Source: Veillonellales bacterium | GTDB lineage: Bacteria; Bacillota; Negativicutes; JAAYSF01 | Direction: 5' to 3' | DNA length: 54,302 nucleotides | Assembly: GCA_039680175.1 (NCBI GenBank) | Contig: JBDKTO010000111.1 | Location: 1 to 54,302 of the forward strand | Shown: piece by piece, positions 1-54,302 of the stretch | Layout: each line of letters opens with the position of its first letter | How positions within the stretch are numbered: position 1 is the first letter of the stretch | Position numbers and translations under genes: made by a program | The notes under the pieces: generated by a model | What the model was told of the DNA's origin: nothing | Database searches by the model: none | The model's input: the letters and a program-made list of their open reading frames with translations, nothing else

Positions 1-472
1 CCACTTCGGCAAAATCGGCTTCCGTCAACCCTTTTTCCAAAATCAATCCGCCGCCGTGAAACTTAACTCCGCCCGGTTTGGCATTCTCGAAAGACTTGTG
101 GGCCAAAATCGCCAAAGCCTTTACCCCTGTAGGATCCTTCGGCCTGCCGGGAGTATGACACTCACCGGCGGAAATCATCGTCGTCACACCGCCGTGCAAA
201 GAACTGCTGATAAAATCAAGCATTCTCTGCCGGGGCGTAAAATCGCCAATCACCGGATGCACATGGGAATCGATAAATCCCGGCATAACCGCCATGCCGC
301 CGACATCAATGGTCCTGACATCCTTTTTTCCCTGCATGGTATCCGCTAATCTTTTGTCCCCAATGGCCGTAATTTTTCCCTCCTGAATGACAAGCGTGTC
401 ACCTTGTAAAACAGGATGATCAATATCCCCGGAAACCAGGATACCAATATTGGTTACTACTGTTGCTGCCAT
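1..472 (-). CDS. enamidase-like amidohydrolase (5' part, cut by window edge)
   Basis: About 157 N-terminal residues of a metal-dependent amidohydrolase; the rest lies beyond base 1. The HxH metal-binding motif sits at about residues 70-72 (FIDSHVHP). It is followed by DFISSSLHGGVTTMISAGE and by GRPKDPTGVKALAI. From memory, this run closely follows enamidase of Eubacterium barkeri, which hydrolyses 6-oxo-1,4,5,6-tetrahydronicotinate in nicotinate fermentation. The start ATG at 472 has an AAAAGGAG ribosome site about 8 bases upstream. The gene follows a NiaP-like transporter by 59 bases and is probably cotranscribed with it. A related imidazolonepropionase-like or other cyclic amidase is the main alternative, because only the N-terminus is visible. 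Confidence 0.8.
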   Translation of the reverse strand, partial: MAATVVTNIGILVSGDIDHPVLQGDTLVIQEGKITAIGDKRLADTMQGKKDVRTIDVGGMAVMPGFIDSHVHPVIGDFTPRQRMLDFISSSLHGGVTTMISAGECHTPGRPKDPTGVKALAILAHKSFENAKPGGVKFHGGGLILEKGLTEADFAEV

Positions 473-531
473 ACCTTTCACTCCTTTTATAATAGGGAAA
501 TAAAATTCTCTTTCCCAATAATAGCGCGTCC

Positions 532-1896
532 CTACAACTGCTTGCCCCTCGTTTCAACGCCAAAGGCCATAACAAAAAATCCGGCGAGAATAAAGGCCCC
601 GGCAATCACTCCGTAGACACCGGCAACTCCCATCACATTCAGAAAGGATCCGACAATGAGCGGTGCCAGCATGGAACCGAACCGGGAACAAGTAGCCGCC
701 CAGCTGGTTCCGGTAACTCTCACACCTGTCGGATACAGCTCCGGCGTATAGGTGTATGTAATTCCCCAGACTCCAGAAACAAAAAACGAAGTAATAACTC
801 CCAGTAAAAGAACTTCACCCGTATTCAAATTTTGACCAAGGGCTATCCCAAAGATAACAGCGGCAACACCGGATAACAACAGGTTACCGATCAACAACCG
901 CTTTCTCCCCCATTTATCCATCAAATAGGCCGATAAAATTTGATTGGGAAGATACGCCAACTGCATAAAAAACACATATTGAAAGGACTTCACCATGCTG
1001 TGACCGGCCTTGACCAGGAGAGTCGGCATCCAGGCAAACAAGCCGTAATACCCGAACATCCCCAGAAACCACAGCACCCACAGCATTATAGTCCGCTTCA
1101 CATAGTCCGATGAGAACAGCGTACCCACTGAAGTCTTTCCCATATCCGGCACGGCATTAACCGAGGCAGCGTCTACAGGCGGTACCGTATGGGTACGGGA
1201 CACAATAGTTTCAATCTGGCTCACCACGGCATTTGCCTCTTCCACTTTCCCCTTTAAGGCCAGCCATCTGGGAGACTCCGGAATATGAAGCCGGACTACC
1301 CAAATATATAAAGCAGGGATCGCACCGGCTACAAACGCCCAGCGCCAGCCGGCAGCCGGGATAATAAAAAAGGCGATAGCCGCGGCCGCCAGCCAGCCGA
1401 CAGCCCAGAAGCAGTTCAGCAGGCCCTGAACCTTGCCCCGGTCGCGGGACGGAACAAATTCACCCAACAAAGCCGTTACAACCGGTGTCTCTCCCCCCAG
1501 CCCCACTCCAACAAAAAAGCGGAAAATGACTAAGGACCAGAAATCCCAGGCTACAGCACACAATAAGGAAAATACGGAAAAAATCAGCATAGTCCACTGA
1601 AATACAGCCTTACGACCCCACCGGTCGGCAATCGGCCCGGAGAAAAAAGCCCCGACCAGCATTCCCGCCATACCGGCGCTTAAAATCACGCCCACCTGGC
1701 CCGGCGTTAACTGCCAGGCTTTTACCAGTGCGGTAACAACGAATGTCACCAGACCAACATCAAACGCATCAAAAGCCCAGGCAAACCCATTTACCGTCAG
1801 CATTCTGTAATGAAACGGCGATAGCGGCAATCGGTCCATTCTGGCGATAATTGATTTAATTTCCTGGTTATCCATCTTCATATAAGCTTCTGCCAT
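532..1896 (-). CDS. MFS transporter, NiaP-like (probable nicotinate or aromatic acid uptake)
   Basis: A 454-residue major facilitator permease with about 12 hydrophobic segments. The signature loop ADRWGRK follows TM2 and a second copy, MDKWGRKR, follows TM8. The stretches GFAWAFDAFDVG and GVGLGGETPVV resemble NiaP (YceI of Bacillus subtilis), a niacin transporter, and the neighbouring aromatic-acid and sugar symporter groups. The start at 1896 is preferred over an in-frame start 24 bases upstream because GAGGTCAGGGAA lies directly before it. The adjacent enamidase-like gene makes nicotinate, or a hydroxylated or reduced derivative, a plausible substrate; this is inference. A sigma-54 promoter lies about 95 bases upstream. 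Confidence 0.85.
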   Translation of the reverse strand: MAEAYMKMDNQEIKSIIARMDRLPLSPFHYRMLTVNGFAWAFDAFDVGLVTFVVTALVKAWQLTPGQVGVILSAGMAGMLVGAFFSGPIADRWGRKAVFQWTMLIFSVFSLLCAVAWDFWSLVIFRFFVGVGLGGETPVVTALLGEFVPSRDRGKVQGLLNCFWAVGWLAAAAIAFFIIPAAGWRWAFVAGAIPALYIWVVRLHIPESPRWLALKGKVEEANAVVSQIETIVSRTHTVPPVDAASVNAVPDMGKTSVGTLFSSDYVKRTIMLWVLWFLGMFGYYGLFAWMPTLLVKAGHSMVKSFQYVFFMQLAYLPNQILSAYLMDKWGRKRLLIGNLLLSGVAAVIFGIALGQNLNTGEVLLLGVITSFFVSGVWGITYTYTPELYPTGVRVTGTSWAATCSRFGSMLAPLIVGSFLNVMGVAGVYGVIAGAFILAGFFVMAFGVETRGKQL

Positions 1897-2239
1897 TTCC
1901 CTGACCTCTTTCCCATTCAAAACATCTTTTCCAACCAGCTGCCCTTAACGCCAAAATATCGTACGCCTTTTTTCTTTCGCTTTTTTATTATGCAATATTC
2001 ATGCCAACAGCACCTCCCAAAAAATTAATTCATAGTAATTCCGGCGAAAAGCCGCAAAATATTACCGAATACCAGTAAAAATTTTTAAGTCAACCCGTTT
2101 ATTGCCCAAAAAACAGAGTTTTGGAACCATGGCCTTTCCTTTGAAGTGCAAAGCTGCAATCAAGCTTTCATTTTTGAAATAAACTCTTGATAATCCCTTA
2201 TTATATGGTTATTTCTTTTCTTATCGCGTTCTGATACTT
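1897..2239. other. intergenic region between transporter and sigma-54 activator
   Basis: There is no credible coding sequence in this 343-base AT-rich gap. It holds the -24/-12 promoter at 1991-2007. The 2010-2239 part is where an enhancer for the activator would be expected, but no convincing long palindrome was seen. The best candidate is a weak TTAC...GTAA symmetry near 2062-2080. No clear terminator follows the activator stop at 2240. Confidence 0.5.
1991..2007 (-). promoter_or_regulatory. sigma-54 (-24/-12) promoter of the transporter-enamidase unit
   Basis: Read on the minus strand, the site is TTGGCATGAATATTGCA. It matches the TGGCAyr-N4-TTGCw consensus with correct GG-GC spacing. It lies about 95 bases before the transporter start and points into it. 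The adjacent sigma-54 activator gene is the obvious candidate regulator. Confidence 0.8.
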
Positions 2240-3832
2240 TCAATCTTGAAACATATCGAGTTCGCGCATCCTGCGCCATAAGGTAGTCGTGCTGATCCCC
2301 AGTCGTCGAGCTGCCCGGTTGCGGTTATTTTTTTCTGTTTCCAGGACAGTCGCAATAATATGTTTTTCTGCTTCCTTCAGCGCGTCGCGTAGATTTAACC
2401 CGATCATCCGGCCATTTATCGGGGGTGCGGCATCCCGGGAATGGAACTGGGAGGGAAGATGGGTTACCAGCAGCACACTGTCATCCACACTGGCCATATT
2501 TAAAGCACTTTCGATGCAGTTCTGCAATTCCCGGACATTTCCGGGCCACGAATAAGACTGAAAAAGTTCTAAAACCTGGGAAGAAACATCCACAATGTAT
2601 TTCCCCAAAACCATGCTATATTTTTTTATAAAATAATTAGTTAATACAGGAATATCGTCCAGCCGGTTCCTCAGCGGCGGCACTTTTAATTCCACCACAT
2701 TGATACGGTAGAATAAGTCTTCCCGGAACGTATTTTCCTCGACCATTTTCCGCAGATTCTTATTGGTGGCGCAAATAATCCGCACATCTATCGGCACCGG
2801 CTTCGTGTTGCCGATCCGGGTCACTTCCCGCTCTTGAATAACCCGCAGCAATTTTACCTGCAGATCCATGTCCATTTCGCTGATTTCATCCAAAAAGACT
2901 GTCCCATGATCCGCACTTTCAAAGATTCCCGGCTTGCCGCCCTTTTTTGCTCCGGTAAAGGCACCGTCTGAATAACCGAATAAGTTACTCTCGATTAATG
3001 ACTTCGGCAAGGCGCTGCAATTAATTGCAATAAAGGGTTTTGCCCGCCGGTCACTGGCGTTGTGGATCGCCTGGGCAAACATTTCCTTACCGGTTCCCGT
3101 TTCTCCGTATATCAATACGGAGGAGATGCTTTTGGCTACATATTGTGCCATATTTTTACACTGCTGCATATTTTCGCTGCGCTCAATAATATCGTTAAAA
3201 TCATAGCGTGCGTATTGGGATTTTTTCATTTCCTCTACCAGTTTATGTTTTTGGGAAACAACCACTTCATTGTTAAACCCGAACCCATAATTCTTCGCAA
3301 TAGGGATTCGCACTGCCATCGCACCGGGAACCGATATGGACTCACCGATAACCGGCGTTTGCTTTTCCATCGCCACCTGAGCCGCCCTGCTGACCTTCCC
3401 AATAAAAGTTTCTTTATCGTTCCCCATATAATCTACGCTTTTTATTCTTCTTCCCATTTCATCAAACAAAACGGCTTCTCCCCCGGCCACTCGGGCAACC
3501 AGCGGCAACGCTTTGGCTAAGGCATCCAACAAATTTTTATCCCGTTCCACCCGTTCCACATTGCTGCAAGAAAGTACATATTCACCAATTGGTAAAGCCC
3601 ATGCGTACGCCTCACCAATTAGCTGTGATGACCCGAAAACGGGCATCTGCTTCTCCATGGCATCCAGTGCCAACCGATAGACTTGACCGTCATACTGGCT
3701 TTCTTCCCGGCCGGAAGAGTCGACGGTTCTCAGCCGGCGACCCCCGGAATCGGTAACAGTTGCAAATCCGCCGGTGGTTTGCGCAATAACCGGCAGCGCT
3801 TTATACAATTGATCTAGCAGTGATGTCATCAT
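2240..3832 (-). CDS. sigma-54-dependent transcriptional activator with duplicated N-terminal sensor
   Basis: A 530-residue bacterial enhancer-binding protein. The N-terminal half contains two homologous modules of about 80 residues (roughly 11-90 and 107-187). Both begin KALPxxA...GG, then carry a GRR(L/I)..VD segment, and end with MEKQxPV.G. The AAA+ domain follows, with Walker A GETGTGKE at about 243-250 and the sigma-54 contact loop GAFTGA at about 290-295. A Fis-type helix-turn-helix (NRNRAARRLGISTTTLWRRM) closes the protein. There is no receiver domain, so a small-molecule signal is likely. The start at 3832 is chosen for its AGGGGGAGCAG ribosome site; longer in-frame starts run through the gene's own promoter. 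It probably controls the neighbouring transporter and enamidase genes, and may regulate itself. Confidence 0.88.
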   Translation of the reverse strand: MMTSLLDQLYKALPVIAQTTGGFATVTDSGGRRLRTVDSSGREESQYDGQVYRLALDAMEKQMPVFGSSQLIGEAYAWALPIGEYVLSCSNVERVERDKNLLDALAKALPLVARVAGGEAVLFDEMGRRIKSVDYMGNDKETFIGKVSRAAQVAMEKQTPVIGESISVPGAMAVRIPIAKNYGFGFNNEVVVSQKHKLVEEMKKSQYARYDFNDIIERSENMQQCKNMAQYVAKSISSVLIYGETGTGKEMFAQAIHNASDRRAKPFIAINCSALPKSLIESNLFGYSDGAFTGAKKGGKPGIFESADHGTVFLDEISEMDMDLQVKLLRVIQEREVTRIGNTKPVPIDVRIICATNKNLRKMVEENTFREDLFYRINVVELKVPPLRNRLDDIPVLTNYFIKKYSMVLGKYIVDVSSQVLELFQSYSWPGNVRELQNCIESALNMASVDDSVLLVTHLPSQFHSRDAAPPINGRMIGLNLRDALKEAEKHIIATVLETEKNNRNRAARRLGISTTTLWRRMRELDMFQD

Positions 3833-3912
3833 TCTGCTCCCCCTATTCAAGTAAACCTTATTAAAAATTTGATTGAATATTCTGTGAATTATATAAGTTC
3901 CTTTTTTAGTTT

Positions 3913-3929
3913 TGCAAGAATCATGCCAA
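3913..3929 (-). promoter_or_regulatory. sigma-54 (-24/-12) promoter of the activator gene
   Basis: The minus-strand site TTGGCATGATTCTTGCA has TGGCATG, N4, TTGCA and correct spacing, 81 bases before the activator start. It matches the transporter promoter at 1991-2007 at 14 of 17 positions, differing only in the spacer. A sigma-54 promoter on the activator's own gene suggests positive autoregulation. Confidence 0.75.
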
Positions 3930-4091
3930 AAAATTGCCATAAAGATGCCCGCTAGTTTGGTCCCCCCTTTCAAAAATTAAGAAAAGACTTGGCTTGCACC
4001 ACGCCCGTTGGGATGACGGCAGAAACCTTCGTCGTTCTTATGTCATCAGCAAGTATCCGTCCATTTATACTTCTTATACTTCCTGAATGAC

Positions 4092-4129
4092 AAAAAAAGC
4101 CAGCCGGAAATAAAAGTATTCCTGCTGGC
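4092..4129 (-). terminator. rho-independent terminator after the mod regulator gene
   Basis: On the minus strand, GCCAGCAGGAA pairs with TTCCGGCTGGC (one mismatch) around an 9-base AT-rich loop and is followed by seven T residues. It lies about 110 bases past the regulator stop. Confidence 0.75.
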
Positions 4130-4237
4130 ACATCATTGTGTAATCAATAAATTATGTTATCATTTGTATTATACATCTGATCCTAGTCTTATTTCAAGTA
4201 TGAGATAAAAAAGAAAAACAGCCGATGTTTCTTTTTC

Positions 4238-5173
4238 TCAAATTTCGGCTATAATTTCGCCGGTACGAGTCAGGTCATAGCCGCCGATCCCGGAGACTTC
4301 ATTGCGGAATGAATCGGAACGCAAAATCGCCAGAAGATTTTTCATCAGCGCAGTATCCATATTTTCTTTCCGGATCACCAGGTCATATCGCTCCCGCTGC
4401 AGAGGAATAAAATCAATTTTTTTAACCTGAAGAGCGGCTTTTTCAATTCCCAATCCTACATCGGCCTCATTGCGACTGACACAGCTGGCAACCGCCAAAT
4501 GACTCATTTCTTCGTGGGTATAGCCATAAATTTCGGCGTGCTGTATTCCAAGCAGCCGCAGCTGCTCGTCCAGCAAAACCCGGGCACCGGAACCTGGCTC
4601 TCGGTTTACAAACCGAACCGAGGGAGAGATTAAATCTTGCCATGTAAGAATCCGTTTGGGATTGCCCTTTGCCACATAAAAGCCCTCCATGCGATACGCT
4701 AGATTGATGACCAACGTATGCTGGCCGGGCAGCAGCCGCCGAACGTAGGGAAGGTTATAGCTATCGGTATCGCTGTCCCAAAGATGAGTGGTAACCGCAT
4801 TGGCAGTGCCATGATATAACGCCAGCAATCCGTCAATACTGCCGATATAATTACGCAAGCAGGGCACTGCTGGCAGCGCCCTTTCCAGATGGCGGGTAAG
4901 AATGTCCAAAATGATGTCCTGACCGCAAAGAATCAATTGATCCCGCGGTAAAGTATAAGGTTCAAGCGATTTGGCAGGCTGATTTTCAGCCGCCGGGGAA
5001 TTACCCTTGGATTTATGAATATAGTTTTCCAAATCGAAAGCTTCGATCCGCATCTTGCGGCCAACACGATAGGCGGCCAGGTCACCCCGCTTAATCATTT
5101 CATACACGGTATACCGCGTAATTTTAAGGATACGAGCCACTTCTTCCGGTGTATAGGATACTGTTTCCGCCAT
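4238..5173 (-). CDS. HTH regulator with periplasmic-binding-protein-like domain (molybdate/tungstate regulator type)
   Basis: About 311 residues. An excisionase-like winged helix (SYTPEEVARILKITRYTVYE, then the RRG-type AYRVGRKMRIEAFDLENYI region) comes first. A PBP-like domain of about 210 residues follows, with NREPGSGARVLLDEQL and the repeated Glu/Gly pattern ADVGLGIEKAA. This architecture is that of one-component regulators that sense oxyanions next to mod or tup genes. It is transcribed divergently from modABC, with 10-bp repeats in between, so it probably represses or activates that operon according to molybdate. The start is uncertain: 5227 opens the same frame but has no ribosome site, whereas the paired ATGs at 5176 and 5173 follow AGGCGG. 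Confidence 0.82.
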   Translation of the reverse strand: MAETVSYTPEEVARILKITRYTVYEMIKRGDLAAYRVGRKMRIEAFDLENYIHKSKGNSPAAENQPAKSLEPYTLPRDQLILCGQDIILDILTRHLERALPAVPCLRNYIGSIDGLLALYHGTANAVTTHLWDSDTDSYNLPYVRRLLPGQHTLVINLAYRMEGFYVAKGNPKRILTWQDLISPSVRFVNREPGSGARVLLDEQLRLLGIQHAEIYGYTHEEMSHLAVASCVSRNEADVGLGIEKAALQVKKIDFIPLQRERYDLVIRKENMDTALMKNLLAILRSDSFRNEVSGIGGYDLTRTGEIIAEI

Positions 5174-5260
5174 CATCCCGCCTGCTTCCCGTTCCTCTCG
5201 GAGAATTTTATATAAATACTCTTGCATTTATATTACAACAAACTGTATAATAACACCATA

Positions 5261-5310
5261 GTAGTTACGTTTGGTTACGTTTGGTTACGTTTGGTTATGT
5301 TTGGTTTAGT
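5261..5310. repeat. 10-bp-periodic direct repeat, candidate operator between mod regulator and modABC
   Basis: Five consecutive 10-base units have the consensus TTGGTTACGT. Units 2 and 3 are exact, unit 4 has one change (TTGGTTATGT), and units 1 and 5 are more diverged (GTAGTTACGT, TTGGTTTAGT). The period equals about one helical turn, so every unit faces the same side of the DNA. It lies between the divergent regulator and modA, suggesting cooperative regulator binding. Confidence 0.6.
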
Positions 5311-5340
5311 TTAAGATATAAAGGAATAGTGAGTAATTTA

Positions 5341-5370
5341 TTGTCAAAAGTATTATTCTACCGATACAAA
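5341..5370 (+). promoter_or_regulatory. probable sigma-70-type promoter of modABC
   Basis: TTGTCA at 5341-5346 and TACAAA at 5365-5370 are separated by 18 bases, upstream of modA. The 10-bp repeats end about 30 bases before the -35 element. A short CAGTC/GACTG stem followed by six T residues (5378-5417) lies at the predicted transcript start, too close to call as an attenuator. Confidence 0.4.
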
Positions 5371-5456
5371 GTTGTGTCAGTCAATGCACGAATTACCTGC
5401 GAAGACTGGCCTTTTTTATATATAACTTTAACTTGCTATGGCAGGGAGGACTAAGA

Positions 5457-6260
5457 ATGAAAAAACATATGGTATTGTTGTGGATCAGCCTGCTGATAAC
5501 AGCAGCCTTACTCGTCACAGCCTGCGGCGGAAACAAACAGGCATCTCCGGCTCCCGCCCCTCAGACTGTCGAACTCAACGTATCGGCTGCCGTAAGCTTA
5601 AAAGACGCGCTGGCCGAAATCCAAACCAATTATCAAAAGGGCCATCCGAATGTTAAATTGGTCTTCAATCTCGGTGCGTCGGGTTCCCTGCAAAAGCAGA
5701 TCGAACAGGGAGCGCCGGCCGATATCTTCATTTCAGCCGCTCCCAAGCAGATGAATGAATTGGAGGCCAAAAATCTCCTCAATAAAGCGACCCGGAGGAA
5801 TCTGGTGGAAAACAAGCTGGTAGTCGTCGTACCTCCCGACTCTCCTTTAAACATTACGCAATACGAGGATCTGGCCAACGGCAACGTGCAGAAAATCAGC
5901 ATCGGCGAACCGGCCGTGGTACCGGCCGGCCAATATGCCCAGGAAGTGTTTCAGAAATTAGGCATCTGGGATAGTCTGAAGGATCGGCTTGTTTTGGCAA
6001 AAGACGTTCGTACGGTGCTGGCCTATGTGGAAACCGGCAATGTGGATGCCGGTGTTGTCTATAAAACCGATGCAGTATCCAGCACAAAAGTAAAGATTGC
6101 CGCCACTGCACCGGAAGGCTCTCATCAGCCCATCGTATATCCCGCGGCCTTGCTGGCCGGCAGCAAGCAGGAGCAGGCGGCCCAGGAGTTTCTGTCCTTC
6201 TTGACAACGCCGGAAAGCCGGGCTGTCTTTGAAAAAAACGGTTTTACTATGAGCAAATAA
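5457..6260 (+). CDS. modA: molybdate ABC transporter, substrate-binding lipoprotein ModA
   Basis: 267 residues. The lipoprotein signal peptide ends in the lipobox LVTAC, so the mature protein is anchored by its cysteine. Family hallmarks include ELNVSAAVSLKDALAEI near the N-terminus, NLGASGSLQKQIEQGAPADI and DVRTVLAYVETGNVDAGVVY, which line the oxyanion site. ModA delivers molybdate, and often tungstate, to ModB. The start at 5457 is set by GGGAGGACTAAG just upstream; an earlier in-frame ATG at 5433 lacks a ribosome site. It is the first gene of modABC. Its position beside nif suggests molybdenum supply for FeMo-cofactor. Confidence 0.93.
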   Translation: MKKHMVLLWISLLITAALLVTACGGNKQASPAPAPQTVELNVSAAVSLKDALAEIQTNYQKGHPNVKLVFNLGASGSLQKQIEQGAPADIFISAAPKQMNELEAKNLLNKATRRNLVENKLVVVVPPDSPLNITQYEDLANGNVQKISIGEPAVVPAGQYAQEVFQKLGIWDSLKDRLVLAKDVRTVLAYVETGNVDAGVVYKTDAVSSTKVKIAATAPEGSHQPIVYPAALLAGSKQEQAAQEFLSFLTTPESRAVFEKNGFTMSK

Positions 6261-6272
6261 GAGGAACGAACC

Positions 6273-6935
6273 ATGATCGAATGGCAGCCAATTTTTCTTT
6301 CATTAAAAGTAGCAGGCGTCTCGCTGATCTTCGTCTTTCTGTTTGGCGTGTCTTTTGCTCATCTGCTGCATAACCGGAGCTTTCCCGGAAAAACGGCTCT
6401 GGAAGCGTTTTTTACCCTGCCGCTGGTACTGCCGCCGGTAGTTACCGGGTTTCTTCTGTTAGTGCTCATCGGTAAGAACGGTCCGGTAGGACAGCTGCTG
6501 CGAACAACATTAGACGTTCAACTGGTATTTACGCCTTACGCCGCTGTTCTGGCCGCCGCTGTCGTGGCCTTCCCGCTGATGTATCAAAATGCAAAAGCAG
6601 CCTTCCAAAACGTAGACGCCACCTTGGAAGATGCAGCCCGGACACTGGGCTCCAGTGAATGGCGGGTATTTCTGACGGTTACTCTGCCGTTATCCCGCTC
6701 CGGTCTGATGTCAGGGGTTGTATTATCTTATGCCCGGGCCCTGGGAGAATTCGGCGCCACCATGATGGTCGCCGGCAACATACCCGGGAAAACCCAAACC
6801 ATTCCTCTGGCTATTTATTTCGCCTCGGAAGCCAATGACCTGACTGCTGCCGGGATTTATGTTCTGATTATCAGTGTGCTGACATTTATTCTGCTTTTCT
6901 TGGTAAATTCCTGGAACAACAGAAAAAACAGCTGA
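6273..6935 (+). CDS. modB: molybdate ABC transporter permease ModB
   Basis: 220 residues with five or six transmembrane segments. The ABC coupling (EAA) loop is visible as DATLEDAARTLGSSEWRVFL, followed by TVTLPLSRSGL. LPLVLPPVVTGF is typical of ModB. The gene starts 12 bases after modA with GAGGAACGAACC as the ribosome site, and ends shortly before modC. It forms the inner-membrane channel for molybdate. Confidence 0.93.
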   Translation: MIEWQPIFLSLKVAGVSLIFVFLFGVSFAHLLHNRSFPGKTALEAFFTLPLVLPPVVTGFLLLVLIGKNGPVGQLLRTTLDVQLVFTPYAAVLAAAVVAFPLMYQNAKAAFQNVDATLEDAARTLGSSEWRVFLTVTLPLSRSGLMSGVVLSYARALGEFGATMMVAGNIPGKTQTIPLAIYFASEANDLTAAGIYVLIISVLTFILLFLVNSWNNRKNS

Positions 6936-6946
6936 GGGGGATTTTG

Positions 6947-7594
6947 ATGCTGGCAATTGATATCAAAAAGCAACTGGCTGATTTCACGCTGGCTATTGCT
7001 TTCAAAATTGAAAATGACATCCTGGTATTATTCGGTCCCTCCGGCTGCGGCAAAACTACCACCCTGCGCTGCATTGCCGGACTGGCTCAGCCGGACGCAG
7101 GCTCTATCGTCTTAAACGAAAAGACATTTTATTCCTCCCGGGAAAATGTCTTTATTCCTCCCCGCTGCCGCAAAATCGGCTATGTTTTTCAGGAATTCGC
7201 CTTATTCCCTCATATGAACGTAGAAAAAAATGTGTATTACGGCGTAAAAAAACGTAACATCGCAACGACTCAATTGTATGAAAAAATCATGCCTGTGCTG
7301 AAAATCGATCATCTGAAACAACGGCAGGTTCAGCAGTTGTCCGGCGGTGAGAAGCAGCGGGTAGCCCTTGCCAGGGCGCTGATGGCACAGCCCCAGCTAT
7401 TACTACTGGACGAACCCCTTTGTTCCCTGGATAAGAAAACCCGTCTGGAGCTCCAGACGGAGCTGAAGCAGCTGCAGCAGGCCTGGAGCATTCCCTTTAT
7501 TTTGGTAACCCACGATATGGAAGAGGCAACCACCCTGGGAAACCAGATCCTGTTCCTGGAAAAAGGCCGGCAGCTCCCTTATCGAACTGCCTAA
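6947..7594 (+). CDS. modC: molybdate ABC transporter ATPase ModC, short form without TOBE domain
   Basis: 215 residues of ABC ATPase. Walker A is GPSGCGKTT, the signature is LSGGEKQRVALARAL, Walker B is LLLLDEPLCSLD and the switch histidine is in VTHDMEEA. Classical ModC proteins have about 350 residues because of C-terminal TOBE/molbindin repeats. Here the chain stops right after the nucleotide-binding domain, so molybdate sensing by ModC itself is missing. A separate Mop protein is encoded convergently just downstream. The ATG at 6947 has GAGGGGG six bases upstream; a TTG three bases earlier is less likely. Confidence 0.92.
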   Translation: MLAIDIKKQLADFTLAIAFKIENDILVLFGPSGCGKTTTLRCIAGLAQPDAGSIVLNEKTFYSSRENVFIPPRCRKIGYVFQEFALFPHMNVEKNVYYGVKKRNIATTQLYEKIMPVLKIDHLKQRQVQQLSGGEKQRVALARALMAQPQLLLLDEPLCSLDKKTRLELQTELKQLQQAWSIPFILVTHDMEEATTLGNQILFLEKGRQLPYRTA

Positions 7595-7603
7595 GCAGAA
7601 AAT

Positions 7604-7646
7604 AAGGTTATTTCAACTCATTATGGCTGAAATAACCTTTTGTTTT
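7604..7646 (+). terminator. terminator after modC
   Basis: AAGGTTATTTCA pairs perfectly with TGAAATAACCTT around a 12-base loop and is followed by TTTTGTTTTCTT. It sits between the convergent modC and mop genes and may serve both strands. Confidence 0.85.
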
Positions 7647-7662
7647 CTTACGTAGTTGGAAT

Positions 7663-7875
7663 TTACGCCTTGAGGACCATCATTTCCGTAGCTTTTACAA
7701 GAGCCGTAACCTTGTCCCCGGCTTTCAAATTCAAATCATCAACGGAATCCACGGTAATAGCAGCTACCAGTTCAGTTCCTTTAAAATCCATAACAACCTT
7801 AGCCATCACTGCGCCTTTCACAACTTCTTTCACCGTAGCTTCCAGCTTATTTCTGCCGCTGATTTTCACATTCAT
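7663..7875 (-). CDS. molbindin (Mop), single TOBE-domain molybdate-binding protein
   Basis: About 70 residues that form one Mop/TOBE domain: KISGRNKLEATVKEVVKGAV at the start, then VAAITVDSVDDLNLKAGDKV and LVKATEMMVLKA. Such molbindins assemble into hexamers that bind and store molybdate or tungstate in the cytoplasm. It could take over the role of the TOBE domain absent from ModC. The exact start is open: ATG at 7875 is listed. GTG at 7869, directly before KISGRN, has better spacing to the TGGAG ribosome site. Confidence 0.85.
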   Translation of the reverse strand: MNVKISGRNKLEATVKEVVKGAVMAKVVMDFKGTELVAAITVDSVDDLNLKAGDKVTALVKATEMMVLKA

Positions 7876-7909
7876 CACTCCATTTCATCAGAATTATGTC
7901 GTTACTGAT

Positions 7910-7938
7910 AAAATAGCATAAATTCTGTTTAAAATCAA
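7910..7938 (-). promoter_or_regulatory. probable promoter of mop
   Basis: On the minus strand TTGATT (7933-7938) and TATTTT (7910-7915) are 17 bases apart, about 35 bases before the mop start. Confidence 0.45.
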
Positions 7939-8101
7939 CATATCCCCTTCAATAATGAGTTACTCTTGCTTATCTATAATCAGCGCTGTTTATCTTCGAT
8001 TTTCTTCTATTTTTATTTGCTTTTGTTTGTGCCAATTTGTTTTTAACTTTCCATAAATTGTATACTAGCAAAATAAGTAACTTAAGTTAACTGAACCCAA
8101 T

Positions 8102-8150
8102 CAAAAAAATAATAAATACAGCAGACATTCAAATTTATCGAACTGTCTGC
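8102..8150 (-). terminator. terminator at the end of the nif operon
   Basis: On the minus strand GCAGACAGTTC pairs with GAATGTCTGC (one bulged G). The stem is followed by TGTATTTATTATTTTTTT. It lies just past the last homocitrate synthase gene. Confidence 0.75.
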
Positions 8151-8155
8151 CACCG

Positions 8156-9031
8156 TTATTGCTGCAGCCCGGACGGTAATCCCATTCGGCTGCCGGTAAT
8201 CGGTTTATAAGGAAACGGCTGCCGGTTCGCCGCCCGATTGACTTCGGCGATCAGCGACGGCAAAGCGTCCGGCCGAATGCCGGTCGCTTTGCCGTAAAGC
8301 TGTTCGGCTGCCAGCACCAACTCCTCCAGCGCCGCATTTCCCGCCCGTTCTCCCATACCGGTCACCGTAGTGCTGACCAAGGTAACACCGGCGCGAACAG
8401 CCGCCAGGGCATTGGCCGCTGCCAAGCCAAAATCATTGTGGGTATGAATTTCAATGGGCAGCGAACACCGTTCCTTTAAAAAACGCATGGCAGAATAGGT
8501 TTGCAGCGGCGTTAGGCAGCCAACCGTATCGGCATACCGTATCCGCACCGCCCCCAGCTCCGCCGCCGTATCGGCTACGCGAAGAAAGAAATCCGGGTCG
8601 GCCCGGGATGCATCTTCGGCTCCTACCGATACGGTACAGCCAAATCCGGTTGCCAGCTCAATACAATCCACCAGATTATCCAGGACCCACTGCCGGGTCT
8701 TTTGTAATTTACGCTGAATATGAAGCTCGGAAACCGGCACCGAAATATGAAGATAAGAAAAGCCGCAGCGAATAGATGATAAAATATCCTTGCGTACAGC
8801 GCGGTTCCAGGAAAATACGACAGCGTTGAATTTTCCCTTCAATATATGATTAAGGGCTTCGAATTCATTGCCTCCCATAGCCGGTACACCGGCCTCAATC
8901 CAGGGAACTCCCGCTTCATCCAAAGCCCGGGCAATCCTCAGCTTTTCCTCCGGTGAAAAGGCGACTCCGGCAGCCTGCTCGCCGTCTCGCAATGTGGTAT
9001 CGATGATCTCTAGCTGATTTTGCATAAACAT
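8156..9031 (-). CDS. nifV: homocitrate synthase, catalytic (N-terminal) part of a split NifV
   Basis: 291 residues forming only the TIM-barrel of the NifV/isopropylmalate synthase family. The catalytic signature [15 protein letters not shown] begins at about residue 9. The metal-binding HTHNDFG motif and the [13 protein letters not shown] motif follow. The chain ends just after the barrel, whereas one-piece NifV has about 380 residues and continues with HESGIHADG and a C-terminal subdomain. That missing part is supplied by the gene just upstream, which this one overlaps by 22 bases. Homocitrate is the organic ligand of FeMo-cofactor. A split NifV is known in Clostridium pasteurianum (NifV-alpha and NifV-omega); I do not assign the Greek letters. 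The start has AGGAGGCAGGCGA directly upstream. Confidence 0.88.
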
Positions 9032-10131
9032 TCGCCTGCCTCCTTTGCTTTGGCCGGCATATCGGCAGAAGAAATGCTGCCATACAGCTGCTTTAATTGT
9101 TTGTCGCTGACAGGTCTTTTTTCGGTGACAGCCAGTTCCCGTACTTTTTTTACGATCCATTCGGCTTGTAACTGAGATAAGCCGATATCCCATTGAGCAA
9201 ATTTCGCTTTGATCAGAGCCGTACCGGAATGCTTTCCCACCACCAGCCGGCGGGACAGCCCTACGGTTGCCGGTGAAAATGCTTCGTACAGTTCCGGCTG
9301 TTTCAGCACCCCATCGGCGTGAATCCCCGATTCGTGAGCAAAAATGTCCGGACCGATAACCGCCTTGGTTGACGGTACTTGCAGCCCCATACATTCCAAA
9401 GCCTGGCTGCAATACGCCGCCAAATGGTTCGTGCCGCCGCCAGACATTTCCAGCAGTTGTCCGGCGGCCAAAAGAACTTCCTCGCAGGCCGGATGACCTT
9501 TGCTGCCGACCCCGGCAACAGAGACGGCAACCCGCTCCGCCCCTCCCTGAAGAGCGCCGAGACAATTGGCGGTAGCCATTCCATAATGATTATGACCATG
9601 GTATTCCAGTATCGGCCTTTCCTCCTGCCGCCCCAGGGTATTCATTGCTTCATAGGCGGCAAAAGAATCCATAATACCGGCAGCGTCACTGTAAATCAAT
9701 GATTCCACAACACCGCCCTGCAGGGATGCGGCCATATGATCCACCTCCGTCAGCGACAGCTCCGATGCATTGTTGATTTCCAGAGAAACAGTTAAGTCCA
9801 TATCTGCGGCAGCCTGCAAAACATGGATAACCTGCTGATCCACCCGGGACCCGGGAGAATGACGGTACACGACGATAATCTTCTTGAATCCCTTTTCTGC
9901 CGCTATGTGCAGTTGAGAAAGAGAAGGAGCAATACGCCCCCGCAAATAAGGGTACAGATTATTGATGACCCCGATCCAGCTGTAAGGAACCCAGTCCTGT
10001 ACCCAGACATCGTACAGATCCAAAGGCAGTTGGCGCAATATGCGTACCAGTCGCAGTAACCCAGACGGGGAAATCTTTAACCGCATTGCTTCCGATAAGG
10101 TCTGATCCAGACAAACAATCGACCGATTCAT
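9010..10131 (-). CDS. homocitrate synthase, second subunit of a split NifV (degenerate catalytic motif, intact C-terminus)
   Basis: 373 residues, full length for the family, but the N-terminal signature DTTLRDGEQ has become CLDQTLSEA, losing the catalytic arginine and neighbouring residues. The barrel is still recognisable ([18 protein letters not shown] with the HxH-type motif; [12 protein letters not shown]). The C-terminal part is well conserved ([33 protein letters not shown]). It probably pairs with the 291-residue catalytic protein encoded next, contributing the C-terminal subdomain. GGGAGGTGCAAGCGG precedes the ATG. This is not a pseudogene: the frame is open and conserved motifs persist. 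Confidence 0.82.
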
Positions 10132-10151
10132 CCGCTTGCACCTCCCAGCCG

Positions 10152-10790
10152 CTAGACCGTTTTTGCGGCACTATTTTTATTGTGAAGCGTAATTTCATAA
10201 TGGTTGATCCCCAGCTTGACAATATCTCCGGCAAAACGACCGCTCCTCAATTCACAGTCGATCCAGGGAGGAACATGGGCACAAGTGACAGTTAAGGTGG
10301 AAAAGTCGCCTTGCCGCAAAAACGGCACTAATACCTGCTTTGATGTAACACCGCTGCTGCTTTCCTGAATATCCTTCAATGAGATGGAGTATTTTCCCTC
10401 ACCTAGACGGACCGGCGAAGGGAGTTTGATTGGGCTGGCCTCGGCCCTTTTCTGCCGCTCCTTTTCTTCTTTTGCCAAGATATAATCCAAGAAATCAACC
10501 GGGTTCCCCGAAATTTCCCAAATACTGCACTGGGCTTTTTCCAGTTCATAATAGGGTAAGCCGGTAATCTCCCGACCGGCGACAATCTTGCAGTCCGCCA
10601 GAAATCCGATGATTTCGGTCATGCAGCGGCGAAGTCCTTTCAGGCCCTGGGACTTGTCGAAGCGGCACTCCATCCGGCGGGATTCCCGCCAGCGTCCCTG
10701 CTGCCGCTGATAAACCACCAATTGGCAATTTTCCTGCAGCGAAGTCGTTTCGCTGTTTTTATCCAGAACGGCTGCTGCTTCCCGTCCCAT
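10152..10790 (-). CDS. AnfO-like nitrogenase accessory protein
   Basis: 212 residues. The pattern DCKIVAGREITGLPYYELEK, WEISGNPVDFLDYIL, then TSKQVLVPFLRQGDFSTLTV and CAHVPPWIDCEL is that of the AnfO family, first named from Fe-only nitrogenase clusters. Its biochemical role is not settled. Here it lies in a molybdenum nif operon, between the ferredoxin and homocitrate synthase genes, with no anfG or second nitrogenase in view. A role in cofactor assembly or nitrogenase protection shared with Mo-nitrogenase is possible. GGGGGAGTCAGT precedes the ATG. Confidence 0.8.
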   Translation of the reverse strand: MGREAAAVLDKNSETTSLQENCQLVVYQRQQGRWRESRRMECRFDKSQGLKGLRRCMTEIIGFLADCKIVAGREITGLPYYELEKAQCSIWEISGNPVDFLDYILAKEEKERQKRAEASPIKLPSPVRLGEGKYSISLKDIQESSSGVTSKQVLVPFLRQGDFSTLTVTCAHVPPWIDCELRSGRFAGDIVKLGINHYEITLHNKNSAAKTV

Positions 10791-10811
10791 ACTGACTCCC
10801 CCTTTCAGTGT

Positions 10812-11120
10812 TTAGATTTCCAGGCGGGCTACAACCTTGCCGCCTTCAATGTGCTCATCCATAATTTCGGCCACATCATCCGGTGTCACATGACCATACC
10901 AGACATTGTCCGGATAAATCACCACAATCGGACCCTGATCACAAAGGCCAAAACAGCCCGTATTGTTGATAAAGACTTCTCCTTCCAGTTCCCGCTCCTG
11001 GATTTCTTCCATAAAGGACGTAACAACGTCGACTCCCTGTTTCGAATGGCAGAAGCCTTTTTGTTGTCCGTTCACCCGTGAACTGGTACAGACAAAAATA
11101 TGATGCTGCGGTTTATTCAT
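10812..11120 (-). CDS. thioredoxin-fold [2Fe-2S] ferredoxin
   Basis: 102 residues with cysteines at 11, 24, 56 and 60 (FVCTSS, KGFCHSK, NTGCFGLCDQGP). This is the same ligand set and length as the [2Fe-2S] ferredoxin of Clostridium pasteurianum, whose close relative is FeSI (Shethna protein I) of Azotobacter. Such proteins are linked to nitrogenase, either as electron carriers or for conformational protection. The gene overlaps nifB by 4 bases (ATGA), so the two are translationally coupled. Confidence 0.92.
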   Translation of the reverse strand: MNKPQHHIFVCTSSRVNGQQKGFCHSKQGVDVVTSFMEEIQERELEGEVFINNTGCFGLCDQGPIVVIYPDNVWYGHVTPDDVAEIMDEHIEGGKVVARLEI

Positions 11121-12433
11121 CCTGTTCTTACCCTTCTTTCTTCACCTTTCTTCTGCGCCAATTGCTGCGCCGCATAGATGAGTCCTGTTTCTACCGTATC
11201 ACAATATTCAATGCTGTCGATACCCCGATCGGTCAGCTGTTTTTTTGCATTCAGGCCGATGCGCATGGTCAGGACGGCATCACAATTCTTCAGTGCTTTG
11301 ATCGTTCCTTCCCGGCGGACTTCCTCGTCATCGCAGTCAGGCATCCCCATGCAGTATTTTTTTACTCTCCGGTACTCCAAAAAAACAAAATCTTCGCCTT
11401 TACCCTGATAAATGGCAAACTGTTCGGCATGACCGAAATGCTGATCCACCAGCTTGCCGTATTGGGAAGTCACTGCGATCACATACCGTCTGCCAGCAGC
11501 ACCGGGTTCCACCTTCCTGTCGGCCGATGGCTGCAGGGACATCCGGAATTCCTGGGATCGGTCATATTCCAGCAGGCCAATGGCATCCGCCCGGCACTGC
11601 TTGCAATGATGCATCTGAGTCAGATCCAGTTCGCAGGATCGCCGCATTTGTTCAATATCTTTCATACTGGTCTGGGGAAAATGTTCGAAAGTACTGCCCT
11701 GGGCTGGAATCAGCGGCATAATATTGGTCATAAAAGCGCCTAACTCTTTTGCCTTTTTCACTACCTGAGGAATATGATGGTCATTGATGCCGCTGACCAT
11801 GACAATATTCACTTTGACTAAAACACCGCCGGAAGTTAATTTGACGATGCCTTCCAGCTGCCTGCCTAAAAGCAGCTTTGCTCCTTCAACACCCTGATAT
11901 TTATGTCCCTTATATCGGACAAATTTATAAATTTTGGCACCGATTCCCGGATCAATGCAGTTCATGGTTACCGTTACATGCTGTACCCCCAATCGGATGA
12001 TCTCCGCCGCATAGTCCGGCAGCATCAGCCCATTGGTGGACAGGCAGAACACGATGTCCGGATTATCGGCTTTGATCAATGCAATGGACCGTTTCGTCTG
12101 TTCCCAGTTGGCCAGGGCATCGCCCGGTCCGGCAATCCCCACCACGCTGAGATAATCCAGCTGACTTTTCACCCAGTCAAATTTTTCTTTTGCCAGCGCC
12201 GGAGTTAGCACTTCGCTGGTTACTCCGGGACGGCTTTCGTTGACACAATCAAACTTGCGATTACAATAATTGCAGCTAATGTTACAGCCGGGAGCAACCG
12301 GCAAATGCATCCGCGCATATTTCTGGTGAGCTTCAAAAGAGTAGCACGGATGTTTTTTCGTTTTTTCCAAAAGATCAGCCGGCATTGGCCGATTCGCGTG
12401 TTTTGAGCAGGATGTGCACCCCATGATTCTCAC
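11117..12433 (-). CDS. nifB: NifB: radical-SAM FeMo-cofactor precursor synthase fused to a NifX-like domain
   Basis: 438 residues. The radical-SAM cluster motif CNISCNYC lies at about residues 50-57 and an extra cysteine follows at FDC. The N-terminal MGCTSCSKH adds cysteines typical of NifB. Residues up to about 310 are the SAM barrel, which joins two [4Fe-4S] clusters and a carbide into NifB-co. From about 325 a NifX/NafY-type carrier domain follows (RRYVIAVTSQYGKLVDQHFGHA; GIDSIEYCDTVETGLIYAA). It can hold NifB-co for transfer to NifEN. nifB lies between nifN and the ferredoxin gene. Confidence 0.95.
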   Translation of the reverse strand: MRIMGCTSCSKHANRPMPADLLEKTKKHPCYSFEAHQKYARMHLPVAPGCNISCNYCNRKFDCVNESRPGVTSEVLTPALAKEKFDWVKSQLDYLSVVGIAGPGDALANWEQTKRSIALIKADNPDIVFCLSTNGLMLPDYAAEIIRLGVQHVTVTMNCIDPGIGAKIYKFVRYKGHKYQGVEGAKLLLGRQLEGIVKLTSGGVLVKVNIVMVSGINDHHIPQVVKKAKELGAFMTNIMPLIPAQGSTFEHFPQTSMKDIEQMRRSCELDLTQMHHCKQCRADAIGLLEYDRSQEFRMSLQPSADRKVEPGAAGRRYVIAVTSQYGKLVDQHFGHAEQFAIYQGKGEDFVFLEYRRVKKYCMGMPDCDDEEVRREGTIKALKNCDAVLTMRIGLNAKKQLTDRGIDSIEYCDTVETGLIYAAQQLAQKKGEERRVRTG

Positions 12434-12445
12434 CTCTCTCTGTTG

Positions 12446-13819
12446 TTACGTTGCCTTCCGGTAAAAAGTATCGTACATCCGGCTGCGGTAGGGTTTCAGC
12501 TTACTGTCCAGCAGCGTATTGGTCACCCGATCCAAAAAAGCCATGGTCCCCGTATAGCCTACCGACAGCAGCCGGTGCCCTCCCATACGGTCAAGGATGG
12601 GAAAACCGATACGGATCAAAGGAATTCCGGCCTTTTCTTCCAAATAACGCCCGGTGGAGTCCCCGATGGCCACATTGGCTTCTGCCGCTTCTCCGTATTT
12701 ACGGATTACTGCAAAATCTGTTCCCGACAAAATCTGTACCGGTTCCGGTGCAGCCTCAATATAAGGCTGCAGCAGCTCCGCCAGTTTTGCCGTCCGGCTG
12801 CCTGTCGCCACCACCACCGGATGAATGCCATTTTCCAGACAAGTCCTGGTTAACGCATACACCAGTTCCGGTTCGCCAAACAAGACGGCCCTCCCCAGAA
12901 AGTTATATTTATGGGAATCGATCATTCCGTCCAGCAGCCGCCCCCGTTCCTGCTGCAGACTGTCCGGCAAACCCTTACCGGTGACTTCCTGCAGTACTTC
13001 CATAAACCGGTCAGTATTTTCCAAACCAATCGGCAACGGCAGATTGTAAAGCGGAACACCGAAGGTCTCTGCCAAATATTTACCCGGCGACAAAGCATCC
13101 TCCACCGTCATTCCCAGCTGCAAAGTGGCCGGTGCTCCCGACATTTTCCGGATATCCTCGATTTTTGTCCCTTCCGGCGTCATTTTCCGATAAGGCCGCT
13201 GAAAAGGACGGTCCATGGTATCGGAAAAATCGGGGAACAAGGTATATTTTATCTCCATCAGGTTTAAAATCCGTTTGATCTCCCGAATATCAGCCGGGCT
13301 GATATTCGAAACAATCAAATTGATTTTATTGTGTTTTTCACTTTTTTTTGTCAGGCAGGTCAGAATCCGCCTGGCGGTAAAAAAGTAGCCTTCAGCCTGA
13401 GTCCCCCCGTAACCGGGAGTAGGCGCCGTGACCAAGAAAATTTCTTCCCCGTTTTTTTCCTGCAGATATTCTTCCGCAAAGCGGCCAATATCTTCCCCGA
13501 TGGTTTCGGCCAGACAAGTCGTCAAAATGCCGATCACTCCCGGATTGTAAACTTTCCGTACATTATCCAGCGCTTGTTTTAAGTTTTTTTCACCGCCGTA
13601 AATGGTCCCTTTTTCATTTAATGAAGAAGAGCCCACATCCACCGGTTCATTAAAATGTTCGGAAATATGACGGCGCATATAGGTACTGCACCCCTGAGAG
13701 CCGTGCAAAACCACCATGGTATTTTCAATTCCTTTTAATGCCAGGATTCCTCCCATGGGCATACACATGTTGCAGGGGTTCTCATTCACATTCCGGCAGG
13801 CCGCCTTCTTCTCTTTCAT
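12446..13819 (-). CDS. nifN: NifN, FeMo-cofactor scaffold beta subunit
   Basis: 457 residues, NifK-like. Motifs include NPCNMCMPMGGILALKGIEN, LHGSQGCSTYMRRHI and TTCLAETIGEDIG; the last is the third cysteine site of the family. With NifE it forms the scaffold on which NifB-co matures into FeMo-cofactor. The ATG overlaps the nifE stop by 4 bases. It is separate from nifB, unlike the NifN-B fusion of C. pasteurianum. Confidence 0.94.
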   Translation of the reverse strand: MKEKKAACRNVNENPCNMCMPMGGILALKGIENTMVVLHGSQGCSTYMRRHISEHFNEPVDVGSSSLNEKGTIYGGEKNLKQALDNVRKVYNPGVIGILTTCLAETIGEDIGRFAEEYLQEKNGEEIFLVTAPTPGYGGTQAEGYFFTARRILTCLTKKSEKHNKINLIVSNISPADIREIKRILNLMEIKYTLFPDFSDTMDRPFQRPYRKMTPEGTKIEDIRKMSGAPATLQLGMTVEDALSPGKYLAETFGVPLYNLPLPIGLENTDRFMEVLQEVTGKGLPDSLQQERGRLLDGMIDSHKYNFLGRAVLFGEPELVYALTRTCLENGIHPVVVATGSRTAKLAELLQPYIEAAPEPVQILSGTDFAVIRKYGEAAEANVAIGDSTGRYLEEKAGIPLIRIGFPILDRMGGHRLLSVGYTGTMAFLDRVTNTLLDSKLKPYRSRMYDTFYRKAT

Positions 13820-15168
13820 ACAACATCCCCCCTGTCATGATCCGGCAGGTAATTCCATACCGGCGAGCATAACGTGGAATAAACTTCCCTGGCAAAATTA
13901 ACGGCTCCCACGTAACCGCTTAATGGATGCTTGCGGTCGTGATTGTGATCAATAAAGGCAATTCCCAGCTTGTAAGCCAGCGGCCGTTCTTTGACTCCGC
14001 CTACCAGCAGATTGGCCCCCTGCTTCGTCATAAACCGTTCCAGTTCCGCCGGGTTGGCGTCATCCAAGATGACCGTGCCGTCGGCGACCAGACTGTTGAT
14101 GGTCTCATATTCTTCCTTCCGTCCGGTCTGCGTGCCGATCATGACGACTTCCATTCCCAGCTCGCGGAACTGTTTAATCAACGATATGGCTTTAAATCCG
14201 CCGCCCACATAGACAGCCGCTTTCTTCCCGGCGAACTTCCGCCGGTATTTGTCAATGACCGGTTGAATCCGGGCGCTTTCTCTGGCGATAAGAATCTCCG
14301 CCTTGCGGGCGGCTTCCTCGTTGCCAAGGGCTGCGGCAATCTGCCGCAGGGAATCCGCCGTATCCTGAAGTCCCAAAAAGGAAACGCGGATGTAAGGAAT
14401 GTGATACAATTCTTCCATTTTACCGGCCAGATAATTCGTCGAGCCGGCACACTGCATGATGTTGAGCGATGCCTGGGTGGCTGTTTTCAGCTTTTCACTG
14501 GAAGAGTCGCCGGTAAAGACAACATTCAGTTCAATGCCCATTTCCCGTAGATAGCTTTCAATGATCCACGCTTCCCCTGCCAGATTATAATCGCCTAAAT
14601 AATTAATACTGTTGGCTTTTTTGATTCCAGTCGGCTGAAGCAGCTGCAAGATCGCGTCGCAGGCCGCCCGGTAACCGGCGGATTTGTTGCCGATGAAACC
14701 GCTGGACTGTACCGGAATGACCTCGATTTCGTGTTTTAAGGCTGCCGCTTTACAAATGGCGTTCAAATCATCACCGATGACGCCGACAATACAGGTGGAA
14801 TAGACGAAAATCAGTTTCGGCTGATACTTACCCACCAGTTCGTCAATTGCCGCCGTCAGCTTTTTACCGCCGCCAAAAATTACGTCTTCCTCTTGTAAAT
14901 CGGTGGAGAAAGCGTTGCGGTAAAGCTCCGAGCCGCTGCTCAGGCTGCCCCGGATATCCCAGGTATAGCTGGCGCAGCCAATCGGTCCGTGGACCAAATG
15001 GGCCGCATCCGTAATCGGATTCAGTACCACCCTGGCCCCGCAATACACGCAGGCCCGCTGGCTGACGCAGCCGGCGATGCTGTCGGCGTCGCATTTGATC
15101 GGCTGCTTTTGTCTGCCTTTTGTCGTAATAAACTCTTCCCTGTCGGATACAACCAGTGCCTCCCCCAT
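13816..15168 (-). CDS. nifE: NifE, FeMo-cofactor scaffold alpha subunit
   Basis: 450 residues, NifD-like. The cluster-binding region reads RACVYCGARVVLNPI, then HGPIGCASYTWDIRG. AFSTDLQEEDVIFGGGKKL and YSTCIVGVIGDDL are the matching NifD-family blocks. It forms an alpha2beta2 complex with NifN that processes the cofactor precursor before insertion into NifDK. AGAGGTGAGAAGCGA precedes the ATG, and nifK ends 45 bases upstream. Confidence 0.94.
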   Translation of the reverse strand: MGEALVVSDREEFITTKGRQKQPIKCDADSIAGCVSQRACVYCGARVVLNPITDAAHLVHGPIGCASYTWDIRGSLSSGSELYRNAFSTDLQEEDVIFGGGKKLTAAIDELVGKYQPKLIFVYSTCIVGVIGDDLNAICKAAALKHEIEVIPVQSSGFIGNKSAGYRAACDAILQLLQPTGIKKANSINYLGDYNLAGEAWIIESYLREMGIELNVVFTGDSSSEKLKTATQASLNIMQCAGSTNYLAGKMEELYHIPYIRVSFLGLQDTADSLRQIAAALGNEEAARKAEILIARESARIQPVIDKYRRKFAGKKAAVYVGGGFKAISLIKQFRELGMEVVMIGTQTGRKEEYETINSLVADGTVILDDANPAELERFMTKQGANLLVGGVKERPLAYKLGIAFIDHNHDRKHPLSGYVGAVNFAREVYSTLCSPVWNYLPDHDRGDVV

Positions 15169-15213
15169 TCGCTTCTCACCTCTTTCATTGATGCAAACCT
15201 GCCTTTCTGCCTA

Positions 15214-16575
15214 TTATCGAACGACTTCCAAATCTTCTTCCGCGCATTCCCGGTCTTCCTTGTCCAGCATGGCGTTGCACATTTGTTCCAATAAAAACAT
15301 CGCGCCTTTGTAGCCCACCACCGGATTATAGTTGTGTCCATAACGATCCATAACCGGAAACCCGAAGCGGACAAAGGGAATGTCTTCTGCCCTGGCGATG
15401 AATTTGCCATAGGTATTGGAAATTAAAAGATCAACGTTTTCATTTTTGATCCATTGATGGACATCAAAGAAATCTTTTTCCGCTTTTACAATGCCTTCTA
15501 AACCAGCCTCCTGCATCATGGCCGTGATTTCTCTTGCAAATGCCGATCCCGGAGTACCGGTAACCACATATTGGGGGATCATGCCCAGAGCAATAATGAA
15601 CTGGCTTAAAGCAATCATCTCGTCAGGATCACCGACCAGGGCAGCTTTTCTTCCCTGGAAATATTGCTGACTGTCAATCATCAGATCCACCAGTTGGCCC
15701 CGTTCCTCTTCCAGTTCCGCCGGTATCTCCTTCCCGGTTTGTTTGGCCAAAGACATTAAAAGTTCATCCGTGGCATCGATACCGATGGGAGTCTTCAGCG
15801 TAATAAAGGGAACTTTACACTTTTTCTCCAGTTCTTTCGCTCCCATTTCGGAGGCATAGCTCCCCAAAGCAACGGTCAACGCGGCATTGCCGGCATCAAC
15901 AATCTCCTCAATTTTTGTCCCACCCTTCGGATACATTTTATATTTCCCGGTGTTCGGGGCATCCAAAACCCCGCTGGTATCGGGAAGCATGGTATAAGGG
16001 ATGCCCATTACCTTGAATATCCGCTTGATTTCCCGCATATCCGCCGGTCCGACAAAGCCCGGTATGATATTAAAATTCCCGTTGGGAACGCCGCTGTTTA
16101 GCGAAAGGTAGTTGATAAAACCTTTGACCATGCTGGCAAAACCGGTAATATGGGAACCCTGATAGCTGGGCGTATTAGCGTGAATGACCAGTTTGCCTTC
16201 TGGTATTTCCATTTCCCGGATATAGGTAGGTAGGTCATCGCCAATGGTTTCGGATAAACAGGTGGTATGAACGGCAATAATATCCGGATCATACAGGGCA
16301 AAAATATTTTTAACCGCTGTCTTTATATTGGCACCGCCGCCAAACACGCTGGCGCCTTCCGTAAAGGAACTGGAGGATGCCATGGCCGGTTCTTTAAAGT
16401 GCCGGGAAAGCACGGTTCGATGATAGGAGCAGCAACCTTGGGAGCCATGGCTGTGCGGCAGACAGTTGTGAACGCCAAGGGCAGCGTACATGGCTCCTAC
16501 CGGTTGACAGGTTTTGGCCGGATTGATCCGAAGCGCTTTTCGCTCGACAATTTCTTTTGGCGTTGCATCCAGCAT
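15214..16575 (-). CDS. nifK: Mo-nitrogenase MoFe protein beta chain NifK
   Basis: 453 residues, the short clostridial form; Azotobacter NifK has about 520 residues because of a longer N-terminus. P-cluster cysteine regions are visible in KTCQPVGAMYAALG, SHGSQGCCSYHRTVL and HTTCLSETIGDDL. ANTPSYQGSH corresponds to the serine segment near the P-cluster. The start ATG shares one base with the nifD stop (TAATG), so translation is coupled. It is the structural partner of NifD and carries half of the P-cluster. Confidence 0.96.
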   Translation of the reverse strand: MLDATPKEIVERKALRINPAKTCQPVGAMYAALGVHNCLPHSHGSQGCCSYHRTVLSRHFKEPAMASSSSFTEGASVFGGGANIKTAVKNIFALYDPDIIAVHTTCLSETIGDDLPTYIREMEIPEGKLVIHANTPSYQGSHITGFASMVKGFINYLSLNSGVPNGNFNIIPGFVGPADMREIKRIFKVMGIPYTMLPDTSGVLDAPNTGKYKMYPKGGTKIEEIVDAGNAALTVALGSYASEMGAKELEKKCKVPFITLKTPIGIDATDELLMSLAKQTGKEIPAELEEERGQLVDLMIDSQQYFQGRKAALVGDPDEMIALSQFIIALGMIPQYVVTGTPGSAFAREITAMMQEAGLEGIVKAEKDFFDVHQWIKNENVDLLISNTYGKFIARAEDIPFVRFGFPVMDRYGHNYNPVVGYKGAMFLLEQMCNAMLDKEDRECAEEDLEVVR

Positions 16576-18188
16576 TACGCTTCACCTCCTGCCACTTTGC
16601 CTTCCAATAAGGACTTTTGCTTCCAGGGAGGCGTTACATACCGCCATGCGGGTGTATAAAGTCCTGCGGCCAATTCTCTGGCAAAGACAACGGCTCCTCT
16701 GAATCCCGCATAGGGACCGGTATAATCATAGGAGTGAAGCTGACGGGACAAAACGCCCCCTTTCTGGATGACATATTTCTCTTTTATTCCGGTTAAAAAC
16801 ATATCCGGCTTCAACTGACCAAGAATAGTCTCCATCTCATGATGGTTCATATCGTCAATCATAATGGTATTGTTGTTCATTTCCTTCACCATTCCGCCAT
16901 AATAACCGAGCTTGACACCTTCTTTAGTCATCTGCTCTGCTTTTTCCCGGGAAATAATGACCCGGAATTTCTGCTCATCCGGCTCAACTGTGAGCTCCGG
17001 AATATTCTTGCTGTCGGCATCAATTTTAATCGTCGGAATGACTTCCCGTCCTTCATAATCGTCACGATGGGCAAACTCGTAGCCGGCAACTAAAGTCTCT
17101 ACCCCCAGGCTTCTTAAGAGTCCCTGATACGTCTGGGCCCGTGATCCCCCTACATAAAGGCAGGCCGTCTTTCCTTGCAGTTTGGTACGATAATAGGCCA
17201 TCTCGCCTTCCGCTGCCGCAACTTCCTCGGCAATAACCTCTTCCGTCCGGCGGGTAAGCTTTGGAACATCAAAGAACTTCGCCATCTCCCGCAGCGTCTC
17301 AACCGTCCCGTCAATACCGATAAAGTTGCATTTGATCCAGGGAATCCCGTATTTAGTCTCCATCATTTCGGCGATATAATTAATGGACCGGTGGCATTGG
17401 ACTAAATTCAAATTCGCGGTGTGAGCGTTGCTGATCTTGTCATAGCTGGCGTCGCCGCTTAAGGTAGAAATAACATTGTAACCAATTTTAGCCAATACCC
17501 GCTCTATTTCCCAGGCATCGCCGCCAATATTGTATTCGCCTAAAATATTGATTCCAAGTTCTTTCGGCGTCTCATTCCCTTTACCGATGATTTCCTGCAT
17601 AACAATATTGTTGGCAATATGATGTCCTGCCGACTGGGTGACGCCTTTATAGCCCTCGCAACTGAAAGACAGAACCGGAATCCCGTATTCCTTAGTCGCT
17701 TCTGCCGCCACTGCGTTAATATCGTCACCAATCAGACCGACGGGGCATGTAGCGTAAATCCCAATGGCTTTAGGATGAAACAATTCGTAGGCTTCCTTGA
17801 TTGCCTCCTTCAACTTGGGAACGCCGCCGAAAACTATATTGCTCTCCTGCATGTCGGTGGAAAAAACATATTCCATATAATTCATACCGCCGGGTTCTTC
17901 TGCTCTTGCCTTGTTTCTTCTGCCCCCCCACGCATAAAAGGAGCATCCGACCGGTCCGTGAGTAATATGAACCATATCTTTGATCGGTCCCATAACAACG
18001 CCTCTACAACCGGCGTAACAGCATCCCCGGGCAGTTATAACACCCGGAACCGTTCTCGTATTCGCCGTAATGACCGGCTGCGGCTCTTCTTCCGTTTTAA
18101 CCACAATATGGGCTTTCCTGGTTTTGAAAGCTTTGGCCGGATATTTCTCTAAGACCATATCCATTACTTTCTTCATATCTTGTGCCAT
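16575..18188 (-). CDS. nifD: Mo-nitrogenase MoFe protein alpha chain NifD (clostridial type)
   Basis: 537 residues. FeMo-cofactor ligands are recognisable as Cys in LNLVQCHRSINYI and His in LHSYDYTGPYAGF. P-cluster cysteines lie in ITARGCCYAGCRGVV, HGPVGCSFYAWGG and ATCPVGLIGDDI. A segment of about 50 residues after EFAHRDDYEGREV has no counterpart in proteobacterial NifD and matches the position of the known insertion in C. pasteurianum NifD. The ATG at 18188 is preferred to a GTG at 18200 because that GTG overlaps the AGAGGTGAG ribosome site. This marks it as Mo-nitrogenase and not the V or Fe-only type. Confidence 0.96.
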   Translation of the reverse strand: MAQDMKKVMDMVLEKYPAKAFKTRKAHIVVKTEEEPQPVITANTRTVPGVITARGCCYAGCRGVVMGPIKDMVHITHGPVGCSFYAWGGRRNKARAEEPGGMNYMEYVFSTDMQESNIVFGGVPKLKEAIKEAYELFHPKAIGIYATCPVGLIGDDINAVAAEATKEYGIPVLSFSCEGYKGVTQSAGHHIANNIVMQEIIGKGNETPKELGINILGEYNIGGDAWEIERVLAKIGYNVISTLSGDASYDKISNAHTANLNLVQCHRSINYIAEMMETKYGIPWIKCNFIGIDGTVETLREMAKFFDVPKLTRRTEEVIAEEVAAAEGEMAYYRTKLQGKTACLYVGGSRAQTYQGLLRSLGVETLVAGYEFAHRDDYEGREVIPTIKIDADSKNIPELTVEPDEQKFRVIISREKAEQMTKEGVKLGYYGGMVKEMNNNTIMIDDMNHHEMETILGQLKPDMFLTGIKEKYVIQKGGVLSRQLHSYDYTGPYAGFRGAVVFARELAAGLYTPAWRYVTPPWKQKSLLEGKVAGGEA

Positions 18189-18212
18189 AGCGTTGCTCAC
18201 CTCTTTATAAAA

Positions 18213-18599
18213 TTATAATGCATCGGCGTTTTTCTCTCCGGTCCGGACTCGGATGACTTCGCTGGCCGGTAGGACAAAAATTTTGCCATCACCCGGATTT
18301 CCCGTCCGGTTCACACCGATAATCAGGTCAATCGCCTCTTTTAAATCTTCATCTTTGACCAGTAAAGTCATCATCCGCCGGGGAACCAGCCGGTGCTGCT
18401 CGGCCAGTTGCTCCGCTTTTTCCCGGTCATTTGCAACTGCTTCCGAGCGGGCGGTTTCATCCGTTATGGTATAGCCGACTTTTGTCTTTCCCCTCCCCAC
18501 TACCTGGCGGCAGGTAAAAGACGGAAAATTGCTTTTCAGAAGGGCTTCTTTCGTCTTGCTGATCATGTTCATCCGAATGATTGCAATAATTTCTTTCAT
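18213..18599 (-). CDS. nifI2: PII-like nitrogen regulator NifI2
   Basis: 128 residues of the GlnB/PII family. It starts MKEIIAIIRMNM, has the PII block RQVVGRGKT and ends with the DGKIFVLPASEVIRVRTGE C-terminal motif. The T-loop is longer and unlike GlnB, lacking the uridylylation tyrosine context. In methanogens NifI1 and NifI2 form a hetero-oligomer that binds MoFe protein and blocks activity when 2-oxoglutarate is low. The location between nifI1 and nifD is the standard one for this group. Confidence 0.92.
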   Translation of the reverse strand: MKEIIAIIRMNMISKTKEALLKSNFPSFTCRQVVGRGKTKVGYTITDETARSEAVANDREKAEQLAEQHRLVPRRMMTLLVKDEDLKEAIDLIIGVNRTGNPGDGKIFVLPASEVIRVRTGEKNADAL

Positions 18600-18613
18600 G
18601 ACAATCCCCTCCC

Positions 18614-18940
18614 TTACAATGCTTCCTTGCCGACACTGATCGTATAGGCAGCCTCAACCGGAGTGACAAATATTTTTCCGTCGCCGAAGGCGCCTTTTTC
18701 CCCAGTCTTGGCATTTTTTATGATAATTCTTACCACATCGTCTTTATCTTCGTCTTCTACCACCAGCATCAATAATTCTTTGGGAATTTCATCATAGTGG
18801 ACTGTGCCCACCTGAAGGCCGCGCTGCTTTCCCCGTCCGACTACATCATATTTTGTGACCGCCGGAAAACCTGCGTCAGATAATTCGGATAGAACAATCC
18901 CCGCTTTTTCCGGTCTGACAATGGCTTTTATCATTAACAT
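18614..18940 (-). CDS. nifI1: PII-like nitrogen regulator NifI1
   Basis: 108 residues of the GlnB/PII family: MIKAIVRPEKAGIVLSEL at the start, YDVVGRGKQRGLQVG in the T-loop region and DGKIFVTPVEAAYTISVGKE at the C-terminus. It is paired with nifI2 between nifH and nifD and should take part in rapid post-translational switch-off by ammonium. CGGAGGCGATTGT precedes the ATG. Confidence 0.93.
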   Translation of the reverse strand: MLMIKAIVRPEKAGIVLSELSDAGFPAVTKYDVVGRGKQRGLQVGTVHYDEIPKELLMLVVEDEDKDDVVRIIIKNAKTGEKGAFGDGKIFVTPVEAAYTISVGKEAL

Positions 18941-18975
18941 ACAATCGCCTCCGTTTCATTTTCGCTTATTATGGT

Positions 18976-19821
<846 letters not shown>

Positions 19822-19881
19822 TTAAAATTTTCTAAATTAAACTTCTTGAAAAAGAACACTCTGTTGACTATAATAAATAAT

Positions 19882-19900
19882 GGGTATAGGAAATAAACCC
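19882..19900. promoter_or_regulatory. imperfect palindrome upstream of nifH, candidate operator
   Basis: GGGTATAGGAAATAAACCC reads GGGTwTA-N5-TAwACCC on both strands, about 85-103 bases before nifH. It has dyad symmetry typical of a repressor or activator site, but I cannot name the regulator. Confidence 0.35.
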
Positions 19901-19933
19901 TGGCGCAACTGGGGAATAAAACTTTACCTGCGT

Positions 19934-19966
19934 TGCTTCATGAGTACTGCGAATACTCATGAAGCA
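19934..19966. repeat. perfect 13-bp inverted repeat in the nif leader
   Basis: TGCTTCATGAGTA and TACTCATGAAGCA flank a 7-base loop, 137 bases before nifH. On the nif-coding strand no T run follows, so it is more likely an RNA hairpin or DNA operator than a plain terminator. Confidence 0.55.
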
Positions 19967-20017
19967 TTTCTTTATGGCCGCAGCTCGTCTGCTTGCTGCA
20001 ACCACCTCCTTTCAATA
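19940..20017 (-). CDS. possible small cysteine-containing peptide in the nif leader (speculative)
   Basis: A 25-codon frame starting with TTG follows an AGGAGG by 7 bases. It encodes a Lys-Gly-Gly-Gly-Cys run, then a second Cys-Gly-His, and ends in a Ser/Tyr-rich tail. Its 3' half overlaps the 13-bp hairpin. A second AGGAGG lies within the frame. I recognise no family. It may be a leader peptide, a short functional peptide or chance. Confidence 0.2.
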
Positions 20018-20043
20018 ACAATCCTCCTGCGGCTGAAGGACAG

Positions 20044-20083
20044 AAAGAGGCTTATAAACGTCAAAGCGTTTATAAGCCTCTTT
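20044..20083. terminator. 17-bp perfect hairpin, probable terminator
   Basis: AAAGAGGCTTATAAACG and CGTTTATAAGCCTCTTT flank the 6-base loop TCAAAG. The T-rich tail is better on the plus strand (GCTTTTC) than on the minus. It may separate the exporter operon from nif transcription. Confidence 0.5.
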
Positions 20084-20199
20084 GCTTTTCATCTAAACTT
20101 AATAAGATTTTTAGTTGAGTATACCATAGGAATATGAGCAGAGCAAGAGGCTGGTAAATATTCACAATATTAAAATTATAGCTGCCTGCAGCGAATTAT

Positions 20200-20230
20200 G
20201 GCTTTGCTATTCCTGGGTCATAGCAAAGCC
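20200..20230. repeat. 11-bp inverted repeat downstream of the exporter operon
   Basis: GGCTTTGCTAT and ATAGCAAAGCC flank a 9-base loop, about 260 bases after the last permease stop. It lacks a T run on either strand. It is possibly a processed RNA end. Confidence 0.35.
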
Positions 20231-20488
20231 TCGCCCGCAATAGCCGCTCTTCCGCCTGCATCCCGTTTATCAAACCAGCACTGATAGTTCTCTCCTTATA
20301 AGTGACGAATCAAAAATAACTTACGGTCAGGCAAGGTCATCTTCTCCGGCCGCTTCCGAAAGCCGGTAACGAACGCAATACTTACCATGCACCAGTAAGC
20401 TGTCAGCTCGGCCCATTCTTCCAAAACTTCTCCCTAAAGCAATACCCTCCCCGGTACCGCCGCTGCCGCCGGATTCATCACTGTCAAC

Positions 20489-21637
20489 TCAAACCATGCT
20501 GTTCGCAGCCTGCTTCCGCCGCCAAGAATACAATGCCGTCGACAAGGCAAATAGAGCCGTACCGGCAGTCAGCAAGAATATAATACTGATCTGCAGATCC
20601 GGAGCATATCCGTGTAAGGCCAAATCCCGTACATTATCGGCAATATATGTTACCGGAATAATGCAGGAAATAGTCCAGCCAAACAAATTCATGGCGTACC
20701 GCGGCCAAGTATAGCCAGAAAATAAAAAACAGGGAACAGCATAGGAAACAACTAACTGCAGTAAAAATACCTGGTTGGTACAAAAAGCCGGCAGCAAGCT
20801 GGCCAGCGAAGTAATGACAAAGATAAAGACCGTACCTAAGAACAGCAGACTGGCAACACTGCCGCGAAAAGGAACGCCGAACACATCGACTGCAATCAGA
20901 ATTGAAGCAATAAATCCGCCGATTCCGCCGATCCAATAGGGCAGCAATTTGGCAAATAGGACCTTGACGGCGGCTGTATTGCGTAATTCCTGAAATTTTT
21001 TATACTCATTGGCCATAGTCATACTGACCGCCATCATGACGCCGGTCTGAAACGCTACAAAGAAAATTCCCAGTACAAAAAAGCTGGTATAGTTCAGCGT
21101 CGGATTGTTTAACACCCGCAGACGAAACTGAATCGGCGCGACATGACTGAGAGCCTGGCTGGGCAGTTGGCCGGCCGCTTCCAGTAAGCCCATTTTGATA
21201 CTGCTGAGATAGTTGCTCACAATTTCCTGCACCATGCTGATGACGGCGCCGTCAAACACAAGATTTGAGGCGTTCAGTTCGAATAAAAGATTGGAGCCGA
21301 ACCCGTTTTTTATATCCCGCGAATAATTAGGCGGTATGGAAAGCGCACAATAACCGATTTGATCTCTCAGCATGGATTCCATTTCTTCCTGGGATAAGAC
21401 ATCGGCTACTATTTGAAATTTTTCCGAATCATCCAGTGCCTGGATTAGGGACCGGCTTAATTGCGTCTGATCCTGATCATAAATGATCATCGGCACATGA
21501 TTCATAACATTAGCGCTGTACAGCAGCCCCATCAGCGTCGTATAAGCAGCGCCCACGCCCAGCAGTAAAAAAATTATGATCGGTTCCCTCTTAAAGATAA
21601 ACCGTATTTCCTTGATTACAATATCTTTAATACTCAT
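20489..21637 (-). CDS. ABC-2 type transporter permease (second of a paralogous pair)
   Basis: 382 residues. One N-terminal transmembrane helix is followed by a large extracytoplasmic domain (about residues 45-170) and then five or six C-terminal helices. This is the YhhJ/YbhR-type ABC-2 exporter layout. DQDQTQLSRSLIQALDDS and the C-terminal PVTYIADNVRDLALHGYAP are shared with the permease encoded just upstream, which indicates tandem duplication. The ATG overlaps the upstream stop by 4 bases. With the HlyD-type adaptor it should form a multidrug or lipid exporter. No ATPase gene accompanies it. Confidence 0.88.
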   Translation of the reverse strand: MSIKDIVIKEIRFIFKREPIIIFLLLGVGAAYTTLMGLLYSANVMNHVPMIIYDQDQTQLSRSLIQALDDSEKFQIVADVLSQEEMESMLRDQIGYCALSIPPNYSRDIKNGFGSNLLFELNASNLVFDGAVISMVQEIVSNYLSSIKMGLLEAAGQLPSQALSHVAPIQFRLRVLNNPTLNYTSFFVLGIFFVAFQTGVMMAVSMTMANEYKKFQELRNTAAVKVLFAKLLPYWIGGIGGFIASILIAVDVFGVPFRGSVASLLFLGTVFIFVITSLASLLPAFCTNQVFLLQLVVSYAVPCFLFSGYTWPRYAMNLFGWTISCIIPVTYIADNVRDLALHGYAPDLQISIIFLLTAGTALFALSTALYSWRRKQAANSMV

Positions 21638-22797
21638 GTCGGCGCTCCTTCATCCGAACGAAATTTGCTGTGCTTGCGGCGCAAACTGAAAATTCCGCCG
21701 GCAGCCACCAGCAGAACGAGCCCGGACATATACAAAATTCCGGCATCATGCAGCAAGTGAGGCGCATATCCGTTCAGCATTAAATCACGCATATTGTCGG
21801 CCATATAGCCGATAGGCACCGACTTGGCAAATACGTAGCTGAAGGTATTCATGATCATCTGCGGCCAGATATAACCGCTGAACAGCAGCGCCGGCATAAT
21901 ATACAGTAGCGGCATAAGCACTGCCATCACTTCCCCCGGCGCAACCGTGCCGATAAAACATCCTACTGCCGCCACTGAAAAAACGTAACCACTGCCAAGG
22001 AGTAACAGTTCTCCGATCCCGCCGCGAAAGGGAAGCATAAATACATAAACGCAAATTAACACGTAGCCAATAAAGGTAAGAACGCCGCATAGCCAATACG
22101 CAAGCATTTTGCCGGCCAAAATCAGCGGTGTTGCCGTTTCCTTCCAGGCGTCAAGCCGTTGGAATTCCCGGTTTACCAGAGGACCCACCGTTAAAACGAT
22201 GCCGGTTTGCAATGCATATACACCGAGGCCGATCAGCAAAAAGTTCGTATAGCCAAATGTGGGATTGTTCAATATCCGGGTTTCCACGTCAATGGGGCTG
22301 GCGTAGTGGGAAGATGCCCCCGGCGGCATGCCGATGACTCCAATCAGGTCTTGGGCAATTGCGGGATACACCTTGCCGATCAGATCCTGCGCCGAGCCGA
22401 TCAAGGTGTTGGCGATGATAATATTGCTGCCGTCTACTTCAAACAATATCGGCGCTGATACTCCCTTCTTGATATCCCGGGAAAAATGCAGCGGTATGGC
22501 GACGCCTACCAGTGATTTTTTCTCGCGCATATATTGTTCCAGTTCTTCCTGGGTATCGACATAAGCGACAATCCGGAACCGGTCAGAATCCTCGAAAGCC
22601 CGAACCACTTCGCGACTTAATGCGGTCTGGTCTTCATCATACACAACGGTAGCGGTATAGTTTACGGTATTCTTCAAATACAAAGTCCCGAACAGCAAAA
22701 CATACACAATCGGAATTCCAATAAAGAAACAGGCAGCGCTGCGATCTTTAACAAACATAATCCGGAATTCCCGTCTCATGATCCTCAGGAGGCCCAT
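21634..22797 (-). CDS. ABC-2 type transporter permease (first of a paralogous pair)
   Basis: 387 residues with the same layout as its neighbour: N-terminal helix, external domain containing DEDQTALSREVVRAFEDS, then a membrane block ending PIGYMADNMRDLMLNGYAP. The start is uncertain. The ATG at 22797 is one base after the adaptor stop, and an ATG at 22812 would overlap it by 14 bases. It probably heterodimerises with the following permease. The family exports drugs or envelope components across the inner membrane. Confidence 0.86.
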   Translation of the reverse strand: MGLLRIMRREFRIMFVKDRSAACFFIGIPIVYVLLFGTLYLKNTVNYTATVVYDEDQTALSREVVRAFEDSDRFRIVAYVDTQEELEQYMREKKSLVGVAIPLHFSRDIKKGVSAPILFEVDGSNIIIANTLIGSAQDLIGKVYPAIAQDLIGVIGMPPGASSHYASPIDVETRILNNPTFGYTNFLLIGLGVYALQTGIVLTVGPLVNREFQRLDAWKETATPLILAGKMLAYWLCGVLTFIGYVLICVYVFMLPFRGGIGELLLLGSGYVFSVAAVGCFIGTVAPGEVMAVLMPLLYIMPALLFSGYIWPQMIMNTFSYVFAKSVPIGYMADNMRDLMLNGYAPHLLHDAGILYMSGLVLLVAAGGIFSLRRKHSKFRSDEGAPT

Positions 22798-22798
22798 C

Positions 22799-23824
22799 TT
22801 ACACATCACCATTTAACAGACGGAACCGCATTCCCGGACGAATTTTTTCGGAATTCACCTGGACTTTTACATTAAACGTAATAATGTCATTTTCACTCCG
22901 CTCATTGGTGGCGCGATACGTGGCAAATTCGGATTTTTTGCTGATATCGACGATCGTTCCCTGCAATTTCAGGTTGCTGTCCCGGCCTTGGAGCATAACC
23001 GTCTGCTGTATAGAGTACTGGCTCAAATCGGTTTCTTTCACTTTAAAATTAACCCAGTTATCCACCGGATCCTGAATCGTCACAATGGGCATTCCGGTTG
23101 ACACCATTGCCCCTTCTTCCACATGCTTCGTCGTAATGATGCCGTCAAACGGTGCCCGTATTTCAGTTTCATCCAAAGATACTTCCACTTGCTCCAGGTT
23201 AGCCTGACCCTGTGTTACTTTGCTGCGCATCGCTTCCTCATTAGCCAGGTTGACATTTGTTTGCAGTAGTCCGGCTTTAGCTGAAGTAACACCGGCCTGG
23301 GCCTGAGTATAAGCGGCCTGAGCTACCTGATATTTTGTGCGGTAGGTATCAAACAATTGATGGGAAATAGCGCCTGATTCCACCAATTCGCTGAAGCGAT
23401 TATAATCACTTTCCGCCAGAGCCAAGTCCGACTGGGCTTTTTCCAACTGGGCGTAAGCGGTATTCAAAGCAGCCTTGGCTGTCTGATCCTGCTGAACTGT
23501 AACAGTAGAAGCCTGAGCAGTCTGCGCCTCCAATGCTTTAATATTAGCCCGGGCCTGATTGGCCTGAGCGACAATATCGCGCTTATCAATCTGAGCTAAT
23601 AATTGTCCTTTTTTAACGCGATCGCCTTCTTTGACCAGCAGGTTCACCACCCGGCCCGGCACTTTGGAGTTGATGTCGACCTCCGTGGCATCAGCACGGC
23701 CCCACATTTCCGGGACGGCAGCCGCCCCATTGCCGCCGCAGCCGGTGAGCAAAGTGACGGATAAAATCACCAGCAGCAGATAAATCGCACCGTGCCTAAA
23801 AAAGGTATCCTTTCTTGTCATCAT
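22799..23824 (-). CDS. HlyD-family periplasmic adaptor lipoprotein
   Basis: 341 residues. The lipobox LLTGC lies near residue 29. DINSKVPGRVVNLLVKEGDRVKKGQLLAQID is split here into its two halves (DINSKVPGRV and KEGDRVKKGQLLAQID) and marks the lipoyl domain. A long alpha-helical coiled coil rich in Ala, Gln and Lys follows, then the second lipoyl half (IRAPFDGIITTKHVEEGAMV) and a beta-barrel domain. Such adaptors bridge inner-membrane exporters to an outer-membrane channel, so a diderm envelope is implied. GGAGATTTATCGA precedes the ATG. Confidence 0.9.
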   Translation of the reverse strand: MMTRKDTFFRHGAIYLLLVILSVTLLTGCGGNGAAAVPEMWGRADATEVDINSKVPGRVVNLLVKEGDRVKKGQLLAQIDKRDIVAQANQARANIKALEAQTAQASTVTVQQDQTAKAALNTAYAQLEKAQSDLALAESDYNRFSELVESGAISHQLFDTYRTKYQVAQAAYTQAQAGVTSAKAGLLQTNVNLANEEAMRSKVTQGQANLEQVEVSLDETEIRAPFDGIITTKHVEEGAMVSTGMPIVTIQDPVDNWVNFKVKETDLSQYSIQQTVMLQGRDSNLKLQGTIVDISKKSEFATYRATNERSENDIITFNVKVQVNSEKIRPGMRFRLLNGDV

Positions 23825-23912
23825 TCGATAAATCTCCTCTCTTTTCTAACAGTCAGCGTACCCGCAGCTGTTTTTTGTAATCTTATGTACTAATTTGGTA
23901 TTTTTGGTACTA

Positions 23913-23961
23913 GCAACCACATTTAAACTGCGTGCAATGCACGCAGTTTAAATGTGGTTGC
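23913..23961. repeat. perfect 23-bp inverted repeat between the TetR and adaptor genes
   Basis: The arms at 23913-23935 and 23939-23961 are exact reverse complements and flank only AAT. The left arm begins GCAACCACATTTAAAC. Neither side has a clear T run. It could be a transcription terminator for the TetR gene, a regulator site or a remnant of a mobile element. Confidence 0.65.
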
Positions 23962-23981
23962 TATATCACAAACAAGTCTGT

Positions 23982-24545
23982 TCAGTCCTTATCCTCCGCC
24001 AAAATTCCATGCAGCATAATATCCAGCATGGCTGCCACCGCATCCGGATAAGTTATATTGTTTGCGGATAAAAAAGGATAGCTGGTCAAATCCGTACTGT
24101 TAAGCATATGCTGAATAACCCCGATATGAACAGGCCGGATTGAGCCGGCCTCCATCCCCTGAAGCAGCAGAGCGGTTAAATGATTCATCCGTTCCTTACG
24201 AAAACCGACAACTTTTTCCCATTCTTTCGGATACGTCAGGCGGAGATCATCATATACTCGGTTATGAAATGGTTCAAAAGTTTGGGATGTGATAGTCAAT
24301 ACCGCCTGAAGTTTTTTAATAATCGTTAACTCCGATTGATAAATTTTGCTTTCCTGTGTCCGAAAATCATTCAGCACCGTATCTAAGATAGCGGCAACGA
24401 GTTCTTCCTTGGAAGAAAAGTACTCATACAGTGACGATTTACTGATACTCAGCCGCTTTGTAAGATCGCTCATCGTAAACTTGAAGCCTCTTAAATTGAT
24501 TTCTTCAACAGCCGCCACAATAATTCGGTTGCGCAAAACAATCAC
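23982..24545 (-). CDS. TetR/AcrR-family transcriptional regulator
   Basis: About 187 residues. The N-terminal helix-turn-helix is FTMSDLTKRLSISKSSLYEY followed by FSSKEELVAAIL, the standard TetR DNA-binding block. The ligand-binding half is not assignable. It lies upstream of, and on the same strand as, the adaptor and permease genes and probably represses that exporter operon. The start is a GTG at 24545 or a TTG at 24536; the AGGTG ribosome site is better spaced for the latter. Confidence 0.85.
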   Translation of the reverse strand: MIVLRNRIIVAAVEEINLRGFKFTMSDLTKRLSISKSSLYEYFSSKEELVAAILDTVLNDFRTQESKIYQSELTIIKKLQAVLTITSQTFEPFHNRVYDDLRLTYPKEWEKVVGFRKERMNHLTALLLQGMEAGSIRPVHIGVIQHMLNSTDLTSYPFLSANNITYPDAVAAMLDIMLHGILAEDKD

Positions 24546-24675
24546 CTCATACCCTCAGGTACCAGAAAAGACTAACATGGTATTACAATTACTATACTAT
24601 TCCACTTTTTGTCATATGTCAATAATAAATCGTTATAGACTTAAAACAAAAAACAACCGGCTACTGTTTTTAGCC

Positions 24676-26301
24676 TTACTGCTCCACCTCATCCACCTCA
24701 TCAGGCGGTGCCGTGAGAAATTGCACTTTAGGATTATTATCACTGGTCCAGCGCAGCGACCATTCATTATTAAACAAGGCCACCGGCCGATCTTTGCCGT
24801 CACGTACCAGCATACAGCGATCCATTCCCTTCAGTGCTTTCACGTTCAGGCTGACCCCGTTCAGCCAGCGAGCCAGCTCATAAGAAAGGAAGTTCAGCAA
24901 AATGTCAACGTTGTATTCATTCTTCAGCCGATATTCCAAAACATCGAACTGCAAACTGCCCACCGCTCCCACAATAAAGGATTCCATCCCCATATCCTCC
25001 TGATGAAAGACCTGAATAGCGCCCTCCTGGGTCAGTTCGGTAATACCTTTGACAAACTGTTTGCGCCGCATGGTATCTTTGGCCTGCACCCGGGCAAACC
25101 GCTCCGGCGGAAAAATAGGAAATTCTTCAAAGGTAAATGTCTGCCCCTCCTCACTCAGCGTGTCGCCAATGCCAAAAACTCCCGGATCAAACAAACCGAC
25201 AATATCTCCCGGATACGCCTCATCAATGATCGTCCGTTCCTGAGCTAGGAACTGCTGAGGTTGGGTCAGTTTCAGTTTTTTGCCGGTTCTGGCCTGACGA
25301 ACCGACATGCCTTTGGTGAATTTGCCGGAACAAATCCGCATAAAGGCCAACCGGTCCCGATGGGCCGGATTCATATTGGCCTGAATTTTAAAAATAAAGC
25401 CGGAAAAATTGGGATCATCCGGATTAATTTGTCCCTCGGAAGACTGTCGCGGCGCCGGCGCCGGCGCCAAATGTAAAAACTCTTCCAGGAAGGGGCGCAC
25501 GCCGAAGTTAGTCATGGCGCTGCCAAAAAAGATCGGCGTCAGTTCGCCCGTCAAGACCTTTCCCATGTCAAAAGCATCACCGGCCATATCCAGGAGCTCA
25601 ATATCGTCACACAATGCCTTATGAATATCCGTACCGATAATTTCGGCAAATGCCGGATCGTCCACACTCCCCAGCGTCGACGGCATAACCCACTGCCCAT
25701 GGGAACCACCGCCCTCGAATAACTCGATTTGGGCCAATTGGCGATTGTACACGCCTTTATAATCCCCGTCCACGCCAATTGGCCAGTTCATGGGATAACC
25801 GTTGATGTCCAGAACCTTCTCAATTTCTTCCATCAGTTCAAACGGATTTTTCCCATGGCGATCCAGTTTGTTAATAAAGGTAAAAATGGGAATCCCCCGT
25901 TGTTTACAGACCTTAAATAACTTCTTCGTCTGCGCCTCCACGCCTTTGGCCACATCGATCAGCATAACAGCACTGTCTACCGCCATCAGCGTCCGATATG
26001 TATCTTCACTGAAATCCTCATGGCCCGGCGTATCCAGAATATTGATGCGAAAACCGTCATAATCAAACTGCAGCACACTGGATGTAACGGAAATACCCCG
26101 CTGTTTTTCAATCTCCATCCAGTCCGATACCGCATGCTTCTGCGCTTTGCGTGACTTTACCGATCCGGCCAGATGAATAGCCCCGCCGTACAGCAGCAGT
26201 TTCTCCGTCAAAGTCGTTTTCCCCGCGTCTGGGTGAGATATAATGGCAAATGTCCGGCGGCGCTGTATTTCGGCGCTAAGCTCACCATTTTCTACTGACA
26301 T
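24676..26301 (-). CDS. prfC: peptide chain release factor 3
   Basis: 541 residues. The translational GTPase motifs are G1 SHPDAGKTT, G3 DTPGHEDF and G4 NKLDRHGKNP. RF3-type domains follow to the C-terminus (ICSGKFTKGMSVRQARTGKK; VGAVGSLQFDVLEYRL). RF3 recycles RF1 and RF2 from the ribosome after peptide release. The closest alternative, EF-G, is excluded by length and by these motifs. GGAGGGCTGGTT precedes the ATG. It appears to be a single-gene unit. Confidence 0.95.
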   Translation of the reverse strand: MSVENGELSAEIQRRRTFAIISHPDAGKTTLTEKLLLYGGAIHLAGSVKSRKAQKHAVSDWMEIEKQRGISVTSSVLQFDYDGFRINILDTPGHEDFSEDTYRTLMAVDSAVMLIDVAKGVEAQTKKLFKVCKQRGIPIFTFINKLDRHGKNPFELMEEIEKVLDINGYPMNWPIGVDGDYKGVYNRQLAQIELFEGGGSHGQWVMPSTLGSVDDPAFAEIIGTDIHKALCDDIELLDMAGDAFDMGKVLTGELTPIFFGSAMTNFGVRPFLEEFLHLAPAPAPRQSSEGQINPDDPNFSGFIFKIQANMNPAHRDRLAFMRICSGKFTKGMSVRQARTGKKLKLTQPQQFLAQERTIIDEAYPGDIVGLFDPGVFGIGDTLSEEGQTFTFEEFPIFPPERFARVQAKDTMRRKQFVKGITELTQEGAIQVFHQEDMGMESFIVGAVGSLQFDVLEYRLKNEYNVDILLNFLSYELARWLNGVSLNVKALKGMDRCMLVRDGKDRPVALFNNEWSLRWTSDNNPKVQFLTAPPDEVDEVEQ

Positions 26302-26413
26302 AACCAGCCCTCCAACATCTATGCAGTCTCTATTATGTAAATTACATTAAAAAGTCTCTAATTTATTTATTTTATCATATTTTTCATCCGCCGCATATAA
26401 CCCCTGACTGAAT

Positions 26414-26474
26414 TAGCTCATAGCTCATAGCTCATAGCTCATAGCTCATAGCTCATAGCTCATAGCTCATAGCT
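26414..26474. repeat. heptanucleotide minisatellite TAGCTCA x8
   Basis: Eight exact head-to-tail copies of TAGCTCA (26414-26469) are followed by a partial copy TAGCT. The array lies in the gap between prfC and the hydrolase gene. Related heptamers occur at 38538-38575 and 43426-43485. Confidence 0.9.
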
Positions 26475-26574
26475 ATTATAAATTCTCCTGTTAGTTTGTC
26501 AATTTATAGCTGCTTTACTCAACAAAGGCACCCCCGGAGCAGTCTATATTTTCTTGAGAAATTACTTTGTGCCT

Positions 26575-27357
26575 TTATTTCTCCCACTTATGAAGCCAGT
26601 CGACGATCACTGTCTGAACATCGGCGTGACGTCCGCTAAATACATGATCGGCACCATCCAGCTTATGAAAGATTTTTTTCCCTTTATATCGGCGATAAAG
26701 TTCTTCCGAGCCTCCGAGGGGAACAACACAATCCGCCGTCCCATGAATAATCAACAGCGGGGTTGTAAGTTTCTCCGCCGCTTCCAAGGGCTTATATTTC
26801 CCTTTGATTAAATCATTGGCAAAAATACCGTTATTGAGGGAAAATCCTTTGTTAAAAAAATTCGCAATGGTTTCTCCTGCAGCTGCTTTCTCCCAAAGTC
26901 CTTTCCCGAAAATTTCCTCGGCGCTAAACGTTTCTACGGGATATACTACAGCAGAAAGGGCCATGCGTCCGGCAATCGCCGCATCGTCCGGGTAGGTTAG
27001 CGCAACCAGCCCGCCTAAACTATGCCCCAGAAGAAAAATCGGCGCACCGATAAATTCCGGCTGATTTTTGACCCAGGAAACAACGCTCTGCAAATCTTCC
27101 TGCCAACCGGATACCCTTGTATCTTCCGCAAACTCGCCTCCACTTTCACCGGAGCCGGCAAAATCGAAGCGAACTGCTATCTTGCCGTCAGCTTCAATAG
27201 CTTGAGCGATATGAAGCATAAGCTGATTCGAACCGATCTTATCCCCGGTAAATCCATGGCAAAAAATCACTAACGGGGTTCCCGCCGGCACATTCCCATA
27301 ATTATGAATCATTGCCGACAGTTGTTGCCTGCCTTCAATAAACACATGCGTCTTCAT
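26575..27357 (-). CDS. alpha/beta hydrolase (serine esterase or peptidase S33-like)
   Basis: 260 residues. The nucleophile elbow is GHSLGG, with an oxyanion region FCHGFTGDKIGSNQ upstream, a probable acid in IIHGTADCVVP and the catalytic histidine in DGADHVFSG. The FDFAGSGES block is typical of feruloyl/cinnamoyl esterase-like and lysophospholipase-like members. There is no signal peptide, so it is cytoplasmic. The substrate is unknown. AAGGGGATAAAAT precedes the ATG. Confidence 0.85.
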   Translation of the reverse strand: MKTHVFIEGRQQLSAMIHNYGNVPAGTPLVIFCHGFTGDKIGSNQLMLHIAQAIEADGKIAVRFDFAGSGESGGEFAEDTRVSGWQEDLQSVVSWVKNQPEFIGAPIFLLGHSLGGLVALTYPDDAAIAGRMALSAVVYPVETFSAEEIFGKGLWEKAAAGETIANFFNKGFSLNNGIFANDLIKGKYKPLEAAEKLTTPLLIIHGTADCVVPLGGSEELYRRYKGKKIFHKLDGADHVFSGRHADVQTVIVDWLHKWEK

Positions 27358-27664
27358 ATTTTATCCCCTTGCTTTTATTTTTTATCTACTCATGATAAGT
27401 AGGCATCAGTATCTCTTGACGGGCTCTTACTCGTTTTCTGTTAGAATTATTGTCAAATCTAAAATAATTCTAACACTTTCTAATTGCAATTTCTGCTGTC
27501 AATATCACTTCCGGTTTCCTGGAACGTTGCTTTATGGCATAAACATAATAAAAAATAAAGTATTCTTGCAAATTCAGACAGGACTGACAGCTTATATCAC
27601 GAAGAAAACAATTAGCACGTTAATATTATTCAAGCCATTTTAAGAAAAAGGAAGGGATTTATTC
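27358..27664. other. intergenic region upstream of nifJ
   Basis: No gene is seen. The only clear structure is an inverted repeat with 12-bp arms (GTTAGAATTATT at 27440-27451 and its complement at 27463-27474) around an 11-base loop, about 190 bases before nifJ. It may act on nifJ or on the divergent hydrolase gene. Confidence 0.5.
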
Positions 27665-30600
27665 ATGGCAAGAAAAATGAAAACAATGGATGGAAATACC
27701 GCCGCCGCCCACGTTTCTTACGCTTTTACCGATGTAGCGGCCATCTATCCCATCACTCCGTCATCTCCTATGGCGGAACACGCGGATGAATGGGTTGCCC
27801 AGGGACGAAAAAATATTTTCGGCCAACCGGTTAAAATCGTCGAAATGCAAGCTGAAAGCGGCGCCGCCGGAGCAGTTCACGGTTCCTTGCAGGCCGGCGC
27901 TTTAACAACCACCTACACTGCATCCCAGGGATTGCTGCTGATGATCCCCAATATGTATAAAATTGCCGGCGAACTGCTGCCCGGCGTATTTCATGTCAGC
28001 GCCAGAACCGTCGGTGCCAACGCCATCAGCATTTTCGGCGATCACTCCGACGTCATGGCGACCCGCCAAACCGGCTTCGCCTTACTGGCGGAAAGCAGCG
28101 TCCAGCAGGTCATGGACTTATCCGCAGTTGCCCATTTAGCAGCGATTAAAGGCCGAGTCCCGTTTTTGAACTTTTTCGACGGGTTCCGTACTTCCCATGA
28201 AGTACAAAAAATTGAAGTACTGGAATATGATGAACTGGCTAAATTGTTAGATCGGGATGCCGTGGATGCATTCCGCCGCCGGGGCCTGAATCCGGACCAT
28301 CCGGTGCTGCGGGGAACAGTGCAAAATTCCGACATTCACTTCCAGCAAAGAGAAATTGCCAACCGCTATTATCAGGCTCTGCCAGACATTGTCGAAAATT
28401 ATATGGCGGAAATCAGCAAGCTGACCGGCCGGGAATATCACCTCTTCAACTACTATGGCGCTAAGGATGCCGACCGCATCATTATAGCCATGGGCTCGGT
28501 CTGCGAAGCCACTGAAGAAGTCGTGGATTATCTCAATGCCAAAGGCGAAAAAGTCGGCCTGCTGACCGTTCATTTGTACCGGCCTTTCTCTGCCAAGCAT
28601 TTCTTAAAATATATCCCGAAAACAGTCAAAAAGATTGCCGTTCTCGACAGAACGAAGGAAATGGGCGCCTATGCCGAACCTCTGTATCTAGATGTAAAAT
28701 CCGTGTTCTACAATAATGATTGGCAGCCTGTCATCGTCGGCGGCCGCTACGGATTAGGCGGAAAAGATATCATCCCCAGTCATATCCAGGGAGTCTTTGA
28801 AAATCTGAAACAAGGGCAGCCGCAAGACAACTTCACGGTCGGCATCGTAGACGATGTCACCCATACATCCTTGCCTTTCGGCGACGATATTGATACCACT
28901 GCCGCAGGAACAAAAGCTTGCAAGTTCTGGGGCCTCGGCTCCGACGGAACAGTCGGTGCCAACAAAAGCGCCATTAAAATTATCGGTGATAACACCAAAA
29001 TGTATGCGCAAGCCTACTTCGCTTACGATTCTAAAAAGTCCGGCGGTGTAACCATCTCTCATCTCCGCTTTGGCAAAAACCCCATTAAATCCCCTTACCT
29101 GATTAATAAGGCCGACTTTATTGCCTGCCACAATCAGTCCTATGTTGATAAATACACTGTCCTGGACGGCCTGAAAAAAGGCGGCAGCTTCCTGTTAAAC
29201 TGCATCTGGTCGCCGGAAGAACTGGAACAATACCTGCCGGCAGCCATGAAACGCTATATTGCCAACAACAATATTAACTTCTATACCCTCGATGCCGTTA
29301 AAATCGCCCAGGAAATCGGCTTAGGCGGCAGAATCAACATGATCATGCAGGCAGCATTTTTCAAGATTGCCGATATTATTCCCCTGGAAGATGCCGTAAA
29401 ATATCTGAAAGACGCTGTTCTAACTTCCTATGGCAAAAAAGGACAAAACGTAGTGGATATGAATAATGCCGCTATTGACAAAGGTGTAGCATCCATCGTA
29501 AAAATCAATGTTCCAGCCGCATGGCTGAGTGCGACGGATAAAGGCGCCGATGAAACAGCCGTTCCGTCCTTTATCAAGAATATTCTCGTTCCGATGAATC
29601 GTCAGGAAGGAGACAAGCTGCCGGTCAGTGCTTTCGACGGCATGGAAGACGGCACCTTCCCCATGGGTACTGCGGCCTATGAGAAACGGGGCATTGCGAT
29701 CAACGTTCCAGAATGGCAACCAGATAAATGTATCCAGTGCAACCAGTGTTCCTATGTATGTCCCCATGCAACCATTCGTCCCGTTTTAGCGACTGATGAC
29801 GAAGTGAAAGTAGCCCCCGCCGGATTTACGGTAAAACCGGCTGCCGGCGCCAAGGGCTTAAACTTCCGGATGACGGTCAGCCCGCTGGATTGTACCGGCT
29901 GCGGCAATTGCGCCCAAATTTGCCCGGCTAAAGAAAAAGCTTTGGTCATGAAACCGATTGCCAGCCAAATGCCTCAGGCCGATCTGTGGGAATATGCCAT
30001 GAAGCTTGCGCCAAAAGCCAATCCTGTCAATCCCTTTACCGTTAAAGGCAGCCAGTTCGAACAACCCCTGTTGGAGTTCTCCGGTGCTTGTGCCGGCTGC
30101 GGTGAAACGCCTTACGCCAAATTAGTCACCCAGCTGTTCGGCGACCGGATGATGGTAGCCAACGCCACCGGCTGCTCCTCTGTCTGGTCGGGCAGCTCGC
30201 CTTCGATTCCTTATACCCAAAATCATCTCGGGCACGGTCCAGCCTGGGGCAATTCCCTGTTTGAAGACAATGCGGAATATGGCCTCGGCATGATGGTAGG
30301 CGTCAACCAGCTTCGTGCCAAAGTTGCGCTGGATGCCCAGACGGCACTTTCCCTGCCGGTGAAGCAGGAACTGAAGGCAGCGCTGGAAGATTGGCTGACC
30401 AATAAAGATAAAAATGACGGCACCCGGGCCAGAGCCGATAAGCTGATTGCCGTACTGGAAAAAGAAAAAGGCCGGGAGCCTGTACTCAATGAAATTTATA
30501 AGAATAAAGACTTCTTAGTAAAACGTTCCCACTGGATATTCGGCGGCGACGGCTGGGCTTATGACATCGGCTTTGGCGGTCTTGACCATGTTCTGGCCTC

Positions 30601-31207
30601 CGGCGAAGACGTCAATGTCCTGGTCTTTGATACCGAAGTATATTCCAATACCGGCGGTCAGTCCTCTAAATCCACACCGACGGCAGCAATTGCCAAATTT
30701 GCCGCCAGCGGTAAGAAAACGAAGAAAAAAGACCTTGGCATGATCGCCATGAGCTATGGCTATGTGTATGTGGCCCAAATCGCTATGGGTGCCGACAAGA
30801 ATCAAACCCTGAAGGCCATTGCCGAAGCCGAAGCCTATCCCGGTCCTTCTTTGGTTGTAGCTTACGCCCCTTGCATTAACCACGGCCTGAAAGCCGGTAT
30901 GGGCAACAGCCAGCTGGAAGCCAAACGAGCGGTGGACTGCGGCTACTGGGCTTTGTACCGTTACAATCCGGAATTAAAAGGCACCAGCAAAAGTGCCTTT
31001 ACCCTGGATTCCAAAGAACCAACCATGAACTTCAGAGAGTTCCTGCTGGGTGAAGTCCGCTATTCCTCTTTAAAGAAACAATTCCCCGACATGGCGGACG
31101 CTTTGTTTGAGAAAACAGAGCAGGATGCTGCCGAAAGACGGGAAACCTATAAGAATCTGGCGACTCAGGCCAGCTTAGCAGCCCAGGACACAGTCGCTGC
31201 AAAATAA
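27665..31207 (+). CDS. nifJ: pyruvate:ferredoxin (flavodoxin) oxidoreductase
   Basis: 1180 residues, the full single-chain enzyme. Domain order is as follows. The pyrimidine-binding domain comes first (YPITPSSPMAEHADEW near residue 30). Domain II, the gamma-type domain and a double [4Fe-4S] ferredoxin module follow (CIQCNQCSYVCP and CTGCGNCAQICP, around residues 695 and 750). The TPP-binding domain comes last (GCAGCGETPY, GDGWAYDIGFGGLDHV, NTGGQSSKSTPT). It oxidises pyruvate to acetyl-CoA and CO2 and reduces ferredoxin. In an anaerobic diazotroph that ferredoxin can feed NifH. AAGGAAGGGATTTATTC precedes the ATG. Confidence 0.96.
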   Translation: MARKMKTMDGNTAAAHVSYAFTDVAAIYPITPSSPMAEHADEWVAQGRKNIFGQPVKIVEMQAESGAAGAVHGSLQAGALTTTYTASQGLLLMIPNMYKIAGELLPGVFHVSARTVGANAISIFGDHSDVMATRQTGFALLAESSVQQVMDLSAVAHLAAIKGRVPFLNFFDGFRTSHEVQKIEVLEYDELAKLLDRDAVDAFRRRGLNPDHPVLRGTVQNSDIHFQQREIANRYYQALPDIVENYMAEISKLTGREYHLFNYYGAKDADRIIIAMGSVCEATEEVVDYLNAKGEKVGLLTVHLYRPFSAKHFLKYIPKTVKKIAVLDRTKEMGAYAEPLYLDVKSVFYNNDWQPVIVGGRYGLGGKDIIPSHIQGVFENLKQGQPQDNFTVGIVDDVTHTSLPFGDDIDTTAAGTKACKFWGLGSDGTVGANKSAIKIIGDNTKMYAQAYFAYDSKKSGGVTISHLRFGKNPIKSPYLINKADFIACHNQSYVDKYTVLDGLKKGGSFLLNCIWSPEELEQYLPAAMKRYIANNNINFYTLDAVKIAQEIGLGGRINMIMQAAFFKIADIIPLEDAVKYLKDAVLTSYGKKGQNVVDMNNAAIDKGVASIVKINVPAAWLSATDKGADETAVPSFIKNILVPMNRQEGDKLPVSAFDGMEDGTFPMGTAAYEKRGIAINVPEWQPDKCIQCNQCSYVCPHATIRPVLATDDEVKVAPAGFTVKPAAGAKGLNFRMTVSPLDCTGCGNCAQICPAKEKALVMKPIASQMPQADLWEYAMKLAPKANPVNPFTVKGSQFEQPLLEFSGACAGCGETPYAKLVTQLFGDRMMVANATGCSSVWSGSSPSIPYTQNHLGHGPAWGNSLFEDNAEYGLGMMVGVNQLRAKVALDAQTALSLPVKQELKAALEDWLTNKDKNDGTRARADKLIAVLEKEKGREPVLNEIYKNKDFLVKRSHWIFGGDGWAYDIGFGGLDHVLASGEDVNVLVFDTEVYSNTGGQSSKSTPTAAIAKFAASGKKTKKKDLGMIAMSYGYVYVAQIAMGADKNQTLKAIAEAEAYPGPSLVVAYAPCINHGLKAGMGNSQLEAKRAVDCGYWALYRYNPELKGTSKSAFTLDSKEPTMNFREFLLGEVRYSSLKKQFPDMADALFEKTEQDAAERRETYKNLATQASLAAQDTVAAK

Positions 31208-31222
31208 TAACTTAAAAGAATC

Positions 31223-31253
31223 AAACTGCCGGCCAATAGCCGGCAGTTTTTTT
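31223..31253 (+). terminator. terminator after nifJ
   Basis: AACTGCCGGC and GCCGGCAGTT flank CAATA and are followed by a run of seven T residues. It separates nifJ from the biotin operon. Confidence 0.92.
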
Positions 31254-31299
31254 ACAGCGCAGGTCCGGCCCTCGGTTTACAAAAAGCTTCCCCTGCTAT

Positions 31300-31349
31300 A
31301 TAATAGTATCGTTAACCTAATGAATTTATATGGTTAACGATACTATTAT
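31300..31349. promoter_or_regulatory. BirA-type biotin operator upstream of the bio operon
   Basis: Arms ATAATAGTATCGTTAACC (31300-31317) and GGTTAACGATACTATTAT (31332-31349) are perfect complements separated by 14 bases. The core GTTAACC-N14-GGTTAAC is the known BirA operator pattern in Firmicutes. It lies 16 bases before the first gene, and the TATAAT-like sequence in the left arm overlaps a likely -10 element. Repression by biotinyl-AMP-loaded BirA is expected. Confidence 0.88.
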
Positions 31350-31365
31350 AAAGAGGAGTCCTGCG

Positions 31366-31863
31366 GTGAAAATTAAAATTCGTGTATTAACCAAACTGGC
31401 CCTGCTTGCCGCTTTGATCACTGTAACCGGCGCCATCAAACTCCCCAGTTTCGCCGCCGGAGCCGAATTTCAGCTTTCGGCTCCCTTAGCGGTAGCGATT
31501 TGTGCCGTCTATGGATTCACCAGCTATATTACTGCCGGTATATTATCCAGTCTGATCGGCTTGATATTGGGCCTGCAAAATCTGCTGAATATCTCCATCG
31601 CGATGATTTTTCGCCTGACCATCGGCGGACTGCTGCTTTTATGCGGCACAAGCCGGCCGATGCTGATCATTGCCGGTCCCATCGGCTCAGCACTTGCCCG
31701 CTTGTCCCTGGGACTATGGATCGGTCGGGCAGTTATCCCGCTGCTGGCTGCCGCCCTGCCGGGGATGTTGTTTACCGCAGCAGCAGCCGTACCGTTGACC
31801 CGGCTATTGCAGCGGGTAAAAATTCAAACTGAGAAGGTGATTCATTATGCTGTACAGCGTTAG
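31366..31863 (+). CDS. small integral membrane protein heading the bio operon, possible ECF-type S component
   Basis: 165 residues with about five or six hydrophobic segments. Features are LTKLALLAALITVTGAIKLP near the N-terminus and LSAPLAVAICAVYGF with a GILSSLIGLILG loop. The size and layout resemble substrate-binding (S) components of energy-coupling-factor transporters. It is not recognisable as BioY. Being the first gene after a BirA operator and overlapping bioW by 17 bases, it may import biotin or a pimelate-like precursor; this is inference. The GTG start follows GAGGAGTCCTGCG. An upstream ATG at 31330 lies inside the operator and is rejected. Confidence 0.65.
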   Translation: MKIKIRVLTKLALLAALITVTGAIKLPSFAAGAEFQLSAPLAVAICAVYGFTSYITAGILSSLIGLILGLQNLLNISIAMIFRLTIGGLLLLCGTSRPMLIIAGPIGSALARLSLGLWIGRAVIPLLAAALPGMLFTAAAAVPLTRLLQRVKIQTEKVIHYAVQR

Positions 31864-32616
31864 AATGCGAGCTGCCCAGGGAGGCGCTCATGAACTGGGA
31901 GGCCGGCACATATCAGGCGCTGAAAGACTTGTCGCCTTTAACCGGGTGGCTGAAGTCACCGACGATATGCTGGCCCGGGCTTTTTCCCATACCCGTGGCC
32001 GGGCCGATTTCATCAATGTAAACGTCGAAGCCATTGAAAATTCTTGTCTGAAAAAGGCACCCTTACTGCCTGTACATACCATTACCGTACCGGATGCAAC
32101 TGCCGGGCGGAAAGCGGCAAAAGCCGCTTTAGTCGAAGCCGGTGTTGCGCCTTCCGCTGTTGAGGAAGGCTTTAACCTTCTGCAATCCCTCCTTGACAGC
32201 ATGCGGGGCGCCATGCTGCTTTGCGCCGAAACCGGCAAACGACTGGATGATACCGGCATGCGGGGTATCCGGGTATCCCGTATGGATATTGAAAATGAAC
32301 CTTTGTTTTCCGTCTGGCTGGAAAAGCAAGGATTCCACAATGTTCATGTCCGGGAGGCATTAGTACTGGCTGCCAAAGTGGCTGCCGCTCCGGGAATGAT
32401 CGCCGAACTATGCTGGTCCGACGACCCGGAATATACAACCGGCTATGTGGCCTCTCCCCAGAAGGGCTACTTCCGGTTTTCTCATTTAAAACCCCTTGGC
32501 AGTCCCCTTGGCGGACGAATCTTCTTTCTTCGTCCGGAAACAGTTCCGACCATTGCGGCAGACTATCTGCAAAATCAGCCGGTACTAATCACTCTGCCTG
32601 AAGAAGCAAGAATCCA

Positions 32617-32620
<4 letters not shown>
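31847..32620 (+). CDS. bioW: 6-carboxyhexanoate-CoA ligase (pimeloyl-CoA synthetase)
   Basis: 257 residues. MLYSVRMRAAQGGAHELGG, the central ERLVAFNRV region and RVSRMDIENEP are BioW hallmarks, and YTTGYVASPQKGYFRF lies near the C-terminus. BioW activates pimelate with CoA and ATP, the first committed step of the pimelate route to biotin used by Bacillus-type bacteria. The ATG lies within the end of the membrane-protein gene, and the stop overlaps the bioF start by 4 bases (GTGA). Confidence 0.93.
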
Positions 32621-34534
<1,914 letters not shown>

Positions 34535-34536
34535 CG

Positions 34537-35877
34537 ATGAATGAAATTGAAAGGAAAGATAAGCAGTATATCTGGCATCCCTTTACCGCAATGCGATCTT
34601 GGGTGGAAGAACCCCAAAAAATCATTGCTGAAGCCCGCGGCATCAAGCTCGTCGATACGGAAGGCCGGGAATACTATGACGGCGTTTCTTCCCTCTGGGT
34701 CAACATCCATGGCCATCGCAAAGCTGAGATTGACCAAGCCATTATTGACCAACTGGGAAAAGCAGCCCATACCACCATGCTGGGCCTGATCAGTATCCCG
34801 GCGGCGGAGCTGGCGGAACAATTAGTCGCTATCACTCCCCCCGGCCTGAATAAAGTATTTTACTCGGACGACGGCTCCACCGCCGTGGAAGTAGCGCTCA
34901 AAATGTCCTTTCAATACTGGCAGCTGAAAGGCAAGAAGCAAAAGCAAAAATTCATTGCCCTGGAACAGGCCTACCACGGAGATACCGTAGGTACCGTAAG
35001 CGTAGGCGGTATTGACCTTTTCCACCGCATTTTTAAACCTCTGCTGTTCCAGCCTCTTCATACTCCCTGCCCTTCCTGCTATCACTGCCGCCTGGCCGCC
35101 GACAGCACAACCTGCGGCATGGCCTGTGCCGATGCTTTGGAACAGCTGCTGGCCGAGCATCATGAAAAAATTGCCGCACTGGTTCTGGAGCCTTTAGTGC
35201 AGGCTGCTGCCGGCATGCTGACGTCGCCTCACGGCTATCTGAAAAAAGTGCGGGAACTGACCGAAAAATATAATGTGCTGCTGATCGCCGACGAAGTAGC
35301 CACCGGCTTTGGCCGAACCGGCAAAATGTTCGCCTGCGAACACGAAAACGTCAGCCCTGATCTCATGACCATCTCCAAGGGCATTACCGCCGGTTACCTG
35401 CCCCTGGCAGCCACTCTGACTACCGATGAAATCTACAACGCTTTTCTGGGAGACTGCGGTGAAAAGCGAACCTTCTATCACGGTCATTCCTATACCGGCA
35501 ACCCCTTGGCCTGCGCCGCCGCTTTGGCCAATCTAAAAGTTTTTCGGGAAGAAAAAGTTATCGACGGCCTGCCGGCTAAAATTGCTGCTGCCGCCGCCAA
35601 GCTGACGGAGTTTCAAACTTTAGCCCATGTCGGAGACATTCGCCAGCGCGGCCTGATTGTCGGTATTGAATTAATGCAGAACAAGGAAGCAAAAAAACCT
35701 TATCCCTGGAAAGATTCTATGGGAATCCAGGTCTGTAACAAAGCCAGGGACTACGGCCTGTTAATTCGTCCGGTAGGAGACGTGGTTGTCTTCATGCCGC
35801 CCCTGGCCAGTACGGTAGAGGAAATAGAAATCATGCTGTCCATTATCGGTCGCTGTATCCGAGAAGTAACCGATTAA
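34537..35877 (+). CDS. bioA: adenosylmethionine-8-amino-7-oxononanoate aminotransferase
   Basis: 446 residues of class III aminotransferase. WHPFTAMRSW and YYDGVSSLWVNIHGH near the N-terminus are specific to BioA. IADEVATGFGRTG contains the PLP aspartate and TISKGITAGYLPLAA contains the lysine. It makes 7,8-diaminopelargonate from KAPA, which BioD then uses. It is the last gene of the operon. bioB, needed for the final sulfur insertion, is not in this window. Confidence 0.94.
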   Translation: MNEIERKDKQYIWHPFTAMRSWVEEPQKIIAEARGIKLVDTEGREYYDGVSSLWVNIHGHRKAEIDQAIIDQLGKAAHTTMLGLISIPAAELAEQLVAITPPGLNKVFYSDDGSTAVEVALKMSFQYWQLKGKKQKQKFIALEQAYHGDTVGTVSVGGIDLFHRIFKPLLFQPLHTPCPSCYHCRLAADSTTCGMACADALEQLLAEHHEKIAALVLEPLVQAAAGMLTSPHGYLKKVRELTEKYNVLLIADEVATGFGRTGKMFACEHENVSPDLMTISKGITAGYLPLAATLTTDEIYNAFLGDCGEKRTFYHGHSYTGNPLACAAALANLKVFREEKVIDGLPAKIAAAAAKLTEFQTLAHVGDIRQRGLIVGIELMQNKEAKKPYPWKDSMGIQVCNKARDYGLLIRPVGDVVVFMPPLASTVEEIEIMLSIIGRCIREVTD

Positions 35878-35935
35878 CCATAAAATCCACCTTTAATTGC
35901 AGCATATTTCTCCATTTTCATCATAGCGATAAGGG

Positions 35936-35987
35936 CCCCTTCATATAAGTTATTGATTGCGAATCTTTAACAAAAGAAGGGGTTTTT
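35936..35987 (+). promoter_or_regulatory. stem pairing the ribosome site of the L,D-transpeptidase gene with an upstream C-run
   Basis: CCCCTTC (35936-35942) can pair with GAAGGGG (35976-35982), which is also the ribosome site of the next gene and is followed by five T residues. The structure could end bioA transcripts or mask the start of the downstream gene. The loop is long (33 bases), so stability is uncertain. Confidence 0.35.
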
Positions 35988-35988
35988 C

Positions 35989-37239
35989 GTGTCCCTGTAT
36001 CGCTTGGCTGTGCTTGTTTTCTTATTGCTTTGCTTTGCCGTATCACCCCATCAAATCTGGGCTGCCCCGGCATCTCCCGCCATTGTGATCAATCTTCCCA
36101 GCCGGACACTTGCATACTATGATAACGATGAACTCATAAAAGAATATCCGGTGGCCATTGGCTCCGTCTCCACCCCTACCCCACTGGGAACTTTTCGCAT
36201 CCTGGAAAAAGAAACAAACCCTGTCTGGTACCCTCCCGGCAAAGACTGTTTCGTTCCCTCCGGCCCGGCCAATCCATTGGGCTATCGCTGGCTGGGATTT
36301 CTGCCGACCTACGGCATCCACGGCACCAATATGCCATGGTCCATCGGCTCCGTCAGTTCCAACGGCTGTATCCGCATGCTGGAAGCGGATGTGGAAGAGT
36401 TGTTCACAATGGCAGACTGTCAAACACCGGTGCAGATTACCTACGACCGGATAAAAATCCGAATAGACAAAAGCGGTAACGCCTCCCTCGGCATCTATCC
36501 TGACGTATACGGCTATCAGCCTATTTCCTTAACGGATATCCATAATCGCTTAACCGCCTGCGGTCTGGACGGTTTGGCGGAAGAAAGTCTTGTTGCAAAG
36601 CTGCTCCGCGAGCAACCGGATGAGCAGTTTTTTTTCGCTCAGGTTTACCGCCTGAAAGTAAACGGAAAACTGCTGACTGAGCATGTCGCGGCCATCAATG
36701 ACACATTGTACGCACCGGTTATGGCGATAGCTGCCCGATTAAATTCCCCTCTAAGCTGGGATGAATCAAACCGCCTGATTATCGGTAACCGAACCACTGT
36801 TCCCGGACTGCTGAAAGGCCGCACAGTATATGTAAGAACCGATGATTTATCGCTGCTGTTCGGCGGCAGACAATTGTGGGACCCTGATGGCAGCTGCTTA
36901 CTCTTCCAGGTTCCCACCCTGTTTTTTGCCGGTCAGCCAATAAGCAGTTCTGTACAGCTGAGAGCCGACGGCAATCTGATACCCGCGCTGGCAGTAGCAA
37001 AAGCATTGCAGCAAAAAGTAACCTGGGATGAAAAACGGCAAACGTTATCCAACGCCATTCGACGGATACCTGTTACTGTCATCGACGGTGAACCTTATCT
37101 GGCTGACTCCCGGCTGGGTGAATATTTTAACGCCAGTGTCCAGCGGGATGAAACAATGCAAATATTAGAACTGAATTACCCCCGCTATGATCTGGACCTT
37201 TCCATGTATCTTGATTGGTGGGGGGAATGTTTCGATTAG
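35989..37239 (+). CDS. exported L,D-transpeptidase (YkuD domain) with copper-amine-oxidase-N-like C-terminal repeats
   Basis: 416 residues. An N-terminal signal peptide (LAVLVFLLLCFAVSP, cleavage near IWAAPA) targets it to the envelope. The YkuD domain spans about residues 30-150 with the catalytic motif YGIHGTN and SSNGCIRM, whose cysteine is the nucleophile. About 250 C-terminal residues follow; VNGKLLTEHVAAINDTLYAP and similar blocks resemble the copper-amine-oxidase N-terminal-like domain. It likely forms 3-3 peptidoglycan cross-links or anchors proteins. The start is a GTG with AAGAAGGGG upstream. Confidence 0.87.
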   Translation: MSLYRLAVLVFLLLCFAVSPHQIWAAPASPAIVINLPSRTLAYYDNDELIKEYPVAIGSVSTPTPLGTFRILEKETNPVWYPPGKDCFVPSGPANPLGYRWLGFLPTYGIHGTNMPWSIGSVSSNGCIRMLEADVEELFTMADCQTPVQITYDRIKIRIDKSGNASLGIYPDVYGYQPISLTDIHNRLTACGLDGLAEESLVAKLLREQPDEQFFFAQVYRLKVNGKLLTEHVAAINDTLYAPVMAIAARLNSPLSWDESNRLIIGNRTTVPGLLKGRTVYVRTDDLSLLFGGRQLWDPDGSCLLFQVPTLFFAGQPISSSVQLRADGNLIPALAVAKALQQKVTWDEKRQTLSNAIRRIPVTVIDGEPYLADSRLGEYFNASVQRDETMQILELNYPRYDLDLSMYLDWWGECFD

Positions 37240-37322
37240 CGGAATAGCCTTTGCTATAATCCGGCAATTTATGATATACTGATAATTACGAATATAGGAG
37301 TATAAAGAAATGAGGGAATAAG

Positions 37323-37754
37323 TTGAAAAAGGCAATCATCGAAATGGCTCAGGGAAAAATTGAAATCGAGTTATTTGCAAAGGATGCCCCAAATACAGTT
37401 GCTAATTTTGAAAAATTAATTACAGAAGGATTCTATGACGGCTTAACCTTCCATCGCGTCATAAAGGGCTTCGTTGCCCAAGGCGGCTGTCCTAACGGCA
37501 ATGGAACCGGCGGCCCCGGTTATACGATTCCCTGCGAAACAAAAGGCAACCCCAATAAACACGAGCGGGGTTCTCTGTCCATGGCTCATCGCGGCCCTAA
37601 CACCGGCGGCAGCCAGTTTTTCATCGTTTACGAGCCACAGCCCCATCTGGACGGCGTACATACCGTATTTGGCAAAGTCATCCAGGGCATGGATGTGGTC
37701 GAGCAGATTCAGCCCGGCGACGTTATGAACCGGGTAAGCGTGGTAGAGGAATAA
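37323..37754 (+). CDS. cyclophilin-type peptidyl-prolyl cis-trans isomerase
   Basis: 143 residues, a minimal cyclophilin. [13 protein letters not shown] carries the catalytic arginine and the phenylalanine of the active site. [19 protein letters not shown] and [11 protein letters not shown] complete the substrate groove. There is no signal peptide, so it acts in the cytoplasm. The start is a TTG preceded by GAGGGAATAAG. A TATACT -10-like element lies about 50 bases upstream. Confidence 0.94.
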
Positions 37755-37760
37755 CGAGCC

Positions 37761-38528
37761 GTGGAACATGTCAGTATCGAAATGTTGGCCTTTTTGATAA
37801 CCGCCGGTTTTATCGCCGCGTTTATTGATTCGGTGGTGGGCGGCGGCGGCCTGATCTCCCTGCCGGCTTTACTCCTGACCGGAATGCCTCCCCAAATGGC
37901 CTTAGGCAGCAATAAAATGGCCAGTGTGATGGGCAGCCTTACCAGCACACTGTCGTTTATGAAATCAGGGAAAATCGATTACACTCTGATTAAGTATCTG
38001 TTCCCGTTATCGTTAATCGGATCGGCCTTGGGCGTATATGTCGTGCAGCAAATTCCTTCTTCCTTCTTAAAGCCCCTGGTTGTTGTGCTGCTGATTGCGG
38101 TTACGATTTACAGCCTGATAAAAAAGGACTGGGGCAGCACGTCTACCTATGACGGCATCATCACTCCCCGGGTTGCCTGGATCGGCGGCCTTGCCGCCTT
38201 CTCCCTGGGTTTTTATGACGGCTTTTTTGGTCCCGGCGCCGGTTCTTTTATGCTTTTTTCCTTTCTCTTTATCGGCTTTGATTTCGTCGTTGCCGCCGGC
38301 AATGCCAGAGCCATCAATTTTGCCAGCAATATCGCCGCCGTCATCTCCTTCGGTCTAATCGGTTCAATTAATTTCTACTACAGTATCCCCATGGGTCTGG
38401 CTATGATTGCCGGGGCTTTCACCGGTTCCCGCCTGGCCATTTCCAAAGGCGCGTCCTATGTCCGCCCCCTGTTTATCAGCGTCTCCACCCTCTTAATCGG
38501 CAAGCAGTTATGGGACTTGCTGCATTGA
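37761..38528 (+). CDS. TauE/SafE (TSUP) family membrane transporter
   Basis: 255 residues with about eight hydrophobic segments. The family motif is VVGGGGLISLPALLLTGMPP followed by LGSNKMASVMGS near the N-terminus, repeated in weaker form as DGFFGPGAGSFM in the second half. TSUP members export sulfite, sulfoacetate or related organosulfur anions. The substrate here is not evident. It begins 6 bases after the cyclophilin stop and is probably cotranscribed. The GTG start is the best-placed one, although its ribosome site is weak. Confidence 0.88.
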   Translation: MEHVSIEMLAFLITAGFIAAFIDSVVGGGGLISLPALLLTGMPPQMALGSNKMASVMGSLTSTLSFMKSGKIDYTLIKYLFPLSLIGSALGVYVVQQIPSSFLKPLVVVLLIAVTIYSLIKKDWGSTSTYDGIITPRVAWIGGLAAFSLGFYDGFFGPGAGSFMLFSFLFIGFDFVVAAGNARAINFASNIAAVISFGLIGSINFYYSIPMGLAMIAGAFTGSRLAISKGASYVRPLFISVSTLLIGKQLWDLLH

Positions 38529-38537
38529 GGAGAGGAG

Positions 38538-38575
38538 GGCTCATGGCTCATGGCTCATAGCACTTGGCACTTGGG
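38538..38575. repeat. heptamer array: GGCTCAT x3 followed by AGCACTT-GGCACTT
   Basis: Three exact GGCTCAT copies (38538-38558) run directly into AGCACTT and GGCACTT in the same 7-base register, just after the TSUP gene stop. They share the pattern RGCNCWT with the arrays at 26414 and 43426. Confidence 0.75.
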
Positions 38576-38805
38576 GTATTGGGGTATGATCATTCCCCTC
38601 CACGTTTTTAGGGTTCGTCAGTCGAATTATGCAGAGCGGGGGTGGCGCGAAGCGACGGGGTGTGTACGGGTTGGCTCCTGGCACATGGCTAATTGTCGTT
38701 GCAGGAGCAGCGAGACGATCTCCGCGAGTTTTTGCCTCCATCCATCTTTTGAATCGCCACGGCAAGCGGCCTGCGATGACACCTGATTTGATTTTAGCCC
38801 TTAGC

Positions 38806-38834
38806 GGCCCGGCTTTTCTGCCGGGCCTTTTTTT
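38806..38834 (+). terminator. strong terminator upstream of the PrkA operon
   Basis: GGCCCGGC and GCCGGGCC flank TTTTCT and are followed by seven T residues. It ends transcription from the cyclophilin-TSUP unit. Confidence 0.92.
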
Positions 38835-38983
38835 GCCTGTTTACATAGGGACTGCCAGCGTTCCAAAAATTCCTGGCGGGGCATACAATAGGGTAGCTTC
38901 ATGTTGCAAGAAGAAGCTGACCTATTTTTGCCTGACCGGTAATACATTATACTAAGTCAGCTACAAGAAGGGAGCGTAAATGC

Positions 38984-40915
38984 ATGGCCGATTTTGATTT
39001 TACCGCCTTTATAAAAAAGGACCGGGAAGAGCGGCAGCAACGGCCTTTCTCCGGTACTCTGCTGGATTACCTGACGCTAGTGAAAAATGACCCCCGCCGC
39101 GAATCAATGCTGGCCCACCAGCGCTTGTACGAACTGCTGACAGCGCCCGGGGTGGAAGTGATCCAAACGGAAGAACAGCCCCGCTTAAAGAAGCTTTACG
39201 GCAGCGATACCCTGAAACGCTATGCTTTTTTTAAAAATGATTTCTTTGGCATTGATAACAGCATCATGAAAATTATGCGTTACTTTCACTCCGCCGCCAT
39301 GCAAGGCGAAGAATCCCGCCAGGTACTGTACCTGGTAGGGCCGGTAGGTGCCGGTAAATCCTCGCTGATGGAAGCCTTTAAACGTGCTTTGGAAACCAGC
39401 CCGCCTATTTTTGTAATACAAGGCTGCCCAATGCGGGAAACGCCGCTCCACCTGATCCCCAAACACCTGCGGCCGGAATTTGAAAACAGGCTGGGCCTAA
39501 AAATAGAAGGCGACCTTTGCCCCCTCTGCCGTTATCGCCTTAAAACCGACTACAACGGTGAATTTGAACGTTTCCCGGTTGCAGCCGCCGGATTTTCCAT
39601 CCGCTCGCGCAAAGGCATCGGCGTTGTTCCGCCGGTGGATCCCAATAATCAGGATACTTCGGTTCTTATCGGCTCGGTAGATATCTCCAAGCTGGATTTG
39701 TACGCCGAAGACGACCCCCGGGTTCTGTCCTTAAACGGCGCTTTTAATGTTGGCAACCGGGGCATTGTTGAATTTATTGAGGTGTTCAAAAATGAAGTGG
39801 AATATCTCCATGCCATGATTACCGCCACCCAGGAAAAATCCATTCCCTCTCCCGGCAAAGGGCCGATGATCTATTTTGACGGCATTATCCTGGCCCACTC
39901 CAATGAAGCCGAATGGAACAAATTCAAATCCGATCATACCAACGAAGCCATTCTGGACCGAATTGTAAAGGTGGAAGTTCCTTACTGCCTGGAACTGGCT
40001 GAAGAAGTCAAAATTTATCGCAAAATTCTCCGCAACAGCAGTTTTGACGCTCATATCGCCCCTCATACCATTGAAATGGCCTCTATGTTTGCCATTCTCA
40101 CCCGCCTCACTCCCTCCAACAAGGTAGACACCTTAACCAAGTTAAAAATCTACAACGGAGAAGAAATTGTCGAACAGGGTTCCACCAAGAAGGTCGATAT
40201 CTTAGAACTGCGGGAAGAAGCCCAGCGGGAAGGTATGACCGGTATTTCCACCCGGTTTATTATGAAAGCCATTGACACGGCTTTGTCCGAATCGGAAAAC
40301 AATTGCATCAATCCCCTGGCAGTTCTTGACACCCTGATCAAAGCCACCAAAGAATTGTCGGTGGCCGACGATGAAAAAAAACGTTACTTGGGCTTCCTGC
40401 AGGATACGGTCAAAAAAGAATATCATAAAATTTTAGAAAAAGAAGTGACCCGGGCTTTTATTCACGGCTACCGGGAGCAGGCTGAAATCCTATTTAACAA
40501 CTATCTGGACCATGCCGAAGCCTTTGTCAATTCCACCAAGCTGAAAGATAAAAATACCGGAGAAGACCTGCCACCCGACAATAAATTCCTCCAATCCATC
40601 GAAGAGCAAATCGGCATTACCGGAACCGCCGCTTTAGGCTTTCGCCAGGATGTTGCCGCTTATATGTTCTCCCTCCTCCGTAACCACGGTAAAATCGACT
40701 ATCGCAGCTACGAGCCTTTGAAAGAGGCCATCGAAAAAAAGCTCACCGCTTCGGTAAAAGAACTGTCCCGCATCATTACCAAGGCACGGGTTCGCGACCG
40801 GGATCAGGACAGCAAATATAACGCCATGGTGGAGGAAATGAAACAGAGCGGCTACTGCGATCACTGCTGCAATGTCATTTTAAAATACGCGGCTAATAAC
40901 CTCTGGAAGGATTGA
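38984..40915 (+). CDS. prkA: PrkA-family AAA+ serine protein kinase
   Basis: 643 residues. The AAA+ domain carries Walker A GPVGAGKSS near residue 125, preceded by the PrkA-typical FFGIDNSIMKIMRYFHSAAM. The C-terminal part (GTAALGFRQDVAAYMFSLLR; IDYRSYEPLKEAIEKKL) is the region linked to kinase activity. In Bacillus PrkA acts in sporulation; in Escherichia coli the homologue YeaG acts in nitrogen and stress adaptation. It is the first gene of the conserved trio with YhbH and SpoVR. AGAAGGGAGCGTAAATGC precedes the ATG. Confidence 0.94.
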   Translation: MADFDFTAFIKKDREERQQRPFSGTLLDYLTLVKNDPRRESMLAHQRLYELLTAPGVEVIQTEEQPRLKKLYGSDTLKRYAFFKNDFFGIDNSIMKIMRYFHSAAMQGEESRQVLYLVGPVGAGKSSLMEAFKRALETSPPIFVIQGCPMRETPLHLIPKHLRPEFENRLGLKIEGDLCPLCRYRLKTDYNGEFERFPVAAAGFSIRSRKGIGVVPPVDPNNQDTSVLIGSVDISKLDLYAEDDPRVLSLNGAFNVGNRGIVEFIEVFKNEVEYLHAMITATQEKSIPSPGKGPMIYFDGIILAHSNEAEWNKFKSDHTNEAILDRIVKVEVPYCLELAEEVKIYRKILRNSSFDAHIAPHTIEMASMFAILTRLTPSNKVDTLTKLKIYNGEEIVEQGSTKKVDILELREEAQREGMTGISTRFIMKAIDTALSESENNCINPLAVLDTLIKATKELSVADDEKKRYLGFLQDTVKKEYHKILEKEVTRAFIHGYREQAEILFNNYLDHAEAFVNSTKLKDKNTGEDLPPDNKFLQSIEEQIGITGTAALGFRQDVAAYMFSLLRNHGKIDYRSYEPLKEAIEKKLTASVKELSRIITKARVRDRDQDSKYNAMVEEMKQSGYCDHCCNVILKYAANNLWKD

Positions 40916-40920
40916 ATCAT

Positions 40921-42102
40921 ATGGCTGTTTTAAAAGACAACGGAGCGAGCCGCTCCGACCGATCCCAATGGGATCGCAAGCGGCACCGCCGGTTACTACA
41001 GGACGCCATTAAGGACAATATCGGCGATCTCATCTCCCAGGAAGATATCATCGGCCAAAGTAAGGATAAAACATTCAAAATTCCAATCCGGGGTATCAAA
41101 GAGTACCAGTTTATTTACGGTCAAAACAGCGATGGCGCCACTGCCGGCACCGGCAAAGAAAAAAAAGGCCAAATTGTCGGCAGAGTAAGCGGCCAGCCCC
41201 AGGATGGCCAAGGCCAGGCCGGCAGCCAGCCCGGGGAGGACATGTATGAAACGGAAATCACCATGGATGAAATCGTTTCTTACTTATTTGAAGAACTGAA
41301 CTTACCGGATATGGATCAGAAAAAATACGGCCTGATTGAAACCATACACCGGTTTAAGCATTTAGGCTACCAGCGAAAAAGCATTCCGCCCCGTCTGGCA
41401 AAAAAACGTACCGTAGTGGAAAAGCTAAAGCGGGAACAAAGCCTGAAACGAAATCAGCCGGAAGAATGCGGCACCGATCTGCCGGATCGCATTCCTTTTC
41501 GGGAAGAGGATCTCCGCTACCACCGGGTCAAAGATGTGACTCATCGCCACGCCAATGCCGTCGTTATCTGCATTATGGATACCTCCGGCTCAATGGATGA
41601 AACCAAAAAATATCTGGCTCGCAGCTTTTACTTTCTCTTGTACCAATTTGTCCGCTGGCGGTATGAACACGTTGATGTGGTGTTCATCGCCCATACCACC
41701 GAAGCCAAAGAAGTCCCCCAATGGGAATTTTTTCATCACAGTGAAGTTGGCGGTACCGCCATCAGCAGCGGTTACGCTAAAGCTCTCGAGATCATCGACC
41801 GGCGCTACAATCCGAATATTTGGAATATCTACGCCTTTCATTGCTCTGACGGCGACAATTGGAGCGAAGACAACGCCAAAGCGATTGAACTGGCACAGAA
41901 GCTATGTGATGTATCCAACCTGTTCGGCTACGGTGAAATTGCCTGCAATCAACAATGGAACACCACTATCCGGCGGGATTTTGAACACTCTGTCACATCT
42001 CCCCACTTTGCCATTGCCGTAATCAGCAAAAAAGAAGATATCTGGCCATCATTTAAAACCATCCTGGATAAACAAATCATAACCGGAGGTGACAGTTCAT
42101 GA
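40921..42102 (+). CDS. yhbH: YhbH/YeaH family protein (DUF444)
   Basis: About 393 residues. The N-terminus is charged (SDRSQWDRKRHRRLL), then comes the IPIRGIKEYQFIYG block. A von Willebrand A-like fold follows, with the metal-ion motif IMDTSGSMDE and later GGTAISSGYAKALEI. The family is encoded next to PrkA and SpoVR in spore formers and enterobacteria. Its biochemical role is unknown. ATG 40921 is chosen because GGAAGG is 10 bases upstream; a TTG at 40912 is too close to it. Confidence 0.92.
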   Translation: MAVLKDNGASRSDRSQWDRKRHRRLLQDAIKDNIGDLISQEDIIGQSKDKTFKIPIRGIKEYQFIYGQNSDGATAGTGKEKKGQIVGRVSGQPQDGQGQAGSQPGEDMYETEITMDEIVSYLFEELNLPDMDQKKYGLIETIHRFKHLGYQRKSIPPRLAKKRTVVEKLKREQSLKRNQPEECGTDLPDRIPFREEDLRYHRVKDVTHRHANAVVICIMDTSGSMDETKKYLARSFYFLLYQFVRWRYEHVDVVFIAHTTEAKEVPQWEFFHHSEVGGTAISSGYAKALEIIDRRYNPNIWNIYAFHCSDGDNWSEDNAKAIELAQKLCDVSNLFGYGEIACNQQWNTTIRRDFEHSVTSPHFAIAVISKKEDIWPSFKTILDKQIITGGDSS

Positions 42103-43400
42103 ACGGTTATGACCTCAAAGACCTGGAACTCTGGAACAGCCGGATAGAAGAATTGGTCGGGCAAGCCGGACTGAACTGTTATGAACAGCATTTTGAAATC
42201 TGCAGCTATGAAGATATGCTGTGCTATGAAGCCTATGCCGGCATGCCTTCCCATTACCCCCATTGGAGCTTCGGCAAAACTTATGAGCGGCAAAAAACTT
42301 TCTATCAATACAACCTGGTAGGTCTGCCCTATGAAATGGTCATCAATTCCGATCCCTGCCTCGCTTATCTCATGCAGGACAACACCCTGGCCCTGCAAAT
42401 CTTAACGATGGCCCATGTGTATGGCCACAATGATTTTTTTAAAAATAACCGGCTGTTTCAAACCGCCACCCGCGCGGAATTAACGGTAGAACTGTTTAAA
42501 GTCCACGCTAACCGGGTACGGGAATACCTGCATGATCCTTTTATCGGCCCGGAAAAAGTGGAACGAGTCCTGGACGCCGCCCATGCCCTGCGGTTTCAAA
42601 CCGACCGGCAGCTCCGACAGCATCCCGCCGACCGCAAACAACTGGCGAAAGAAGCCGCCGATCCCATCCCGGAGCGACTGAAGACCGATTTGCTGGGTTT
42701 CTTGGCGGAACGCGGCACCCTCACCGGCTGGGAACAGGATCTGGTGAATATCGTCCGGGAAGAAACCAGCTATTTTATCCCCCAAATCGAAACCAAAATT
42801 ATGAACGAAGGCTGGGCCAGCTACTGGCACTACCGGCTGCTCAATGAACTCAGCCTGCCCCCCTCCCTGCATTTGGAATTCCTCCAGCGGCACAACTTGG
42901 TTGTCAGACCACACGAAGGACGCATCAACCCTTACTTTATCGGCTTTAAGCTATTCGAATACCTAGCTCGCCAGCCGGACGGAGCAGCCAAGATCAGAGA
43001 AATCCGGGCCCAGGAACGAGACCAGTCTTTTCTGCGACGCTATTTCAATCAGGAACTGTGCGAAATATTGCATTTATTTTCATTTACCGTCCGGGGCGGC
43101 GATATCATTGTCACCGATATCGCCGATGAAGCCGGCTGGCAGCATATACGAAACGAACTCATTAACAGCACCGGACTGGCGGCCATTCCCCTGATTCATC
43201 CCATTGCCGTAGAAAAGGGCACGCTGATCCTGGAACATGTCTTTGACGGCCGGGAACTGGAATTAACCTACGCCAAAGAAACACTGAAATCCGTTGCGGA
43301 ACTATGGGGAAACAAAGTCGAACTGAAAACCAAGCTGCATGAAAAAGATAAAGTAATCACCTGCAATGAAGACAAACTGGTGCTGGTGCTGGACGGGTAG
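42099..43400 (+). CDS. spoVR: SpoVR family protein
   Basis: 433 residues. MAHVYGHNDFFKNN and NEGWASYWHYRLL are the family hallmarks, as are NPYFIGFKLFEYLARQPD and ETSYFIPQIETKIM. SpoVR is needed for cortex formation in Bacillus subtilis and is the third member of the PrkA-YhbH-SpoVR operon. The ATG overlaps the yhbH stop by 4 bases. Confidence 0.94.
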   Translation: MNGYDLKDLELWNSRIEELVGQAGLNCYEQHFEICSYEDMLCYEAYAGMPSHYPHWSFGKTYERQKTFYQYNLVGLPYEMVINSDPCLAYLMQDNTLALQILTMAHVYGHNDFFKNNRLFQTATRAELTVELFKVHANRVREYLHDPFIGPEKVERVLDAAHALRFQTDRQLRQHPADRKQLAKEAADPIPERLKTDLLGFLAERGTLTGWEQDLVNIVREETSYFIPQIETKIMNEGWASYWHYRLLNELSLPPSLHLEFLQRHNLVVRPHEGRINPYFIGFKLFEYLARQPDGAAKIREIRAQERDQSFLRRYFNQELCEILHLFSFTVRGGDIIVTDIADEAGWQHIRNELINSTGLAAIPLIHPIAVEKGTLILEHVFDGRELELTYAKETLKSVAELWGNKVELKTKLHEKDKVITCNEDKLVLVLDG

Positions 43401-43425
43401 GGGGAAGCAGCGCAGGGTGCAGGGG

Positions 43426-43485
43426 GCATAGCTCACGGCTCATGGCGCATAGCACTTGACACTTGGCGCTTGGCGCTTGGCACTG
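43426..43485. repeat. degenerate heptamer array after spoVR
   Basis: Units such as AGCTCAC, GGCTCAT, GGCGCAT, AGCACTT, GACACTT and GGCGCTT x2 follow one another in a 7-base register. They share RGCNCWT with two other loci in the window. Confidence 0.65.
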
Positions 43486-43521
43486 GTGCTGGCGCTGGCG
43501 CTCTCGGTCCTCAGCCTTACA

Positions 43522-43548
43522 AAAAAGTTCGCCTGTCTACGCAGGCGA
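43522..43548 (-). terminator. terminator of the sensor kinase gene, containing its stop codon in the loop
   Basis: On the minus strand TCGCCTG and CAGGCGA flank the loop CGTAGA and are followed by ACTTTTTTG. The kinase stop codon TAG lies inside that loop. Confidence 0.85.
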
Positions 43549-45801
43549 GCTTTGCAATTTATAGACGGGAAACCGTATGTAAAAGGTAGTCCCTTCCGGC
43601 CCCGTATCCAATTCGATCGTGGCGCCATGCCGGTTGGCGATACTGTAGCAGACCGCCAGTCCCAAACCGGTTCCCTGCTCCTTCGTCGTAAAGAAAGGCG
43701 TCCCCAGTTTATCCACCACCTCGGCCGGTATTCCCGGCCCTTCATCCTGCACCGCCAACACCACATCGTTTTTTTCGGCAAAAGTTTTAATTGTCAGCGT
43801 ACCATGTTCCATCATCGCTTCCAGCCCATTGCGGGCCAGATTAAGAATTAGCTGGCGGATTTCCTTCTCATCCGCTAAAATAGCCGGCAATGACGCCAAA
43901 TCAACCGCTACATTCTTATCCTTAAGCATGGCGTCGGCTTTAATGAGGGGATGAAGCGCTCTCACCACCTTATCCAAGTTCATTTCCTGCAAATTGACCG
44001 CCTTATTTTTTGCCAGGGACAAAAACTCGCTAATGATGGAGTTAGCCCGATCCAACTCACTAATCATCAGATTAAAATACTCGGCTTGCCGGGAATCTTT
44101 ATTTTTGCGTCCCAGCATTTGTAAAAATCCCCGTACAGTGGTCATGGGATTACGAACTTCATGCCCGATACTAGCAGCCATCTCTCCGACCAAATCCAGC
44201 CGGTCAAACCGAGCCATTTCCTTTTCCATTTGCCGGCGCTCGGTAATGTCCCGGGTAATCCGCAGCAATGTCTGAATCGAACCATCCCCTGCAAACTCAG
44301 GCACCACCCGTGAATTATACGTTCGCTGGCCCCGGGGCGTATTATATTCAAAAATCAGTTCCTTGGGCTCTCCCGTTTCGAATATTGCCTGCAAATTTTT
44401 TTCCCAATACGCACAATAACTTTCCGTCAGTCCAATCTCACGGCTGGTTTTACCGATAAAACGGGTATGAGAAATGCCGGTTTGAACATAAATCGCCGGA
44501 TTGACATAGACAAAGCGCAGGCTGCGATCAAACCGGGAAATAATATCCGGCGTGTTTTCCAGCAGGGTAGTCAGTTCCTGCTCATGCTGACGCAGAGCCG
44601 CTTCCGCTTTTTTCCGAACGTTAATCTCTTGCTGCAATTCGCTGGTCCGCGCTTTAATTATCGTTTTTAGCCTTTCTTGATTATTCTGCAGGGCTGATGC
44701 CGCTTGGTTTAAGGTCCGGAATAGCTGTTCGAACTCCAATGAAGCAGCCGAAATTTCTCTTTCAGAAATACGGTAGTTATACTTCCTGGTCTTTAGCTGC
44801 TCCGAAGCATACAGCAGAGAAGCGATTGGCTGGTTGATACTCTTTACCATCATTAAAGACAACGGCAGCGCTAAAAGGAATACCGCCGATAAGCATAGCG
44901 CCATCTTCAGCAGACCGACTATGCCCGGAAGCAAGGCTTGCTGTTCCTCAATCTCGCAAACCAGCCCCCAATTTAGATCCTCCAGCCAACGGTACGCACC
45001 GATTACCTTCAGCCCCCGGTCATTGATATAGGTCGCCACCCCGCTTTTCCCTTCCAAAACGTTGTCAATCCCTACGCTGTGAACTGTTTCGCTGATTTTA
45101 AAATATTCCGGCTGACCGGATTCACCGATTTTTCCGCTGGGTTCCGTTTTAATCAACCGGGATCCCAGCCGATGTACCAGATAGCTCTTGCAGGTTTCGT
45201 GCAAGGGAAATTGATTGACAATGCTGCTGAGCATTCCCATATCCACAGTACCTACTATTACTCCGTTAAACTCACCGGCTGAATTATAGACCGGAGATGA
45301 AAAAACCATCCGCGGCATGTCGCTGGCCCGGGAAATGGTCAAGTCAGTGATGTGATCCGATCCCATTTGCGCCGTCTTGACAAATTCCCGATCATGAATA
45401 TCCAGCCCCGATGGATATCTTGTATCCACTGTCACAATACCGTTGCGATTGACATAACAAATATTATGAAACTGCTGCTCGTTTTCCAACGCGGCCCGGA
45501 AATTCTGCTTCATTGCCGCCGCATCATAAGTTCTGGTGTCATAAGATTGAGCTATACTGCGGATCTGAGCCGAATGCCGGTTGACCAAGGCCTGCAGAAT
45601 TTGCTGCTGCATTGCCAATTGCTGTTCCATCTGAACCATGATCCGACTGCGTTCGGCTTTGACTTGTCCCAGGGAAAATGCAGTCAGAATCAACAGACTG
45701 GGAACCACCATCAATAAAATTCCCCAGACCCAAAGCCGCCGGCTTAACGTCCGGGGAAGCAGCAGCCGAACAGCCCTGGTCACCCCCTCCCTTGTCACCA
45801 T
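43537..45801 (-). CDS. membrane sensor histidine kinase (Cache-HAMP-PAS-HisKA-HATPase)
   Basis: 754 residues. A first membrane helix (WVWGILLMVVPSLLILTAFS) is followed by an extracytoplasmic Cache-type domain with SGLDIHDREFVKTAQ and FSSPVYNSAGEFNGVIVGTV. A second helix, HAMP linker and coiled coil come next. The PAS domain reads LLENTPDIISRFDRSLRFVY. The H-box is SIGHEVRNPMTTVRGFLQML and the ATPase ends in GTGLGLAVCYSIANRHGA. This H-box and layout are common in sporulation kinases. No response regulator is adjacent. The start is set by GAAGGGGGTAAAA before the ATG at 45801. Confidence 0.92.
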   Translation of the reverse strand: MVTREGVTRAVRLLLPRTLSRRLWVWGILLMVVPSLLILTAFSLGQVKAERSRIMVQMEQQLAMQQQILQALVNRHSAQIRSIAQSYDTRTYDAAAMKQNFRAALENEQQFHNICYVNRNGIVTVDTRYPSGLDIHDREFVKTAQMGSDHITDLTISRASDMPRMVFSSPVYNSAGEFNGVIVGTVDMGMLSSIVNQFPLHETCKSYLVHRLGSRLIKTEPSGKIGESGQPEYFKISETVHSVGIDNVLEGKSGVATYINDRGLKVIGAYRWLEDLNWGLVCEIEEQQALLPGIVGLLKMALCLSAVFLLALPLSLMMVKSINQPIASLLYASEQLKTRKYNYRISEREISAASLEFEQLFRTLNQAASALQNNQERLKTIIKARTSELQQEINVRKKAEAALRQHEQELTTLLENTPDIISRFDRSLRFVYVNPAIYVQTGISHTRFIGKTSREIGLTESYCAYWEKNLQAIFETGEPKELIFEYNTPRGQRTYNSRVVPEFAGDGSIQTLLRITRDITERRQMEKEMARFDRLDLVGEMAASIGHEVRNPMTTVRGFLQMLGRKNKDSRQAEYFNLMISELDRANSIISEFLSLAKNKAVNLQEMNLDKVVRALHPLIKADAMLKDKNVAVDLASLPAILADEKEIRQLILNLARNGLEAMMEHGTLTIKTFAEKNDVVLAVQDEGPGIPAEVVDKLGTPFFTTKEQGTGLGLAVCYSIANRHGATIELDTGPEGTTFYIRFPVYKLQSSPA

Positions 45802-45819
45802 TTTTACCCCCTTCACTGC

Positions 45820-46013
45820 CATTTTGTCGCTAACGCGGACGACAAAACGTTGTCCCTTCCGCCTGATAACAATTATAACTGTTGCCTGATGCCGGTTGAC
45901 AATCCAATAACATACCGCCAGTCCCAGTCCGGTCCCCTTTTCTTTGTTTGTAGTATTGTTTCACAATTCGCCGCCATTTCCCTGCCGATATATTGTCGAA
46001 TCCTGCCGTCATG
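45820..46013 (-). pseudogene. decayed C-terminal fragment of a second histidine kinase
   Basis: Read on the minus strand, DGRIRQYIGREMAANC resembles the DEGPGIPAEVVDKLG (G1) block of the neighbouring kinase. After a frameshift, KEKGTGLGLAVCYWIVNRHQ matches its G2 block KEQGTGLGLAVCYSIANRHG almost exactly. The fragment has a stop codon and lacks everything upstream of the ATPase end. It runs in frame into the intact kinase's start region. It looks like the tail of a paralogue left after tandem duplication and deletion. Confidence 0.75.
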
Positions 46014-46023
46014 GTTTTTTTTG

Positions 46024-46054
46024 TAAAAAAAAGCGTCCCTCGTGGGATCGCTTT
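46024..46054 (-). terminator. terminator of the butyrate kinase gene
   Basis: On the minus strand AGCGATCCC and GGGACGCT flank ACGA (one bulge) and are followed by eight T residues. Confidence 0.88.
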
Positions 46055-46071
46055 TCTGATTTCACTGCTTT

Positions 46072-47133
46072 TTAATATTCTTTTGCCGTTTCTTCGCCGT
46101 TCAGCACCCGGCAGGCGCCTTCGGCCAAGGCTCGCAATTCATCCTCACCGGGAATAACTTCCACCGGAGCAATAAAGGAAACATATTCTTTCACTCTTGA
46201 CGTCAGGTACTGGGAGTAGGCAATCCCGCCGGTAAGAATGATCGCATCCACTTTGCCATAAACCGGCACAGCGGCTGCGGCAATACTTTTAGCGATTTGA
46301 TAAATCATCGCCTGATAAATAAGTTCGGCCTTACGATCGCCTGTCTGAATCCGCCTTTCCACTTCCCGGGCATCATTTGTACCCAGATGAGCCACTAGTC
46401 CGCCCTTGCCGGCCAGCATTTTCTCCACTTCCGCCAGCGTTAAGCCCTGGATAGCCGCCGCAAACTTGCCGGACTGTACCGTACCGACCCGTTCCGGCGA
46501 AAAAGGGCCTTCCCCGTTTAAAGCATTATTGACTTCCACCGCCCGTCCTTTTTTATGACAGCCGACGGAGATACCGCCGCCTAAATGGACAACAATTAAA
46601 TTCATATCTTCGTAGGTCCGACCTACTTTTTTAGCGAACCTTCTGGCAACTGCTTTCTGGTTTAAAGCGTGCCAAATCACGATCCGTTCCCATTTCGGAC
46701 TGCCGCTGATCCGCGCCACCGGTTCCAATTCGTCCACAACTCCCGGATCCACGATAAAACTGGGACAGCCTGCCTCCCGGGCGATCTTTTCCGCCAAAAT
46801 CGCCCCCAAATTACAGGCATGGGCACTGTAACGGGCGCTTTTCAAATCAGCCAGCATTGCCTCATTTACCCGGTATGTACCGCTGGTTACCGGCCGCGTT
46901 AAGCCGCCTCTGCCGACAACGGCGGCAAGCTCCTGAAGATTTACTGCATGAGCCACCAAAAATTCATTGATTTTTCCCAAACGATACTCCAATTGATCCA
47001 TTATGCAGGCAAAGCCGGCGACTTCCGCTGCACTATGACTCAAATGCTGGCTCAGCCTTTCGGTCGTATCCTCATAAATACCGATTTTGGTCGACGTTGA
47101 CCCCGGATTAATCACAAGAATTTTATGTCCCAT
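46072..47133 (-). CDS. buk: butyrate kinase
   Basis: 353 residues of the acetate and sugar kinase superfamily. INPGSTSTKIGIY is the N-terminal phosphate-binding segment, VVHLGGGISVG the second ATP motif and AIILTGGIAYSQYL the adenosine motif. VVGRGGLTRPVTSGTYRVNE distinguishes Buk from acetate kinase. It converts butyryl phosphate to butyrate with ATP formation; branched-chain acyl phosphates are also used by relatives. Its usual partner ptb is not in this window, so specificity is less certain. CGGAGGTTATACAGTC precedes the ATG. Confidence 0.9.
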   Translation of the reverse strand: MGHKILVINPGSTSTKIGIYEDTTERLSQHLSHSAAEVAGFACIMDQLEYRLGKINEFLVAHAVNLQELAAVVGRGGLTRPVTSGTYRVNEAMLADLKSARYSAHACNLGAILAEKIAREAGCPSFIVDPGVVDELEPVARISGSPKWERIVIWHALNQKAVARRFAKKVGRTYEDMNLIVVHLGGGISVGCHKKGRAVEVNNALNGEGPFSPERVGTVQSGKFAAAIQGLTLAEVEKMLAGKGGLVAHLGTNDAREVERRIQTGDRKAELIYQAMIYQIAKSIAAAAVPVYGKVDAIILTGGIAYSQYLTSRVKEYVSFIAPVEVIPGEDELRALAEGACRVLNGEETAKEY

Positions 47134-47244
47134 GACTGTATAACCTCCGTCGAATATTTTCTTACGCCAACTGCCGTCAGCAAACCATTACCAGTATAGC
47201 GTATATTCTCCCGGGATTAAAGTCCAAATATCCCCTGGGAACAA

Positions 47245-47883
47245 TTATACTAACCGGATAAATCCCAGCAAAATAAGAAGAATGCCGGGCAAATAAGGGA
47301 CCCGCCGCTTGACCGCTGCCGGGAAAAAATGGCTGGAGGCGTAAAAGCCGCCGGCAATAAAAATAATTTGCACAAGTCCCATCAATAGCGGCGTATAAAC
47401 AGGCAGTTGTTCCATTAATGCGGCCGCAAAAACAGCCACCATATTGTCTATGCCCAGCGCCAGTCCCAGAAAAACAGCTTCCAGGGGACTAATTCTTTGG
47501 GATTGATCCACATCCGCCGATTCCGGCCGGGACATAATGTTGATCACAATGCGGCCAACATGAAACGTCAGCTTCCGGGCCGTAACTTCGCCTTCCGCCT
47601 TGTAACAGCCAACCCCTTTTGTCACATATTCCTGAAATAAGCTGAACAAACCAATGGCCATTAATAGAAGCGCCCCGGCGTCAATCGCCAGCCTGGAGTC
47701 GACAAACTGTCCCAAAACATAAGCAGCCGTCATGGCGGTCCCCGTACAAATAACGGTGACCATCCCTACTGTGCTTAAGGAACAAAGCGGCATACGGATA
47801 TTCCGCAGCCCATATGCCGCACCGGCAACGAAGCCGTCAATACTGACTGCGAACCCCAGCAGCAGTACATAAAACAAATTCAT
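47245..47883 (-). CDS. ytaF: sporulation membrane protein YtaF (MntP-related)
   Basis: 212 residues with six hydrophobic segments in two related halves. GFAVSIDGFVAGAAYGLRNI and LGLALGIDNMVAVFAA carry the paired aspartates shared by the YtaF and MntP cation-exporter families. YtaF is known mainly from spore formers and its exact function is unclear. The gene is divergent from gyrA. Confidence 0.88.
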   Translation of the reverse strand: MNLFYVLLLGFAVSIDGFVAGAAYGLRNIRMPLCSLSTVGMVTVICTGTAMTAAYVLGQFVDSRLAIDAGALLLMAIGLFSLFQEYVTKGVGCYKAEGEVTARKLTFHVGRIVINIMSRPESADVDQSQRISPLEAVFLGLALGIDNMVAVFAAALMEQLPVYTPLLMGLVQIIFIAGGFYASSHFFPAAVKRRVPYLPGILLILLGFIRLV

Positions 47884-48032
47884 TTCCTGTCAGCCCCCTG
47901 CACACAACCTTTCTTCGCTTTCACGTTACTATATGGCACTGAACACGAATTGGTTACCCTGAACCGGCGTCCCCGGCAGTGACTGGCAAAATGTTTCTTC
48001 TAAAGAAACTCAAGGAAAAATGCAGGATTTTT

Positions 48033-48063
48033 TTGTACCAACAGGGAAATTATATGATATAAT
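48033..48063 (+). promoter_or_regulatory. probable promoter of gyrA
   Basis: TTGTAC (48033-48038) and TATAAT (48058-48063) are 19 bases apart, about 70 bases before the gyrA start. Confidence 0.5.
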
Positions 48064-48131
48064 TGGAAGTTAGCAATTTGATTTCCACTAAACAACAAAC
48101 TTAGCTATAAGTCAGCTTTTGAGGTGAGAAT

Positions 48132-50567
48132 GTGGATTTTGGTTTAGGCAAGGTAGTACCGGTAAAAATTGAAGAAGAAATGAAGAACTCCTATATCGAT
48201 TATGCCATGAGCGTTATCGTCATGCGAGCCCTGCCGGATGTGCGGGACGGTTTGAAACCGGTTCACCGGCGCATCCTGTATGCAATGCATGAAGCAGGCA
48301 TGACCCCGACGAAGCCGTATAAAAAATCGGCCCGTATCGTCGGTGAAGTTTTAGGTAAATACCACCCCCACGGCGACAGTTCGGTTTATGACGCCACTGT
48401 CCGAATGGCTCAGGATTTTTCCACCCGCTATCTGCTGGTAGACGGTCACGGCAACTTCGGTTCGGTTGATGGCGATTCCGCGGCAGCCATGCGATATACA
48501 GAAGTCCGTATGTCCCGAATTGCGGAAACCATGCTGTCCGATATTGAAAAAGACACAGTGGATTTCGCTCCCAACTATGATGAATCCCTAAAAGAACCGA
48601 CCGTACTGCCGGCTAAGATTCCCAATCTGCTGGTTAACGGTTCCGCCGGTATCGCTGTGGGTATGGCCACTAATATTCCGCCCCACAACTTATGCGAAGT
48701 CGTGGACGGACTAATTCTCATGATTGATAATCCGGAAGTAACGATCAAAGAACTGATGATGGCCATCAAGGGGCCTGATTTCCCCACCGGCGGTCTGATT
48801 TTAGGCCGTGAAGGCATCCACCAGGCTTATACCACCGGACGGGGCGTTGTCAAAATGCGCGCCCAGGCCCGAATTGAAAAAATGGCCAACGGCAAGCACC
48901 GCATTTTAGTCACGGAAATCCCTTATCAGGTCAATAAAGCCCGGCTGATTGAAAAAACTGCCGAACTGGTTCGGGAAAAAGCCATCGACGGCATTACCGA
49001 CTTGCGGGATGAAAGCGACCGCAATGGCATGCGCATTGTCATCGAACTGCGGCGGGATGTGAATCCTGACGTAGTCCTCAATCAGTTGTACAAGCATACC
49101 CAGCTCCAGGAGACCTTCGGCATTATCATGCTGGCCCTGGTGAACGGCCGTCCCCGGGTGCTGAACCTGCATGAAGTGCTCTATTATTACCTGGAACATC
49201 AAAAAGATGTGATTATCCGCCGGACTCAGTTTGAACTGGCCAAAGCCAAAGCCAGAGCCCATATCTTAGAGGGCTTGAAAATTGCTTTGGATCATCTGGA
49301 CGCTGTCATTACGACGATTCGCCAATCTAAAACCGTGGATATCGCCCGCACCGCTTTAATGGACGGATTCAACCTCAGTGAAAAACAAGCCCAGGCCATC
49401 CTGGACCTGCGTCTGCAGCGTTTAACCGGCCTGGAGCGGGAAAAAATCGAGAATGAATACAAGGACGTACTGGAAACCATTGAATGGCTGGAATCCGTAC
49501 TGGCAGATGAACATAAAGTACTGAACCTGATTAAAGAAGAACTGCTGGAAGTAAAAAAACGCTTTGGCGACCCACGCCGCACCGTTATTACCAGTGACGT
49601 GTCCAAACTGGAAATCGAAGATTTGATTGCCGAAGAAGATATTGCCATTACCCTGACCCATGGCGGCTATATCAAACGCTTGCCGGTAGACACCTACCGT
49701 AACCAGCGCCGGGGCGGCCGGGGCGTCTCCGGGATGGGCACTAAAGAAGAAGACTTTGTCGAACACCTTTTTATAACCACTACCCATCATAACATTCTGT
49801 TCTTTACCAGCCGGGGCCGGGTATTCCGCCTGAAAGGCTACGAAATTCCCGAAGCCAGCCGCACTTCCAAAGGTACTTCCATCGTCAATATTCTGGCCCT
49901 GGAGAACAAAGAAAAAGTAACGGCCGTCATTCCGGTAAAAGAATTCTCCGGCAGCCGCTATTTATTTATGGCAACTCAAAAAGGTATTGTCAAGAAAAGC
50001 GACCTGCTTGATTTTGACACTGTCCGTAAAGGCGGCCTAATCGCCATTAATCTGGATGACGATGATGAGCTCATCGACGTAAAGTTAACCAACGGCGAAC
50101 AGCATATTATCATCGGCACTAAGGACGGGCTGGCCATTTCCTTCCCGGAAACCGATGTCCGGAATATGGGCCGGACGGCTCATGGCGTTCGCGGCATCCG
50201 GCTGCATAAAGACGACCGGGTCGTCGGTATGGATACGATCAAGAAAGACGGCGAAGTACTGACCGTTACCGCCGAAGGATACGGCAAACGCACTCCGGTA
50301 GTAGAATACCGGAATCAGGCCCGAGGCGGCAAGGGCATTATCAATACGAAAGTAACTGAAAAAACCGGTGAAGTCGTTGGCATCAAAGTGGTGCGAACCG
50401 GTCAGGAACTGATGCTGATTACCATTGACGGCATCGTGATCCGGATTGATATCAATGAAATCTCAGTAATCAGCCGCAATACTCAGGGAGTCAAGCTGAT
50501 GAAAACCGGCGAAAATGATAAAGTCGTTGCCCTGGCCTCAGTAGAAAAGAAATCCGACACGGATTGA
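48132..50567 (+). CDS. gyrA: DNA gyrase subunit A
   Basis: 811 residues. The catalytic tyrosine is Tyr122 in [11 protein letters not shown]. The quinolone region reads [11 protein letters not shown], keeping Ser83 and Asp87 in E. coli numbering (the sensitive state), with Ser at 84 where E. coli has Ala. The GyrA-box QRRGGRG lies in the first blade of the C-terminal beta-pinwheel and separates it from ParC. It introduces negative supercoils together with GyrB, which is not encoded nearby here. The start is a GTG with GAGGTGAGAAT upstream. Confidence 0.95.
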
Positions 50568-50611
50568 CGGAGAAGCGGATGCGCCTGGCACGAGAACTGT
50601 CGATCACGCAG

Positions 50612-50648
50612 AAAAGCTGTAAATGAAGTCATTCATTTACAGCTTTTT
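50612..50648 (+). terminator. terminator after gyrA
   Basis: AAAAGCTGTAAATGA and TCATTTACAGCTTTT are perfect 15-bp arms around AGTCAT, followed by T residues. An in-frame ATG inside this stem is not a real gene start. Confidence 0.92.
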
Positions 50649-50679
50649 ACTCAAAAAATCATTTAGCAAGGAGATTCTT

Positions 50680-52380
50680 ATGGAAACATACCAGCAGCTC
50701 ATTCAGTCTTTTCACGACTATTTTACCCAGGACGCCAACGATTGCATCCGTCTGGGCGTAACCAGGCATCTGGATGACTTACCCGACCCGTCCTTGGCGG
50801 CTATCAGCCGCCGGGTTACCAACGGCGGCCGGCTCCTGTCCGGCTTTCAGAACTTCTCCCGGGATCATTTATCCTTTGACCGGCAATTGGATTTGGATCT
50901 GGGAATTTTGGCTTTGAAATCTGAACTTTTCCGCCTTACTTATCGCTTTAACGGCAAAACCCAGTTGGAACAAATGCCCACCGCCGGCGACGATATCAGC
51001 AATGGCTTGTTCTACCTGTTTATTAACGATCCCCGGCCGGCACAAAGTCGCTTAGATAACATTACCGCCCGGCTGGAAAAAGTTCCTGCTTTTTTGGCTG
51101 CCTTGCTGGGCCGTCTGGATACGCCGGTACAGCGCTGGGTGGATATGGACGTGGCAAAGACAGCCGAACTGCCGGCTTTTTTTGCCAGCTTATGTACCTG
51201 GGCAAAGCGAGAACAGTACCCCGGGATAGTCCGGCTAAAAAGCGCCCGAAAAAAAGCCGAAACCGCCTTGGCTGATTATACCGCCAAACTGCAAACTATG
51301 ACGACTACGGTTCAGTTCTCCATCGGGCCGGATCAGGCCGCCCGCCTCATCGCTCTAAAGGGCATCGATTTATCTCTGGACGAGCTGCACCGATTGGCAA
51401 AAAATTTTCTTGCTGCCACCACCCGGGAAATTGAAACTCTCCGCCGCAAACTGGCCGCTAAGTATAATCTGCCGGATACTATTACGGTGGAAGAACTCCA
51501 GGCTTTTTTAAATCACAAATACCGGTTTATCCTAAAAAACGGCTCCCTGGACAGCCTGCTGCCCCGCTACCAGCAGGAACGGAACAAAATACAATCCTTT
51601 ATTGAAAAACAAAACCTATTTCCCCTTTTCTCCGAACAGGATATGCTCATTCTGCGAACACCGGCTTTCATGACACCATCCATTCCTTCCGGAGCCATGG
51701 TTTCGCCGCCCCCCTTTCGGCCAGGCGTCAAAACCAGCCTGATATATCTGACTCTCAGCGAAGAACTGCTGGATGATCATACAGAACTGGCCATCCCTTG
51801 TATGATGATCCATGAAGGCATTCCCGGCCACCACCTGCAGCTTGCCACTGCCTGCAGCCATCCTTCCGTCATCCGCCGGCACTTTGATGCCCAGGAGCAT
51901 TCGGAAGGCTGGACAACCATGCTGGAAGATTATATGCTGGATAGGGGGTATATGGGCGATTTGACCGACGAAGCCCGTTTTACCGGCAAGCGGGATATCA
52001 GCCGTATTGGCGCCCGGACAGCAATCGACCTTTATTTTATGACCGGCGACAAACATTATTTGGATGTGGACATCCCCGTTGATTTTTCCTCCAACGACCC
52101 CTTCGTCAATGCCGGCCGGCTGTTGCAAGCAGTCACCGGCTTCACCCCCGGCCGCACCCAGGCCGAGCTGAACTGGTACTCCCAGGAACGAGGGTATCCC
52201 CTTTGTTACCTTGTCGGCAACCATCTGGTATGGCAATTAAAAAAAGAGCTGACAGCAGCCCAGGCCGGTAGACTGTCCTCGCTGGAAACAGACCGGCTGT
52301 TCCATAAAGTTTATCTGGAATCAGGCAATATGCCGCTTAGCTTCCTGCGCAAATTATTTCAAAACAAAAATCTGCTGTAA
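50680..52380 (+). CDS. DUF885 family protein (predicted zinc-dependent peptidase-like)
   Basis: 566 residues, mostly alpha-helical. The conserved family motif MIHEGIPGHHLQLA supplies HExxxH-like metal ligands, followed by HSEGWTTMLEDYM, whose glutamate is the likely third ligand. ARTAIDLYFMTG and the C-terminal YLVGNHLVWQLKKEL are also typical. The family is described as distantly related to gluzincin peptidases, but its activity is unproven. No signal peptide was seen. ATG 50680 follows AAGGAGATTCTT; an earlier ATG lies in the gyrA terminator. Confidence 0.88.
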   Translation: METYQQLIQSFHDYFTQDANDCIRLGVTRHLDDLPDPSLAAISRRVTNGGRLLSGFQNFSRDHLSFDRQLDLDLGILALKSELFRLTYRFNGKTQLEQMPTAGDDISNGLFYLFINDPRPAQSRLDNITARLEKVPAFLAALLGRLDTPVQRWVDMDVAKTAELPAFFASLCTWAKREQYPGIVRLKSARKKAETALADYTAKLQTMTTTVQFSIGPDQAARLIALKGIDLSLDELHRLAKNFLAATTREIETLRRKLAAKYNLPDTITVEELQAFLNHKYRFILKNGSLDSLLPRYQQERNKIQSFIEKQNLFPLFSEQDMLILRTPAFMTPSIPSGAMVSPPPFRPGVKTSLIYLTLSEELLDDHTELAIPCMMIHEGIPGHHLQLATACSHPSVIRRHFDAQEHSEGWTTMLEDYMLDRGYMGDLTDEARFTGKRDISRIGARTAIDLYFMTGDKHYLDVDIPVDFSSNDPFVNAGRLLQAVTGFTPGRTQAELNWYSQERGYPLCYLVGNHLVWQLKKELTAAQAGRLSSLETDRLFHKVYLESGNMPLSFLRKLFQNKNLL

Positions 52381-52397
52381 TAACTCCGAGGTGACTC

Positions 52398-53459
52398 ATG
52401 TTTTATACATTATTGGAAACAATTCTTGTCGCTGTTGCCGGCGGTTTTGCCTTTTGTCTGCTGAACACTCCGATTCCTTGGACACTGGGCCCTCTGGTTA
52501 CAGTCGTCCTTTGGATGTCGTTGATGAAACGGCCGATCTATTGGCCGGTACTATACCGCAATACCGGTCTCATCGTTTTAGGCTGCATGATGGGTGCTTC
52601 CTTTACCATGGAAACCTGCCTGTCTATCGGTCGTCAATTGCCCTCCATGCTGTTTGCAACCATCGCCACCATTCTGTTCACCATGGTAACTGGCTACATC
52701 ACTTACCGACGCACCGACATCAGCTTAGCCAGCAGTTTGCTGGGAAGTACCCCCGGCGGACTCATGCAGATGGTGCTTCTAAGTGAAGAAATTGCCGATA
52801 CCGATGCAACCATTGTAACCTTCATGCAGACCATCCGTTTGTTGTCAGTCGTATTTATTGTTCCTTTTTTGGCCATTCACGGTCTGGCCGGCGGCAATAG
52901 CGCAGCAGCCCCGGCAGTTGGTACCGCCGCTGTCCACAGCTCCCTGTTATTTATTCCTGTTACCATTATCAGCGCCCTGGTCGCCGCCCGGATTCATTTT
53001 CCGACACCTTATCTGGTAGGGCCGGTACTGGGTACCGCTGCCCTGGTCTTGTCCGGCATGGAGCCGCCTGATATTCCCCCCCTATTGATCACGATCGCCC
53101 AAATTGCCGTCGGAACCTATATGGGCTCCACCATTCAGCCCACCAGCCTGGCGAATTGGAAACAGCTGCTGTTCTACGCTCTGGCCGGCGGCATCAGCGT
53201 AGTTTTCTTCTCCTTAGCCATCGGCTGGCTGCTGACTTCCTGGCACAACATTCCCCTGATTACTTCCTTTCTCAGCACCGCCCCGGGCGGTATGGCTGAA
53301 ATGGGGATTACCGCAAACTTCGTCCATGCCGATATTTCCACAATTACCGCTTACCAACTGTTCCGGCTGTTGTTCATCCTTTTTCTCCTGCCCCCGTTTC
53401 TTAAATGGTATTTAGCACACCGCGAGAAAATAGCAGCTGCCCGCGAAAGGACGTATTGA
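52398..53459 (+). CDS. AbrB-family membrane protein (duplicated, PF05145 type)
   Basis: 353 residues with about ten transmembrane helices in two similar halves. PIPWTLGPLV in the first half is matched by PTPYLVGPVLG in the second, and GSTPGGLMQMVLL by STAPGGMAEMGI. This internal duplication is the family signature. Members are loosely annotated as AbrB-type regulators or ammonia-monooxygenase-like proteins, but are better seen as uncharacterised transporters. The gene begins 17 bases after the DUF885 gene and is likely cotranscribed. Confidence 0.87.
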   Translation: MFYTLLETILVAVAGGFAFCLLNTPIPWTLGPLVTVVLWMSLMKRPIYWPVLYRNTGLIVLGCMMGASFTMETCLSIGRQLPSMLFATIATILFTMVTGYITYRRTDISLASSLLGSTPGGLMQMVLLSEEIADTDATIVTFMQTIRLLSVVFIVPFLAIHGLAGGNSAAAPAVGTAAVHSSLLFIPVTIISALVAARIHFPTPYLVGPVLGTAALVLSGMEPPDIPPLLITIAQIAVGTYMGSTIQPTSLANWKQLLFYALAGGISVVFFSLAIGWLLTSWHNIPLITSFLSTAPGGMAEMGITANFVHADISTITAYQLFRLLFILFLLPPFLKWYLAHREKIAAARERTY

Positions 53460-53589
53460 AATTACTGCTATTTTAAAATACCAGCCTTTCGTTACTGTTA
53501 GATAATGGTTCTGCTGAGGGACAAGCACAAAGCCTACGATTCATAGATTACAGTCTCAGCTAAAATAAACACGCTCTGAGAGTTCCCGG

Positions 53590-54302
53590 CTAAAAAGAAT
53601 GGGTGAAAGTTGCTTCAAACTTTGTGTTATCCTGTCCGCCGCTAATCGTCTTTTGCTGCTTATACGTCAGCTCGACTCCATCGGCATCACTGAATTGATG
53701 GGTCACCCCATAATAGACACCTCGGTTATCATTGTCAAAATCACTTTGCTGCCCCATATCCCCGTTGGTCTCTACCCGGAATCCGGTAATATACAAAGCC
53801 GTTTTCGCATCACAATTATAGTTCCAGGTGGCTGCATAGGCTTTATTTTCATTTGAACTGTTTGATTTTGCATATTCGGCCGTCAGACTATGCTTGCCGA
53901 AACTGCGGGTTCCATCGACCGCCCAGTGATTGGTATTTTCGCCGCCGTCATAATGATAACGGCCCAGGGTAAGGCCGAAATTGAAATCATCTCTGGGGCT
54001 GTAGCCGGTCCGAATGGCGTATATTCTATTGTTATCGGGACCCGCATTATCCTCCTGGGCAAGCAGCGCCGAAATATCCATCGCGCCAATCTTGCCGGAA
54101 GCGGAAATCCCATCCACAAAATAATGCTTGCCAACATTGGAGTCCGACCGGCTGTATAAAAGTGCGGTAGTCCCAACCGTCGCATCCTGACGGCCGATTT
54201 TATAAACCATATGGTCCCGCGTGTACGTCAGCCCGAATTGATCCAGGCCAATGACTGATTTTTTACCATCACGATAGGCAGCCGTGTTATAATCGGCCAG
54301 TT
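53590..54302 (-). CDS. outer-membrane beta-barrel porin, C-terminal part (cut by window edge)
   Basis: About 236 residues of alternating polar and hydrophobic strands joined by short turns; the frame is open to the end of the window. The chain ends in TFTHSF, a terminal phenylalanine typical of BAM-inserted barrels. GRYHYDGGENTNHWAVDG and similar strands resemble the S-layer-homology porins of Negativicutes, whose SLH domain would lie upstream outside the window. This supports a diderm envelope. Confidence 0.85.
   Translation of the reverse strand, partial: LADYNTAAYRDGKKSVIGLDQFGLTYTRDHMVYKIGRQDATVGTTALLYSRSDSNVGKHYFVDGISASGKIGAMDISALLAQEDNAGPDNNRIYAIRTGYSPRDDFNFGLTLGRYHYDGGENTNHWAVDGTRSFGKHSLTAEYAKSNSSNENKAYAATWNYNCDAKTALYITGFRVETNGDMGQQSDFDNDNRGVYYGVTHQFSDADGVELTYKQQKTISGGQDNTKFEATFTHSF

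Follow-up and report, generated by a model that had tools for sequence, protein, structure and literature searches.

AnfO in the molybdenum nitrogenase operon of a Veillonellales bacterium: a candidate FeMo-co carrier

AnfO is named and annotated after Fe-only nitrogenase. In the DNA studied here (the window, 54,302 nucleotides from contig JBDKTO010000111.1 of a Veillonellales bacterium, assembly GCA_039680175.1), an anfO gene nevertheless sits inside an operon for molybdenum nitrogenase, which raises the question of what the protein does there. Work on Azotobacter vinelandii AnfO from 2022 and 2025 supplies a mechanism: the protein excludes FeV-co and FeMo-co from the Fe-only nitrogenase (PMC9310841, PMC11938142). 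Its N-domain binds the apo-FeFe protein, its C-domain binds FeMo-co and the full-length protein also FeV-co, His203 is essential whereas Cys201 is dispensable, and the authors of the 2025 paper liken AnfO to NafY (PMC11938142). AnfO inside a nif cluster is listed in one genome paper (PMC4148979), and the legend to a nif cluster figure names anfO (PMC11206085); the parts of these sources consulted do not comment on function. A study or biochemistry of nif-linked AnfO was not found in the literature searched, which lay mostly outside subscription journals. As a conserved operon gene with a FeMo-co-binding homologue, nif-linked AnfO is a direct candidate for the route of FeMo-co to NifDK where no NafY is known.

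The operon is a co-directional run, nifH-I1-I2-D-K-E-N-B-fdx-anfO-nifV, with a transporter set beside it.

18976..19797 (-), NifH, over the TIGR01287 cut-off
18614..18940 (-), NifI1 (PII), PF00543
18213..18599 (-), NifI2 (PII), PF00543
16575..18200 (-), NifD (Mo type), over the TIGR01282 cut-off, ligand motifs
15214..16575 (-), NifK, over the TIGR01286 cut-off
13816..15168 (-), NifE, over the TIGR01283 cut-off
12446..13819 (-), NifN, PF00148, called NifN because it follows NifE, under the cut-offs of TIGR01285 and TIGR01286
11117..12433 (-), NifB with C-terminal NifX-like domain, TIGR01290, PF02579, motifs
10812..11120 (-), thioredoxin-like [2Fe-2S] ferredoxin of the clostridial type, NF041612, 173 bits, over cut-off
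10152..10790 (-), AnfO (PF09582), nif-linked, 212 aa, open reading frame and profile matches
9010..10131 (-), NifV part with C-terminal homocitrate synthase domain, PF22617, partial HMGL
8156..about 9040, start inferred (-), NifV, HMGL (catalytic barrel) part, PF00682, TIGR02660 positions 3-277
5433..7594 (+), three-gene ABC transporter (binding protein, permease, ATPase), PF13531, PF00528, PF00005

A reading made from the sequence alone had recognised an AnfO homologue within a molybdenum nitrogenase operon, located between a [2Fe-2S] ferredoxin gene and nifV, and profile searches bear this out. NifD, NifK, NifE, NifB and NifH pass the cut-offs of curated Mo-type models, and anfO is separated by 21 bp from the ferredoxin gene and by 20 bp from nifV. 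Its reading frame opens with ATG, a short distance 3' of a good ribosome-binding sequence, AGGGGGAG. The product matches PF09582 (AnfO_nitrog) with 209.6 bits (cut-off 30.3, E 3.5e-62), residues 6-192 covering profile positions 3-188 of 190. Against the equivalog model TIGR02940 ('Fe-only nitrogenase accessory protein AnfO') it scores 107.4, under the cut-off of 129.15, so that the match is to the AnfO family and not to the strict Fe-only equivalog. Across 33 family members, some of them anf-linked, the best TIGR02940 E value is 5.3e-36, by our estimate about 125 bits, and the cut-off thus fails to split nif from anf members here. NifD carries the motifs CHRSINYI and HSYDYTGPYAGF, which hold the Cys and His ligands of FeMo-co, and has 541 aa against 466 model positions, consistent with the clostridial insertion; both features agree with the sequence-only reading. 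NifV is split into two frames (window 8156-10131), the barrel and the C-terminal part, a pair that recurs in many relatives and resembles nifV-omega/alpha of Clostridium pasteurianum.

The absence of anfG and of an alternative nitrogenase, noted for the window, extends to the genome as searched for AnfG and NifE. AnfG/VnfG (PF03139) has no match in the 4.08 Mb of the assembly (121 contigs), in which AnfO is single-copy, and a loose NifE search returns only NifE and NifD as strong matches, whereas in AnfG-positive genomes it mostly returns one further strong match at the place of AnfD. An anfHDGK cluster elsewhere in the genome, sought via AnfG, was thus not found, and the operon in which AnfO lies is nif.

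The linkage of AnfO to nif extends well beyond this genome. In a class sample of 300 genomes, with NifE called at E <= 1e-80, AnfO is present in 59, NifE in 58 and AnfG/VnfG in 22. AnfO accompanies NifE in 57 of the 58 NifE genomes, the sole exception being G019, and 35 of these 57 have no AnfG. The two AnfO genomes without NifE are G020, with a frameshifted remnant, and G142, with AnfO on a 4-kb contig next to NifB and NifN. The remnant (L105:1743-2316) is perhaps a relic from a lost nif cluster. AnfO and NifE start within 10 kb of each other on the same contig in 55 class genomes; in G001 and G122 they are on different contigs, with AnfO adjoining other nif genes. AnfO is found in all 22 AnfG genomes of the class. 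In 18 the sole copy belongs to the nif cluster or adjoins it, and only in G039, G048, G187 and G229 does an additional copy lie close to AnfG. The anf clusters of AnfG-positive class genomes (L108-L123) often have their own NifB and NifV, and no AnfO. In this class, AnfO in a Mo-nitrogenase operon is the rule rather than an oddity.

The phylum sample (398 genomes, AnfO and NifE called by model cut-offs) is less uniform. AnfO occurs in 31 genomes (28 over cut-off) and NifE over cut-off in 40; both are found in 25, NifE only in 15 and AnfO only in 3, and AnfG is present in 3 of 41 genomes tested. Since 15 of the 40 NifE genomes lack AnfO, Mo-nitrogenase does not universally require it. With both samples pooled, AnfO and NifE occur together in 80 genomes, 56 of which have no AnfG. 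The proposed survey of anfO next to nif versus anf genes therefore has a clear outcome in the sampled group: AnfO is associated more often with nif than with anf.

The AnfO protein of the window can be divided into two domains and a linker.

10467..10790 (-), N-domain, residues 1-108, fold like NifX and the NafY core, NifX ligand His missing, predicted docking domain (hhalign, VIA)
10413..10466 (-), variable linker, residues 109-126 (alignment conservation)
10176..10412 (-), C-domain, residues 127-205, predicted cofactor-binding (PF09582 half match, conservation, homology to A. vinelandii AnfO)
10263..10283 (-), C170-A-H172-V-P-P-W176 motif, His172 being the predicted FeMo-co ligand (alignment)

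The mean majority frequency in the linker is 0.33, compared with 0.49-0.71 in most other parts, and the stretch 109-129 varies between 17 and 35 residues among relatives. The C-terminal half alone matches PF09582 positions 122-188 (E 2.4e-22) and is predicted to bind the cofactor by homology to the A. vinelandii C-domain (PMC11938142). Its motif, CxHxPPWL, contains a histidine that hardly varies. Of 62 alignment rows from AnfG-negative genomes, 3 are partial and the 59 that cover the position all keep His172, as do all 23 nif-linked rows from AnfG-positive genomes and all 5 anf-linked rows; the only covering row without it is the vnf-linked L100, which has Glu. Cys170 is replaced in three rows, as would be expected if only the His were needed (PMC11938142). 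Placed like the A. vinelandii ligand in a C-x-H motif, His172 probably corresponds to His203, judging by this spacing and the distance from the C-terminus. Both the NafY core (1p90) and a number of standalone NifX proteins end in PPPWL, which resembles the PPWL of AnfO over a short stretch; this may or may not represent a shared docking element. The genome encodes five further NifX-like (PF02579) domains outside the nif operon, none with PPW.

With hhalign, the N-domain and the NifX-like domain of NifB can be aligned along 106 columns (E 7.5e-5, probability 62%, compared with at most 1.8% for five control families), and a NifX profile finds three AnfO proteins with E 0.002-0.009. The loop with the ligand His of NifX (His35 in A. 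vinelandii NifX) falls into a gap of the alignment. In window AnfO, PF02579 has no match at E 0.001, and the NifX-like core with ligand His that characterises NafY is not present. A structure model built from a two-row alignment is of low confidence (pLDDT 61). With this model, the best Foldseek E value is 0.031, NifX (9ian) ranking fifth. In VIA, the N-domain resembles a wide range of RNase H-like folds (RuvC Z 6.9, NifX 9ian 5.8, NafY core 1p90 5.6), and the closest structure to the C-domain is the NUDT6 N-domain (Z 7.5); none of these Z values reaches the level counted as clear. The AnfO profile gave no credible match among the sequences of solved structures (best E 0.055). DIMCO_N (PF16844), the N-terminal domain of NafY, gave no match in 21 genomes, but none in the 14 controls either, and it also missed a Serratia protein encoded where NifY is expected, so that its silence carries no information on NafY or NifY. 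No plasmid-borne AnfO was found with the window protein and an anf-linked AnfO as queries.

In view of these data, we propose that the nif-dedicated branch of AnfO acts as a FeMo-co carrier and insertion chaperone for NifDK, doing a NafY-like job with a different build, and assign this reading a probability of about 0.5. The NifX-like N-domain would dock on cofactor-free NifDK, possibly also on NifEN, the C-domain on its flexible tether would take completed FeMo-co from NifEN via His172 of CxHxPPW, and AnfO would then hand the cofactor to apo-NifD and depart. The only nitrogenase being of the Mo type, AnfO in this organism cannot serve to exclude FeMo-co from an Fe-only enzyme. As the ligand His is invariant in AnfG-negative genomes and anfO is kept in the operon, delivery of FeMo-co to NifDK is the simplest reading. 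It is further supported by the co-occurrence with NifE (57 of 58 in the class, 25 of 40 in the phylum sample), mostly in genomes without AnfG, by the NifX-like N-domain without the NifX His, by a nif linkage that is exclusive in 18 of 22 AnfG genomes, and by the separate clade, the single NifB fusion and the position of AnfO directly after NifN-like genes in L069 and L031, all described below. The comparison with NafY in the 2025 paper (PMC11938142) points the same way.

The window protein resembles A. vinelandii AnfO in Pfam family, in its two domains and linker, in the C-x-H of the C-domain and in the NifX-like N-domain. It differs in being nif-linked, in a Mo-only genome and below the TIGR02940 cut-off; its partner would be apo-NifDK, and the outcome probably delivery rather than trapping or exclusion. 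The likeness to NafY, the FeMo-co carrier of A. vinelandii, lies in the proposed job and in the combination of a docking domain with a His-based cofactor-binding domain. The roles appear to be exchanged, however: the NifX-like domain of NafY is its cofactor-binding part (His121), whereas in AnfO, which has no PF02579 match, the NifX-like domain is predicted to dock and a different C-domain to bind. Several observations speak against a carrier. A. vinelandii AnfO prevents insertion of FeMo-co, the opposite of what a carrier would do; AnfO is missing from 15 of the 40 phylum-sample genomes with NifE; and many nif clusters, including that of the window, retain the NifX-like domain of NifB, so that a carrier may already exist. 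Moreover, His203 and His172 are matched by spacing and position, the pLDDT of the model is 61, and the fusion comes from one genome.

A less probable alternative, but the best of those considered, is that AnfO on apo-NifDK acts as a gatekeeper, blocking premature or wrong cofactors such as NifB-co or cofactors without Mo or with another metal. This would be a direct transfer of the known function of A. vinelandii AnfO, and the same anatomy would suffice. However, the known C-domain binds FeMo-co itself and would rob NifDK of the right cofactor, and most carriers (56 of 80) have no second isozyme.

It is slightly less plausible still that AnfO takes NifB-co from NifB to NifEN. This is the task of NifX, which passes NifB-co to NifEN and whose C-terminal helix is anchored on NifE (PMC13128457). 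Gene order and fold can be cited in favour. The regions fetched contain 88 AnfO frames with 150 residues or more, pooled over nif, anf and vnf linkage. Their immediate same-strand upstream neighbour encodes ferredoxin in 48 and NifB in 20 cases, so that NifB, or the ferredoxin gene after NifB, precedes AnfO in 68 of 88. A divergent nifH is upstream in 9 and a NifV frame follows in 51 of the 88; in L069 and L031, AnfO comes straight after NifN-like genes, with neither NifB nor ferredoxin between. In one genome (G481, L176:7977-9518), a single 513-aa frame joins the radical-SAM part of NifB to AnfO, which thus occupies the place where NifB proteins often have their NifX-like domain, a likeness in position that adds to that of the fold. 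The other four AnfO proteins of the same family are encoded by separate genes, and a 2017 survey of 289 NifB sequences describes, in the parts consulted, three architectures, none with AnfO (PMC5715403). A standalone NifX is present in 3 of 80 AnfO-positive nif loci but in 8 of 11 AnfO-negative ones, the loci being sorted by hand: of seven AnfO-positive loci flagged, two had NifB fragments and two AnfO itself, and the 14 AnfO-negative loci were reduced by the vnf locus L124 and by L127 and L186, where AnfO is on another contig. Lineage confounds this contrast, as the three loci that have a standalone NifX as well as AnfO belong to the ~40%-NifD type; a Fisher test on it, computed with 3 of 78, is not relied on. 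Against the NifB-co route, NifB often retains its own NifX-like domain, also in the window, and the N-domain of AnfO lacks the ligand His of NifX, from which AnfO further differs by its extra C-domain. N-domain-only copies of AnfO occur as well (L177:8406-9511 and L069:3754-4152), one of which has a full-length AnfO in tandem.

The sequence-only reading had suggested a broader role in cofactor or electron handling. A role beyond Fe-only nitrogenase stands, and its cofactor half is favoured by the conserved ligand His, the NifX-like N-domain, the NifB fusion and the homology to a FeMo-co-binding protein. The electron half is not favoured. That AnfO is an electron-transfer partner of the adjacent [2Fe-2S] ferredoxin is improbable: the two genes are neighbours in 48 of 88 cases, but the upstream neighbour is another gene in the remaining 40 (NifB in 20), the ferredoxin is found without AnfO in L189, L191 and L194, and no redox domain profile matches the window AnfO.

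A maximum-likelihood tree was built from 88 of the 92 AnfO proteins collected, the four shortest being left out. A branch (97/95; 98% of bootstrap trees) separates the five anf-linked proteins from the nif-linked ones, among which are ten encoded divergently from nifH or away from the main run. The tree has no outside root and hence does not indicate whether the use in nif or in anf is older. On the nif side, the vnf-linked protein of L100 (G048) stands out by its long branch; its gene (L100:7445-8083, with Glu at the ligand position) ends a vnf-like cluster of H, I1, I2, D, K, two E/N-like genes, B and V with an AnfG/VnfG match. The family name, the separate anf clade and A. vinelandii genetics (PMC9310841) suggest a fidelity guard for an alternative nitrogenase, but this is the least likely reading for the window protein, as neither its genome nor 56 of the 80 genomes with AnfO and NifE have AnfG, and the AnfG genomes of the class keep AnfO with nif, in 18 of 22 solely there. 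Barring a second nitrogenase without AnfG, the absence of AnfG rules out a Fe-only guard in this genome.

More tentatively than for the window protein itself, the carrier reading may be extended: nif-dedicated AnfO could serve as FeMo-co carrier and insertase in a large part of the anaerobic Bacillota, the NifX fold having been put to new use in docking while a C-domain of another kind holds the cofactor. On this view the A. vinelandii protein, the Fe-only guard, would represent a specialised branch, and in the genomes sampled the family would more commonly serve Mo-nitrogenase. If true, this changes the meaning of a family annotated after Fe-only nitrogenase, and adds a small extra part for nitrogenase engineering in new hosts. 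In any case the name AnfO can mislead, as Fe-only parts may be read into Mo-only genomes.

By its type, the ABC transporter beside the operon can be read as ModABC for molybdate. A regulator with HTH_17 and PBP_like domains is encoded divergently from it (window 4238-7594), and in L176 a comparable transporter set lies between the fused AnfO and nifV.
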